DNA from: Turritopsis dohrnii | Taxonomy: Eukaryota; Cnidaria; Hydrozoa; Anthoathecata; Oceaniidae | Assembly: GCA_027922465.2 (NCBI GenBank) | Contig: BQMF02000267.1 | Coordinates: 186,001-250,000, forward strand | Direction: 5' to 3' | Length of the DNA stretch: 64,000 nucleotides | Part shown: piece after piece, positions 1-64,000 of the stretch | Position numbering within the stretch: the first letter of the stretch is position 1 | How the letters are laid out: each line of letters starts with the position of its first letter | Program-made: the position numbers and the translations under genes | Notes under the pieces: model-generated | Databases searched by the model: none | What the model saw: only the letters and a program-made list of their open reading frames with translations | What the model was told of the DNA's origin: nothing

Positions 1-2400
1 CTAGTCGTTCCTTTATCTATTCTTCTGTTCTTTATGTTTGTTCTGTTTGGTTGATTTAACTCAAGCAACAAGGCATCATATTATTGTAAATTATTTCAAT
101 TCATTGTTTCTACTTTAGGCATTTCATTGGCAAATCATTTTAACCATTACAATTGTCAGGTCAGATTGTTCCTTATTTATGATTGATAATGCAATGTCTA
201 ATGTTAAGGTTAAACTGAAACTGCAAAGACAATTATTATATAACTCAAATCTCTTCAGTGATTTTTCCAAGCACTTTCCAACTACTGTTTACCGGTAGTT
301 AAAACTCAATCTTGAATTGAGTTTAGAAACTCAATCATTCATTGTCAATTAAACATTTTTTAGCTCTTTAAGGTGTAGTATTTAAAAACATGTTTTGAGA
401 GAGTAATTAGGCCATTATTCACCAAATATTCTGTTGCTAAGGAGAACGACCACCTTTGCTAAGGTAATTTTGAAATTTCCTTTGTTATACGCATTCATTT
501 CTTCACCTTAGAAAAGAATATGAAAATGTTATTCAATGAAATTAAAAAACATCTTAGTTTCCAACTCCCTACTTATGCCTCTCATGACAAGGCCTGTTTG
601 TGGAGATTGAAATCTCTAAGATTGCGGAGCTTCCTGGACTGTAAAACTCAATCTTCTCTACAAAAGAGGGTAGTAACTAAAAGTGCTTGGAAAAATCCCT
701 GCTCTTGTAATGGAAATTCTTGAATCGTATTTACAATTTATGTACTTTTTTTCGCCTGTCAAGTTGAGCCACCACAACACTGGTTTTCAAAAATTTTTGG
801 TGGCCCGAAACAATTTTTGACTGTCTCAAACAGTTGGACCACCGCTAAGATCAGACACTGTAATGTGTCAATTCTTGTTGGTTTATTTATTGCCAGTATA
901 ATGATATACTACTGAATCAAACTCACAAAACTTTAATTAATAGTTTACATGACTAATCATTCCAGACATTAAGGAAATTTGAAGACATGATCCATAGTAG
1001 TTGTAATAAGATGAACCTGTTTGCCATGCTTTCATGAATGAGTGAAAAACAGGGAGAACAGTAAATTATTATTTTTGCAAGGCGAAAATCAATGGTCCCC
1101 TTCTTTTTTTTTCTAAATGGGTAGCTCTTTTACTGGCTCTTATCTCTCTTGGTTTATACTGTAGCATGTTTTCTTTAATGATTTCGACATATTTGCATCA
1201 TCATGCTATATAATTTTGCCAATTTATCATTTCAGGATCAGCTTCTTCTTCTTCTTCTTTTTCTTCTTCTTCTTTTCTCTTCTTCTTTTTTGTTTACATT
1301 ACCTGTTGATCCTAAACTGCCATTTTGTCTCTCCGTCTTTGTGAGATCATTTCCACAATCCACTTTTTCAAGGTCAGCTTGTATTGTTTGTTTGTATTGT
1401 TGTATTGTTATTGTTGTATTGTTTTGTATTGTTTTTTATTGCGCATTTTAGCTGTGACCTTGATGTACCCTCTGTAGTCTGAATCAATAATGCCTGGGAA
1501 CACCTTAATATCGGTTAAGGGTCATTTCAGCCAAGTTCAGCATGGCTTCGGAATTGATATCCTCAAAATCTCCTCAAACTTCCGGATTCTTTTAGTACTA
1601 TCAAGAGGAGTAAATCCTGAAAATTTCAGCTCAATTCCATTTCCCATTCAATTTTTTATTTTTTTGGTAGAAGCTAAATTTTTCTAGAAATTCTTGTTTT
1701 GAAAGGCCTGTGTGATTTTCCCTCCATTATATGCCTGGATTACTATCAAAATCAGTTTAGTCCATGTCATTTGGTCTACTTGAAAATATTTTATGGGGCT
1801 GTGAAAATCGGAAAAATTCCAAAAATTTTCCCTAAAAAGTCAATTGAATTTTTGAAGAGTTACTACTTGTAAATTGTTAGTCCATAATCCCTCAATGCTT
1901 AAAACCTGATAGTATGCTATCAAAACTTCACCAAAAAAGTAAATGTAAGCTGTTGAAGCAAATGAACTTGAAATTATTGGGTTCTCAAAATGGAGGACAG
2001 TGCGAAAATTCAAATTTTACGTCAGTTTTTTTATTTTTGAGTGCTTATAACTTGAAAATGGTTGCTCAGAAACAGGTAAAACAATATATATTCTCAAAGA
2101 ACAGCTTAAGCTCTACTCAAAAATGTAAAATAAAGCAATGTCAAAACATCCAATAAAAATCTATTGGACATCAAAAATCGCAAAATTTCAAAAAACTTAA
2201 ATTTTGACCAAGTTCAGAAGCCTGGAACTAGTGGCCAAGAAAAAATTTTAATTGGAATTTTTGATTTTTTGGAAGAATAGACCTTTTTCTTTCAGAAAAT
2301 CATTGTGGGGATGGGAAACAGGGCCTTTCTTCTTAAGAATGACATTTTACATCTATGTAATTTTTGACTCATTATAATGATCTTTTTCTACCACAGGATC
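1..2400. other. AT-rich non-coding stretch, no gene seen
   Basis: I see no convincing coding region. The short open frames here have no recognisable motif and biased composition. A (TTC)n-rich pyrimidine microsatellite lies at about 1,241-1,292 and explains the leucine/serine/phenylalanine-rich open frame over it. Confidence 0.6.
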
Positions 2401-2479
2401 ATAATTTCGCAGTGGAAGGTCCCGTATTAATAAATACTGAACTAATTTTAGAAAAAACCCAGTAAAATACACTTTGAAG

Positions 2480-3481
2480 AACAAGAGAACATAGTCTTAA
2501 TTGAAATAGCTTTCCACATTTTCCATAGTTTTCTTGTCAAAACAATAAAATCACCCAGTTCTTCCTGCAGAAGGTGCGTCAACTTCACCATACACATCAT
2601 CAATAGGAACCCAACAAGCATCATCACGCTGTGGCCAAAAGAACTTTTCTGATGGCTCTTTGGGTGTAGAAAATTCATTTTTACATCATCATGCTCACTT
2701 GACACATAATTCACGATGCAGAAGTACCAATCTTTGTTGTATTGGCATACGTAGAACCTGCCAGGTTTTATATCTTCAATCGACATCTTTGCCTTGCTAC
2801 TTTTGCTAACAGACAGGCTTACTTCCTTTGAATGAGTTGCCAATGATGTCTTCTTCATGGTAAGAGTGTGATTAGTGTTGTTAGGGATGAATTTGTGATG
2901 ACTCCGTGTTCCTTTGAATGTGTTGGATATGGAGAACCTAGATTGGAGGAATTCAGTCTTACTAACAACCTCCTCAGTGCTCACAAAAAATTAGGTGATA
3001 CCATCAACATCAGCGTCAGCAAACTCAAATAACTGCTTTGGAGTGAGGATTTGATACCCATAAGGACGTTGAAGACCAGCATGTGCTGCTAGCCTTTTGA
3101 TTGTGCCGCCAACCCCATAGGAAGCATTCTTCCTGTGTGATGTGGCAAAGAAATTCCATTCAGCTTGGATTTCGAAGTCGTTAAGGTGAAATATCAAGTT
3201 TGGTAAGTTCTTAAAGTTCTTGTATCATTGACAATCAAAGAAGAATTCTCGCGCAATAGCCAGGCGGAATTTCCGTCTTCATCCTGTGTTAAAAATTTTA
3301 ATCCTGTAAATGCTGATACAAGTTGCAGTGGGTGATTAGTTGTTGAACAGCAGCTATCTGATATTCTTTTTGTCGATATTATACTGCTTAGCCTCCGAAA
3401 TAGACAGAGAATTTTAATGTCCATCCACAGTGCAGAGTAAAAACCTTGCAATGAACGATCATTATTCCAAAAACAGGTCAA
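2480..3481 (-). pseudogene. Degenerate transposon-associated gene (EWNFFATSH-type protein), C-terminal part
   Basis: Three overlapping minus-strand frames read as one decayed gene. The first recognisable piece (about 3,197-2,991) contains the motif EWNFFATSH followed by GVGGTIKRLAA, a combination I associate with a family of uncharacterised proteins, probably transposon-derived, that is repeated in cnidarian genomes. A TAA codon near 2,990 interrupts the frame, which then continues without a shift into STEEVVSKTEFLQ. A second part has the pattern PGRFYVCQYNKDWYFC...VKMNFLHP, typical of the C-terminus of the same family. A single-base frameshift near 2,640 must be crossed to read the expected PQRDDACWVPIDDVYGEVD. 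With one stop and at least one frameshift it cannot make the full protein. The biochemical role of the family is not known to me. Confidence 0.6.
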
Positions 3482-3489
3482 TCCGTAAT

Positions 3490-5620
3490 GCCTTTTCTTA
3501 AGTGATCGTATATGATCACTTCTTGAACGGACGTTTTCTGTTGTGTCACGGTATTGATAAACAGTTCAAATAATTTGAAAGGATTACCAATTTGTCCAAA
3601 CTAATCTTTTCAAATTAATATGATTTTTCCTTTTGTTTTTGCACTTTTAAAACATTGTGTCTAATATCATTTAAAATTAGAAATTAGTTTAAAACAATTG
3701 AACATAATAAAATGATTAAACAATTGTTATGTTCTTGTGAAACCTGTTAGGGTTAACACTGTTAATACACTTATTATTCTTTCTGATCATTTTCTACTTA
3801 TGTCAAACTAAATCTTTATCTTTCATTTGGCTTCACATGTCAGCTTCATTGTCCGACTGTATGATTAAGGGGTTTTACATTAGTTTAAAATTTTTATCCA
3901 TAATGAAGATTATTAGTATTGCTACAGCCAGTATATCTGATCCTTACAAAACAAAGTTTATAGATGAGAAGGAAGGGAAGCATAAAACAAGCAAGGAAAG
4001 AATAGAAAAATTAGAAAATAGGTCTTGCCAAACATGAGAAGCAATGGTGTGGGTGAAATGAAATCATAACAGCCATTACCACAAAATTAATTGAAAAATA
4101 AAAAGAAGAGGTGTGCCATTAATATCAAGGAAATATAATTAGATATTTCATGAGCAATTTGAATGCAATACATAATTTATTAGTTATGTCAGAGCAAAGC
4201 ATTAATGTTCTAGTTTTTCATTTATGAATTTCCATTATTTACATTTATTTTCCAATGCTACCTAAGTTACTGTGATTCTGGTATTTTTTGTGTTTTTTAT
4301 TTCGGTCAGTGAGTTTGTAGAGCAATTATTGGAAACCATTTTTATATGTTCATAGTTGTGTATATATTTGATCTTCACATTTCAATAATAAACATGTTAT
4401 ATAAGACATTCCTCTTTTTTTCTGGACTTACTGAATAGTAGCTCCAATTATAGAATTGTGGAATTACAAGCCATATTGTAATGAAAATAAGCATGTGTTA
4501 TAATCAGTCATTACATTCATTTTAGATCTATAAATAATATTTCAAATCTGTCACTGTTTTGTTAACTACAGGATGGTGATTTCTCATCTCTATTTTGGAC
4601 GTAAATCGCAACCAAGAACTTAAACCTCTGGTTGTTTGTTATCATTCTCGTTTCAGAAATTTATAAGTGGACATTGGTGATTCCACATTTTTCGAAGTTC
4701 ACATCATTGCAGTTAATCCATTAACACAAGACCTTTAGTTCTTTTCCGTTATGATATGATAACAAATTTAGTAAATCAATGTTGTTTTATTGGGAAAAGA
4801 AACGTTATTCATGTCTGACATGCACCTTTCAGTACAAAATATTCACATTATAATCCAGTGTTTTTTGATGTCATTGCATGAAGGCTGTCTTATTACAAGA
4901 CTATATATGCTGTTATGCTGAGAAAGTACTCACTTGTAAATGCGGGCCCTTGGAATTTGGCATTTGTTCGCAAAAGTTGAAAATTAATTGGACAATTTTG
5001 TAATAAACTTAAGCATTATAAGTTATATTGATGCTGATATTTAGAAAGTGTGTCGTTATTTTGAATGATTTTCATGAGATCTTATATGTACACATTTATT
5101 TTGGACTAAATTTTCACCATTACATCTTCTAGTGTTTTTATGCTGTTAACCAGTACACTTCTGTTTTTACTAAGCAGAATTAGAATTTTCTATATGTTAT
5201 CATCAGAGATAAATATTTATTTGAATATTACACTTGATGTGGCTTATTGTATTATATAGTTATATTTATTTATATATTCACATGTTATTTTCTATTACTT
5301 TTAATGTATCATTATCACAATCACAACATTATCACAGCCTGAAATTTTTTTTCTGTTTTCATACAAATTGGGACACAACATCATTTTGTGCATTGCATTC
5401 AAAGCTCTGGTGAAATAAGTGTACACTAAAAATTGAACTAAAAATCAGATGTTTATAGCTAGTGTAAAGATCACCCCAAAAACATGTACTGTGTTTCTGA
5501 TGCTCTGAAAACTAAAATATATATTTTTGCAAAGCAGTATATCACATGAAAATGAAATATCAGGAGTTAGTGAGATGAGATGCATAACAGATAGTGAGTG
5601 AAGACAGTCAGTCAGTCACA
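3490..5620. other. AT-rich non-coding stretch, no gene seen
   Basis: No coding region, RNA gene or clear repeat recognised. The stretch consists of AT-rich sequence with scattered poly-purine runs. Confidence 0.6.
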
Positions 5621-5621
5621 G

Positions 5622-6293
5622 AAGGTATGATCAGAATAAATAAATGCCTATTTTCAGCTCAAATGTCTTCTAAATATCACCCCTAAATATATACAGTTAA
5701 AAAATACACTACAAGGAAGCTGTTTCTTTCAGTTTATTTCTTCTTTAACATTGATTATTGCTTTGTTTACAGAAGCTTCTGATGTTTTCTGGGTAGCCAG
5801 CACACCCCCTGAAAATAAAGATAAAGCATTCACACTGTGAGTCATGCATCATCAAGCTGACAATGCTTATTTCTTTCATAGCCAGTGTGATAAATTGTGC
5901 GCCATTCCCATCACTGGATATTTGAAGATTCTTTGCATCTTTTTCGAGTAACACGAAGAGTTCTTTTACTTGCTCCTCTTTTAATCCTCTTTTAATCCTC
6001 TTTTTAAATAAATTGAAATCATCTTTTGCAATTCTTTTAAGTTCCTATTTAATAGTTTTAGGCTAGGCATCAACAATAAATGCAGCTGTAAAGCACCTTT
6101 TAAAACAAATACTTTATTACGTTCTTTATCAAATTTGGATAAAGGCAACATACAATCATCATATCAACAGGATCTTCCTCTCTTGCATATACTACTTTCT
6201 CAGTGGATAAACTCCTGTAATACCTTTTTGTAGAGTAGCCTTATTTTACTACAGCCATCATCTCAGCTGATCCAACCTCCATGTTTTTAGCTT
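5622..6293 (-). repeat. Dispersed repeat, copy 1 (gene-fragment-like)
   Basis: About 670 bp that recur at 16,197-16,855 in the same orientation, with scattered substitutions and small indels (for example a short duplicated segment near 5,975-6,003 absent from copy 2). On the minus strand both copies keep an open frame of 69 codons (LLxKDAKNLQISSDxNGAQF...) that includes what looks like a pyrimidine-rich tract plus AG (a splice acceptor) before GGGTGTGCTGG, and then a TAA. The repeat may derive from the 3' end of a spliced transposon gene. I do not recognise the protein. Flanking target duplications were not found. Confidence 0.6.
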
Positions 6294-6518
6294 AAGTTCG
6301 TACTCCAGGAAAAAATACAATTTATCTTATTTTGAACTTTTTTATTTTTTTTAATTTGTGGTTGAAACTAAAGTATAAGGATCTGAAAAAGTTCCGAAAA
6401 TTTCAGAGAAAAATGTCCACCTAATGCTGAGATATTGTGTTTTGAATTTGGCAAATCTGTCAAAAACAGCATTTTTCAACGAAAAATAATAATATATGTA
6501 CAAAAAATAACAAAAAAA

Positions 6519-7033
6519 CTAATGTCCACCAGCTAAAAAAGCATGATCCTTTCCTTCTTCCTTTTCTTTATCTAAATAGCCTTTCTTGATTGTCCTTAGC
6601 CTTTTTCTACGATTCCTGGCTGAATTTGACACCTTTGTTTTTGAATCCACATCATATGATTCCGCTCGCTTCTCCAACTTATCAGTGAAAACTTTACCGC
6701 TAATGTTGAAATAGTCAAGATCTGACGGAATACTATGCTCTCCTTCAGCCTTCTCCTTCATTGAAAGGTTGATTTGTTTACAAAAATGTTTTTGGGACAT
6801 CGAGTCCAGATAAGTGAGTTTAACGTTTCATTTGTATTCTGGGTCTCACTGTGAAGACATTTATCAAGAAGCTCATCAGAAGGTAAGTCTGAGAACATTG
6901 GTCTGATGATATGGTGATTGTCAACTGGTATTGAAACGTTGGCCTTGTATTTGTTGGTCCCATTCTTTCTGTCAAGTTGCCATTTGTACCAAGTGTTGTC
7001 ATCAGCTGGACACATGGGTATCCCCATCACCAA
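6519..7033 (-). pseudogene. Truncated MULE (Mutator-like) transposase, C-terminal fragment
   Basis: Two overlapping minus-strand frames match the C-terminal half of the transposase encoded at 11,950-14,113: MCPADDNTWYKWQLD, then IRPMFSDLPSDELLDKCLHS, then TQNTNETLNSLIWTRCPKN, compared with KDGWCKFW, LSDDKLLERCKG and TQNQNESINGILWSRCPKN in the better copy. The tail (6,519-6,800) is lysine- and arginine-rich, as in the intact family. A frameshift separates the two frames near 6,780. The N-terminal catalytic half is missing. The copy ends at 7,033, exactly where the tandem-duplicated block begins, which suggests a rearrangement breakpoint. It differs clearly from the 12-14 kb copy, so it represents a separate MULE lineage. 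Confidence 0.7.
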
Positions 7034-9320
7034 GGTAATCTTCTGAATCTATCTATTGCCTGATCATATCTCCAAAAACTCCTTTCTCAATCTGTTGTTG
7101 GGTCCCCTCTTCCTGCCTTGCAGTACTTCGAGATATCAATGGACCAAGCGGCTTATCAGCCTTTGAAACGTGGGCTTCTCTGAGGAATATTATTAGGTGT
7201 TTTGTTTCTCCTCAATATGCGTCTTCGGGTTGGGAGAATAATCAACGAAAAAATTTTTACCACTGTTGCTTTTTACTGCTATTAACAAAATTTCACGTGA
7301 ATTTAATTTCGTGGACCACTAATCAAGATTTAAGTATAATTTGGAGGTGCTCTACTATATCTTTTCGAAATAACTATTTAAGTAATACTTATCATTTACA
7401 AAACTTTTCTGTCTACTTTCTTGTTTTTAACTTCACTGGCTTCTTTCTAACCCTCATCTTCTTCACTGCCTTCGTCATCTTTGTCCTTGCATTCAAATTC
7501 TGTCAGAATCAATGTTTCTTTCATTAACATCTAAGATAATTGATTGACGAAGCAGTAAAAAGTTACCAGTTGTCTTTACTTAAATCATGTGGCAGTATAA
7601 GGAGATATTTTTTTACAAACAAAGTAAGCCCTATCAAACTGAAATTGTGTATCTGAACAGCTGAATGGTACTATTATGGACTTGCGAATCTGTCACATCT
7701 TCATGCTTAACGTGAGCAAGTATCTAATGAATAATAAGTTAGGCATTAAGAATAGTATGCAATATTTGTTTCATTTTATAAAGTCTCAACAATACTTAGA
7801 TGCAGTACTTAGATACAACAATACTTAGATAACAAACAACAAACTAAGAAAAAAAAAACACTTTAAAAATGGTTCCAATCCATTTCATCTGAACTGAATT
7901 GTTCTCCTTGACGATCCCAACTAAGGTTTGGTCTGGGTGTTTGAATTGATTGAATTCCATACAACGGGCGGTGGTCTATTCTGCACTCCTGGCTCAGAAA
8001 CAGTCATCCAAGGTTTCCTCACAAGCAGCACCGCCACCACCAGCACCACAAGTCATTGGCATTGTATCATTGTTTCTTGATGGTCCAGCCCCATCATTTG
8101 CTGCAGCATTTTGTATTATAATGAAATCCATGGGTAAGGGTCTTCTTACAATGAGGTCTTTGTCTTCACAATCTTCTGAATCTATCTGTTGCCTCATCAT
8201 ATTTCAAAAAAATCATTTCTCAATCTGTTTTTGGATCCCTCTTCCTGCCTTGCAGTACTTCGAGATTTCAATGGACCAAGTGGCTCATTGGCCTTCGAAA
8301 CGTGGAGTTCTCCGAGGAATAATATTGTATGTTTTTTGTTTCTCCTCAATATGCCTGCGTCTTTGGGTTGGGAGAATAATCAACCAAAAAAATTTTAGCA
8401 CTGTTGCTTTTTATTGCTGTTTGTAAAATTTCACGCGAATTTAATTTCGTGGACCACTAATCCAGATTTAAGTATAATTTGGAGGAACCCTGCTATATCT
8501 TTTCGAAACAACTATTTAACTAATATTTAACATTTTACTTATGATAAAGTACAAAAACATTTCTGTCTATTTTCTTATTTATAACTTCACTGGCTTCTTT
8601 CTAACCCTCATCTTCTTCACTGCCTTCGTCATCTTTGTCCTTGCATTCAAATTCTGTCAGAATCAATGTTTCTTTCATTAACATCTAAGATAATTGATTG
8701 ACGAAGCAGTAAAAAGTTACCAGTTGTCTTTGCTTAAATCATGTGGCAGTATAAAGAGATAATTTTTTACAAACAAAGTAAGTCCTATCAAACTGAAATT
8801 GTGTATCTGAACAGCTGAATGGTACTATTATGGACTTGCGAATCTGTCATATCTTCATGCTTAACGTGAGCAAGTATCTAATGAATATTAAGTTAGGCAT
8901 TAAGAATAGTATGCAATATTTGTTTCATTTTATAAATTCTCAACAATACTTAGATGCAGTACTTAGATACAACAATACTTAGATAACAAACAACAAACTA
9001 AGAAAAAAAAAAAAACCGCTTTAAAAATGGTTCCAATCCATTTCATCTGAACTGAATTGTTCCCCTTGACGATCCCAACTATGGTTTGGTCTGGGTGTTT
9101 GAATTGATTGAATTCCATAAAACGGGCGGTGGTCTATTCTGCAATCCTGGCTCGAAAACAGTCATCCAAGGTTTCCTCACAAGCAGCACCACCAGCACCA
9201 CAAGTCATTGGCATTGTATCATTGTTTCTTGATGGTCCAGCCCCATCATTTGCTGCAGCATTTTGTATTGTAATGGAATCCATGGGTAAGGGTCTTCTTA
9301 CATAGAGGTCTTTGTCTTCA
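7034..9320. repeat. Tandem duplication, two units of about 1.14 kb
   Basis: Unit 1 (about 7,034-8,170) and unit 2 (about 8,171-9,320) are highly similar. Shared landmarks include TCTTCCTGCC (7,109; 8,239), GATTGATTGACGAAGCAG and the block starting at the ACAACGGGCGGTGG / AAACGGGCGGTGG site (7,960; 9,118). Unit 1 has a longer GCACCGCCACCACCAGCACC run than unit 2. On the minus strand each unit keeps a coding-like segment (AAANDGAGPSRNNDTMPMTC ... EETLDDCF), continued in another frame by RPFYGIQSIQTPRPNHSWD and a stop. This is probably the C-terminus of an unrecognised transposon protein rather than a host gene. Confidence 0.75.
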
Positions 9321-9406
9321 CACTTCATTGCCTTCTTTCTAACCCTCATCTTCTTCACTGCCTTCGTCATCTTTGTCCTCACATTCAAACTCACAGTTAG
9401 AGTCAA
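9134..9406 (-). pseudogene. Unrecognised transposon-type protein fragment in duplicated unit 2
   Basis: This is the longer of two related minus-strand frames (the other is 7,994-8,200). It has a basic N-terminal part (KKMRVRKKAMKCEDKD) followed by AAANDGAGPSRNNDTM and a cysteine-containing CGAGGAACEETLDDC segment. The conserved frame appears in both units, which argues that it was once translated. The downstream continuation needs a frame change. No family recognised. Confidence 0.35.
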
Positions 9407-9599
9407 TGTTTCTTACAGTGACATCTATGTTGCCGGATTCTGGTAAAGGATTGATGGTTAGCTTGTTTCAATACTGGTTTCAAGAGGATCAATTTCAATG
9501 ATTGGATCAAACGTAGGCAGATTTCCGGCGCCTTCTTTTACAGCGCTTAACAAAGTTTGAGACACTTTCCAAAGACCAAAGACAACCTCCTTACCTTTT

Positions 9600-10810
9600 T
9601 GCAGAAGTTAGGTCATTGTATAAACCAATGAGCGACTTTGGATGCAATGTCATTTCATCATCTGAATTATTATGACATTCATGGTGAAAAAACAACATTT
9701 TAACCTTACCATTGAAATTGTAGCGTTTGTCATTGTAGACAATGAATACTGTGTTGAAGGTAAAATTCTATGTAAACCTTGTTCGACCTTTTAAATAAAA
9801 TTGTTCAAATCGTTTGAAGATTGTAAATGTTGTTTCAATCATCTGAATATTATGACATTCATGGAAAGAAAAAACTTAACCTTACCACTGCTATTGTACC
9901 GTTTTTCGTTATAAACAATGAATGGTGGGTTGAAGCTAAAATTCTATGTATACTGTCTCCGCAAACAAACTGTGTGTGACCTTTTAAATAAAATTGTTCA
10001 AATCGTTTGAAGATTGTAAATGTAGTTTCTTAGAAATGATGTTGTTTCAATCATCTGAATATTATGACATTCATGGAAAGAAATAACTAAACCTTACCAC
10101 TGCAATTGTACTGTTTTTCGTTATAAACAATGAATGATGGGTTGAAGCTAAAATTCTATGTATACTGTCTCCGCAAAACAAACTGTGTGTGACCTTTTAA
10201 ATAAAATTGTTCAAATCATTTGAAGATTGTAAATGTAGTTTCTTAGAAATGATGTTGTTTCAATCATCTGAATATTATGACTTTCATGGAAAGAAAAAAC
10301 TAAACCTTACCACTGCAATTGTACTGTTTTTCATTATAAACAATGAATGATGGGTTGAAGCTAACATTCTATGTAAACTGTCTCCACAAAACAAACTGTG
10401 TGTGACCTTTAAAATAAAATTGTTCAAATCGTTTGAAGATTGTAAATGACGTTTCTTAGAAATGATGTTGTTTCAATCATCTGAATATTATGACATTCAT
10501 GGAAAGAAAAAACTAAACCTTACCACTGCAATTGTACTGTTTTTCGTTATAAACAATGAATGATGGGTTGAAGCTAAAATTCTATGTAAACTGTCTCCAC
10601 AAAACAAACTGTGTGTGACCTTTTAAATAAAATTGTTCAAATCGTTTGAAGATGGTACATGAAGTTTCTTAGAAATGATGTCATTTCAATCTTCGGAATA
10701 TTATGGCATTCATGGCTAAAAAACAACATCTTTATCATTGAAATCGTCACGTTTGTTGTTGTAGACAATGAATGATGCGTTGAAGCTACAATTCCATGTA
10801 AACTATCACC
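9600..10810. repeat. 212-bp tandem satellite, about 5.5 copies
   Basis: The landmark TCATCTGAATATTATGAC (with variants) recurs at about 9,657, 9,840, 10,051, 10,263, 10,477 and 10,690. The spacings are about 183, 211, 212, 214 and 213 bp. Each full unit also contains ACCTTACCACTGCAATTGTA, GAATGATGGGTTGAAGCTAA, AACTGTGTGTGACC and AATTGTTCAAATCGTTTGAA. The outer units are the most diverged. The central units differ by only a few bases, a pattern consistent with unequal exchange. Confidence 0.9.
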
Positions 10811-11099
10811 AAGAAGAACAGTTTTAATGTGGTTATTCCTTAAATTATTAACATCAACATGAACTTCTTTGTCATCACAGTGTCTTCCTCTGTCAACTAC
10901 TGTATTTTTCTAAAACAGCTAAAATCGCTACCATGTAAGAAAGCAACCGGGTGTGATCAAATACCTGCAGCGTTATTAAAAGATCGTGCAGCAAGTTCAT
11001 AAGGGAGGAAAAACGGACAAAATGTCGAACTATCGTCCCATATCTATACTTATTGAAAGAACAGAATAACAATAAGATCAAAGCGAAAGAGCCAATACC

Positions 11100-11267
11100 G
11101 AATCAATTAACGAAATTGGTTGCCTCTCATTCGAAGAGGAAATGACAACGAATAATGAAGAGACCAAAGAACTTCTGGCAGATGAATTAAGAATGTCTGA
11201 TAACATAAGTGATTTCCTGGACGAATGTCATCCAAGTGAACTTCCAAATAATATTGATGATGTAATA
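11100..11267 (+). pseudogene. Left half of an unknown reading frame split by the MULE
   Basis: The plus strand reads an acidic coding-like sequence ending NEETKELLADELRMSDNISD...SELPNNIDDVI immediately before the MULE end at 11,268. The same frame resumes after the element at 14,975 with DAMNKVDSLCNDYRQDHNDL and runs to a TGA at about 15,145. The junction codons on the two sides are GAT GTA ATA and GAT GCA ATG, which would be a 9-bp target duplication with two changes. The protein is unrecognised and probably belongs to another transposon. Confidence 0.5.
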
Positions 11268-14200
11268 CTTTGAAGTCAGAAACTTTCGCGGGAAGAAAGT
11301 TTCGCGGATCGGCGAATCCGCGAAATTTTTGCATTTCGCGGGAAAAAACTTTTGCGGATGACCAATTTTTAAGGTGGAAGCCTACAATGGAATTTGGTTT
11401 TTCTCTTTTTATAATACTTTCAATTTCATGAAATCTACTCAAAACATGAAGTTCAAACTTTTTACAATACTAAGAAGAATCATTTAGCTATCAGAATTTA
11501 AAAAAAAATTTCAAAAAAAAAAAAAAATCTGGGGGTTATGTCCATTTTTTAAGAACAATAGAATTTCAATAAAATGTAAATATCTTGACACCTACTGAAC
11601 CAATTTACATGAAATAAAATGGAAATACAAGATAATATTAAAGTCTATGCAATGAGTGTAAAAGTTTTTTGAAAAAAAAAAAAATTCAGGGGGTTAATTT
11701 CACTTTCAAAATTTGCAGAGATTTAAAAAAATATCAAGATTAATAATGGTGAATTTGAGATGAAATTCAAAACACTCATTGCATCCTAAATGATAAGAAG
11801 AACATCCTGTGAAATTTTCATCGAGATTACTCAACCCAATCTCAAGATATTTAAGTTTTCGTGCTTGCAAACCCCCGGTTTTTCAATTTTGAGAAAACCG
11901 CAAGAAAGGGAAGCATATAGACAAAATTTATGTATATCTATAAAAAAATCTATGTATGTCTATAAAATGCCATTGGAATAGTCCCGGATATAAAAGTTTG
12001 AACTCTAACAATGAATTTGACAGTGCTGTCAGCAACAAATTGTATCACCGGCAATGGGTTTAGTGTCAATGGCTTCTGCACTTTTTGTTTTTTTAATGTT
12101 TTTTTCACGGTTTTGATGTTTTTGTTCTTTTTCATGTCCTTTGAAGACTTCTTACTAGCAACTGGGATATTTTCAGGCTCCTTAGTCAATCCAAAAGCTC
12201 CTGCTTGGTATGATTTCTTGCTCTTATCTTTGTCCTCTTTAGCTTTTTGTTTAGCTCTAGCTTTGCGACGAGTAAGGCGTGCTTTTTCACTTATTTTACG
12301 AGCAGCATTTTTTATACGTAAATCATTAACTTTGATTGCAGAATTTATTTGATGATGTCCAATATTGACCCCACAATCACTCTGTAAAGAAACTGCAGAT
12401 AATGCCCCTCTGTTTGCCTCAGCAACAGTTTCTGAGACAGCAAGTTCAAGTTTCCTTTTTCCGCAAAATTTATTTTTTGGACAGCGACTCCAAAGAATTC
12501 CATTAATTGATTCGTTTTGATTCTGTGTTCTACCTTTACAGCGTTCCAGCAGTTTATCATCTGATAATCTCTCAAAAATTGGAGATAATTCCGCAAAAAA
12601 TGCATGTGGTAGTCTCTTATTGTCATCGTAATTGTCTCTATTATTCCAAAATTTACACCAGCCGTCTTTTGGGCAATATTGATGCTGTGTTTCTAACATG
12701 TTGTTGTCATTCTTTACCATGTGGTGGAAAACTGCAAGAATATCCCTTTTCATTTGTTCTACATTGCCAGAACTTCTGCGAATAGCTTCACCGTAATGGT
12801 TTTGCATCCGATCGATATAAACATCCGTTAAACGACCCCGACCTCCAACCGATTTTCCGTCAGCCAACTTGAATCCTGCCTTTTTCCGTTTATATTCACG
12901 TAAGGCTCTTCCAAGGCGTTTTTGAATATGACCAACACATTCCTCTTTAATAACATCATATCCAATACCAAGCTTTGCACATTCCTCTGCTACAGTGCCA
13001 TAACAATCTGAGTCACCATCACCTATAAATGTAGTGTACATCAAACCTCTTTGTTCTATTGATCGCTTAAAAAGCTCCACCGCTCCTTCACCTTCCATTT
13101 TACCGGATGAAGCTTCATGATTTATTTGACATTCTTTTTCATGTTTTTGATACCACAATTTGTACTGCTCTGTATTTACACCAAGTTTATTTTTGTGATG
13201 GAGACATGCCCGGCAAAATAGACTTTTCACAATACAGTCTAGAATGTCACCAGTATCTCCTGAAATGATGAAAAGAACGCCAAGTTTTGAGTTATGACCT
13301 CGCTTCATCCATGTACCATCTACAGTTACTCCCACTTTAGCAACAGTTTTACCATTGATTTATGATATTTTCAGGATTATTTTCTTGTACAAGCTGTCTC
13401 AAGTGATCTGCAGACTCATTTAAAATTTTCTCACGCTTTATCATGGACTTAGTGGTAACGGTTTTTATAATGGCGTCATATGGTTTTTTATTTACAGGTG
13501 GTGGAAGGTCTAGATAACCAGCCATCCTTTTAAGTCCAGCTAATCCCATTCCTTGGCAACTGGCATGGACAGATTGGACATTGATCTCAAATGGTTTACG
13601 AAATTTTCTACGACTTGAATTAAAATCAGTTTTAGCACAACATTTCGTACAATGCAGCTGAAATTTTTGAGCAAATCCATGTCGCTTTGAAACAAGTTCT
13701 TTCAACACCAATTTACTATTAGGATTTTGGCAAATAGAACAAATACTAGCACTTGAAATGGCTGTAGAAAGTAAGGATAAATCCATTATGGAATTGCCTT
13801 TTGCCAGTGCGGCCGATTGTGATGATGAAGCTGATGCAGACGGGCAACTCACCATCTTTCTGGTATTGCTAGGTGTTATAAAGGAGACATGAGAGTGTCT
13901 TTTTAGTTTTTGTTGACTCATATTTAAAAGTGGTTTGAAAACACATGTTTTTTCAGATGTTGCTAGGTTTTCAGAAGATGAGTGGGCAGCAGAAGGACCA
14001 GGGATGTCTTCTGAAGTATCTGCGGCGGCCATATTGGATTTTTGCTTGCACTTGTTCGCTGCACATGTTTTCCTTTTTCTGGCTTTTAATTTGGCTTTAG
14101 TTCTAAATTTCATGTTTTATTCTATTTATTTAGTTCTCTTAAAAGCAAAATAAAAAGAATGAACCCAAGAAACGGTTTAAAAATTGACAAAATACACTTC

Positions 14201-14974
14201 AAAACCACAAAATCCAGTCAGTCACCAAAACACACCACCAATTCTGAAAAACATAAACAGACACTTTTCATCCGTGCAGAAAGTCATAAGTGGAAACAAC
14301 CTTTCAGAACCAAAAGGGATATAATACACAAGTGATAGGGCAGTAGTAGGGTGTTTTTTTAGGTGAAAGTGTTGAGAAATAAAGGAGAAAAGCCCTTAGC
14401 AACGGACCTAACAGTGCCGTTGCTATGGAACTTTTCAAATACCCTTGGTAAAGTAAACGCTTGAAATTTACGCTTTCCGTTGGATTTCGACCCTAAAATT
14501 TTATGAGCATGTTTGCAACATATTTGTGAAGGGTTTTCCGTAAAAAGTTGAAAATTGAAAAAAAAAATTTTTTTCAGATTTCCAAAGTAGGCTTCCACCT
14601 TAAAATCTTCGCGGGAAAAAACTTTCGCGGCTGACCAACTTAAAAAGATTTCGCGGGAAAAAACTTTCGCGGAAGCAAACAAAGAAAGGACAAAATATTT
14701 GGTAATCTCAGTTTTTTTTGTTTTTTTTTAATCTATTTCCACAATATCTGGAATATTCTTTTGGGATTCGGAAAAAAACTTTCGCGGATCAGGCATTTGA
14801 AAAAATTCACGGGAAAAACTTTCGCGGATAGGCCATTTTAAAATATTTCGCGGGAAAAAACTTTCGCGGATCAGGCATTTTGAAAAATTTCGCGGAAAAA
14901 ACTTTCGCGAAAAGGGCAAAAAAAACGCGAAACCGCGAAAGTTTCTTCCCGCGAAAGTTTCTGACTTTAAAGTA
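11268..14974 (-). mobile_element. MULE DNA transposon with modular terminal inverted repeats
   Basis: The left end reads CTTTGAAGTCAGAAACTTTC and the right end is the reverse complement of CTTTAAAGTCAGAAACTTTC (ends at 14,972 to 14,974). Inside each end are repeated TTTCGCGGGAAAAAAC / CTTTCGCGGA modules (left about 11,278-11,390; right about 14,600-14,960), so the ends are long composites of short GC-rich words in an AT-rich genome. A shared GGTGGAAGCCTAC / GTAGGCTTCCACC pair lies at the inner edges (11,379; 14,588). The flanking 9-mers GATGTAATA and GATGCAATG agree at 7 of 9 bases, the length expected for MULEs. The element carries one transposase gene, broken by a frameshift. Confidence 0.85.
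11950..14113 (-). pseudogene. MULE transposase (animal Mutator-like domain), frameshifted
   Basis: The gene is read in two frames. The upstream frame (14,113-13,349) has a basic, serine-rich N-terminus, then a zinc-binding segment CSICQNP...LHCTKCC and the conserved FEINVQSVHASCQGMGLAGL. The downstream frame (13,335-11,950) begins VGVTVDGTWMKRGH, the first catalytic block of this family, followed by CRACLHHKNK, the H/C cluster KHEKECQINHEASSGKMEG, the block YTTFIGDGDSDCY, ECVGHIQKRLGRALR, and the GGRGRLTDVYIDRMQNHYG segment. The tail is lysine-rich and may localise to the nucleus. The join lies at about 13,345-13,360: ENPENIIN in one frame, NGKTVAKVGVTV one base away. One indel therefore separates a nearly complete transposase of about 715 residues from function, unless the site is recoded. 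Cut-and-paste transposition at the terminal repeats is the expected role. Confidence 0.85.
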
Positions 14975-15145
14975 GATGCAATGAATAAAGTTGACAGTTT
15001 ATGTAATGACTACAGGCAAGATCATAATGATCTTAGATTAGCTTTTCCTGATTATGAACCTTTTGGAAAACCATTTATTGAAACTATAGATACTGTCAAA
15101 TGTTACATTGAAGAAGTAAGAACATTAAAGCAACAACACGTATGA
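14975..15145 (+). pseudogene. Right half of the unknown reading frame split by the MULE
   Basis: The frame continues from 11,267 in the same phase across the MULE insertion. It is rich in acidic and asparagine residues and ends at a TGA after LKQQHV. See the left half at 11,100-11,267. Confidence 0.5.
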
Positions 15146-15177
15146 ATGGCTTAAGAAAAACCGAAATCTTTTTCGTC

Positions 15178-15480
15178 ATCTATTTTCCACACAAGACTTC
15201 CGCACATCCTTTTTGAAATTTAGGCCTGTAAGAACTTTTACACAAGATGCTATCTTTATAACATTTCCCCCAATATTTGAATTACATCGTAGCTTCTGTA
15301 AAGTTTCTTTCACTTCTATCTCCACTGGACTGAACTGAAAACCATAGGCGTGAACTGGCTCTTCTGCGAATTGCATGATCTTTTCAAGAAGGGATGTTGC
15401 AACCAGTGATTTACCTGAGCCATATGGTCCCTGAATAATCTTCCAATAAGCTGCATCTTTAACAGCCTACTGTTGCTCAG
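15178..15480 (-). pseudogene. P-loop NTPase / helicase-like relic
   Basis: The minus strand reads EQQ-stop-AVKDAAYWKII followed by QGPYGSGKSLVATSLLEK, a Walker A motif (GxxxxGKS), and then about 70 further residues to a TGA at 15,178. The Q-then-A arrangement just before the P-loop resembles motif Q/motif I of superfamily-1 helicases or DUF2075-type ATPases. The TAG in front is one base from CAG, the codon expected there. No other helicase motifs are present, so this is only a fragment, probably from a transposon. Confidence 0.55.
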
Positions 15481-15549
15481 GTCACAACCAGAGATAGTTG
15501 ATGATGGGTATGCTATGCGTTCGTAATTCACCTATTTTCAACACTGGAT

Positions 15550-16196
15550 TAGTACACATCGTTTTTATAATAAGAGGCTGCAAAAAGCTTTTACACATAT
15601 TATATTAAGGATACGGTATACATTTCATCCATCAAAAAAATCAAAACAAATTTTTTTTCAGCAATCTATCTAAAAAAGTCTAAGCTTTTCAGTGGTAAAG
15701 CTAGTCTAAATATAATACTTAGTGTAGTATAGAAGTTATTGTATTTGTTATTATAAAAGCTAATTTATCTTAAATCTTGTTTTCCTGTAGCAAAAGACAA
15801 CCTACTAACTCTTCTGAGTAATATATATTAGCTTACCATCTTTTCTTTCATTTTCCAGAAACCCAGAATAATATTCTACTACCGGCTCTCGTTCATCCAT
15901 GATATAACAAATCATCTTAGCAAAATATTACAAAGTTCATCTAATTTGCGAGGTAAACTGTGCTAATATGTGATTATGCAGTTCATCCCTCTTTTATCAT
16001 TGCGCTGCTTCAAAGCAATATGGAAAAAACTAAAAGTGACATTAGATTCGTGACGTCCGAATAACCTGTTTACAACCTATCTATTTCACAGAGATTCTTC
16101 TACTACGTCACTGCGACGTCATACGACTTGGTCCTGATATTTTTACTACGATTCGAAACATGCTTAATCATGGTAGAACGTACGGATTTTGACCTA
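15550..16196. other. AT-rich non-coding stretch
   Basis: No coding or structured feature recognised. Confidence 0.5.
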
Positions 16197-16855
16197 ACGG
16201 AAGGTATGATGGGAATAAATAAATGCCTATTTTGAGCTTAAACGTCTTCTAAATATCACTCTTAAATATATACAGTTAAAAAATACAGCACAAGAAAGCT
16301 GTTTCTTTCAGTTTATTTCTTCTTTAACATTGATTATTGCTTTGTTTACAGAAGCTTCTGATGTTTTCTGGGTAGCCAGCACACCCCCTGAAAATAAAGA
16401 CAAAGCATTCACACTGTGAGTCATGTGTCGTCAAGCTGACAATACTTATTTCGTTCATAGCTAGTTTGATAAATTGTGCGCCATTCTCGTCACTTGATAT
16501 TTGAAGATTCTTTGCATCTTTTCCAAGTAACATGAAGAGTTCTTTTATTTGCTCCTAATCCTCTTTTTAAACAAATCGAATTCACCTTTTGCAATTCTTT
16601 TAAGTTCCTATTTAATAGTTTTAGGATAGGCATCAACAATAGACGCAGCTCTAAAGCACCTTTTAAAACAAATACTTTATTATGTTCTTTATCAATTTTG
16701 GGTAAAGACAACATACAATCATCATATCAACAGCATCTACCTCTCGTGCATATACTACTTTCTCAGTGGATAAACTCTTGTAATACCATTTCGTGAAGTA
16801 GCGTTGTTTTTGTACAGCTATCAGTTCAGCTTATCCAACCACCATGTTTTTACCT
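16197..16855 (-). repeat. Dispersed repeat, copy 2 (gene-fragment-like)
   Basis: Direct repeat of 5,622-6,293. The 69-codon frame with LLGKDAKNLQISSDENGAQF is conserved. An overlapping upstream frame (16,714-16,490, starting LSLPKIDKEHNKVF) is open in this copy. Confidence 0.6.
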
Positions 16856-16859
16856 TAAC

Positions 16860-17797
16860 TGAGCTTCAATGAAAAAAAATGAAGTGAAAAAAATTTTTCC
16901 ATAATGTTACATTTAGAAATTTTATGCATGACTGACTCATGACTCACAGTGTGCATGCTGATGCAAAACTCTGAATTTTGATTGGTTCATGACTCATTTT
17001 TTGAAAAAAACATTTTTTTACTAACATTGACTTACCAAGCTTTTATAAGAGTCTGTAACTCTTTTCAGTGTTTTATTCAATTTGATGTAATCTTCAATAG
17101 TGTGGCATTTATTAATGGTAGTGTCACTTGTATTTTTATCAACTGTTGTATATACTTCCTTCATTTACAGCATTGAGAATTTCGAACAATGCATTAAGAA
17201 CTTTTCGGAAATCTAAAATACAATTCATGATTGATAGTAACAACACAATGTCACATCTTGGACAAATCATGTTAATAATAAATTTGGGTTGATATATGCC
17301 TGCCGTGGTTAAAGGATATCTGTCTTTATTGGAACTGGATTTTGTCTTTCTTTCACGAGACTGATCTTTTGGAGAGCCAGTTGTTTTTACATATTTGTTA
17401 CTTATGTAGATGAAATTTAGTTTCTAATAATGAAGATACCGTCAGATGCGGTAAAATGAAGATTTAATGATGGACATAAATTAATTGGATATTTACTTAA
17501 AAAACTGTGTTTGCTATTCGTGATTGCATGGCGAAAATGATGTCCCTTAAGTATGTTCTTTTGACAAGTTACAATAAAGAGTAATACAAAAACAATGTAT
17601 TTCAAAGACTCCAGGAATTTCATCTTCCGCCCATAAATAATCGCCTGGCAAAAACACCATAGGAGGTAAACTTCCTTAATTTAAAAACTGAGTGGTCATC
17701 TAATCACAGCTTAAACATTTCTCTTCAAAACCTTTTCCAGCTTTCTCTTAGCTTGCTTTTAAAGATTGCATGTCTTTTTTGTAATAAAATGTAGCTC
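16860..17797. other. Mostly non-coding; one possible minus-strand exon near 17,030-17,175
   Basis: Most of the stretch shows nothing. On the minus strand about 45 codons read VDKNTSDTTINKCHTIEDYI and continue to SYKSL, directly followed by a good donor (GGTAAGT at about 17,032). This may be an exon of a transposon gene. No partner exon found. Confidence 0.3.
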
Positions 17798-18290
17798 CTA
17801 TAAATGCTTTAACTCTGCTGCAAAGTTTATCATTCTTATTTCTTCTGTTTGACCTCCATAAGTTGCAGTTGAAAAGGGAAAATTTGGTTGGGTAGCCATA
17901 ACTTTTAGTCTTCCTGTATTTGCCGTTGATGGCAATATTGTACTGGTCCCATCTCTTCAGTTGGAATTAATTATTTCAAATGTTATACCAAACGCATCAG
18001 CAACTGCTTGGACTGCTTCATTGCTTACCCATTTTCTATCAGTTAACTCAATTGGCAATTGGTCAAAAATAGCTTTAAGAATAAACTGTTCATGGTTCTC
18101 AGGGTTTTCTTCGACTTGTTGAATTGCCCGTGCTCTCACTTCAGAGTGTTTATCGTTGTCGCCAAACCAATGGCAAGCCACCGTGCAAAAAAGCAGTTCC
18201 CATCGACATCGACAGAACCCAAACCACGTTCAGCGAAGTTATTGTTAGAGCGGTACCAACTTCTTGTTAACTCAATCAGTTGCGGTTTTT
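17798..18290 (-). pseudogene. OTU-type cysteine protease relic
   Basis: On the minus strand, ERGLGSVDVDGNCF gives the OTU catalytic D-x-N-C block. A one-base shift then leads into VACHWFGDNDKHSEVRARAI, and the frame continues with KWVSNEAVQAVADAFGITFE, the region that leads to the central beta-strands of the fold. After IINSN a second shift leads to GTSTILPSTANTGRL and a TAG at 17,798. The expected C-terminal catalytic histidine block (usually xHYxxV) is not seen. OTU proteases cleave ubiquitin chains in hosts and occur as extra domains in several transposon families, including the element at 26-31 kb. This copy is much diverged from that one. Confidence 0.7.
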
Positions 18291-18329
18291 ATATGATAAA
18301 ACTCTTTTATAACTAAGGTGGTGTTGCTT

Positions 18330-18915
18330 TTGTGGTGCTTTTTTACGGTATCCTGCTATTTGTCTTATCCTTATTACTACAATTCTCTTTGGAATACACT
18401 TTCTTATCTAAATGGTAATCACTTTTCCTTCAGATAACAATTTTTTGCAATTGGATGCTTGTTTCTTATCTTCTTATCAATCCCACTAAATGTTTTCTCA
18501 AACTTATATTTTCTCTTTTTACCCGAGTAAAATTTTTTGTCATTGCCGGCTGGTGGGAATGTTCGCTTGTTTCTGGAAACCATCTTGCTAGAAGCATCTG
18601 ATGCACAACTTGTTTGGTTGATGCACAACTTCTTGTTGAAAAGCAATATCATTTTTTCATCAATCGTTTCATAAAACTAAGATTGCAAGTTTATTTGTTC
18701 TACGAAAGAGTGTTTTGAACGGTCCATATTTTTCTTGAACTTTGATAAACCCCAGTATTATATTGATTGGTGTATTCATCTATTTTTTCACTCCATTGCA
18801 AATCTGAACAATAAATATGGATTTCAATGAAAACCACCCGAGACTGGGGAGGTTGAAATAAGATATGACTCCATTTGTCCTAAATGGGATAAAAATATGT
18901 TTTAAACAAAATTCT
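18330..18915. other. AT-rich non-coding stretch
   Basis: A 77-codon minus-strand frame (18,419-18,652) is lysine-rich without a recognisable motif. I regard it as chance or a remnant. Nothing else was seen. Confidence 0.5.
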
Positions 18916-19773
18916 TTAGTTCAAAAGTTTTATTTTCATATTTTTGGCTACTTCAGCTAAAACTTGTTTGCAGCCTTTGGATTCGAGATAATTTTTTCCA
19001 AAATTTAAACCGTTCAATTGTTGAAGCTCACATAGCTTTTCGTATTTCGTAAATGGCATCCCTTCTTTGGCTACGAGGTAAGCAGTTCTAATTAATTTCT
19101 CTATTTTAGACTTTCTTTTTTCTACATCTGAAGAAACAGCTACTTCAAAGCTTTTCTCCAGGTTTGATTTCGCTTTGTACTTTTCTCGTAAGTACTTGTC
19201 AATGCATGCCTATGATGGAAGATAGATATAGTTGCAAAATCTTCTAACGCACATTCAGCATACTTTCATGATAAGAAAGTACACCAGGCCTTAAAGATCA
19301 CTTACAACGTGCTCTGAATCACTCTCGTGGATAGATGGATAATTTGCATGCCATTTACTACATCCCTTGATAACGATATTATCAGTATTTGCGATAGAAG
19401 GATATTTCGAACACACCCAGCAACTAAATGTTTTGGTAATCGTGCAACCAACTCATTTTTATTGAATCAATCATTGGCTAAGAAACGTCAATAATAACGA
19501 AAATCACAGCTTATTGAACAACTGTTAAACAGTTTTTCAAATAATGGGATTCTTTACCTTTCCACTAGCTGTGTCCCGAAAAGCAAATTTTTTTTGCCAA
19601 CGATTTATTTTTGTTGTTGATATTACTTCATCTGTTTTCTTTTTTATACCTTGTAGATTAACAACATCCTGCACTAATTTGTTTAACAAATCAGAAACAT
19701 CTCGTTCTATGTTTCCCCGTTTACTACCAGCTGGTTTAAAAAAACTTTTGATACCACGCTGACTTAACGCCAT
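18916..19773 (-). CDS. KIAA1586-like / hAT-derived zinc-finger protein, N-terminal part, probably truncated
   Basis: Exon A (19,773-19,558) encodes MALSQRGIKSFFKP... and ends at the donor GGAAAG/GTAAAG. Exon B (about 19,445-19,306) encodes a zinc-finger-like segment, CWVCSKYPSIANTDN then CSKWHANYPSIHESDSEHV, with Cys-Cys-His residues like those of the TTF/BED-type fingers of hAT transposases, ending at a GTAAGT donor in phase 0. Exon C (19,209-18,916) starts after an AG in phase 0 with ACIDKYLREKYKAKS and contains AYLVAKEGMPFTKYEKLCEL and QQLNGLNFG, a block typical of KIAA1586/ZNF862-type hAT-derived proteins. It stops at TAA 18,916. The catalytic RNase-H part that normally follows is absent, so the gene is truncated or makes only a DNA-binding protein. 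The A-B junction is not resolved, since an in-frame TGA lies upstream of exon B. Confidence 0.6.
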
Positions 19774-20054
19774 GTTGAAAGATTTGAAAATTTCTGTAAA
19801 TAATTTTTATGAAAGAAACATTATTTATTTGGGATGCTAGTTTCTTTTAAATTCGAATCGAAGCATTGGTATAATTTTAGAGCTACAGTTACACCTTGTG
19901 AATTTAATTTTTTTTTTACAAAATCGGCTACCGGTGACAGCAGACGTCGCAGTTAAAAAAGATGGTATTCCATGTTGTGGTACGCGTACAAATATTGGTA
20001 AAAGTACTGTACGCCTAGCATCACACGTACACAAAAACAAGTAACTTTCTGTAC

Positions 20055-20330
20055 GTGAGCCTACAACAAAGCAAAAGCCAGACGTACGCAGCTAAAAGTA
20101 GGTGTACGGACGAGTCTACGTACACCAATTTGGCAAGCCCTGCTGGATATATAACTTTTCTATCTAATTGTTATGGTGATCGAGTAAGTGACAAGTTTAC
20201 TTGTAAAGACAGTGGATTTTATGACTGCTTAGAATGATACGATGAAATCATGGCTGATAGGGGCTTTCAAATTTAAGAAGAATTTTTATTGAATTTTTGT
20301 ACTTTGACAGTACCACCTGGTTCAAAAAAA
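20055..20330 (+). pseudogene. ISL2EU-like DDE transposase relic
   Basis: The plus strand reads KSQTYAAKSRCTDESTYTNL, then SPAGYITFLSNCYGDRVSDK, a stop, MADRGFQI, a stop, and LLNFCTLTVPPGS. The order SxxYGGRxSDKxI / MADRGFxIxEE / TVPPG is the pattern of DDE_Tnp_4-type transposases found in ISL2EU and related elements. The SDK and ADRG aspartates would be part of the catalytic triad region. At least two in-frame stops (after CLE and QI) show that it is dead. A palindrome-like GTACGYGTAC-rich stretch lies just upstream (about 19,975-20,130). Confidence 0.65.
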
Positions 20331-20339
20331 ATAAATATA

Positions 20340-20770
20340 GATATAGTGTGGGCTCAATTGTAAAGCCGTGGGATCAAAGTGTTAGAAGCAATTTTTTGGG
20401 CTAGTTTCAATATTTGGGATATAAAGTTTGAAAAAAAATGTGTCTTCAATTTTTTTGACTGCCACATGTATATTTTACAGACCAGATTGAGTTTGACCCA
20501 AAAAATTGAAAAATAGCTTTATCTTTTGAATAACTCAAGTGTTTCTCATAAAACTTAGTCAGACTAAACTTCCTATTAATATCTTTTGAGTCATGGGAAA
20601 AAAATCTGAATTAGGTCATCAGTGTGTAATTTACAGACCAGTCCTTTTTACGATTATGGTCTGTATGGTCAAAAATTATTGTTTTGATGAGAAACTCCAC
20701 AAAATTGTATGACATGTCAAGAAGGTACATTCTTCCAAATTTCATAAAGTTTAGTTAATTAGTTTTTGAG
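20340..20770. other. AT-rich non-coding stretch between transposon relics
   Basis: No coding or repeat structure recognised. Confidence 0.5.
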
Positions 20771-21595
20771 TTAAAGTGATTTTTGTATTTTACTGACCAG
20801 CTTACGATGAACTAGATTGGAACACCATAGATGGATTTTGGAAGCCGTTGTATTGCCTACTCTTCGTGAGTTTTTTTTTCTAAACATGTATTTAATACCC
20901 CTTGGCGAGCCATCATACAAAAATACATTAATGCATTTTTTTACATGTATATTATATATTAAATAATAATGGCATCTGCCAAACAAAGGGCTAAAAAGTA
21001 GCATCTCGGATGATGCCTTAAAGCTCTTTTTCACATTCTTACGATTGACCCCATAGATAGCACAACAGAAATCTGCCTTATCAACTCCTCCCATGTTTTT
21101 ATTGTAATCATTGATAGCTTTAGGGCAGCTAAATAATTTCTTTGATCCATCTTTCTGGGTTCTACGGATTTGTTCATTTTCTGAACCATGGAAGTTGGAA
21201 ATAAGATTGACAGCCTTATTGTCCATCCATTTGTAAACAGCAATGCCATGATTAGATATACGATAGTCAGAATCACCACGATTCAACTGTTTGTTGTCTT
21301 TCAATTTAGGCAAGTACTTCCGATTAGTGCGAATAGTTCCACAACAAAAGACATTGTTCAAAGATAAGTATTCTGCCAGTGGGACAGATGAAAAATAATT
21401 GTCAAAGTAAACTTTATGATTTTTTCCAAACAAATCCCTTGTCATATACAGGACAAGAACAACTGAATATACGATCTGGACTAGCTCCAGTTGCTTTTTA
21501 GTAGATGTAAACCACATTCTTCTAACTTGACATTTTTTATGTGATGTTTTTGAAAGTTCTAACAGTTTATTTGCCGCATGAGGTTCCTCTTTCAT
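20771..21595 (-). pseudogene. piggyBac-type transposase, C-terminal part, degenerate
   Basis: A 274-codon frame shows the piggyBac (DDE_Tnp_1_7) order of motifs: HKVYFDNYFSSVPLAEYL (second catalytic Asp block), CGTIRTNRKYLP, LNRGDSDYRIS, VYKWMDNKAVNLISNFH, CPKAINDYNKNMGGVDKADF (two further conserved Asp). Past RKNVKKSF the sequence no longer matches the expected RKSKKWW...N..I.Y pattern, so a frameshift is likely there. The first catalytic Asp block should lie upstream, but the sequence there (from about 21,600) belongs to a YqaJ gene. The transposase is therefore 5'-truncated and fused by rearrangement. The N-terminal 60 codons also look frameshifted. Confidence 0.8.
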
Positions 21596-21599
21596 ACTT

Positions 21600-22745
21600 T
21601 AAAACAGGAATGTTCGGATTGACAAATGTGAGACCAGATATTTTTTGAATCAAGCTCCACATATTAACACAACCACCACCGATCCCATTCACAATTTTCT
21701 ACATTTTTGTCAACACTTGATGAACTTTGGAGGCAGTAATAACTCCTTTTCGATATTCAAACCAACGCTCATTTGTGCTTTGACCGCATGTTATTTTCTA
21801 AATCGTTTTCAAATTTTCGATTGAAAAATTTATGAATAGTTTTGCAGAAATTGTTCAACAGAGGAAGACATTGAGATTACCTTACTGGTACTAATTTTCG
21901 CGGGTACTAATTTTCGCGCTATTCGCGGTTTTTTCCCAAAACCGCGAATATTTGTACCCGCGAAATTTTTAGGTTTTTGAAAACCGCGAAAATTAATACC
22001 CGCGAATTTTTTCTGGAAAATTGAATTTCTGGCAGTGGCTTCGATTTATTTTGATTAATAGTAAATAGGTATTTACATGGTTTATTTTGGGGAAAACTAA
22101 AGCATATTTAGTCGATTCAACCTTATTTCGTTTCCTTATTCTCGTCAAAAAATTTCCATAATAACGGTAAATCGCGAAAATTAATACCCGCGAAAAATGT
22201 CAAAACTGAAAAATCGCGGGGAAAAAAAATTACCGCGAAAATTAGTACCAGCGAAAATTAGTACCATTAAGGTATATCATCAACACTTGGAATGGTCTTT
22301 GTCTGTGCTTTTTGTATATCAACAACCTCCCTAGCAAAATCAATTTCAGGCTTTGAAAAAGCTGTTTCCAGAGTAGTGCCTTTCAAAACATTGTCAAGTG
22401 TTTCAACCATTTTCACGATGCTCAAAGGTTTTAAACTACTTCTCATTAAAGGTTTATAGTTTTTTTTTGGTGTACTCATCATTTTTTGGGGTTTTTTTTT
22501 CCACATTTTGAAAAATTATCTCTATTCAATTTCATTTACTTGACTTTACAAGGTGTGGCTTCTTTCCTGTTCGCAACATTCACATGATTTTGATGTGCAT
22601 GCAGGATTTATGAGGCCCAAACGCATAGCTGCTTCGATACGAAAAAGAGCTGCAGCAATATGGTTACAGGTTGATCCCATTCCTGCCATACATCTACAGT
22701 GTGTTGCAAGACCTTTCCGTCAGACTGATAATCTTTGAGAAGTTC
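21600..22745 (-). pseudogene. SWIM zinc-finger + YqaJ-type exonuclease gene, split by a MITE
   Basis: Upstream (22,720-22,550) the minus strand encodes HCRCMAGMGSTCNHIAAALF, a SWIM finger (CxCx7CxH), then EAAMRLGLINPACTSKSCEC. The frame 22,506-22,274 gives MVETLDNVLKGTTLETAFSK and breaks at VDDIP where a 395-bp MITE is inserted. After the MITE (21,878-21,600) the frame resumes with KITCGQSTNERWFEYRKGVI-TASKVHQVL, the conserved start of a YqaJ viral-recombinase-like nuclease domain, then NPNIPVLKYERG. At least three in-frame stops are visible. The catalytic part beyond LKYxR is missing, replaced by the piggyBac relic. SWIM-YqaJ genes recur in cnidarian transposons, and YqaJ proteins are the usual partners of ISL2EU transposases, so this may be the partner of the relic at 20,055. 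Confidence 0.75.
21879..22273. mobile_element. GC-rich MULE-type MITE (TACTAATTTTCGCGG repeats)
   Basis: The 395-bp element has inverted ends of about 40 bp: ACCTTACTGGTACTAATTTT on the left, and on the right the reverse complement of ACCTTAATGGTACTAATTTT. The ends consist of TACTAATTTTCGCGGG words, with further ACCGCGAAAATTAATACCCG words inside. It has no open frame. It interrupts the SWIM-YqaJ gene. No clean target duplication was found. The word structure resembles the ends of the MULE at 11,268-14,974. Confidence 0.8.
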
Positions 22746-22859
22746 TGCAGTCAGTTTTCATGAAGCAAAATGGGATACACATTGTTTTTTTAATAAGCAA
22801 CTTCGATTTTAGTCTCAGGGCTGGAGTTGCTAAGCATTTTTTAGAATGCAGGGCTAAAG

Positions 22860-23660
22860 TTGCTTGTAAGGTTGCTTCGTGTGTTTTTATTTTTCATAAA
22901 TTTTGGTTATACAGTATTTTATCAAACATTTGATTCTTCATATCATTATGACTATTTCTATCAAAGAGTAAGAAAAGTGCACGATTTATATTTTGTCAAA
23001 CTCACTGTAGTGCGCCTTTTTCCGACTTACTGTGACTTACCAGAAACATCCATAAACAACTGTTCATTTTTTGTGTAAAAAACGTCAAATAAGAAGTTGG
23101 CTGCAGAGGACGGAGTGTTCTTGGTACTCAAAATACTGAGCTCATTTTGGTTCACATAAACATTATAGCCAGCAACTAGTTCTTCGATCTGAAACAAAAT
23201 CAACAAAATTCATTGTAAAATTTAAAACCTTCAACATTTAATGGTATCCTTTGTGTTTGATTTTAAGACATTACATATTGCAAAATCACAAATGTATTTT
23301 ACATTTCATATCCTAAATTTACCTTGTATTTTAACGCAACATTCTTTGGAAGGGTACCTTAGCGTGGAGTTTGGTCATCCAAAGAAATATGATAGTTAAA
23401 TGCTGGGTTTATATCTGAAGAAAAGTCACAATTTCTAATCTTATAAAAGAAAACAATAATACATAGCATAACAGCCTCTTGACTAACCATCTGTTGATCT
23501 CTTTCTACTAAAATTGCACACTAAATAGTGAGACTCCAAAAACTGCCATATGTTAATGGGATTCATTTCTGAACTGTTAAATACTGCCTTTTTGAGGATT
23601 TACCATAATCAAAATTTCAATTTATCTTCGAAAAAAAAAAAACATTTTTGAAAAGATACT
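22860..23660. other. No gene recognised
   Basis: AT-rich sequence with no convincing coding region. A poly(A) run lies at about 23,629-23,642. Confidence 0.45.
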
Positions 23661-23663
23661 TTC

Positions 23664-24480
23664 ACAAGGACTTACCAACATAATTCCCTGCATCAGTTAT
23701 GCTTTGAAGCCTTTTTACTTCAGCAGCTTAACTTCGGACTTCCTCATTTTTGGCCATAATGATGTTCCCTTTTTCCTCACAACCTTCACAGACCCGATTC
23801 ACTTTGTACCTCCCAGTTGCAGCACGATGGCCCTCACTAGGGGCTTGACAGAAGATTTAACTGTTTAAGTGTGAAGTCAGCCTCATCTCGATTTTCTGTA
23901 ACAAGTGATGTTGCATTTGGTGAACCACCTGGCAAAGAATATAGTGTAAGACTACTTTGATCATTTGTGAGTAATGGAGATGGAACCATTAAAAAACATG
24001 ACCTTGGGACTTTGCGCCCTTTCTTTGGGTGACCCTAGAATTTTTCTCCACTGAAATTGACGTTTTCAATAATTGTTCTTTAGATGATGAATAACTTTTC
24101 AAATATGAATTTGATGCAATTTTTGCAACATCACCCAAAAGAGAGTTTTCAAAATCTGATTCACAATTGTGTGATGATACAGGAGAGAATCTTGGTGAGC
24201 TAGTCGTCATCTACTCTAAAAACATGTTTTCTTGTCTTGCATAATTCTTCCTTTTGTTGTTTCAAAGCCTCTTTCTCTTTTGTCTTTTCTTTCGATAGTT
24301 TCTCATTTTTATTTTGTTTTTTCGCTGTATTTCCCATAGGTGTTATCCCTTTTTTCAACTCATTCACTAATGCTTCAGTTTCTATACCTGCTTATAAGAA
24401 ATCTGTGCCAAAAACTTTTTTTCCGTACCCGTTTCCCCTCTCCTCCAGTATTGTTGAAAACATTAGTCGGAGGACTTAAA
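23664..24480 (-). pseudogene. Unrecognised transposon-type gene remnant
   Basis: Several minus-strand pieces look translated but are broken. Near 24,400-24,225 there is a lysine/glutamate-rich stretch (ELKKGITPMGNTAKKQ..., then EKTKEKEALKQQKEELC), probably coiled-coil. At 24,210-23,989 comes a serine-rich frame (TTSSPRFSPVSSHNCESDFE). At 23,860-23,700 there is a Cys-containing segment FCQAPSEGHRAATGRYKV and VCEGCEEKGNIIMAKNEEV, followed by a stop. They may be parts of one gene in order, but frames and splice sites do not join convincingly. Confidence 0.35.
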
Positions 24481-24732
24481 GGCCATTTTCCACTAAGCGG
24501 AATTGACCGCGCGATGTCGCACGGACAGCATTTGCTCATGCGCTCTTCTGAGATGTCATGATTTTCAGGCGGACATCCAGCGATGTGCAGTGCGCATTTG
24601 AAGTTGAAGTTCTTCCAACTTCATTTGAGCGGTTTGGAATGCTGACCAATAATATTGTCGGAATTTTGCTGACAAATGCGGATTTGTATAAGTAAACATG
24701 GCATAGACGTGTGGAAGAAGAACATGGCGAAC

Positions 24733-26027
24733 TACAACAACTTAGCTTCCCTCGTTTCCTTGGCCTCCAATCCAGAGATCATGAATACTTTAAAAATGAT
24801 ACAATCACAAAATTCAAAAAGAATAGAAGTATTATATTTTCGGTTTACATTTTAAAGTTATCTTAAGATGTAAAGGAGTTTTCTGTATTTTACATTTAGT
24901 TAGCGACAACAAATATGCTTACTTTAATAGATTACAGATTCAGAGCAGCATGTTAGTGAACAGACTTCGCTACAACAACCCTGGTTGCTGGGACTACATC
25001 AGTTTCAACATCTGATCCAGCAACAGAGTAGGTATAGATAAAAATGCTATATGTTTTATATTTTTAATGTTATATGTGTTGTGAGAAATGTCTCAGCAGA
25101 AATGTTTGGCGCCGTAGTATAGTGGTTATCACTCTCGTATTTCATGCGGGAGATCGGGGTTCAATTCTCCTTGGCGACGATTCACCATGCGCGAGTGGAT
25201 GTACCATTGCGCCGGGTCGACCCATACCATGTGAGGGAAATTGGGTAGATGATACATCGGGTGTTGCAGGAGGTCAACCAGAAGAGCACAGGCCCTTGAT
25301 AGGGTTTGTGTCACTCATGAGAGTGTCAAATACTTCGGAGCCTCCAACCTAAGCTGTGGCCCCTCCTGGAAAGCAGATGCAGTAGCAACTGAGTGAGGCT
25401 GGCCACGTAAAACAATACCAAAGAAGAAGAAAGAATTAAGTCTTCTGTTTGGTTTTGAAGGTATCCTGTACTTTATTTATAATTGTTCCGATAATTTAAA
25501 AAAATTATTAGCATTAGAGTTAGCATTATTTTGAATTTTCTTATCATAGTTTAGTTGAAAGTTTAAAGAAACAGCTGAAATATCTAAAAGATAATTTGAA
25601 AAGGTGCCTAGATAAAAGAAATCGTATGAGTAAATCAAGTACTGCTGCTCATACATTACCAACCTGTGATTATTTTGAGGCAATGCATTTTCTACACGAT
25701 AAAACGTCAATTCTAGCAACAGAATCAAACATAGCTCCTGTTGCTGTTGAAATTGAAGATGTGGAAGAACAGTCTCCAAAAATTACTCGAACGCCTTCCT
25801 TAGGAAAACGTAAACACCCTACTGATAATGTGAGTGAAAAGTTGATGACTGAGTTAGAAAGAATAAATAATGATATCAGAAAGACTGATGAAATTGTTGA
25901 TTCAGAGGCTGTTCTTTATGCTCGAAGTCCGGTACCACAATTCGAATAGTTGCCGCCGAAAATATTAAGGATGTTGAAGAGGGAATTGTCTGATATTCTA
26001 TATAAACTACAATATGATGAAGATTGA
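24733..26027 (+). pseudogene. Three-exon gene with BESS/Myb-like tail (Harbinger-accessory type)
   Basis: Exon 1 begins at ATG 24,733 (ANYNNLASLVSLASNPEIMN). Exon 2 (about 24,938-25,031) encodes SEQHVSEQTSLQQPWLLGLH and ends at AG/GTATAG with two bases left over. Exon 3 (25,550-26,027) starts after TATCATAG with the one base needed to complete a serine codon, then LVESLKKQLKYLKDNLKRC. The end reads DEIVDSEAVLYARSPVPQFE, a TAG, then LPPKILRMLKRELSDILYKL and a TGA. That tail has the D..(F)..SV..QL..L.P.......I..IL...Q pattern of BESS-like C-termini found in MADF/Myb-type proteins of Harbinger transposons. The exon 1-2 junction is unresolved and no MADF/Myb domain is visible between them. With the in-frame TAG it is probably decayed. 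Confidence 0.45.
25108..25437 (+). mobile_element. tRNA-derived SINE
   Basis: The 5' end (25,108-25,179) folds like a tRNA. The acceptor GGCGCCG pairs imperfectly with TGGCGAC, the A box is TAGTATAGTGGTTATCAC, the anticodon arm CTCGT-ATTTCAT-GCGGG has anticodon TTC, and the T arm has GGGGTTCAATTCTCC (B box). The overall arrangement is closest to tRNA-Asp/Glu types. A non-tRNA body of about 230 bp follows, ending GCCACGTAAAACAATACCAA and an (AAG)n tail. This combination is a SINE, not a functional tRNA gene. It lies in the second intron of the gene at 24,733-26,027. Target duplications not identified. Confidence 0.8.
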
Positions 26028-26081
26028 TGTAAAGTTTCGAGTGTATTTCATCACTATCAGTTGAACAATTCAGAATTAACA

Positions 26082-26131
26082 TTAACATTCATTTTTTGGT
26101 CGTATTATTTGATCAGTGTATACGTTAACCT
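26082..26131 (-). pseudogene. C-terminal end of the OB-fold ORF, cut off by the transposon
   Basis: Reading from the 5-bp duplication AGGTT on the minus strand gives VNVYTDQIIRPKNEC and a TAA at 26,082-26,084, in the same frame as the ORF that stops at the other end of the element (ADHE|V). See 30,758-31,246. Confidence 0.7.
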
Positions 26132-26325
26132 TGTTGTGCCGCATTTTGTAATAAAAGCTGGTTTTGTAATACCTGCCGCGTTTTGTAATAAAAACGGCTG
26201 GTTTTGTAATAACTGCCTAGTTTTGTAATAAAAACGGCTGGTTTTGTAATAACACACCCGACGCGTTTTGTAATAAAAAGTTGCCTCGTTTTGTAATAAA
26301 AAAAAGCTGCCGCGTTTTGTAATAA
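26132..26325 (+). repeat. Left terminal inverted repeat of the Ginger-like element
   Basis: It contains nine copies of TTTTGTAATAA with spacers such as GCCGCG, GCTGG and ACACACCCGACGCG. It matches the right repeat in reverse orientation with very few differences (for example GCATTTTG on the left versus GCGTTTTG on the right in the outermost module). Confidence 0.95.
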
Positions 26326-27177
26326 GACTCAAGCTCATTTTGTAATAATAAAGATTTTTTGTAAGAAACATATTTTGGAGCTGTTGTCATTTTAGAAGAT
26401 TTTTGAGCATGCTCAGTACAAAAATTGCGACTTTGAATAGTTTTAGCTTGTAGTATTCGACATCAAGAGTTTATAAAGCTGATCGTGTCGTAGCCAATGA
26501 AAACATTATAATTTCGATTCTCCAGATAGACAAAAACTTAAGTGACACTTTTTACCCGTTTGTCTTTGATGGTGTCTTAGAAGATGTTCTAATGCTTCCA
26601 ACTGACCTTTTCTTGGCTTTTCTACTAGAAGTAGCTGCTAAAACACTAGACTAGCTTGCTAGTCGTTTTCGTTTGCAAAATATTCAGGCTAAATGCCGTG
26701 AAATATTCCCGGCCGTATAGCGGAGAAAACGACTAGGACCAAAGTGACATAAAAACATTTCGTTCAGTCCGGCAGATAATATAGCGAGGACATATAACGA
26801 TAAGGAACGACTGTTTTCATTGAAAAAAATTAATAAAAACGAATTAGTGGAAAATGCTAAAAGTAAAATAGTAAGATCAAATAACAGAAAAAACAACATT
26901 TTAATTCGAACACGTCAAAAGTAACTAAGGGACTAGGAAAGTCTAAAGACTTTAGACTATAGAAATTTCTTGTCGGTCGTTTGGTTCTATTAATATAAAT
27001 GCAACTTCACCTGTCGGCGCAGTCACATCAGCTGGCCCCCTTATTTTCAGTGGTAACATTTTGCGAAACTGGAATGTTAAAGCAAGACAAATAATTCAAC
27101 ACTTCCTTCGAATTAACTGAATGTAAAATTGCAACAAATGGCCTTGAAGGGTATGGTTTTAATGGGCATATATATAG

Positions 27178-27388
27178 ACCTTTCCCGAATTTCTGTTTAA
27201 ACACCGTGTTTCGACCTAGTTAGTACATCCAACCTCGTTTTAATGCATTTCATTGTTTTATCAATTGTTTGACTTAATTACATAGTAATTATCCTATTTT
27301 ATAAAAACTCCCTATAGAATGATTAACAACAATTTTCATTTTAAAAACGAGGTTGGATGTACTATATAGGTTAAAACACGGGAAAGGT
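27178..27388. mobile_element. Small MITE, ACCTTTCCCG family, inside the Ginger-like element
   Basis: The 211-bp foldback starts ACCTTTCCCGAATTTC and ends with the reverse complement of ACCTTTCCCGTGTTTTAACC. The inner arms share AGTACATCCAACCTCGTTTT. It has no coding capacity. A second member is at 40,934-41,164. It lies downstream of the transposase gene and does not interrupt it. Confidence 0.8.
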
Positions 27389-27509
27389 GAATTGTCATAA
27401 CATATTAATTATATCTGTTAATCTTCAAAAATATTTAAAATGTTGATGTAACCAAAAACTAAAACACCTCAAAAAAAATACCAACGAAATACTAACAAAT
27501 ATTGCAAAG

Positions 27510-30125
27510 TTATTTTTTTTTCCAAAATATGTTCTTGATAATAAACCAACCATGTGCTTCCGCAAGGAGTACAATCCAAGCAAAACACCATCGGGCACTA
27601 TCGATTATCTTTTTAACTTCACGAATTAGGCCACTATGGATACCGAACTTTTGTCGCAACCGTTTAACACTGACACAAAACTCACCAGGGGTATGCTCTG
27701 GAAGCAAACTTTCGTCATTTATATACATCCTCGGTAGTAGTCCTACAGCCTTGTTCGTTATTTTGCCCAATCTCGGAATTGCGGAGATTGCATTATGAAA
27801 ATTCCAGCAAACATGATTTGGAAATGTATATTCCGATTCTGATAGTAAAATCAAAAAGATTTTCTCCAGGATCTCTAACGGCAGTAACTCAAGATAATTG
27901 TTCGGTAAGCTATGTTCATCCTTTCTTGCATCTGACCGTAAATTTTCCATTTCGATATCCTCCTCGTTTATATCACTTTCTTCTATCTGAACATTTCCAT
28001 TTAAAACCACATAGTGAAACCCTTGTCCTTCAGCAAAATGTCCGAGAGTTGCTCGGAAAAATGGTTCAGAGTTTTGTGAAGTGACTCTAGCAAATGCCTG
28101 TTCTCCAAGGGTAGAAACGATGTCGATTTCTATGTTGAGTAAGTCAGAAACAGCACGCAGGGTTATCTCGTCACCATATGTCCCATCTCTAGACATTATG
28201 TTTAAATACTCCTCCCATGACATATCTACAAGAAATTGCTGAATGGGATAACCATCTGGTAATTGGTCGTGCTCTCTTAGATAGGTAATAACATCACTTC
28301 GAAGTGTTTCAGCTGATCTATAAATGTTAACTTGAGACAACGCAAAAGCTAGGGCAGAAAACTGACAATTACCATCACCGGGTGGATCGAATATAAGGTC
28401 GTATCCTTGGTCAGTTATACTTTGCAGTCGGTCGTTGTGTGTCAAAGGGATAAATAGTGGATGAGGTTTTTTGTTTTTGAGTTTGGCTTTTAAATTTGAG
28501 GTATGTAGAGGTTTAACAGAATCAGCTAAATTTTCTAAACGAACTGATTTGAGCACAACAGATTCTGGTTTATCCAGCTTCACGTCGTAGGTAACACCGT
28601 CTTTATTTCTTTTCAAAATCTTTCCAGGTTTTACAGCGTACCTTGTAGATTTTTTGGATTTCTTATTTTTGTCGTTTTTGCATCGCACAAAGACATTTTC
28701 GCCGTTTTCATAAATTTTGAAGATATGTTTCCTTGCATGGTAATTTTGCATTCGTTTGTCCATGCGGTCAGACGCACTTTTTGCACTTTTTCGCCAGGAC
28801 TTTGCTTGCAAAGAGTTAGTTTGGAAATCTTTTTCTTTAGGCAATAGGGTCTTACGAATACTTATGGTATTGTCATGGTCTATTCCAGCGTTTGCAAGCT
28901 CGTTTGACTTTCGCCCAAAATAAATTTCAAAAGGGCTTTTCCAACCTAACTCCTCTCTCTTTTCATTATTCAAACACTTAGCATAGTTTGACATTTCCTT
29001 TGCCCAATTTACTCCCCGATTTTGCCTTTTTATCATGTCGTAATGAATCTTCCTTCTTAATACCCGGTGGGAGCGTTCTACCTTCCCTTGAGCCTGCGGA
29101 TGGTATGGACGACACCGAACCATTTTGATCTTGTTAGATTCGCAAAATTTTTTGACGTGTTTTTTGAATTCGGCCCCGTTGTCACTTTGAAGGCGTACAG
29201 GATAACCGTGAATAGCATAAATTTCTTTAAGTTTTTTTTTAATCCCAACACTGTGCTTGCTTTGAAGGGGGCATAACCAATGAAATCTTGAGAAAACGTC
29301 CATCAAAGACAAAATATATTTGTAAGTTTTGCCTTCATAGTTTACAGAAGTACTCTGCATGTCCACTAGATCGATTTGGTGTTGATCTTGTACCCTTTTC
29401 ACCCTCACAGGGTGGGGTATGGCCTTATTTGTAAACTTGACACTGAATTTGCGTAAGTTTTTATCCTGTGAGATTGCTCTATTAACTTCCCTTTGGCTTA
29501 AGCCGGCATACGCATCCTTTCCTCTCATGTAAATCTTTTTATACCCTCCTGATTTGTTGTTGTCGAACGTTTTTTTCACAATTTCTTTTAAGGTACCTCT
29601 TCTCACCACCTTAAATATATATCAAAAGATCAAAATATATAGATCAAAACATTCATCAAAATCCCGCTTATACTACAGTGTGTATCGAAAAAATGTCCGG
29701 ACCATAATTGGAAAGTTTAATTATGCAATATTAACACTCAATCCTGATTGGTTATAAAATGTGAAGAAGTTGCTTATTGGTTAAAAAAATAAACCTACCC
29801 CACGTGGGAACTCAAACCAAGCTACCTTTTTCTGGTTCTTTAAAAAACAGTTTTAAAGTTATATACATACCTTCTTTCCATCGTAGTGAAGTATATCGCC
29901 ATTACTGGTAAACTTTCCCTTGGCGCGCCAAAATTTGACAATGGCACTTTTCTGAACTTGATTTCTCTCTTTCACTGGAACTGAAAACGTTCCCTTTGCC
30001 AATTTAAGCAAAATTTCGTATTCTTCATCTCCTACTGTGTGGATGCCATAAATACAACGAATATCAACAAGAAATATGAACAATAATACGAACAAAATAA
30101 TCTTGAAATTTGTAACTTTCAACAT
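27510..30125 (-). CDS. Ginger-like transposase: integrase + OTU protease + F-box
   Basis: Exon 1 (30,125-29,871) ends DGKK at the donor AAG/GTATGT. Exon 2 (29,609-27,510) starts after ATTTAAG in phase 0 and is uninterrupted for 699 codons, giving about 784 residues. Exon 2 domains: integrase core with catalytic D80 (HQIDLVDM), D143 (QSDNGAEF) and E178 (GKVERSHR), spaced as in retroviral-type DDE enzymes; a GPY/F-like segment around 325-347 (AVKPGKIL...YDVKLD); OTU protease with D412-G-N-C415 and H532 (FHYVVLNG); an F-box-like helix (LELLPLEILEKIF, about 573-610); and a C-terminal ARWCFAWIVLLAEAHGWFII segment. Integrase would cut and join element ends. The OTU domain would cleave ubiquitin. 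The F-box could bind SKP1. Exon 1 opens with a very hydrophobic stretch (residues 7-27) that is odd for a nuclear enzyme, so the true start may be elsewhere. All motifs look intact. Confidence 0.85.
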
Positions 30126-30563
30126 AATCGTTGTCTGATTTTTCTTAAAACGCTTTATTCTATTCTATCAATTCTATCAATTCTATCAAAATCCACACTA
30201 CTTACTACAAACTTGAAAATTTTGTGTAAAAGAAAAACGTTCGAAATTCGATTTCATGAATGTCGATTTCTTATTATGAATGTCGATTTCTTATTATGTT
30301 TTCTTTTAAACTGGAATTTTCATAGAACAAAGAAATCCGATATCTTATCTGACGAAAGTATGATTTAGCGTGTTGATTCGAAAACTCAATAAAAACCTTG
30401 TTGTTATCCAAAGTGTTCTGAGCATATCCTTATCTTTCAACCTCGTGTTCGTATAAAATTGTTCTTATGAAAATGAAAGATTTCTGTCTTTTGCCAAGTT
30501 AAAATAAAAAATGATTTATAAAATATTGTAAAAATGCAATTATTACAAAAACTATTCAATATG

Positions 30564-30757
30564 TTATTACAAAACGCGGCAGCTTTTTTTTATTACAAAA
30601 CGAGGCAACTTTTTATTACAAAACGCGTCGGGTGTGTTATTACAAAACCAGCCGTTTTTATTACAAAACTAGGCAGTTATTACAAAACCAGCCGTTTTTA
30701 TTACAAAACGCGGCAGGTATTACAAAACCAGCTTTTATTACAAAACGCGGCACAACA
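30564..30757 (-). repeat. Right terminal inverted repeat of the Ginger-like element
   Basis: Reverse complement of 26,132-26,325. The TTATTACAAAA modules are in the same order and with the same spacers, and the repeat ends GCGGCACAACA before the AACCT duplication. Confidence 0.95.
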
Positions 30758-31246
30758 AACCTCATGGTCGGCAAAGATCAACTTGAAATTTCGAACAGCA
30801 GTAAGTGCAGAGTATCGGAAACTTGTATGACAACTACTCCATTTGTAAAAATTTGTTTGATTAACAGGATTTGCAACTTTACCACACTTACAACGCAGCT
30901 GGATAGCATCGGAATTGCACCCAATGACCGGAAACTGGATACTAGTGTACAGTTGGAAATGCGGTTTCTTTTTTCCCAATTTCACTGCTGCTGGTTTGAA
31001 CACAGTCGATGAAACTGAATTCAATACTAATACTTTGTTTCCATTAATTTCCACTTCACGAATGAGAATAATGATCACATCATAAGCCCCACTTGATTTA
31101 ACTACATCTATGGATTCGCCCCAGAGAATCAACGTCATCAAAGCTGTACTGTCATTGAAATAAACTTCTTTCTTGCTCGATGAAAATAAATGCATTGATG
31201 CAGCGTAACAGTTGTCGACAGATATGTAACCAGTCACAGACACCAT
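30758..31246 (-). pseudogene. OB-fold (RPA-like) single-strand DNA-binding type ORF, interrupted
   Basis: The minus-strand frame starts MVSVTGYISVDNCYAASMHL and continues with ALMTLILWGESIDVV and NGNKVLVLNSVSST. The FNDSTAxxTLxLWG...NGxKxLxLxSxS pattern resembles the OB-fold repeats of RPA70 and its transposon-borne relatives. A C-terminal CKCGKVANPVNQTNFYKWSSC could bind zinc. The frame reaches ADHE and runs into the Ginger-like repeat. Beyond the element it continues for 15 residues to a stop. Upstream (31,450-31,260) there are coding-like pieces in other frames (EDWLTAKGYLRDELADDSSD; FVEESIDELLTNEKG), so the 5' part is already broken or spliced. Confidence 0.6.
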
Positions 31247-31449
31247 CTGCCTATCATACCCTTTTCATTCGTTAAAAGCTCGTCAATGCTTTCTTCGACA
31301 AACGTTCTGTGCCTTAAGCTGGAAGCGTTGGCTTAATCGCTTTCGCTAACTGTTTTTCGTCGCTGGAATCGTCAGCTAGTTCGTCTCTTAAATATCCTTT
31401 GGCAGTCAGCCAATCTTCCCTGTCAAGACTAATTATACTAATTATGGGA

Positions 31450-32640
31450 CAAATTTACAGGTTGTCAAGTCATGTATGTCATAAAAAATGACAAAAAATG
31501 ACAATTTTAAAGAATAAAATGGCAGAAAATGACACGTTTTGAATATTTGATGTATTTTTCTTAACAACATAGTATTGAAACGATTTTATGCGGAATAAAC
31601 AAAAGCAATGAATGATGGCATGGAGATAAAATAGCACTAATGTATATTTCCAAACACAATGAAACCAGGTAAGTCTGAAAAATCTGAAGGTGCACTACTT
31701 GATAAAGTTGTTATAATTCAGGTAGCAAGGAACAAAAAAAATCAAAATCAAAAATCAATTTCTACAAATTATCTGAATTCATGATTTCAGATTTTGTATT
31801 CAAAATTGTATTTTAGTGAAAATATTCCAAAGAAGGCAATGATAGCAACTAAACTGTTTCTGTACAAATTTACTATTTTAAACTCTTTTAATGAACTGAA
31901 AAGAAATGTTCCTGATAAAAAATATTTTCTGATAAAAAATGAAAACAAATAATAATTTTGGTGAAAGAAATGAAAATGACGAAATCATTGAAAAAATGGA
32001 AAAAATGATGCACTTGACTGGCTGAATTTATCCTATGAATGAACTGTGTATAATCTATGCATTCGAGTGCCAAGCCCACAAAGAAACACATTCAACGTTC
32101 AGATCTTTGTCAATTGCAAAAAAGAGCAAATAAATAAATGCCAAAGCTGAGTGTGAGTTTTCAAATTCTATATACATACATGAAAAAATTTAAAACAGAA
32201 TTTCTTGTAAAGAAAATGTACACCTTTTTTTATAACAAACATGCATATAAGAAACACGAGGCTTAAATTCTTAAGATTTCAAGAACCTTGTAAGAAACAA
32301 GACATGCTTTGAGGCAGGAATGTTCTTCCTGTGAAGCCCTATGAGATAAAAAGGCAAAATCTACTTCTTGTGCTGAACTCATTGACCACAAATAGGATCA
32401 TTTTGAGATGAGTAAAAGCCACTCAAAACAACTGGAGTTTGTGTTAAAATTTCATCTTAAAACTTTAAACTTTTGAAGTAAATCATCTGCTTTTTTTGCG
32501 ATACCCGATTGCGAACTTTATTTGTTTACCACGCTTATTCGCCATTTTGATTTGAACTAAAACTCTGTCGCTCGTTCCAGACCTATTTTCTATTGTTCTA
32601 ATGAGAGATTCCCACTGCTGACATCAGTACAGTGAACCCT
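31450..32640. other. AT-rich non-coding stretch
   Basis: Short AAAATGACA-type direct repeats occur near 31,482-31,535. No gene recognised. Confidence 0.5.
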
Positions 32641-32650
32641 GCAGCTTTAC

Positions 32651-33010
32651 TTATAACAGTTCATTATCTTTAACAGATGAAAAAATTGGCACAGATTCTC
32701 CAAAAGTTACAAGACCATATTCATTTTCAAGATAAATCAATTCAATTTGCTTGTAATCTAACATGGAAAACTTATCTTTATTATGTATCTTTATTCAATG
32801 ATTTGTAAAGGAGGTCACTTCATCTACAATTAAATCTATGTCAAATGAATTCCAACAGCCCACTGACTTAATCACAGTAAAAGCGATAGCATAGAGACTA
32901 CAACAAGCACATTGTTTACCAGCTTGTGCACCAAATTTTGCATGGGATTCATTAAAAGAGCCTTGGAAAACTTTTTCCAATTGAAAAGACATAACCAAGT
33001 CTCGCAACAC
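32651..33010 (-). pseudogene. C76-like / OTU-like cysteine peptidase relic
   Basis: The minus strand reads VFQGSFNESHAKFGAQAGKQ-CACCSLYAIAF, then GCWNSFDIDLIVDE. The QGxFxxxxxxF...GxQCxxxSLxA...W...DLDxILxEGDxLY arrangement is that of cysteine peptidases related to the herpesvirus tegument (C76) type, which also occur in eukaryotic transposons. A one-base shift after DE leads to GDLLYKSLNK, then stops, then a further coding-like piece (LDYKQIELIYLENEYGLVTF) ending at TAA 32,651. The gene is broken. The hAT-like element lies 30 bp upstream of its first recognised codon. Confidence 0.45.
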
Positions 33011-33039
33011 AGCACAGGAAAATATGTTAACTAAGAAGA

Positions 33040-36000
33040 CAGGGGCGGACGCAGAAATATTTTGTAGGTACAGCTCAACTTTTCGGATTTCAATAAGTAT
33101 TCCGGTTCCCGATTTTTATTCGGGACAACCCGATTTCCGGAAAATGCCGTCCGAAAATGTGCGATCATTTTAACAGACGAGTTCTGTCGCAGTTACTCAC
33201 GGTGAACACCCAGACTCCAAAATTACCTTTCACTAAGCATTGCAACCACAGAGCCATAAAGATAGAAGCCAAAATTTAAAACTTTATTCGATATTAGCAC
33301 AACAAAAGTAAATACAACATAATATAAAATGTCAACGTCTTTTATGTACAAAGTCATAAAACTAGAATTCTATATCCAATAAAACATGTTCCTTCTGTTG
33401 TACGAAAAACCTCCTAGCATGCTCACTTTCAAGAAAGTTCCAGTTCCAGACTTGATTAAATTAATTTGCTGTTTGTTGCTGCAGCAGTAGGCGCTGATAC
33501 TGTTAATGTTTCTAAAAAGACAGACAATGAACAATTAAGATATGTTACATTATAGTAAATTAGTATGATATATAGTAACCATTAACCATTCAATTAACTG
33601 ATTTTTCAATCTCTAAATAAAATACAGATCATGAAATCTTACTTAAATTCCATGGTTAAATTAACAGGGTACACCATGTGGAGGTAAGATATTGGATTTG
33701 GAATCCCAAAAGGAGAAATGCAAATGCAAGTAAATGCAAATCAATCATATCATTTTTGGATATAAAACAAAATCTAGTCAAAGTCTAGTCAATATTCAAA
33801 CTAGCAATCAGAAGTATTTCCATCTATTGTTGTACATTGTACAGTCCATACATACTAAAGCAAAACTGTAAACACAACAAAATTCTTCCTATTTCAAGCT
33901 ATAATGGAGATGACTATAAACAGGACAGCTGAAGCCATGCGACATGTTCACTGTACATTTCTCATGACGTTTATCAAAACTTATTAACTTTCCTACCAAA
34001 AAGCACACAATACAAACAGTTTATAACATTCATGCAGTTTCTCTTTTTTCTTATCACTTGATCTTCTGGGTATTTGTTGCCAATTTTCATTTCCTTTTAT
34101 CTTAACTGTTTTATGTCTTTTTATTGTAAATACAAACAATTATTGAGCTGTGTATAAGTAAGATATCAATCTGAATATTTTTTTAACCTGAAGATGCCAC
34201 ATAAAGCTTGTACTTGGGGAATAACACCACGAAGAATAAGCATTTAGCCTTTTCAACAGAAATGACCGTCCATATGTTTTTTAGGAAAAACACAGGATTT
34301 CTATAAAGAACCAGACTTTTACAAAGAAAACCAAGAACCAATGGAACATAGCGATTATGGGGAAAATGCTTGAGGTCTCCTCAAAACAAAACATGGATTG
34401 TGAGACTGAAGGGTAACTCCTTCAGGTTACAAGGCTACATTAACTGATCAAGCGTTGATTTAATTTTGCACTGATTTAAATGATGAATGTTGTGATTGAA
34501 TTTCAGTTTGCTTCCAAATTAACTAAAATAAACCTATCAGTTACATCTGAAACATCAGGGGATACACAGAAATGCAACAATGAAATAAAATTTTTACGAC
34601 TTTTTAGAAACGGTATTACTTAAGAATCCCCTAGACAATTTTATTAGACAATTTTATACTTGTAGGTATGGTTTTAATTTTATTGTAACATATACCTGAA
34701 GATGTTCGAGAGAACACGAGAGAAAGCTTCGTATAATTTTGTGAAATATTTTTAACTTTTGTTTCTGAAAAAATATATTAATCTCATATGGCTGCATACT
34801 TCAACAAAACACAATCAGGAAATGTTTCCTTTAAATATTTATCCTTGATCTTTAGCAAATGCTTTTAACAACAAATGGTTGTTAATGGCAAACATATAAT
34901 AAACAACAAATGGTGATCACTGAAAAATGCAGAGTTGAGCTGTGAAGTATTAATCATGTAAGAGCCCCTAACAAACTCACTGACGAATTATTTCCAAATA
35001 AAGCTACCAATACATATAGCGATACAAACAGTCATCACACCAAAATATCTCAAGATAATGTAATATAATTTTTAAAAATCAAAGTTAACGTAATGTAAGT
35101 AGCAAACTCTGTATTTTTTTATCACGACTAGTGTACCATGTTCAAACTACATAACAAGTTTATAAAGTAATCAAGACAACATTGACAACTCGGAGTAAAA
35201 TTCTAAAGTTCAGAGTTTAGCAAGGCAAAAGATAATAAAAAATCATGAAATTATGTTCTTTTTCCACAAATTTACAAATATATCAAGAGTAGAGATATGT
35301 GTGAACAAATTATATTGAATCTAAACTCACATTCATCTTTGTTTATTTGTTCTGCATTTAAATTAAACAAATTAATAATTAAAACAAAACAAACAAAACT
35401 GGTGAAGATTTAAAAAACAAAGTTTTAATAAAAGAGAAAACATAAACTTACTTTGCATCTATCACGATGTTTTCTTTCATCTTCTGCAAGGTATTTCTCA
35501 GCTCTAAAGTCCCTTCTCGTTTGGACAAATAAAAAAGTCTTGGAGAACAATGATTCTCTGTCGTGGTAAAATCAAGAAAGAGGTTCAACGCACGTGTATG
35601 GGCTTTGAGCTGTATTTGAGCTGTATTTGACCACTCTACCAACGACCGAAAGACCTAAAGGCTTACACTTTGGGCTAAAACCTATTATCGTTCTACGTAC
35701 TTTAGGCACGAGAGCTGTACTGTTCAAACAAACGGAAGAACGAAAGAATTACTGCTAAGCTGCGATTAGGGCTACGGGTGTCGAACTACCGTAGAATCGG
35801 GACTTGAGCTGTATCTTTGAGCTGTATCGATACAGCTCAAAACTGTTAGTTATAATTCGTATCATCATAGATCAGAAGGGGCTGTTTTTTGAGCTGTAAA
35901 GAAGAACGATCGGGCGGTGGGGTTTGCAGTTATAGCTTACCTAAAATTTCCGAGTCAAATGGGGCGCCAACAAATAATGCGCTAATCCATAAATAAATGT

Positions 36001-36165
36001 ATTAGACAGATTTTTGAGTGACGGCGTCGCGTCGCGTGATAAATGACGACGGAAAAAATCGACGAAAAGAATAGGAGAACGGCCGTAACTCATTTAGTAA
36101 CCATTCTCTTGAAGAAATTTTACTACAGCTTGAGCTGTATGAGCTGTACCCTGCGTCCGCCCCTG
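33040..36165. mobile_element. hAT-like DNA transposon, about 3.1 kb, non-autonomous
   Basis: Both ends carry CAGGGGCGGACGCAG in inverted orientation, followed by GTACAGCTC. The flanking 8-mers TAAGAAGA (33,032-33,039) and GAAGAAGG (36,166-36,173) agree at 6 of 8 positions, as expected for an old hAT duplication. The right 700 bp contain many GAGCTGTA / TACAGCTC words, typical of subterminal transposase-binding repeats. The only notable frame (35,642-35,448 minus) continues from TTTENHCSPRLFYLSKREGT to IVIDAK and stops at a possible splice donor. It is conserved in the copy at 62 kb but is not a recognised transposase. Confidence 0.8.
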
Positions 36166-36385
36166 GAAGAAGGTATAATTTTGGTACAACAAAGCTGTAC
36201 AAGCTATTATTTAGGTGCAAGACACTGCACAAGTACTTTAGAGTGTAAGTTAATTTGGTGCAAATCTGCACAAGTTATTAAGGTGCAAAAGCACAGATAC
36301 TAATCAAGTATGTTTATAATACTTTGGTGCGACAAAGCTGCACAAGCTATTATTGTGGTGCGGTCGAAGCTGTAATTGTGTTTCT
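36166..36385. repeat. Degenerate minisatellite (GGTGCRACAAAGCTGCACAA)
   Basis: About four diverged units of 40-65 bp share the words GGTRCAACAAAGCTGTACAA and GCTATTATT (36,182; 36,212; 36,257; 36,328). It is adjacent to the right end of the hAT-like element but outside its terminal repeat. It could be a remnant of another element's subterminal repeats. Confidence 0.6.
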
Positions 36386-37785
36386 TTTTTCTTCTTCTTT
36401 ATTTTTTTGTTTTTGGAGGAAGGAAGAACTGGACAATATGGATGAAAACAACAGCAACAAAAAATCTTCCAAAAACAGACCAATGTTTTAAATTAGACAA
36501 AAAATAACTTACTATCCAGCACACAATTATAGTGCTCACTCAAACCAACATGCATAATGATATAGCACGCTACAAAGTGATTTGGTGATGAAAGTTCTGC
36601 ATAAACAATATTTCGAAGACAATAGTTATTTTGCTATTTTCTCTTTACCATAAGAAACATTGAGTATATTAACGACTCTTGTCACTGAGAAAACATATTT
36701 GACATAAAACAACATCGAGAAATTAGAAGTATATTTATAGAATTTTAAGTCTCTCTGATTAAAAATTAGGTCTGGAAAATAGATGATGTTGTCACTTAGG
36801 CTGTGATGGCAATGCATATGAGCGTTGGCCTAAAGCAACAAAACTCCGATTTTAAACACGATCTCCACTTACGTTACAATCGTGAATTAGGGCAGGTATT
36901 ACAAATCAGGGCAAAGTTTATTACAAATTTGGACAGGTATTACAAATTGGGGGACAACAACGTAAGCTTATAAGCAAAAATCAAGGAGAAAAATAAACTG
37001 TTGGTTCGCTTTTTCGTCACTATTTTCTCTTCTTGTCTATGTTTTGAATTTATGTGTATGTCGATCTAACAAAGAAACTGATATAAAAAGACCGTAATTG
37101 TGCAGTGGTTAGTCGATAGATCGTTGCGACTAGAACTACGCTAATAATCTACAACAGCAACATATTTTTATTCGTACATATCTTTACAGGGAAAAAACGT
37201 GGGAAAAGATGAGTGACACATTAATTTAACTAGAAAAACATCTTGAAAATTTTGGCTAATAAATATTACCCACATAACCAAGCTAACGAAACTCTATTGC
37301 GAGAAAGTATTTGATCGTAATAGCGAGGTTTTGCGTCACCAAATGTTAGAGAATTTCAAGATAGGAAATGTTTTCTTCATGAACTATGATAAATAGAATT
37401 AAGGGTTACAGAATACGGATGTCAATCAATCATGATAGGAAGCCATCAATAGGATAACAAGGAATGGATCTAGGAATGGACAGATATCTGTGGAGGCTTT
37501 TCCAGCAATGGAAATAGAAGATAAATTGACTGAATATAACAAGATATGACTTCGTTCAGCGGTGGATCTAGAGAGTAATTGCAACTTGTGGAGAGGCGCA
37601 TTAATATAATTTGTGAATTCAATTTATGGGATTATTTGAACGTTTTTCTTTAATATTTTAGTTGCTAACACTCTCGTACGCAAATTGCGCTACCCTCTAG
37701 ATCCAACACTGTATTTATTATCGGTGTTTTGGTAGTTATGCGACATGTTATTTCCGTCAAAAACCCGCAGATCATTATTATTTTT

Positions 37786-37825
<40 letters not shown>

Positions 37826-37965
37826 AATTTGCAAGTATATTTGAGTTTCTCGTTGTTATACTCAAAAATATCGTTAAATTCCTCATAAGTTTTATCTGAT
37901 GATTTCATGATACAGAACTATAGTTTTCACTAACACTTTCAAAACCAGTAGAACAGCTAAGACTC
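36386..37965. other. Mostly non-coding; decayed Ginger-type repeat and a poly(T) tract
   Basis: At about 36,883-36,955 short words GGCAGGTATTACAAATC / AGTTTATTACAAATTTGGAC resemble, in diverged form, the TTTTGTAATAA modules of the Ginger-like ends. A T-run of about 30 bases lies at about 37,792-37,823. No gene seen. Confidence 0.45.
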
Positions 37966-39159
37966 TTAGCTATTCTTTTTCTTCTCCTCAAAGTGTATTT
38001 CTAGTATTCCCGAGATATGATTTAACCAGTCGTCTGGAAAAGAACCACCAGACATTTTAAAGAAGTATCCCTGACTATAACTCCTTCCTGAAAAAAATGG
38101 AAATAAAATAAAAAACTAAAATTTAGCACAAATCCAAAAACAACAAGATGCCCTACCGGGCAGAAGGATTTCTGCAAGCTTTGCTGCTGAAAATGCCACA
38201 AAAATGCAACACTAGCACACTAGTCCTGCAAAACTAAGACAGTCACATCATTCAGCTCGAGAAGCATCAGCATTAAATAAACAAAAATATTGATGCGACT
38301 GACAATGTTCGTCAAGAAAGTCAGCCTACCATAACATAAAAAAGGGGCTTTTCTTTATGCTATCGCAGAGATCATTTATGAAGATCTATTTTTTTGTACG
38401 AATAAGCTGAATGATTGTTACTGGATATTTGCCACCCACGTACTCCAAAAAAGTGCATTGACACAATACGAAACTTTAATTTAACCACATTAAATATAAC
38501 GAATCCTATAAAAAGATTGTGTATACTGGCGGTAACCAACATATCGTTTGGGCAGCACAAACTAATATATAAAGTTTCTATATTGATCTTCTCAGAATGA
38601 AAAATATAAATATCACAATAATAATTACTTACAAATTAAAGCTCATATCTAATCTAAAAGTTAAAAAAATACAACATACGTAGGGAGAAAAGAGATAAGC
38701 TGATATAGCCAGAATACATCCAAAAATTGCTACTAAATATAGTATAAATAGCTGTATAAAGTGCATATGTTGGTGATGTTGGGGAGGAGCTGAAAGGAAG
38801 CTAAGCTGAGCTTTAAAAATCCAAAAGCTTCTAAAAATTGACTTCAAACATGCATACACATACAAAATACACGAAGGTCTTTCATATTTAAAAAGGCTTG
38901 GAGCAAAAATAAAACAAGAAATACCTTTTCTTCTTCCACACACCATGTATATATTGGCACTGTTTTCATATTTTAAACTTCAAAAAAACTTCTTTCAAAA
39001 AACAGAATAACCACACTGTAATTTAATTTTGTGAACATGATAAGTTCCCAACAGTAATGCAATTCTTTATATAAAATTATAAGCTGTATTAACTTCTTTT
39101 AAAGCCATATTTCCATCAAAGAAACTTTTAGCAAACTACACACGTTCTTTCGCTGCCAT
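37966..39159 (-). CDS. Small single-pass membrane protein, four candidate exons
   Basis: Exon 1 (39,159-39,140) encodes MAAKERV. Exon 2 (38,959-38,925) joins in phase 2 and gives ANIYMVCGRRK. Exon 3 (38,789-38,680) joins in phase 1 and gives APPQHHQHMHFIQLFILYLV then AIFGCILAISAYLFSPY, a clear membrane helix, ending at a GTATGT donor in phase 0. Exon 4 (38,087-37,966), preceded by TTTTTTCAG, encodes RSYSQGYFFKMSGGSFPDDW then LNHISGILEIHFEEKKKNS and a TAA. Exon 4 reads well only when one base is carried over, which does not fit exon 3, so a small exon may be missing in between. I do not recognise the family. The exon 1-3 model rests on phase agreement and splice consensus. Confidence 0.5.
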
Positions 39160-39640
39160 TTTTAAAACGTTTTGTGGACGATCACATGGCATGGCAAAAA
39201 TCAGCCAATAAACTATCGCTATTTAAGTGGAGGTGGCTAAATTAGCACCCTTTCGTAGAAATCGGGCATTATGCACCAATGACAATTAAGACGGCTTTTT
39301 TATGAACCAATGAAATTTAAGAAACAAAAATGCGTAGGTTTGGACAGTAAGATGAAAAAACAGAAAAACACGGACGATCGTAAAGTATTTCTTGCTTACG
39401 CAGAAATCCAAAAATATAATGAATATAAAAAAAAACAAAAACAGATCAATTAGTTTATGGTTTATGTCTTCTGTCTTCTTATGTTATTTAAAGAATCTAC
39501 CTTGGGATTTTGTAAATAGCCGACATTTCGCAATGGAAGTTGGTTTATTTTTCTATGGGAATTTTAATTGAGTATGCTATTCGGTAACATGAGAGACAAA
39601 AACTGATCGTTCTCAGTTAGTTCCTGTTTACAAAATAAAA
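39160..39640. other. Intergenic region between divergent gene models
   Basis: AT-rich region between the start of the minus-strand membrane-protein model and the plus-strand orphan gene. It probably contains both promoters. No repeat recognised. Confidence 0.4.
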
Positions 39641-39644
39641 AGCC

Positions 39645-39652
39645 TATATATG
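39645..39652 (+). promoter_or_regulatory. TATA box of the orphan gene
   Basis: TATATATG, about 30 bp before the presumed transcription start near 39,675, followed by a short untranslated exon that ends CTACAAG/GTAAAA at 39,739. Confidence 0.45.
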
Positions 39653-39674
39653 GGAGAATCTCTCCTTACTGAAC

Positions 39675-42168
39675 ATACCGTTGTTTAGTTCGTGAAGACT
39701 CTTGAAAATTTCTGGTCAAAAATCAAGTATTTCTACAAGGTAAAAATTTATTTCTGGATTTTAATCAACAGATGTGCAGTTTAATGAATCTCTCGATACA
39801 GAGTTAACACCCCTTTGCCTGACAATTTTAAATACTTCTCTTATGTTCGTCAGTTAAGGAGTCAATGGTTAATTTTTATGTCCAAAATGTGTTAATGACA
39901 TAAAAGAATTTCAATCTGTCAAAAGGCTATTAAAAATTAGTCGGATAACACAACGGGAACTTTATAAAGCTATTTGACTGGAGAATAATATTAGCTCCAA
40001 ACTTCAATATATATTCTAATATAATTTATCTCATTCTTTTTTCTTTCTTATCAATAGCAATGGCTGCAAGATGGACCATCATCACATTTCAGGCATTGTG
40101 GTATCATCAAATATGTTTTGCCGCGTCCCCAATAACTGTTGCAACACAGAGATGTCAAAGACATGAAGGATCGCCTTTTAGTGCACCCATGGTGCAGGCA
40201 ATGCATCTCTACAAACAGGTTTTGAAACATCATTTTGGAGGAAAGCCAATACAGAGCAGTCACGTGATGCCTTTTGCTTCCGACAGAGGAATTAGGCATT
40301 ACTTATTTGCTCATTTTCCGAAGGCATGGCCGGAATACTCAAAAGAAATCCCTGCATATGTTCGAAAAGCCACGGACCTTATCAACGATTTACACGGGCT
40401 TGATCAGGAATATTTTGGGTTTCGACTTTTGAAAGGGCTCCGAAAGGTGATTTGTTTTTTAAATGATAATGATAATTAACCGTTCCCATTAATCAGTTAT
40501 ATCCTGGATATGCTACCTCTGCCAAAATACAATGGAAAAGTTATTTGCTTCGGGATTGCTTTAAGGACTGCTCTAAACACCTGCGGGAATATATGTTTTG
40601 GTTGTGAAACTTTTTTTATTATTACGTTGAGGCTTGTGGCAAGCTAAACTATGGGAACAGTAAATTACAATTTTCCATTTTTGGTTTCTTTTTAATACGA
40701 TGCTTCTTTTTTCGATATGAAAAATATCAATTTCTACAGATCATTCAAAATAAATTTGTTTAAACACCGTGCTAATGCCTTGTTATGGAGCTCTCATCAC
40801 TTCTATATATTCTATTGATTTAGTTCTTATATATTTCATTGACTTAGCCATAACACGTTGTTTAAAGAAATATTCGCAAAATATCTACTTGATATTGTTA
40901 AAAGCCGCTCCGTAAGAAAAAATAAAATAATAGACCTTTCCCGAATTGCCGTTTAAACACCGTGTTATAGCCTAGCCACTAAGTTTCGCCTCTTTTTCAA
41001 ACTCTTCTTCACTTCTAATTATCCCGCTGGGGAACTGAAAGAACGAGTAACTATTACTTACTGAAAACATTATGAAATTAGAAAAACAATAAAAAACATA
41101 GAAACGAGGCTAAACTTGATAACTATGCTTTAACTCGGCATTTAAACAGAAATTCGGGAAAGGTGTATTGCTTTTGAACAGTATTTTAGGGGGTGTTTAT
41201 ATGGAGGTGAGCTGGCCCGGTTAGCCGGGCTGGCTTACTTAGCCGAGACAATTTCATCTCGCCTTTATATGGAAGCGGGCTGGCTCACCTTTGTATTTTT
41301 TTGTTTATCAAATAGTATACGCGTGCTATGAAATTAGCCCGCTCAGCCGGGCTGGCCCGGTTGTGGATGTTTATATGGAAAATTTTCATCCCACTGAAAC
41401 GAGATCTTGGCAAATTGAACCGAACCGAGGTGGGCTGGCTCGGTTTTCATATAAACACATTCGAATAAAAACATATATTTCTTAATGTAAGTGAGATCTC
41501 GGCTAAGCGAGCCAGCCCGTTTAACCGGGCCAGCTCGGTTCCATAAACACCCCCTTACTTTCTTTATGCTGAAATGATGATACGTAATTTCCAGCGAATT
41601 GATATATTTTTATATTTTTCAACCTTGCTGAAAGCGTTAACCTTCAGGCCTCAAGGGCCTCTGGTCTTTATTTCGAATTCCGCTAAAAAAAAGCAAGTAG
41701 CTACATTCTGTAATTATCAAGCAAATCTTCGACACCTGTGTTATTTCATGAACATGCAAAATTTCGAATACTTACTGCTCTTGACTTACGTAGTGTATCT
41801 ACACACAAAGACCATGGCTTTTAGTTGTGCTTCGAGTTCCAGTAGCATAGAATTCCTTTCAGCAATGATATCTTTGAACAGTTTATGATTTTCAATTTTG
41901 GATGCATTAAACTGTTCACAGCATATAGAGAAAGCAATTCATTACTAAACCTATTTTGCTGTCTCCTTATCTGTCTTATTTTCACTTGTTTTTAGAGATT
42001 TGTGGAATTTTCAACCTTCACCAAGTTACCAAGATTTTCTTATTTCCAAATCTCGTTTAGACATATCGAACCATACGATAATCTCTGAGCCTCCACAGTG
42101 AGCCTTCCTATGCTTGGGTTTTATATTATAGAATTTTTCTTTTATATATATATATATAGTTATCACAT

Positions 42169-42211
<43 letters not shown>

Positions 42212-42527
42212 TTATTATGCAATAAGTGCTGGCTGCTACGGTTTCAATGAGCTGTTTATTTCAACACAGCCAACGTTTTATCTCTAACGATGTCTTTCAG
42301 AGTTGAAGGAGACCTTCCGCTGATATACAACTACAGCCTATGCCTTTTCTCTATTTAATCTATCAACGACCATTTAACAAAACCAAAATCTACAACTCTT
42401 ATTGAAACCTAGATCTCCATGCTTCTTGTATCATTTTTGTTCTAAACAACTTTTTATTATTATTGTTGTTATTATTATGTTATTATAGGGATAAGAACCA
42501 TTTGTATAATGGAACCCGAATAAATGT

Positions 42528-42562
<35 letters not shown>

Positions 42563-44163
42563 AAACGAAGAGAACCACCGTGATTGTCTTCATCTATTGA
42601 GTCAAGTACCCAAAGAGCAACCTAAAAATCATCTAGTCTTAACAGAAATCATGGAGAGGCTTTGTCACTGCGTTGATAGTGCCCCGGGCAATGTGAGGCC
42701 AGGTTTTGCTGCAGTCAATCGAATAATTGGCACGCATCTGGACCCGATGTTGAAAGGAGGCTTAAATAGTGCTCACGATATCGAGGAAGAGGATCTCACT
42801 AGAAAATCAATCCATATGGCTAGAAAATATGGCGTAAAATACTGTGGTGGTGTACATCCCAAAGCCTATATCCGCTCTTCTGATCAGTTGAAAAATGTCG
42901 GAAGCGGTATGCGTCCCTCTGAAGTATGTCAGCCAAGGGCATCTATTCCCGCCTAACTATTTGTTTCCTTCTTAAAGGATTTCTTATTTCTTATTTGTTT
43001 TTCATGCTATATTGTCATTTTCATGTGGGTGTGCTTTTAAGGGTGATTTGATATTTGTTATGTGTAAATGAGTGATAGACAATTCCATGGTTTGTCTGAT
43101 AGTGTAAAAGTTGATCAGTTTTGTTGAGTTTTGCTACGACTTGTATATTGTCTTAATGGGTTGGAAATAATAAGGACTTTATTAAATTTTCTTTTCAATT
43201 TTGTTGATTTGTAAGCCCACACGTCTGTCACTAGCTCCACTTGACTTTACCTTTAGAAACTCTTATATTTTATGCTGCTTAATTCGAACTTCTGCTAATA
43301 ATAAAGATGTTTGTGTCTGGCGTGTTCGAATTACTTTAAACGTACAAACTTTCGCGGTCAAAAACTTTAACGTTTTTCGCTTATTCGATCAAAAATCACG
43401 AAAGTTCGTACCGCGAAAAAGATCAGAAGGAACCATTCGCGAAAGTTTATGTCCGCGAAATGCTTTAAATTTGGTCAAACGCGAAAGTTAATGGCAATAT
43501 TTATTTAGAAAGACTGATTATAAAAGAGAAACTATAAGGATATGCAAATTATACCATTCGATAGAGCTCGAAAAATAAGTGGTTTTGGTATATAAAACAC
43601 ATATCCTTAATGTTGATAGTTGAGAAGTTATTAGCATTTTAACATTTTGTGACGTCATCAATTTTACCTTGAAAGAAGGGTAACATAGAATAATATTGTG
43701 GCAAAAATATCGACTTTACCTCTTCAAATCGCACAGGAAGAAAAATTGAAACAATTCCACCCACACTCTCTCTTCTCTTAGGGACCTTGAAAATTTGAAA
43801 TTTATTGCTGATTCGCCAAAGTATATTCACGCAAAATATTTCGAAATTTGCTCTGCGCGAAAGTTTATGCACGCGAAAATAAATGGAACCTCTGAATCGC
43901 GAAATTTGATGTTCGCGAAAGTTTCCCCCAGAGAAAGTGTGTACGTTTAAAGTGCATGTGTACTGTAGATAAATTTTAAACAGACACAGCAAAGTAAACA
44001 TATAGGTCATTTATAAAAAACTGGCTTTAGTAACAGAATAAAAAGAAGTCTTTTCTCTCAGATCATTAAATACAAAGATGCTGCACGAAAACTTTTAAAT
44101 ACTAAAACATCTAAAGCACCAACAGTTCCGAAATTTTTCAAGGAATGCAAAGATTTATTTTAA
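39675..44163 (+). CDS. Unrecognised two-coding-exon gene, about 162 residues
   Basis: An untranslated exon (about 39,675-39,739) ends at AAG/GTAAAA. Coding exon 1 (40,058-40,446) starts two bases after CAATAG with ATG at 40,060 and encodes MAARWTIITFQALWYHQICF, VQAMHLYKQVLKHHFGGKPI, SHVMPFASDRGIRHYLFAHF and YFGFRLLKGLRK, ending at AAAG/GTGATT in phase 0. Coding exon 2 (44,062-44,163) follows TTTTCTCTCAG in phase 0 and reads IIKYKDAARKLLNTKTSKAP then TVPKFFKECKDLF and a TAA. The product is basic, has no clear signal peptide or membrane helix, and I cannot assign a family. The 3.6-kb intron holds three MITEs, two poly(A) tracts and the frame at 42,562-42,956. Without the splice, the first exon frame would run on to a stop at 40,479. 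Confidence 0.55.
40759..40870. repeat. Short foldback related to the ACCTTTCCCG MITE
   Basis: GTTTAAACACCGTGCTAATG / GCCATAACACGTTGTTTAAAG arms of about 25-30 bp around a loop of roughly 55 bp. The outer word TTTAAACACCGTG also occurs just inside the ends of the MITEs at 27,178 and 40,934. The terminal ACCTTTCCCG is absent, so this is an end-deleted relative. Confidence 0.55.
40934..41164. mobile_element. MITE, ACCTTTCCCG family, second copy
   Basis: The 231-bp element begins ACCTTTCCCGAATTGCCG, and its right end is the reverse complement of ACCTTTCCCGAATTTCTG. The arms extend about 65 bp (TTTAAACACCGTG, AAGTTTCGCCTC). It lies within the orphan gene's intron. Target duplication not resolved. 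Confidence 0.8.
41189..41554. mobile_element. PIF/Harbinger-type MITE
   Basis: The 366-bp element begins GGGGGTGTTTAT and ends ATAAACACCCCC, flanked by TTA on both sides (41,186-41,188; 41,555-41,557). The GGGGGTGTTT start and 3-bp TTA duplication are characteristic of Tourist-like PIF/Harbinger MITEs. The interior is rich in GAGCTGGCCCGG / AGCCGGGCTGGC words, unusually GC-rich for this window. Confidence 0.9.
42173..42208 (+). repeat. Poly(A) tract, 36 bases
   Basis: It is preceded by (TA)n and TATCACATTTCT. It could be the tail of an old retroposed sequence. Confidence 0.8.
42562..42956 (+). CDS. Unrecognised frame after a poly(A) tract, possible exon
   Basis: The frame is open from the 32-base A run (42,529-42,560) to TAA 42,954-42,956. 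It starts LNEENHRDCLHLLSQVPKEQ and continues with MERLCHCVDSAPGNV, PGFAAVNRIIGTHLDPMLKG, HDIEEEDLTRKSIHMARKYG and CGGVHPKAYIRSSD. Composition is protein-like, and an acceptor AACAG lies at 42,641-42,645. The phase does not fit exon 40,058-40,446 of the orphan gene (one base would be needed). It may be an alternative terminal exon, a separate gene, or a transposon remnant. Upstream of the A run, DKNHLYNGTRINV would connect in frame if the run were one base longer. Family not recognised. Confidence 0.4.
43333..43953. mobile_element. MULE-type MITE with TTTCGCGG words
   Basis: The 621-bp element begins ACTTTAAACGTACAAACTTTC, and its right end is the reverse complement of ACTTTAAACGTACACACTTTC. 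Both arms contain ACTTTCGCGG / CGCGAAAGT words (43,348-43,495; 43,855-43,935), as in the 11-15 kb MULE, so it is probably mobilised by a relative. It contains no coding region. It lies in the orphan gene's intron. Confidence 0.75.
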
Positions 44164-44684
44164 GTTCAAGTAATAATCAAAAACTGCGATATGGCAGATT
44201 TCGACAAGGTTCGCCATAAAGGAATTGCTGACATTTCGGAAGAAGCAATTTATAGTTTCATCTTATATAAAGTCACAGTAATCGTGTTCTGGTTTGTATA
44301 CGAGACCATCCGGACAATGCATAACTGTGCATATGAAAGAGCAAGCATAGTAAAAGCTTTGATCTATTCCAGCAGCATGATTGCCAGTTGATTTTCCGGA
44401 ACAAAAATTTATCGGACCTAGATAAATATACAATGGATTAGTTTGTTTACAAGATTTTGATGCACTTCAGATCAAAAATTTGAATCTTGACATCGTGAAA
44501 CTTTTTGTGTAATTTGTTTTACCAAACCATGATATTAACGAGATTAATGCTAATATATTTATACGTACAAACATCTGACACAATTGGATTGCTTTGTTCA
44601 ACGACTGGACAATCATCTATTGTATCTATAAGAAATCCACAAAACCGCTGTTACCAATGTCAATCGTGTTGTTTTCATGTAAGC

Positions 44685-44690
44685 CTTTAT
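44685..44690 (-). terminator. Candidate polyadenylation signal of the cysteine-rich gene
   Basis: AATAAA on the minus strand, about 200 bp after the TAA at 44,889. Confidence 0.4.
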
Positions 44691-44888
44691 TAAGCTAAAC
44701 GTTGCTAATCCAGGTGTTTAACTCTTAAGTAGTGATATCATTGATACCACATTTTTAACAATAAAAGCCAGGTATGATAACAGGCAGGTAATTTCAGATA
44801 GTTATTTCTTAATTTCAATCAACACCAGAAAAATTCATAGGTTGCCTTGTATGCCAAAGATATCAGAGAATTCTAGACCATCGAAATA

Positions 44889-47800
44889 TTAATAAATTTT
44901 CGTTATACCAGCGTAGGTCTCCACGCATTGCCCAGCGCAAACCTTGCTGAAAACAGTTCCATTCACACATTCTTTAACGATACATGTTCCCTCAGTACAC
45001 GAGTGGTAAGATTGGCTGTTCGGGATTTTCTCGTAATCTCCATCGACTCTGTTGTCGCAGAATGATGCATCACCTGAAGATTTTCGAATATCAGCAAATT
45101 ACGTGTTTCTATCTAACAAATAATTCCCTACCACGATCTACAGTTGGACGTTTTGGTGTTGATAAAACTGTTGTAGGCCGTTAAGAAGCAGGTTAATTGT
45201 TGCTAGAATTGATCGCTGTTGGACATTAAACTTGTTCAGGTTAGGGCCAAATGTGAGTGGATCACTGGTATAGCTGCTCAGGCAGATTGAGGTTTCTACT
45301 TTTAGACAACTAAACTACCAGTCATTGTTAAATAATCCTTTATTTCTAAAAGATCTACTGTTTCTACTCTCCCTAACTCAACGCCTTACGATATTATTAG
45401 TAATTCGTTAAGTATTCGTAATAGTAATATTAAAAGTACTCAATTAATATAACGTGATACGTCGGCTTTTATATTTTGCATGTCAATGTCGAAATCCCTG
45501 AGCATAGTAACAGTTCTGGTGAAATGTTCTGATAAAAATGAACACATCAGCCGTCTAACAAAACATGACTTTGACACATTTAAGCAACGATTAAGTAAGC
45601 TACTTACAATAGTTGAGAGGCGCTCCACCAGTTGGCTTGACAGGGCATTCGTTCGGATTACCTATGTTTACAATAACAGAAATAATAAATAGATTGTGTT
45701 TAAAACAAGATTCAACTTCACACTTTTTCTACTGGAAATCTTCGAATAACTAACTTGTGTCGTTGACTTCACACGAGCCGCATACTTCCACATATATCAA
45801 AGTTGCAGGACATGGTTGGCACTCAGTCGGTTTGCCGGAAATACAAGTAAAGAACTTGTTATTTTCACCAACTCCATCTCCAAGTCGATAGGTACCATTC
45901 GCACGATTGTCACAACTGTTTGAGGGTGGGCCTATAAATGATAAAGAAAACAGCTTGTGACAATAATCATGAGGTATATTTGTGACATATTGTTAGTCTC
46001 TGGTATAAAGAATCCCCCAGGTTTTGAAATTTATTTTATTTATTTTGCAAAGAAGACTTATATCCCATTTCTTGTTTATATTTAGAAATTCCGTGGTCAT
46101 CCCGCTTGTGTTTTTTGTTGCTATTCGATTTTATCAATTGAATCTTTACAATGTATGTTTACAGTGCATCTCGCTAATTTGTACCTCAATTCGATTCGGT
46201 TGGTGATAAAATAATAATCACGTCGTGTTGCATTCCTTCAAACACTAAAGTTTGCAAAACGAAAAGTAACCAAGAAACAAACAACATGGCTCATATCATT
46301 ACTCTCTCAAAGGGTTCAACATTATCTGTTTAACATAGATAAAAGGGTGAACCTGTAAAGAAAAGCAATTTAAAAAGTAACTTACAAGATTCTCGAATCC
46401 CAGGAAACGATGCATTCTGCTTCACATCAGGAACATCGGTGCAATTTTTTCGACGACCTAAATAGAGAACCAATCAATATAAAAATGACTAATGTTATTA
46501 AGAGATTGAATGATTTAAAGATTGTCAATTTAGTTCGTTTTGAACTTACCATCATCTATAGATAGACAGGCCTGGCAATAGTTTGACCAGTGTGTGTCGC
46601 GGCGTGCACATGGCTGGCACCCCATGTTGAACACAGCAGTACCCAAATTGCCAAGGTCCACATGTACGCAACTGTAAAAAAACTGCGTGTCGTTTTCGTA
46701 AGCATGGAAAAGATTCGGATCCAGCTTATCGTTGCACAAATCGTGTTCAAAACCTGAAAATGTGATTGTGTTGTGTTGTTACAAGAAAGAATGCGTAAGT
46801 GTCATATTTTGTACTCAGTGTAGTGTTTTCCTAATCAACATTTCCTGACAGTAGCGGATCTAAACGTTATTTGACTGGTCTAATATAATCATGGAGGACA
46901 ATGATTTTAAAAGAATTAGCACAATTTAAATGTCGAATCTTTTACAGGAAGTCATCCACAAAATTGGATTATACCAGTCAAGGTTTTGCCACATACTACG
47001 ATAATCAGAAGGATCATTAATGTAAGACAATATCGAAGGTTTATGTCGTTTACAAAGGGTAAGTTAAGAGTTCACGAAACACTTTTATCATTCTTAAACA
47101 CAAGAAGAAAGTACAGGGTTGAGTTCAGTGGTATATTCCATTACATTGTAACAGTATTATGTTATTATGTTATTATATTATGTTTACGGGTGTATCATTA
47201 TTATTGCATTTATTAATTAATAATTTTTGGAATGGTAATGATGTGGCAAAGTGTTTGACCTAATTTGTGTAATAGAAGAACGCATCTGTTAAAAAACAAG
47301 GAGAGATGAGATTTTCCACCAGAAGATACCTTAAATTCTAAACAAACCGTGAACCTGAAGGACGCAATACAAAAATACTTACATTCTGGTGGCGCATGTC
47401 TTGCGTTCACTAAAAATAGAAGACAGTATCAGTAAAAGTCTTAGGAAAATAACAAGCTCCGATTTATAACCATATTTGTGAGCTAGGTCAATACAAATTG
47501 GCAGGTATGGATATACCAAAAGCAAACAAAAAATTTACATAATCCTAAGATAAATCAAATTCCGTGCTGCGGCTGTCCGCTTCATCTTTCACGTTCTTCA
47601 CATATGGAAGAGTGGTAGAAATCGTAAAGAAATCTTGACAGTTTAAAGCAGTCCCCCTGAGCTGACCCCCCTCATAGAAGATTCTCGCTAACTCACGCAT
47701 TCGGAATTTTGATCAATGTTTGTCGGCCCTTTTGCGGCTTTAGTTATCAATAGCTTGTCGTAATTGGAAAATTTGATAAGATGGTCGGATTAATTAATCT

Positions 47801-50043
47801 AACTCCATTTGCCTGATAGTTAAAATCATGTCAAATAACAAGAATGGGAGAAAAAAATATGTAATGACATTGTATGGTCTGTTTTTTGTTGTTTTTTTTT
47901 CATGTGAATAATTTCGAGTAACAAATATGAGGTTTTTCGTCATTAATTCTTTGATCGACTACGCAAACTACCGTCGACTCTTTATAACTCGAACCTCTAA
48001 AATTAACTTTCTATTAATCGAACCGTTTATTCGGTCCTTTTGATGTTCGAATTACAGAGAGTATACTGTATGATATTTCAGTAATACTTCCCTTTTTATT
48101 TCACGAAAGAAAGACTTAGTACATACATATGTATTAACAGTTAGGAACAGCGTTTGTAAAGATTCTTTTGCATTGAAAAATGTTTTAAACTAGCGATTTC
48201 ATTGGTTTATGTAGTAACGTAGTAGCCAATTAAATAACAGGATATTTACTCATTATCATCGACTTAGTGTAGATCCAGCTTTAGGTTGAAAAATGTTTGG
48301 AATGCATGCAGTGAACTACATCAAAAATTCTCAAAGGTTATAGCTACTTTGATACTTTTCTGTTGCGAAATCATTTTAATCGGCTTAAAGTCATTTCATA
48401 AGCACAGATATTTATCAACATGAAATTAGTTTGTCTGTTTCGTCCAGATAAAATTAATCATTAAACAGAACAACAATAATAACTAAAGCTAACTAGAGGT
48501 TGCCAAGCAATCTTGAAAAAACAAATATTTAAGGTTGTGATTGGCTGATTTCAATGTAACACTGTTGTGATTGGCTGATAAAGAAGCTTTAGCTTTCTTC
48601 TCCCTTTACCTATATATTTTGTATAAGTGAAATCTGATGATCACCACTTACTAGTGCTGGTCTAACATATACTAAGAAGGAAAACGTAACATCTCTCTGT
48701 TCTTTCTTTCCAAAAATGAAACTTCTGGTGATATTAATAAAACTTTTTGCCGGAATTGATATTTTTCAAAGTTATTATAACAAAAAAAATCTCTGGATAT
48801 AATCATCTTTTATTATTAACAATTAAATTGCGCTACCCTAAAAGCTAGCACTAACAGTTTTAAAGGGGAGGTGACTGCCTTAATGAAGTCATTATACATT
48901 GTAATACTTTTTTCTTGTTGTACAATGATACACTCATCACTCTCCTTTTGAGTGAAAAACTTCAAGATCGACAATGGCAAGTAAAAAAAAATGAAAACCT
49001 GATTAGATTGTCAATAAGTGACGTGTTTTATCGACGATGCGAAACACGCGGAAAGTAGAACGAGACATTCTAAGATTGAAAAGTGTTTTTATAAATAAGT
49101 ATCAATAAGGTACAATGTTTCTATTATTCACTTACCGTATTCTCTCTAATTAGCGCCCCTCTCTAATAAGCGCCCGGGTGAGTAATATTTACACGGCAGA
49201 TAATAACCGTCCGGATGATAATTAAGATTACGAAAATTACGTTACAGAAACGAAAGATTGTCTTTAAAAATAACACGATGTGGAGTATAAAAAATGTTAA
49301 CAAAATGTCCCGTTCTTAATTTCTGAAGTTTAAGTGTTCATATCAATAGCTTTTACTTTCTCCAACTTACTGAGAATAACATAAAATGATCGCCTTGGCA
49401 GCTGATATAACAATTTCCTAGATTTCTTTATAATCGCCCCTCTCAAATTAGCGCCCCCTAAACTCCGGGCGCTTATCAGAGAAAATACGGTAGTTAATGT
49501 TCAAAGTTGACTGATGTGATATGGATAGTTATTGGGAAAATTATAGATGATATCTGACATGTCATAATGTGCACTATTGACGTTCTGACGTCATGTAGAA
49601 TTTCTCCTCTTTAGCCTCGTGTTCCGCTAGCCTCTAACAATGAAGTCTTCCAATTTATCAAGAACACCGCCAAAGGCAAGGTACATGTGTGCGGATGTCA
49701 TTGATCAATATAAAGAATACAGCACATTGGTTTCAGTTACCCCCAAAGTCTTTATTATAAACCCAAACGAAAATATTTTTATTGATAACTTCTTGTATGC
49801 CCTGATTGAGTCGAAAACTCTCATTCATATCACTCATCACTCATCTTCGGTTTGTTTAACCAATTTGTGTAAAGGATCTTGAAAGGATCTTGCCCTGTAT
49901 GTAAACTCCCCACACTCGGAGAAATCAGTGTTCTTAAGAGGGATCCCCTAAAAACGTAGCTTTACAGAGTGATGGTACATCAAACACTTACCAACTACGT
50001 AGGCAGCAGCCATAAGAACAAGGTATGTAAACGAAGACAACAT
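44889..50043 (-). CDS. Secreted cysteine-rich protein, eight exons, three modules
   Basis: CDS exons: 50,043-49,992; 47,409-47,383; 46,753-46,550; 46,457-46,386; 45,931-45,755; 45,661-45,608; 45,167-45,132; 45,073-44,889. They total 807 nt, or 268 residues. All seven introns are phase 1 with GT/AG ends, and every exon keeps the frame, which strongly supports the model. Exon 1 is a signal peptide (MLSSFTYLVLMAAAYVV). Exons 3, 5 and 8 each hold one module starting C-(D/N)-(N/D) and containing an (F/Y)xxC: LCNDKLDPNLFHAYE...FFYSC; SCDNRANGTYRLGDG...FFTC; FCDNRVDGDYEKIPN...SYHSC, followed by further Cys pairs (six Cys in the last). The modules faintly resemble peritrophin-A (CBM14) chitin-binding domains, but the spacing differs and this is not certain. 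Short exons 4, 6 and 7 are proline/threonine-rich linkers. Several N-glycosylation sites. Probably extracellular. Function unknown. Confidence 0.8.
47410..49132 (-). other. Part of intron 1 of the cysteine-rich gene; no other gene seen
   Basis: AT-rich sequence containing no exon-like segment that I can support. It lies between exon 2 (ending upstream at 47,409) and the MITE at 49,135. Confidence 0.5.
49135..49490. mobile_element. Tc1/mariner-type MITE
   Basis: The 356-bp element has inverted ends CCGTATTCTCTCTAATTAGC / reverse complement of CCGTATTTTCTCTGATAAGC, flanked by TA on each side (49,133-49,134; 49,491-49,492). Inner words AGCGCCCC and AAGCGCCCGG repeat at both ends. It lies in intron 1 of the cysteine-rich gene. 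A solo end of the same family occurs at 61,481. Confidence 0.85.
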
Positions 50044-51000
50044 TTTCTATTTGTTTGCTTTTTCAGCTACTCTTCACTTTCAAAGCTGATATTTATTTCT
50101 GATTTCCAGCAGCAATTAGTTTCGGCAACTGCGATTTTTCGAAATGAACATTTTTCTTCTGTATCAATTTTATGCAGCAATTACGAATTACGTAAGGTGA
50201 TTATAGCTCATTGATTGTTGTTGTGTGCTGTAATCCAATTTGTGTCCAATGACATTGTCAGCATAATCAGCGGTGACAAATCTAATCAAGTAATAACAAA
50301 TAATTCTGTAACTTTTCGAGTATATGGTAAACATGTCAATGTTTCCTGTTTTTGTTATGATGTTATTGTCATTATTTTCGTGAGTTTCATTCCTCCCGCC
50401 AGAGTACAGAATGGAAATTAAATTGATTTTTATTTTCTGTCACGCTCTTCAGTTCTGTGCGAGCTTTAAGAAAAAATGTTGATATATAATTTATCTTGTT
50501 TTATCTTCTTTCTTTGTCATGCCGGTTTGACATTAGAATACCTCCTAGAATATTAGTGAAAGCCAATTAAAAAACATTACTGTGATGCAGTTTTTTTTTA
50601 AGAGGGAATTTAAATCTTGTTGCGTTGGAAAACAACAACAACAATAACAAAGAATATGGAGAATCAACACAAAGTCTGCGATCGGTTGTTTAACTGTGAG
50701 CTTGAAGTTGTCGACTTGGAAAAGTGTTAAAGAGATTATTGAATAAGCAGTTCTGAATCTTTAATGATTGAACATAATATTTATAGTCAAGATGGTCAAG
50801 ATGGTCGATTGTCTCAGAGAAATTGAAGTTATTGAATCTACTTATGCATCAACACCCCTTATCTCCGACAGTAATTCAGGTCAACGTTCTAGTTCTATTT
50901 CTCTGAATCAGCAAGTAAACATTCAATATTTACATGTTTATTTCGTATGTATTCCTTCACAAATATGATTGGCTACAAACTCTACAGAAGATAGCAATTT
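50044..51000. other. Upstream region of the cysteine-rich gene; no gene seen
   Basis: This presumably contains the promoter of the minus-strand gene starting at 50,043. I could not pick a clear TATA box. Open frames here lack motifs. Confidence 0.4.
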
Positions 51001-51091
51001 CACATGCTTTTGATAGAAGCAATTTATTCGAAACACGTTGTTGTGCACCGAAGGTGTAGCTACCTTCAAGAGCGACTGCTTTGACCTTAGC

Positions 51092-51572
51092 TTAATCCCG
51101 GCACTGTCGTATTTCAATACCACCTGATGTGTATTAACACAGCGTATCGTCTCATTGGGAGATATAGTCCAACTTCACATGGGCTTTCCATCATGTTAGA
51201 GAAATCTTACTCGGATGTCTGACAGTAAATCAACTACGTAGCTGCATATTGGTCAACTATCATATCTGGAAATCCAAAACCTGAAATTTCCGGGTTACTT
51301 ACGTATCTTGCAAAGCGCTTCTAAAATAGCATGCATGTTGGACACTTCACTTCCTGCACCAACGCGTTGTTTCGTAAAATTCGAAAACAACTTTTCAGCT
51401 ATTGTTTTCCTCTTCCTGTGCCACATTTCCTGTAATCATCTTAATCATCTTAAATTGATCAACTATCACATCTGGAAATACAAAACCTAAAATGTCCGGG
51501 TTACTTACGTATCTTGCAAAGCACTTTTAAAATGGCATGCATGCCGTCATTGCATGTTGGACACTTCACTTC
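51092..51572 (-). CDS. Small cysteine-rich peptide gene, last two exons; one exon duplicated
   Basis: Exon (51,572-51,509) begins after GGTGCAG in phase 0 with EVKCPTCNDGMHAILKVLCKI and ends AAGATAC/GTAAGT with one base left over. The final exon (51,123-51,092) follows ACACATCAG with the two bases needed and gives RGIEIRQCRD and a TAA. The joined tail has four Cys (CxxC, C, C), as in small secreted peptides. AATAAA on the minus strand lies at 51,028-51,023. Between the two exons sits a duplicate of the first (51,358-51,304), which has lost 13 bp and is frameshifted. It keeps its GTAAGT donor and could disrupt splicing. The upstream exon with a signal peptide was not found, so the model is incomplete. 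Confidence 0.4.
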
Positions 51573-51670
51573 CTGCACCAACGCGTTGTTTCGTAAAATT
51601 CGTAAACAACATTTCAAACAACATTTTCAGCTATTGTCTTCCTCTTCTTGTGCCACATTTCCTGTAATCA
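51240..51670. repeat. Tandem duplication of about 210-bp exon-containing unit
   Basis: Unit 1 (about 51,249-51,440) and unit 2 (about 51,456-51,670) share CAACTATCAYATCTGGAAAT, CCGGGTTACTTACGTATC, GGACACTTCACTTCCTGC and ACGCGTTGTTTCGTAAAATTC. Unit 2 carries 13 bp in the exon that unit 1 lacks, plus an extra AACATTTCAAACAACATTTTC stretch. Confidence 0.85.
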
Positions 51671-52215
51671 TCTTAACAGCGATTTGTCTTTTTATAGAAT
51701 AAAATCTAGATTCATTTCAGAAAACATGACTGTGTCATGCACAGAAATGGAAACAACTGTGCAACGAAAAACGCCCTCTTTATGAAAGATATGATAATCA
51801 GTACTGGGACTAACTCTAATTATGCTATGCTTGGAACATCTCTCATTTTTAACCTTTGTTTTAGATATAAAATTTTGGAACGTTTTCATGGGCCTACTAA
51901 AACTTCAGGTGTTCTCATTATTTCACTAATTATTTGCCACTAAACAAATGTACCGTTTTCACTTAATACCTAAATGGCTTTGTGTTTTATCTGGATTTAT
52001 CTAGAAAAAGCAAATATCTATAAGACCATGATAACTGTTTACACTCAATTAAATTTGTGGGCAATGTTACAAATCTGTATTAATCGTTGGGATAATCGAA
52101 GTTGATCTTTTTTTTTACATTGAGAAGTGAAACCAATGTCAAAATTTCGAAAAAAGCTTTTGAGAAAAATCTCTATGGCATTTTTAATATTTTTGATTTT
52201 GTCAAACGAGTGCCA

Positions 52216-52375
52216 GAGGCGTAGTTAGGGTCAGTCAAAAAAAGTGGAGAAGTTCAACATTATGATATTTCTTTCAGTCTTAAGTGGCAATTAGGTTACT
52301 TGCACGCTTTCCTTTTCTACCCTACATGACTAAACTCTCCTCCACAAATTTTGACTGACTTCTGGCTACGCCTCT
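52216..52375. mobile_element. hAT-type MITE, 160 bp, with 8-bp target duplication
   Basis: The ends read (A)GAGGCGTAGTTAGGGTCAG and the reverse complement of AGAGGCGTAGCCAGAAGTCAG. The perfect 8-bp direct repeat GAGTGCCA flanks it (52,208-52,215; 52,376-52,383), as expected for hAT. The CAGAGGCGTAGCCAG end is a common hAT terminus. It lies about 360 bp before the TATA box of the fibrinogen-domain gene. Confidence 0.85.
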
Positions 52376-52736
52376 GAGTGCCATCTACAATTTAAATTGA
52401 TACTTCACAGTTTTTTTTGCATACTAATAATGAACTAATGAAAACCTAATGTTTCCTGATGTTTTGTTATGGCATGCTGTGGCGAGGAAAAGCCCACAAA
52501 AATTTAAATAGCAGTGAAAGAAAACAAATGATAGAAAATCAAAATCAGAAATAAACCGCATCTTTAACAGTTCTGAGAAAACTTAAGGAAAACGTCGAAG
52601 GTAAACATAGCTTCTATTCCACGTCACTTCAACCTGCGTCAGTAAAGAACTTAACTCCACCCCTTGCACTACATTTTGACTGCTATAAGTTAGTAAACAA
52701 CCTTAAGACTTGTTAGCACACGTCAAACAACCCATG

Positions 52737-52743
52737 TATATAG
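52737..52743 (+). promoter_or_regulatory. TATA box of the fibrinogen-domain gene
   Basis: TATATAG about 70 bp before the ATG at 52,812, giving a predicted transcript start near 52,768 and a short leader. Confidence 0.6.
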
Positions 52744-52811
52744 CGGAATGTAACTACGTTTTCTTGCATTTAGAATAAAAGCGTGTGTTGTTTAATGCGG
52801 CCTAAAACTTT

Positions 52812-53957
52812 ATGATGGATTGGTTACTGATGATAATTTTCGGTTTAATTGTAAACCATGTAAACACGTATTCTTCAAGTTACCATAATGGTGGTTATTA
52901 CGGTGGTACCTATAACGCAGACGAAATTCATTCGAATGTGAGAGAAATCAGCAAACTGAAAGAAAGAATAAGTTTTGTTCAAAACAGAACACAAGAAAAA
53001 ATATCAAACTTTACGACAAATATAACTGAAAGCTACGAAAACATCTCATCGTACATACACGCGCTTCATGCAGGACTAAACAGAGAATTGACCACGATGA
53101 AAAAAGCTATAGTACCTCAGCTACCTTCAAAACTACAGGAACTGGAAACAAGGCTTCACAAGCTTGAAACGAGAATAAAAATCGACTTTTCCTACTGCCA
53201 GTCTCTACCAGCGTCAACTTGTGGACCGTGTTTGTGCTTTGATGACTACAAGCTATCCAAGAAATACTACTGCGACTGTCAAAACCTGCAAGTTAAGCGT
53301 GATTGTTTGGAATTTTACAACTCTGGGGTTAAAGTGAACGGAGTGTACAAAGTCCACAACAACAACTTGAAAATGATGCGAGTCTACTGCGACCAATCAA
53401 CTGATGGAGGTGGTTGGACAGTTTTCCAAAGAAGGTATGATGGATCAACAGACTTTAATCGCAATTGGGATATGTATGAAAGTGGTTTTGGTACGCTACA
53501 GCACGAGCATTGGTTGGGTCTGGCTGATATTCACATTCTAACCATGCAATCGATGGTTCCAAAGGGAACTGAGTTGCGAATTGAGATGAAAAACGTGGAT
53601 AGTAGCCAGACTTACTTCGCAAAATACCGTCACTTTCAAGTGAATAACAGTTTCCTGCAGTACATGATACATGTATATGGTTACTCAGGAGATGCAGGGG
53701 ATGGTATGTCGCCACAGAATGGAAGATACTTCTCCACCTACGACCGTGATAATGACGGAGATAACAATAAACACTGTTCTCAGATTCATAAGGGCGGATG
53801 GTGGTACAGCTCGTGCGGAGAATCTAATTTGAATGGCTTGATGGACAAATCGTTCAACGTCAACGAAACAAAAAGTAGCGCCTTCTGGATCTTTTGGGAG
53901 GGTATGAAAGGAAAAACTATTCATTTTGTGGAGATGAAAGCACGAAGAGCGGTTTGA
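52812..53957 (+). CDS. Secreted fibrinogen-domain (FReD) protein, ficolin/angiopoietin-like
   Basis: Intronless frame of 381 residues. Residues 1-19 form a signal peptide (WLLMIIFGLIVNHVN). A short glycine/tyrosine-rich stretch follows (22-34), then a heptad-like coiled-coil region (about 38-125) with several N-glycosylation sites (N58, N66, N70, N77), and a Cys-rich hinge (128-156). The fibrinogen C-terminal domain runs from about 162 to 380: RDCLEFYNSGVKVNGVY, the CDQSTDGGGWTVFQRRYDGS signature, a calcium-binding loop DRDNDGDNNKHC (311-322) and GGWWYSSCGESNLNG. Cys165/193 and Cys322/335 would form the two standard disulfides. Such proteins oligomerise through the coiled coil and often bind acetylated sugars as innate immune lectins. 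Whether this one does is inference. A TATA box lies upstream, and AATAAA at 54,281. The lack of introns could reflect retroposition or an ancestral single-exon gene. Confidence 0.93.
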   Translation: MMDWLLMIIFGLIVNHVNTYSSSYHNGGYYGGTYNADEIHSNVREISKLKERISFVQNRTQEKISNFTTNITESYENISSYIHALHAGLNRELTTMKKAIVPQLPSKLQELETRLHKLETRIKIDFSYCQSLPASTCGPCLCFDDYKLSKKYYCDCQNLQVKRDCLEFYNSGVKVNGVYKVHNNNLKMMRVYCDQSTDGGGWTVFQRRYDGSTDFNRNWDMYESGFGTLQHEHWLGLADIHILTMQSMVPKGTELRIEMKNVDSSQTYFAKYRHFQVNNSFLQYMIHVYGYSGDAGDGMSPQNGRYFSTYDRDNDGDNNKHCSQIHKGGWWYSSCGESNLNGLMDKSFNVNETKSSAFWIFWEGMKGKTIHFVEMKARRAV

Positions 53958-54280
53958 AACAAGAATACGATGATGGAAACATTTTCTTTCGAGGGTTAAA
54001 CTCTATAATTATGTATAAATTGTGTGGGAGGTTCTAGTTTTTCTGATTTTTTCATGCTTACATTTTTATTTTATGAAATTTTTAATCTCTAATCATTAAC
54101 GGAAATGTATGAGATGTTTGTGTTTGTGAATGTGTCTTGCTATTTTTTAAAGCTTTCGCAAGAAAGTCTCTTATATTTATTTGACAGAATGAGACATGAC
54201 GCAAATATGACTTCAATATCCCAAGTCTTAATAACAAGCTTTGACCACAAAGAGCTACAATATCTAGTCATAAGTTCTTT

Positions 54281-54286
54281 AATAAA
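54281..54286 (+). terminator. Candidate polyadenylation signal of the fibrinogen-domain gene
   Basis: AATAAA, about 325 bp after the stop codon at 53,957. Confidence 0.45.
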
Positions 54287-54565
54287 TTAGGTGTTATTTA
54301 TGTATTAGGCATGCTAAATTCATCTGCCAATGAGCAAACTTTTATGCTGACGTATGCTTACGTACACAACACTCAGCAATCCTTTGTTTCTCAATCCTAA
54401 GATACCTATTTTTTTTATTGTTTTGATTCTTCGGTTTTAAGCAAATTTATAATTGCAAAAATGATTTGAAATATTCATATTTTATAACTACCTGTATCTT
54501 CTTTACGTCAAGGAAATTTGATAAACTCGTAACCTTAATAATTCGCTTGTAGTCAGTTAATATTT

Positions 54566-54985
54566 AAAAATCGTCCAAAAGTCACTGCGATGAAGAGCGT
54601 TTCTACTGAAATAATGAGTGTATTTCTATAGAAATACACTCCTTCACAATGATTTTTGAACAAATTTGCCTGCTTGGCTCCTTGGGAAAATATAAAATAA
54701 GCGCCAATTAGATGCTTACATTGCCAATAAATTATAATCCTAACATCATCCACAATTGACGTCATCGTTTCGTTCATACGAACATTTTGGATTCTCTGAA
54801 ATTGCAAACTCGCTACTAGATTTTTATTAAACATCTAAGTTCGGCCAAACAATTCTACATTGCCTCGTTTTTATATACCCCAGCCGGCACATTTGTTAAA
54901 AGATCTCTACGAAGGAGTGCCTATAGAAATATACACAAATTTTCAATAAAACTGCTCTTCGTCGCAGTGACTTTTTCACGATTTT
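54566..54985. mobile_element. Unclassified MITE with about 45-bp inverted repeats
   Basis: The left arm AAATCGTCCAAAAGTCACTG-CGATGAAGAGC matches the reverse complement of the right arm (AAATCGTGAAAAAGTCACTG-CGACGAAGAGC). The interior has a second palindrome, TGTATTTCTATAGAAATACA, at about 54,629-54,648. No coding capacity. Target duplication not resolved. Confidence 0.7.
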
Positions 54986-54989
54986 GGCG

Positions 54990-55805
54990 ACTGGGAATAA
55001 ACGGTATCAGTATGAGAGGATAAGTTAGCTAACAATTATCGCTTGAATATAAATTTAGGAGAGGTTTGTATCGGTAATTTGATTATGACGGTTTTCGCAA
55101 GCAAATAGCTATTCCAACCTTTACCTGGCTTCAAGAAGTCTTTTCATGTAAATTTTTAGGTTCTTTTGAAAAAGGAAGAACCGTTTAACCTTTTTATTAA
55201 TACTTGCAAAAGATTATAATAAGAAGTATTTAACATGTTCATGAAACAGTTGAGATAGCTGAACTCGACTGAATGATCAATCTCCAGAGGCAATTATTGT
55301 GATTCTATGACCCGAACACTGGATCCAAATTAGGGGTCAAGTTGGTCGCTATTCTCAAACGGGGTTATCGATAACTTCATCTGTACAAGTCAATAACATA
55401 ACGGTTAAACGTCACAACATTACAAATGCTATAAAAATGCTTTGTGTATACCCACCTTTAATAGATAACAATCAGTAATTAAAAATTCATGCCCGATTAC
55501 ATTAAAGGCAAGGTCAAACAGGAAGGATCTTTTTTCTAAAATAAAACAAAATATAATGATGATGTCAAAAGAGTTCACGATAGTAACTGACGTATTTGTA
55601 AGTAAGAAAGCTCCAAATATTTACAAATTATAGCCTCACTTAAAAACTGAATAGGTGCATCCAAGTGATGTAAAAGTAAACATTGATGATCTTTTGCTCG
55701 ATGATTACTATATTATTTAGTACATGTTGCAACATAAGCACGACTGATCAAGTCAAGTCACTGATCAAGTTTTTATTAGTTAAAAAAAACACTCTTTAAA
55801 ATCGT
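54990..55805. other. AT-rich non-coding stretch
   Basis: No gene or repeat recognised. Confidence 0.5.
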
Positions 55806-55809
55806 AACA

Positions 55810-56262
55810 TTAAGTTTTTTTTAATACTTGAAATCTGTGTGGACGATATCTTTGTTCTGTTTTTATCTCTTGACAACGCATGCACTCTAGACTTAATAAT
55901 ATCCATTTTTGCAAAGAAGTAGACAACGACAGCTCAATCTCCATTTTAATTGTTAAAGAATGCAAGGTGTGCAAGAATTTATCACGAATCTGTACCCCAA
56001 ATTCATCTTCAGTGGTGGTTTTACAAATTCTGATAGTTCCTTTGCCCGAGAAGCATACAAACTTGATTTTTTTTATACAGCGGTATGTTGCGGTTTTAGA
56101 ATTAGCTTTGTTTTGCTTAATTTCATGATGGAAATCCAAATCCATCAGAAACTTGGAGGTGACAGCGGTATCTACCCAGAAAGAACGTGTGTCTTGTTTT
56201 GCCCTTTGCCCTTTCGCCCTTCTTGGGAGTCGTGTTTCTGGAACTTCGAACTTGTTTACCAA
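55810..56262 (-). CDS. Hypothetical ORF of 150 codons
   Basis: Open minus-strand frame, basic, with stretches TSKFLMDLDFHHEIKQNKAN, KFVCFSGKGTIRICKTTTED and LSLECMRCQEIKTEQR. The length is above chance for this base composition, but I see no domain, signal peptide or splice support, and the plus strand is open in part of the same region. Weak candidate. Confidence 0.25.
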   Translation of the reverse strand: MVNKFEVPETRLPRRAKGQRAKQDTRSFWVDTAVTSKFLMDLDFHHEIKQNKANSKTATYRCIKKIKFVCFSGKGTIRICKTTTEDEFGVQIRDKFLHTLHSLTIKMEIELSLSTSLQKWILLSLECMRCQEIKTEQRYRPHRFQVLKKT

Positions 56263-56299
56263 ATTTCCGACATCAAATTAAGGCTTAAAGTTTTTTTAG

Positions 56300-57120
56300 G
56301 TGGCTGAGTCTATAAACAACATTCATTTGTAATAAGTTTTTCCGTCCAAAAGTTTTCTTAATGAGCATTTATTCTTATTTCACTGAATAGAATCCTCAAT
56401 ACTCCTTTCACTGAGTAGAACAGCCTAATGCTATTTCCGGTATTTTTGCTCCCCACTGTTTGACCCCATTGACATTTTTTCGTGTAGTGATTTCAACCTC
56501 ACTATTTAATGGTACGTTATTTAACTAACGGCAACAAACCGAAATTGAATAAAATGATACAGTCAATGGTTTTAGAATTGGTCTCAATGGACTGCATAAA
56601 ACGTTCGAGTGTGACGTCGTGATCACGAGATTTATGGCAGGCCGTAAATGCTGACGGGAAAGTTTTATTCGAGCGGGAATTTCGAGATAATGAGAGTCAA
56701 CTGTATTTTAGCTATTGCCATTTTTACTGTCAACGAAAGATTGGTAGGAAAGAACTTCTCAATGTCAATCCTAAAATCTGACTGTGAAGTTAATTATGGT
56801 TTTCCACCCTCGGATTTCCTGTTATTTTCTGTCATTCAAATGCTTTGCGATCTGATTCTCGAAGTTCTCTCATCTGGTGTAAATGACGCCCATAATACAT
56901 CGTTTTTCAAACAAATGTCTCAAATCAATCGATTTATTAGCTACCATTTCTTTGACAAATCGTGTATTTGTAATTTTATTTACATTTATTTGAAAAGATA
57001 TTTTATCTCTTTATTTATTTTATACAGTTTTCAATTGTTTTTAGCCTATATATATAATTTCTACAAGCCCCCGCAAAATGTTTGGGAAAATCCCCTTCCC
57101 ACGGATCTCAATGTTGTATG
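56300..57120. other. No supported gene; one weak plus-strand frame
   Basis: A 157-codon plus-strand frame (56,648-57,121) ends in hydrophobic, AT-rich codons (IYIYLKRYFISLFILYSF). This could be chance or an old membrane-protein fragment. Not convincing. Confidence 0.3.
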
Positions 57121-57126
57121 AAGTGC

Positions 57127-57212
57127 TGCTAGGCCTCAACCTCGAACTCAGGGTCTCTTGCCTTTTCGATATAGCTACGGATGGCGGCAAAGAAGACCCT
57201 GGCGAACGCTAC
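57127..57212. repeat. GGGTCTCTTGCC-type short interspersed palindrome, copy 1
   Basis: About 85 bp containing CTCAGGGTCTCTTGCC ... ACGGATGGCGGCAAAGAAGACCCTGGCGAACGC. It recurs inverted at 59,303-59,385 with a few changes. Each copy is itself an imperfect palindrome (CAGGGTCTCTT / AAGACCCTGG). Confidence 0.75.
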
Positions 57213-59300
57213 TGAATTAACGAATTCTATTGGCTGAAAATATTACAACGACCGCAGGATTTTCGAGCAAAAAGAAGAAATCATCCGAGTTACTGCTGAG
57301 GAAGATAAGAATTAGAGTCTGAAAATTTAATTATTCAAAATAACATTATTTTAGCTATCATTTCATTTCACAAAGCACTGATATGGTAGCATTATGTATT
57401 TACAATGGGAAAGGCTAACAACAAAAAGTTCTTAAAATAATCAACAAGCGAAGAAGATCAATTTTCATGCTCTTTTGACTGATAAAACAACAGAATAGTG
57501 ATGAATTATGGCAGTCTTTTTTAGAAGAATATAGTTTCTAAGAACTTTAATTGTAGGCTCACACACATGTGCTAAAATTTAAGAGCATATTCAGAGATAT
57601 GAGGATGAGCATCTTCAATCATTTCTGGGAGGAAAAAAAGAATTTTTTTTTGACACAATTTTTGAATATTATCAACAATAAAACTACAGAAATCACAAAT
57701 ACATGCAAATACATAGCTGAAACATTATTTGTTGATCACAGATTGACCTATATTTCCATATTTAAATATCATAGAATCATGAAATTTATGTAGCTAATTT
57801 CCATTCACTCAGAATATAAGTCACAACGTTTCTGAAGCAAATTTGTTCAATATGTGAGTCTAAACAAAGCGTTGCAATCCAGAAATGGAGAACTAAAGAA
57901 CTAAAACAAGCATGTGTACATACATAGAATGAAAATGTAATCTAATTTTTACTTTATGGTATATGACAATTTGTAGAATTTTCATTGACTTAAGAATTTT
58001 ATATCTTAAGCTGTATATCGTTTAGCAAAATACATAACAGGATAAAGGTAAACTTTACACTTAACAACAATACAGCGTTTACTCAAAACTAAACCATCTG
58101 CCATTATGGATCCAATATCCCATGTCATGACTTAAAACTATATTTGTCACATAGCTTGGTTATAAATATCCTGCAAATTGTCATGTATTAAGTACCTTCA
58201 GAGAGAGAAGAATGGGCTCACAAGAATGACTGAGACGATTTAAGGGAAGATAATCTAAAAAGCAATTTCCCTGAAATTTGAAATATCGGTATTCATAGAG
58301 AATACCATCCTGTTTTCGATCATATAGTAACCTTGAAACTAACACAACAAATTTCACTCAACATATGTTAAAATCTGGTTAAAATCCTGACAGGATCCTA
58401 CACAAGATCCTACAAGAATTCATAATAAAAATAATTCTTTTTCAGTATATATAATAAAGGTAGTGAACATAATACAACAAACATAATTTTTAAGTATACT
58501 AATAAGTATATATTAACACTTGAGAAAGACTTCATAGGTTAAAGAAGAGTGAACATTTTATAAGTTGTGTTTTTCTGTCTGCATTTGTGACAGACGTATA
58601 CTCAATAATACTTAGAACACTTACAAGAAAAAGTTAAAGAGCTTTTTCGAAATAGACATACATCTACTGACCAGTGAACTAAGCAAATTTTGATATAAAT
58701 AACAATGTTGAATCATTAAATATGATTTGAATAAGTTCTTCATCCCAAACATTATTTAATGAGAATCTTCTCTCACCACTGCACTGTTGTTGCTTATGAT
58801 GTATTATCTTCACAGTTTGTTTTTACTTTTTGTGTGCCTTTATTGGTTATTTATATTTTCTTTTGTGGAAGATTGAACCTCAATACACTCAAGTTTTAAT
58901 TTTCTGTTCATTTTTTTGCTTTTGTCCACTCTATACATGGTTTCTGTGTGTCTCTAAAATAAACACCACAGCTCGTTACAACAAAGATAAAATCCACACA
59001 ACACCACACGAATTTTGCAATCTCCCTTTTATCATTCAAGGTTTTCGAATGTAATAACCTTGATAATTAAACCTTTATCAAATCAGAAACACCGTCTTTC
59101 CAGAATGCTGTTGAAGTCTTGAAAATATGTAAACAACTTTATAGTTTTGCAGAAATGAGCTCGAGTGAACTCGACGAATTATATTTGGTCTCCATATTGG
59201 TTGTAATGTGACTATGTAAAAAACTGAATGCACGAGACAAGATTTCTTCGGGCCACCTCTTATAAAAATTACACAGATTTTGTGTAATTTTCATGTCACG
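57213..59300. other. AT-rich non-coding stretch
   Basis: No gene recognised. The sequence lies between two inverted copies of a short palindromic repeat. Confidence 0.5.
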
Positions 59301-59302
59301 TG

Positions 59303-59385
59303 ACCAGCGTTCGCCAGGGTCTTCTTTGCCGCCATCCGTATATCGAAAAGGCAAGAGACCCTGGGTTCGAGGTTGGCTAGGCCCC
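59303..59385. repeat. GGGTCTCTTGCC-type palindrome, copy 2 (inverted)
   Basis: Inverted copy of 57,127-57,212. It includes GCGTTCGCCAGGGTCTTC and AGAGACCCTGGGTTCGAGG. Confidence 0.75.
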
Positions 59386-59389
59386 CAAT

Positions 59390-60150
59390 TACTTTTTTTC
59401 ACCTCAGAAACATTCTGTTATCTTTCAACATAAGCAACATTGAATTTGGGGGCAGGGGGGACCTGGCTTATCTACTTGCAGGGGCATTTTCCCTTTTAAA
59501 ACCAATATTTTAAGTTTTTCCAATATATTTCGTGGAGAATTGTAGATTTTAGCTTAGTTTATAGTAGGTTCACATCAATTGGTAACTGCTTTTTACTGAC
59601 CTTTACCAAATAATAATAATAATAACAATAATAACAAACTTAATGGATTTGTCGTGATACTTGTCATTTTCATTTTATCTCGTTTATTTTTGTTAATTCA
59701 CCTGCTGCGCGTAAGCAATAGCAGTGTTAGGAAAAAGCTGGTATCCGATCCGATTCGTAAAATTTTCACTACTTTTACGTCCCTACTCACATTGTGTATT
59801 GTGTATTTTGGTAGGAAAGAAACTTAGCTAATGGATTTGTCGTGATTATTGTCATTTTCATTCTATATTGTTTACTTTTGTTTATTTGTTTTTCAAAAGG
59901 AACTCTGTTTTATTCACAAAGTTTGTTTGTTTTTTTGATTTAACCAAAACACAATTGAGTTAAATTTGGAAACTTGTCTATAGATTATAAATATCTCGAT
60001 CATTATGAAATTACTCGTCGTGTGGAAATAGACTTCGCGTTAATGTGATTTCAATTTGCAATGACTTCAATTATACAATGAAAACTCATATTCTAAACTA
60101 TTAACACACAATTATATCGACATAAACTCAAATTTCTCGCGTATGCAGTT
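59390..60150. other. Upstream region of the MPV17L2-like gene
   Basis: A direct repeat of about 50 bp, TAATGGATTTGTCGTGAT(A)CTTGTCATTTTCAT, occurs at about 59,640 and 59,828. A short AATAAT microsatellite lies at about 59,609-59,637. No coding region. Confidence 0.5.
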
Positions 60151-60153
60151 GTT

Positions 60154-61836
60154 ATGTTTTCGAAATGGAAAACTTTAAGACAAACCAATTGGCGACTAGC
60201 TGCAAAAATCTTTCGAGCAAACATCAGAACGACAGTAAAACGTCTTTATCACGTCGCTTACAAGGAAAACCTTCTTCTTACTAACGTCTGTACGTCGGTG
60301 GCGTTAGCTGCTATTGGAGATCTCTTAGAACAGAAAAGATTAAGTTATAAAGAGGAGGATCATGAGTATGATTCAACACGAACCAGGAACATGTCAATCT
60401 TTGGTTTAACTTGTGGTCCGATTGATCACACATGGTATCAATTTCTAGATAGATTCATTGTTAGTGGAAGCATACATGCAATAGTTATAAAAAAGCTGGC
60501 TTTGGATCAGTTGATTATATCACCGTTTTATGCATGTTTATTTTTAACAGGTAAGACGAGAAGCTATTTTTCATTCACCCCAATAATCTATGGCTTTTGA
60601 TTGGTTACTAGAGACCATTTCATGAATTACGTCACAACAAGTTACGTTTCGTTTTCAAATTGAATATTAATGACGCTTGCGCTGTTTACAAAGAGAAAAC
60701 AGCACCTCAGGAAAAAAGTTTTCGTAAAATTTTTTTAAAGCACGTAATAATCCTTGTCACATTTTTCACATAAAATGTTTGAAAGAGTGAGACAAGCTAT
60801 AATTTTATGTTCGCTGTTCCAAGCAAATTTAACAAAGCTTTCACCATTAAGTATTGATGAACTTAATTTTTACGTATGCAAGGATAAAAATATGTTCCCG
60901 CTTTCCATTATTGAAATTCCATCTGTTGCTATTGCACTCGATCGCTTAATAATCACCTTAATGAGAACCACGGTTTAACCACATTGCGGTTTAAAAAAAA
61001 CCTGGTTTCTATTTAAAATGAGAAATGTCGTTGATAATGCTTTAAGCTCGTTTTATACTAGACGGAAAAATTCCTTTGGAAAAGCTATTGCGTTACGATT
61101 TCATTATCAGGAGAAAGCTGGATAAGAAACAGAGAAAGATCTACTGGAAATACAACTGTTTTTCATTACTTGAATATTTTGCCAAACTGGTTCTCTACCC
61201 ACTGTGGCGCCAAAACACATCGATTTCTTTCATAACAAAAACATGTTTGTCATCGCTTATCGGTTGCCAGTCTGTTTGCTCTGTTTTAAGACCATTTCGT
61301 ATGATGTCACCACTTAACGTTTTCACAACTCGACGATCTTGAGCATAAGAAATTTTTAGGAAGCCAAGAAATGAACAGTTACATCTCAGCAAATTATCTA
61401 GGTGTTTGCTTTTAAATGCACCCATGGCCTTTACATTTTACTCTACTATCTATGGAGTTGTCTATAAAATGAATAAAGTTACCGTATTCTCTCTAATAAG
61501 CGCCCAGGCCCCTCATTATGTCATTACTTTGTAAATTAAACTCAGTAATTACAACAAATCGAACGACTTTTTCGCTCATATGTATTGATACACAATATAT
61601 TCAATATAAGATATAAGAATCTATACAAAATATATACAAAGTGAATGTTTGTGTGGCACTGTTTTCTTCCAGATGATGCATGCGGCGTATTAATTTTATT
61701 TGAATAATTATCAAGCCATTATGCAGATCACATCATTTTGATATTTTCTCTTTCTACAGAGATAGGTCTTCTTGAAGGAAGTGGTTGGAAAGACATCAAA
61801 AAGGAGATTAAAGAAAAAGCACTTATTATGTACATG
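60154..61836 (+). CDS. MPV17L2: MPV17-family membrane protein, first two exons (3' end outside window)
   Basis: Exon 1 (60,154-60,550) encodes an N-terminus MFSKWKTLRQTNWRL, then ENLLLTNVCTSVALAAIGDL, DSTRTRNMSIFG, the family signature GPIDHTWYQFLDR, and KKLALDQLIISPFYACLFLT, ending at ACAG/GTAAGA in phase 1. Exon 2 (61,760-61,836) follows TTTCTACAG with EIGLLEGSGWKDIKKEIKEK ending YM/GTAATA. This is the order of MPV17/PMP22-family proteins and fits MPV17L2 best (LLxTN, GD, D.RRxxM, GPxxHxWYxxLDR, KKxxxDQLxxSP, LEG). The final exon (DW.vWP..Q.iNF..vP) was not found and should lie beyond 64,000, since a hAT-like insertion at 62,013 and a foldback element at 63,205 lengthen the intron. MPV17L2 acts in the mitochondrial inner membrane and in mitoribosome assembly in vertebrates. 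Here that is inference. Confidence 0.85.
61481..61506 (+). repeat. Solo end of the CCGTATT Tc1/mariner-type MITE
   Basis: CCGTATTCTCTCTAATAAGCG flush with a TA, matching the ends of the element at 49,135-49,490. No opposite end was seen downstream. It lies in intron 1 of the MPV17L2-like gene. Confidence 0.65.
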
Positions 61837-62012
61837 GTAATAATCTTTAAATTTAGCTGATCACTGAAAGAGTAGATTAGGTTATTTGAAAGAAATATCA
61901 CTATTTCCAAAGTGAACGTCTTTGTGTTGCACTGAGTGAACCTATCTTGGACTTTGCTGCTCTAAATGATACTTAAGTCTATCATTCTCTCAGTATTTAT
62001 ATCTTTATTGTC

Positions 62013-63116
62013 CAGGGGCGGACGCAGGGTACAGCTCATGCGGCTCAAGCTGTAGTAAAATTTCGTCAAGAGAATGGTTACTAAATGAGTTACGGCCATT
62101 CTCCTGTTCTTTTCGTCGATTTTTTACGTCGTCATTATCACGCGACGCGACGCCGTGTCACTACTCAAAAATCTGTCCAATACATTTTTCATGGATTAGC
62201 GCATTATTTGTTGGTGCTCCATTTAATTCGTAAAGTTTAGGTAAGCTTTAACTGCAAACCCCACCGCCTCATTGTTCTTCCTTACAGCTCAAAAAACGGC
62301 CCCTTCTGATCTATGACGATACGAGTTATAACTAACAGTTTTGAGCTGTATCGATACAGCTCAAAGATACAGCTCAAGTCCCGATTTTACGGTAGTTCGA
62401 CACCCATAGCCCTAATTGTAGCTTAGCAGTAATTCTTTCGTTCTTCCGTCTGTTTGAACAGTACAGCTCTCGTGCCTAAAGTACTTAGAACAATAATAGG
62501 TTTTAGCCCAAAGTGTAAGCCTTTAAGTCTTTCGGTCGTCGGTAGAGTGGTCAAATACAGCTCAAAGGCCATACCATACACGTGCGTGGAACCTCTTTCT
62601 TGATTTTACCACGTCAGAGAATCATTGTTCTCCAAGACGTTTTTATTTCTCCAAACGAGAAGGGACTTTAGAGCTGAGAAATACCTTGCAGCAGATGAAA
62701 GAAAACATCGTGATGGATGCAAAGTAAGTTTATTTTTTCTCTTTTATTAAGTTTTGTTTGTTTTGTTTTAATTATTAATTTGTTTAATTTAAATGCAGAA
62801 CAAATAAACAAAGATGAATGTGAGTTTAGATTCAATATAATTTGTTCACACATATCTCTTCTCTAAATATATTTGTAAATTTGTGGAAAAAGAACATAAT
62901 TTCATGATTTTTTTATTATCTTTTGCCTTGCTAAACTCTGAACTTTAGAATTTTACTTTGAGTTGTTGATGTTGTCTTGATTACTTTAAAAACTTGTTAT
63001 GTATTTTAAACATGGTACACTGGTCGTGATAAAAAAAAAAAAAAATACAGAGTTTGCTACTTACATTACGTTAACTTTGATTTTTAAAAATTATTACATT
63101 ATCTTGAGATATTTTA
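62013..63116. mobile_element. hAT-like element, truncated inverted copy of 35,050-36,165
   Basis: It starts CAGGGGCGGACGCAGGGTAC and follows the reverse complement of the first element for about 1.1 kb, including the GAGCTGTA-rich subterminal region and the LYFSKREGTLELRNTLQQ frame, with modest divergence. The match ends near CTTGAGATATTTT (63,104-63,116). Its other end is not in the window. It lies downstream of exon 2 of the MPV17L2-like gene, presumably in an intron. Confidence 0.85.
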
Positions 63117-63204
63117 AAGTCTGTCTCAATATAATTGGCAGTGGAAACAAATTACCTCATAACTTTTGATAGCCACTTCCGATTCCAGACATTTTTTTTT
63201 TTTT

Positions 63205-64000
63205 TGCATGTTTTAGGTAATTAAAAGCACTATATTTGAATATATTTTTGGTTGAAAAATTCGCGATTTTTAGCGGTTAAATTTGCAATTTAAAAAATAA
63301 AGCTTTTTTTTCTACTTAAGCTATAACTTTCATTTTTGCACCAGTAGTAGCCCTGCCTTAGGCAAAGAAAGTTATAAAGTTTGAGAGCAAACCGATGAGT
63401 CGTTCAGAAGATATGGGACCCGAAGTACCCCTCAGTAGCGATTTTATGTGAAACATCAAATCTCCAACTTTCAATAAAAAACGGGGGCAATGATAGTGGA
63501 ACAATTTTTTAAACACATCACATTCAACGATCTTTTTAATTATCATTTGGGAAACTGTTATTTTTGCTTTGGGATCTGTGTGACTTTTTTATTTCACATC
63601 GTTTAAACAATAAAAAACAATTAAGCTGCTTCCCTTTGTTTTGCTTAATGGTCAATAAAAATCAACGCATTACTGTAACACTTTTCAACTTTTAATTGAA
63701 AGAAAGAATAACCCCCGTTTTTTGTTGAAAGTTGGAGATTTGATGTTTCTCATAAAATCCCTACTGAGGGGTACTTCGGGTCCCATATCTTCTGAACGAC
63801 TCATCGGTTTGCCCTCAAACTTTATAGCTTTCTTTACTTAAGGCAGGGCTACCACTGGTGCAAAAGTGAAAGTTATAGCTTAAGTAGAAAAAAAGCTTTA
63901 TTTTTTAAATCGCAACTTTAACCGCTAAAAATCGCGAATTTTTCAACCAAAAATATATTCAAACATAGTGCTTTTGATTATCTAAAACATGCAAAAAAAT
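63205..64000. mobile_element. Long foldback element running off the window
   Basis: The left arm (63,205-63,487) and right arm (63,712-64,000) are inverted copies of about 285 bp, sharing GCATGTTTTAGGTAATTAAAAG / CTTTTGATTATCTAAAACATGC, TTCGCGATTTTTAGCGGTTA, CCTGCCTTAGGCAAAGAAAG, ACCGATGAGTCGTTCAGAAG and TACCCCTCAGTAG, with a loop of about 225 bp. No coding region was recognised. The true ends may extend past the window. Confidence 0.85.

Follow-up and report, generated by a model that had tools for sequence, protein, structure and literature searches.

An integrase-type DNA transposon of Turritopsis dohrnii that combines an OTU protease, an F-box-like segment and a signal-peptide-like start

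Ginger1 transposons encode an integrase-type DDE transposase, which in some families carries a C-terminal OTU or Ulp1 domain. Their published description gives terminal inverted repeats (TIRs) of 40–270 bp, a TGTNR start, a length of about 2.6–7 kb and introns in some of them, and among its defining features are an HHCC (H2C2) zinc finger ahead of the DDE core and 4-bp CCGG/CCGT target-site duplications (Bao, Kapitonov and Jurka 2010, PMC2836005). The question why certain transposases carry ubiquitin/SUMO proteases was raised with Ginger itself, in the discussion of that paper, and the word F-box is absent from its main text. Ginger2/Tdd elements (TDD-4, TDD-5) are described as having an integrase-type transposase, TG..CA ends and duplications of 4 or 5 bp (PMC2836005, PMC10045372). 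F-box genes fused with transposable element domains have been reported as host genes bearing a Tc1/mariner HTH domain, with a second case in zebrafish (PMC12062965, whose main text contains no word starting with OTU). The element described here likewise joins an F-box-like segment to an element-derived domain, but those fusion genes are not mobile elements.

The stretch of Turritopsis dohrnii DNA that was analysed (the window, 64,000 nt) contains a complete DNA transposon of 4,626 bp, at positions 26132–30757, with the termini TGTTG...CAACA and a two-exon transposase of 784 predicted amino acids. Its features are as follows, with residue numbers referring to P0001.

26127..26131, no strand: left target-site duplication AACCT, matching 30758–30762 exactly
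26132..26325, plus: left TIR, 5' letters TGTTGTGCC, complementary to the right end at 193/194 positions
26144..26347, plus: array of 10 TTTGTAATA copies, candidate transposase binding sites
27173..27381, no strand: nested MITE-like insertion within 3' non-coding sequence, length about 208 bp, repeated in the assembly
27510..29609, minus: exon 2, 699 codons and the stop codon, encoding integrase, OTU, F-box-like segment and tail; open in the five copies found
27513..27734, minus: conserved C-terminal alpha/beta tail, SG..E.K.II...W..AW...W..I..I.WK, residues 630–703
27735..27905, minus: F-box-like helical segment, LPLEILEKIF...VCWNF, residues 573–629
27987..28436, minus: OTU cysteine protease, residues 396–545 (D416, C419, H536)
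28887..29396, minus: DDE integrase core, residues 76–245 (D84, D147, E182)
29610..29870, minus: predicted intron of 261 bp, GT...AG, junction DGKK/VVRRG in frame
29871..30125, minus: coding part of exon 1, 85 codons, with the signal-peptide-like start and the conserved N-terminal domain
30045..30125, minus: signal-peptide-like segment MLKVTNFKIILFVLLFIFLVDIRCIYG, 12-residue hydropathy 3.79
30540..30745, minus: array of 10 TTTGTAATA copies on the opposite strand
30564..30757, minus: right TIR of 194 bp, last letters GGCACAACA
30758..30762, no strand: right target-site duplication AACCT, copy of the left one

Chance is excluded as an explanation for the element ends, the open frame and the integrase and OTU matches. 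The two 230-bp ends hold 20 copies of TTTGTAATA, and none occurs elsewhere in the element. The uninterrupted exon of 699 codons reported by a first-pass annotation was recovered; that figure counts from the splice acceptor, and the same frame read stop to stop (29621–27510, minus strand) has 703 codons. The homologues P0010, P0011 and P0014 span the exon 1/exon 2 junction without a gap in an alignment read by eye, and exon 1 of family A has a single methionine in the interval from the preceding stop codon to the splice donor. The family proteins compared are predicted reading frames.

At least three additional full-length copies, 99.4–99.8% identical, together with one truncated copy, are present in the same assembly. 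Each of the four full-length copies is flanked by its own 5-bp duplication of varied sequence (AACCT, CCAGT, AATGT and ACTAT), and the 703-codon frame is open in all five copies found. Since the frame is open in all five copies, the element has moved recently, and its past mobility is near certain. The window element is an intact, young and recently mobile DNA transposon that is apparently autonomous. The first-pass annotation had taken the ends and coding region to be intact and the element to be perhaps active, and had proposed a search for further copies with such ends; the first stands, and the copies found bear out recent mobility.

The integrase core matches Pfam rve (4e-11), and PFV integrase is a relative of it by sequence and, for the homologue P0014, also by predicted fold. 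In a 31-row alignment the catalytic columns are invariant among the rows that have a letter there (D 20/20, D 26/26, E 28/28). The OTU domain matches Pfam OTU at 1.3e-9, and its family profile finds OTUD5 (3.8e-8), the best solved OTU relative, and OTUD3 (2e-6). The catalytic cysteine and histidine are in place and the aspartate lies inside a DGNC motif; on the same scoring the columns read D 28/30, C 30/30 and H 26/27. Both catalytic triads had been assigned earlier, as D80/D143/E178 and D412/C415/H532 (residues 84, 147, 182, 416, 419 and 536 of P0001), and both assignments hold. The domain belongs with OTUD5, OTUD3 and the OTUs of Ginger and Helitron proteins, which share the D, C and H, whereas in this clade it sits fused behind an integrase.

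Evidence for the F-box-like segment comes mainly from the family. Pfam F-box-like matched 18 of 32 trimmed family segments (best 5.2e-5) and the Pfam F-box model 16 of 32, against 0/32 shuffles for each, and among the Pfam families listed these two alone matched more than one segment. Among longer family segments, 6/17 had an F-box profile match. The window protein itself gave no Pfam F-box match, either whole or as its last 132 residues, and the match of its own 62-residue segment was below threshold (E 0.07; 13.3 bits, the cut-off being 24.3). With hhalign the F-box profile scored 83%, with the alignment confined to helix 1. AlphaFold predicts the C-terminal module as a confident helical bundle (helices 11–23, 33–43 and 45–57; pLDDT 90.9 overall), followed by strands and helices in the tail, where the columns S, W, W and W are invariant in 17 sequences. 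F-box chains were absent from the best 50 of 71 Foldseek rows and from the 21 VIA-align entries listed, which carries little weight either way for a domain of this size. Between families A and B identity is 65% in the F-box-like part, 61% in the tail and 67% in the OTU, against 30% in the preceding linker; in the comparison of A with D, the F-box-like part reaches only 36% and the linker 32%. A dN/dS ratio was not obtainable because synonymous changes between families are saturated. On these sequence comparisons the segment is a real conserved family feature, with strong evidence for an F-box in helix 1 only, so that its identity as an F-box, proposed in the first-pass annotation, is partly supported. 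An SKP1-binding surface and SCF binding are no firmer than suggestions, and it is a hypothesis that one protein couples DNA integration with deubiquitination and the recruitment of SCF.

The bundle and tail could instead have a structural role in the transposase, for example in dimerisation or in binding target DNA, and be no SCF adaptor. The Pfam matches in 18 and 16 of the segments and none of the shuffles speak against this, as does the adjoining OTU domain, which acts on ubiquitin too; we regard it as a serious competitor that nonetheless falls short of even odds.

The start of exon 1, missed in the earlier annotation, resembles a signal peptide. Scored by 12-residue hydropathy only, 27 of the 29 family proteins that could be scored (at least 18 aa upstream) reach 2.0 at the start, compared with 18 of 4,800 control segments (0.4%) drawn from 24 of the same proteins. 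The 29 represent fewer independent cases because P0041/P0043/P0044/P0061, P0037/P0038, P0040/P0059 and P0062/P0064/P0083 are near-copies. The 27 include five of the six families in the T. dohrnii genome; family E, which begins MLLKIFFFSILIDHSCG, has 17 aa upstream and fell under the 18-aa limit. P0062 (0.84) and P0011 (1.91) scored under 2.0, P0019, with 9 residues upstream, shows no clear signal, and the start is lost in some genome copies (the C384 copy of family B and one family E copy). The model of P0014 shows this segment as a single long helix (19–48), after which come a low-confidence stretch (48–56) and the folded N-domain.

Integrase, OTU and F-box functions belong to the cytosol or nucleus, and this conflicts with entry into the ER. 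The hydrophobic start might instead be a nuclear-envelope membrane anchor, a helix with another role or a part skipped by an alternative promoter, with no signal peptide in use. A nuclear enzyme would be unexpected in the secretory route, and the hydrophobic part is longer or interrupted in family D and P0066. However, hydrophobicity near the first methionine is kept across the family although the sequence there is not conserved, and the conserved N-domain lies on the first exon, where family A offers no second methionine. This alternative is credible, if the lesser bet; ER routing of the transposase is what we infer from the predicted N-termini.

Of 100 collected proteins, the C-terminal profile matched 35 at E < 1e-3, and 18 of these had gone into building it. 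The module occurs in deep branches of a 66-row integrase clade (96% SH-aLRT). In a tree that also held 13 Gypsy-type rows and 3 further rows with OTU and integrase, this clade gathers 66 of the 67 rows labelled as family, the exception being P0085. The layout of integrase, OTU, F-box-like segment and hydrophobic start is common to many relatives. As the C-terminal module extends across the clade, the F-box is no addition peculiar to this element. In our reading the group is a lineage of its own among integrase-type DNA transposons, marked by a secretory signal at the N-terminus and a ubiquitin-handling module at the C-terminus, and set apart from Ginger1 by the published defining features of Ginger1.

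The first-pass annotation had called the architecture Ginger-type, and the acquisition of an F-box by a Ginger1 transposon, one protein then integrating, deubiquitinating and recruiting SCF against a host silencing factor, would fit several observations. As in the Ginger1 description (PMC2836005), the window element has an integrase with a C-terminal OTU, a TIR within the range (194 bp), a TGTNR start (TGTTG) and an intron, and Pfam F-box-like matches do occur in family segments. Two defining features of that description are lacking, however. There is no HHCC or CxxC zinc finger, residues 1–84 of P0001 containing no cysteine; seven homologues inspected have no CxxC in the 150 residues preceding the first catalytic aspartate, whereas the control P0035 has one. 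The duplications are 5 bp and varied, not CCGG/CCGT. The F-box-like module and tail and the signal-peptide-like start are further differences. The module reaches into deep branches of the whole clade, and the profile match is limited to helix 1; together with the missing finger and the 5-bp duplications, this leaves a gained F-box in Ginger1 unlikely. Ginger2/Tdd shares with the window element the TG..CA ends, duplications in the 4–5 bp range and integrase-type transposase (PMC2836005, PMC10045372). Ginger2 elements carry an H2C2 finger, which the window element lacks, and are reported to prefer RTATAY targets, which none of the four window-family insertion sites, few as they are, matches exactly. 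The GPY/F motif that follows the core in Ginger1 was not visible by eye in alignment A1. A domesticated host gene with inverted repeats arising by chance, to which a conserved multi-domain protein with an intron might point, is refuted by the four copies, each of which has a 5-bp duplication of its own and almost the same ends, and its likelihood is negligible.

We put the probability at about 0.6 that the whole model holds: a mobile, non-Ginger1 integrase-type transposon with a ubiquitin-handling C-terminal half and an ER-targeted start. By analogy with integrases, the DDE core would bind the TTTGTAATA arrays of the two ends, cleave at the CA-3' termini and join these across a 5-bp stagger. 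The C-terminal half would act as a ubiquitin-handling module made of the OTU deubiquitinase, the F-box-like bundle and the small conserved tail, most likely protecting the transposase or its complex from degradation and perhaps bringing in an SCF ligase. Since the clade keeps a signal-peptide-like segment, the transposase would probably go to the ER membrane first and have to be retrieved into the cytosol on its way to the nucleus; an OTU domain within the same protein would suit escape from ER-associated degradation. MMTV Rem offers an analogy only: this protein of an integrating element is described as entering the ER by a signal peptide, being extracted by p97 and functioning in the nucleus (PMC5371415), but it is a retroviral Rev-like protein and not a transposase. 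A stronger version, in which the transposase is a secretory precursor that passes from the ER either back to the nucleus or even out to other cells, its OTU and F-box-like parts steering its ubiquitin fate, is doubtful; if true, it would give mobile elements a new way to control, delay or spread their activity.

One recently mobile element, which has several sister families in a single genome, combines the OTU, the F-box-like module and the signal-peptide-like start. This makes it testable whether a transposase gets to the nucleus by means of the machinery for protein quality control and ER export, and marks an integrase-type lineage outside the Ginger1 definition. Family D ends also carry binding-site-like arrays (10 + 9 copies), with the duplication GTTTC. 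The nested MITE-like insertion, whose inverted arms lie at 27204–27241 and 27344–27381, recurs at 20 or more further sites in the assembly at 86–97% identity.

The transposase of the element is encoded on the minus strand in two exons of 85 and 699 residues, which are joined in frame across a canonical intron; judged by eye, homologues run on across the junction without a gap. Both the integrase core and the OTU domain assigned to it by the first-pass annotation are clear by Pfam, with PFV integrase (2e-15) and OTUD5 (4e-8) as solved relatives. The predicted fold of P0014, a complete homologue (mean pLDDT 74.3, pTM 0.34), likewise matched the integrases of PFV (3e-13) and Ty3 (8e-12), and the catalytic positions are retained among the aligned homologues, apart from N in place of D416 in two and Y in place of H536 in one (numbering of P0001, the 703-codon stop-to-stop frame of the window).

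The element had been taken for a Ginger type. The published description of Ginger1 (PMC2836005) includes a zinc finger, a GPY/F motif and a 4-bp duplication of CCGG or CCGT. When tested, the element had neither the duplication nor the finger, which speaks against Ginger1 identity, and a GPY/F motif was not seen by eye in an alignment. Ginger2 also has the zinc finger. We file the element provisionally as a lineage of its own among integrase-type DNA transposons.

The proposal that the same protein carries an F-box was sustained in part. Residues 573–629 of P0001 (...LPLEILEKIF...VCWNF...) follow a pattern that is seen again in relatives, and at E values of 1 or less 18 of 32 trimmed segments matched Pfam F-box-like (best 5.2e-5) and 16 matched F-box (best 0.0017), compared with 0/32 shuffled control segments for either. 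Among 17 longer C-termini six matched F-box-like and six F-box, that of the window matching neither, and the window's own segment reached 13.3 bits, below the cut-off of 24.3. Comparison by hhalign with a small profile built from six solved F-boxes gave 83% but aligned just 18 columns (helix 1); that score was not attained in any of 200 column shuffles. An AlphaFold model of the C-terminus (17 sequences, pLDDT 90.9) shows a helical bundle followed by a small alpha/beta tail, and F-box structures were absent among the matches listed for it. Because the window match is weak, the alignment is confined to helix 1 and no F-box structure was listed, we label the segment, as predicted from sequence and model, F-box-like rather than F-box.

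Of 100 collected proteins, 35 matched a profile of the C-terminal module, comprising this segment and the conserved tail, at E < 1e-3; the profile had been built from 18 of these 35, and P0075 and P0077 are doubtful. No match was found in P0033–P0036, in which OTU precedes the integrase. In a quick tree of 83 integrase cores, which has several long branches and is without named Ginger references, 66 rows form a clade (96% SH-aLRT) with the module present in deep branches; P0085, labelled family beforehand, lies outside it. On these results the module is a trait of the family. The element's family A and family B, both of this genome, are 80% identical over the core, 67% over OTU, 65% over the F-box-like segment, 61% over the tail and 30% over the linker that precedes them. 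The corresponding values are 78, 59, 58, 58 and 15% for A and C, and 65, 47, 36, 41 and 32% for A and the more distant D, where the contrast is weak. The identities among A, B and C therefore support constraint on the module, and those with D do so less.

Overlooked in the first-pass annotation was the hydrophobic start of exon 1, MLKVTNFKIILFVLLFIFLVDIRCIYG, which lies 13 codons past an in-frame stop at the sole methionine ahead of the intron. Equivalent starts in other families of the same genome are MKIFMYISFLLLVKILLVF, MELNITVKPLFFMLFVFLIADIRC, MISFLVTLKILSICF, MLLKIFFFSILIDHSCG and MKGVRMLKKTVLVVFLVVQILIVING, and the start is lost in some degraded copies of these families. An N-domain was present in 37 of 104 sequences scanned, 29 of the 37 with at least 18 residues upstream. 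In 27 of these 29, several of which are near-copies of one another, a 12-residue stretch of mean hydropathy of at least 2.0 precedes the N-domain (the window's included), compared with 18 of 4,800 control segments taken elsewhere in 24 of these proteins. Across families the hydrophobicity is kept while the letters vary, as is the case for signal peptides, and the start therefore appears signal-peptide-like. In the P0014 model the stretch forms one helix, followed by a low-confidence region (48–56) and the N-domain. Literature searches listed no report of such a start.

We propose that the DDE core, whose catalytic residues are in place, would cut and join DNA in the manner of an integrase, that the OTU domain would protect the transposase or its complex, and that SKP1 is a possible binding partner of the F-box-like part. 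The N-terminal start would target the growing chain to the ER; the protein would then have to come back from there, and MMTV Rem is a precedent for an ER detour of this sort (PMC5371415). An ER signal is hard to square with work in the nucleus, and this is at once the weakest and the most interesting point of the proposal.

The limits of the element (26132–30757) were borne out exactly by inverted repeats of 194 bp with one mismatch, termini of TGTTG...CAACA and AACCT on both flanks. As a lower bound from the candidates scored, the assembly (436 Mb, 891 contigs) holds three further full-length copies, 99.78, 99.63 and 99.37% identical to that of the window and each with its own 5-bp duplication (CCAGT, AATGT and ACTAT), and one truncated copy (99.79% over 3,284 bp). 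The 703-codon frame is open in 5/5 copies, the other four differing from the window frame by 2 to 6 bases. Since the copies are near-identical, the full-length ones have duplications of their own and all five keep the frame open, we conclude that the element moved recently, and it may still be mobile. The window copy is the odd one out at I300 and L495 of P0001, which are T and F in the other four.

Within the two outer 230-bp stretches TTTGTAATA occurs 20 times, and it occurs 0 times in the remainder of the element. The ends of family D, a related family of the same genome, are repeats of about 222 bp that are 99% identical, and carry it 10 and 9 times beside a GTTTC duplication. These arrays are likely transposase binding sites. 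In family D (L043:2674–5097) a single uninterrupted frame of 808 residues encodes the complete transposase together with its signal-like start.

Other features of the window are:

27173–27381, MITE-like palindromic insertion of about 208 bp inside the non-coding part of the element
40924–41174, inverted repeat whose arms measure 73 nt; one part of it shares 92.7% identity with the nested MITE over 41 bases, and it is probably a relative of that MITE
11950–14116, minus strand, Mutator-like transposase in two overlapping frames (PF20700, 1.5e-46 and 1.6e-12)
20771–21598, minus strand, transposase fragment (DDE_Tnp_1_7, 4.9e-31), presumably of piggyBac type
25107–25180, tRNA-Glu (ttc) predicted by ARAGORN
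25524–25949, frame directly left of the element whose Pfam matches are weak and below the cut-off (TcpS 0.00046, MADF 0.0039); it may belong to an accessory gene of another transposon
52806–53957, open frame that begins with a hydrophobic stretch and encodes a fibrinogen C-terminal domain (5e-56); its product is probably a secreted protein of the host

The nested MITE-like sequence recurs at no fewer than 20 further sites in the assembly (13 at 96–97% and 7 at 86–90%). The full-length copies of the element align across it, and its entry therefore predates their spread.
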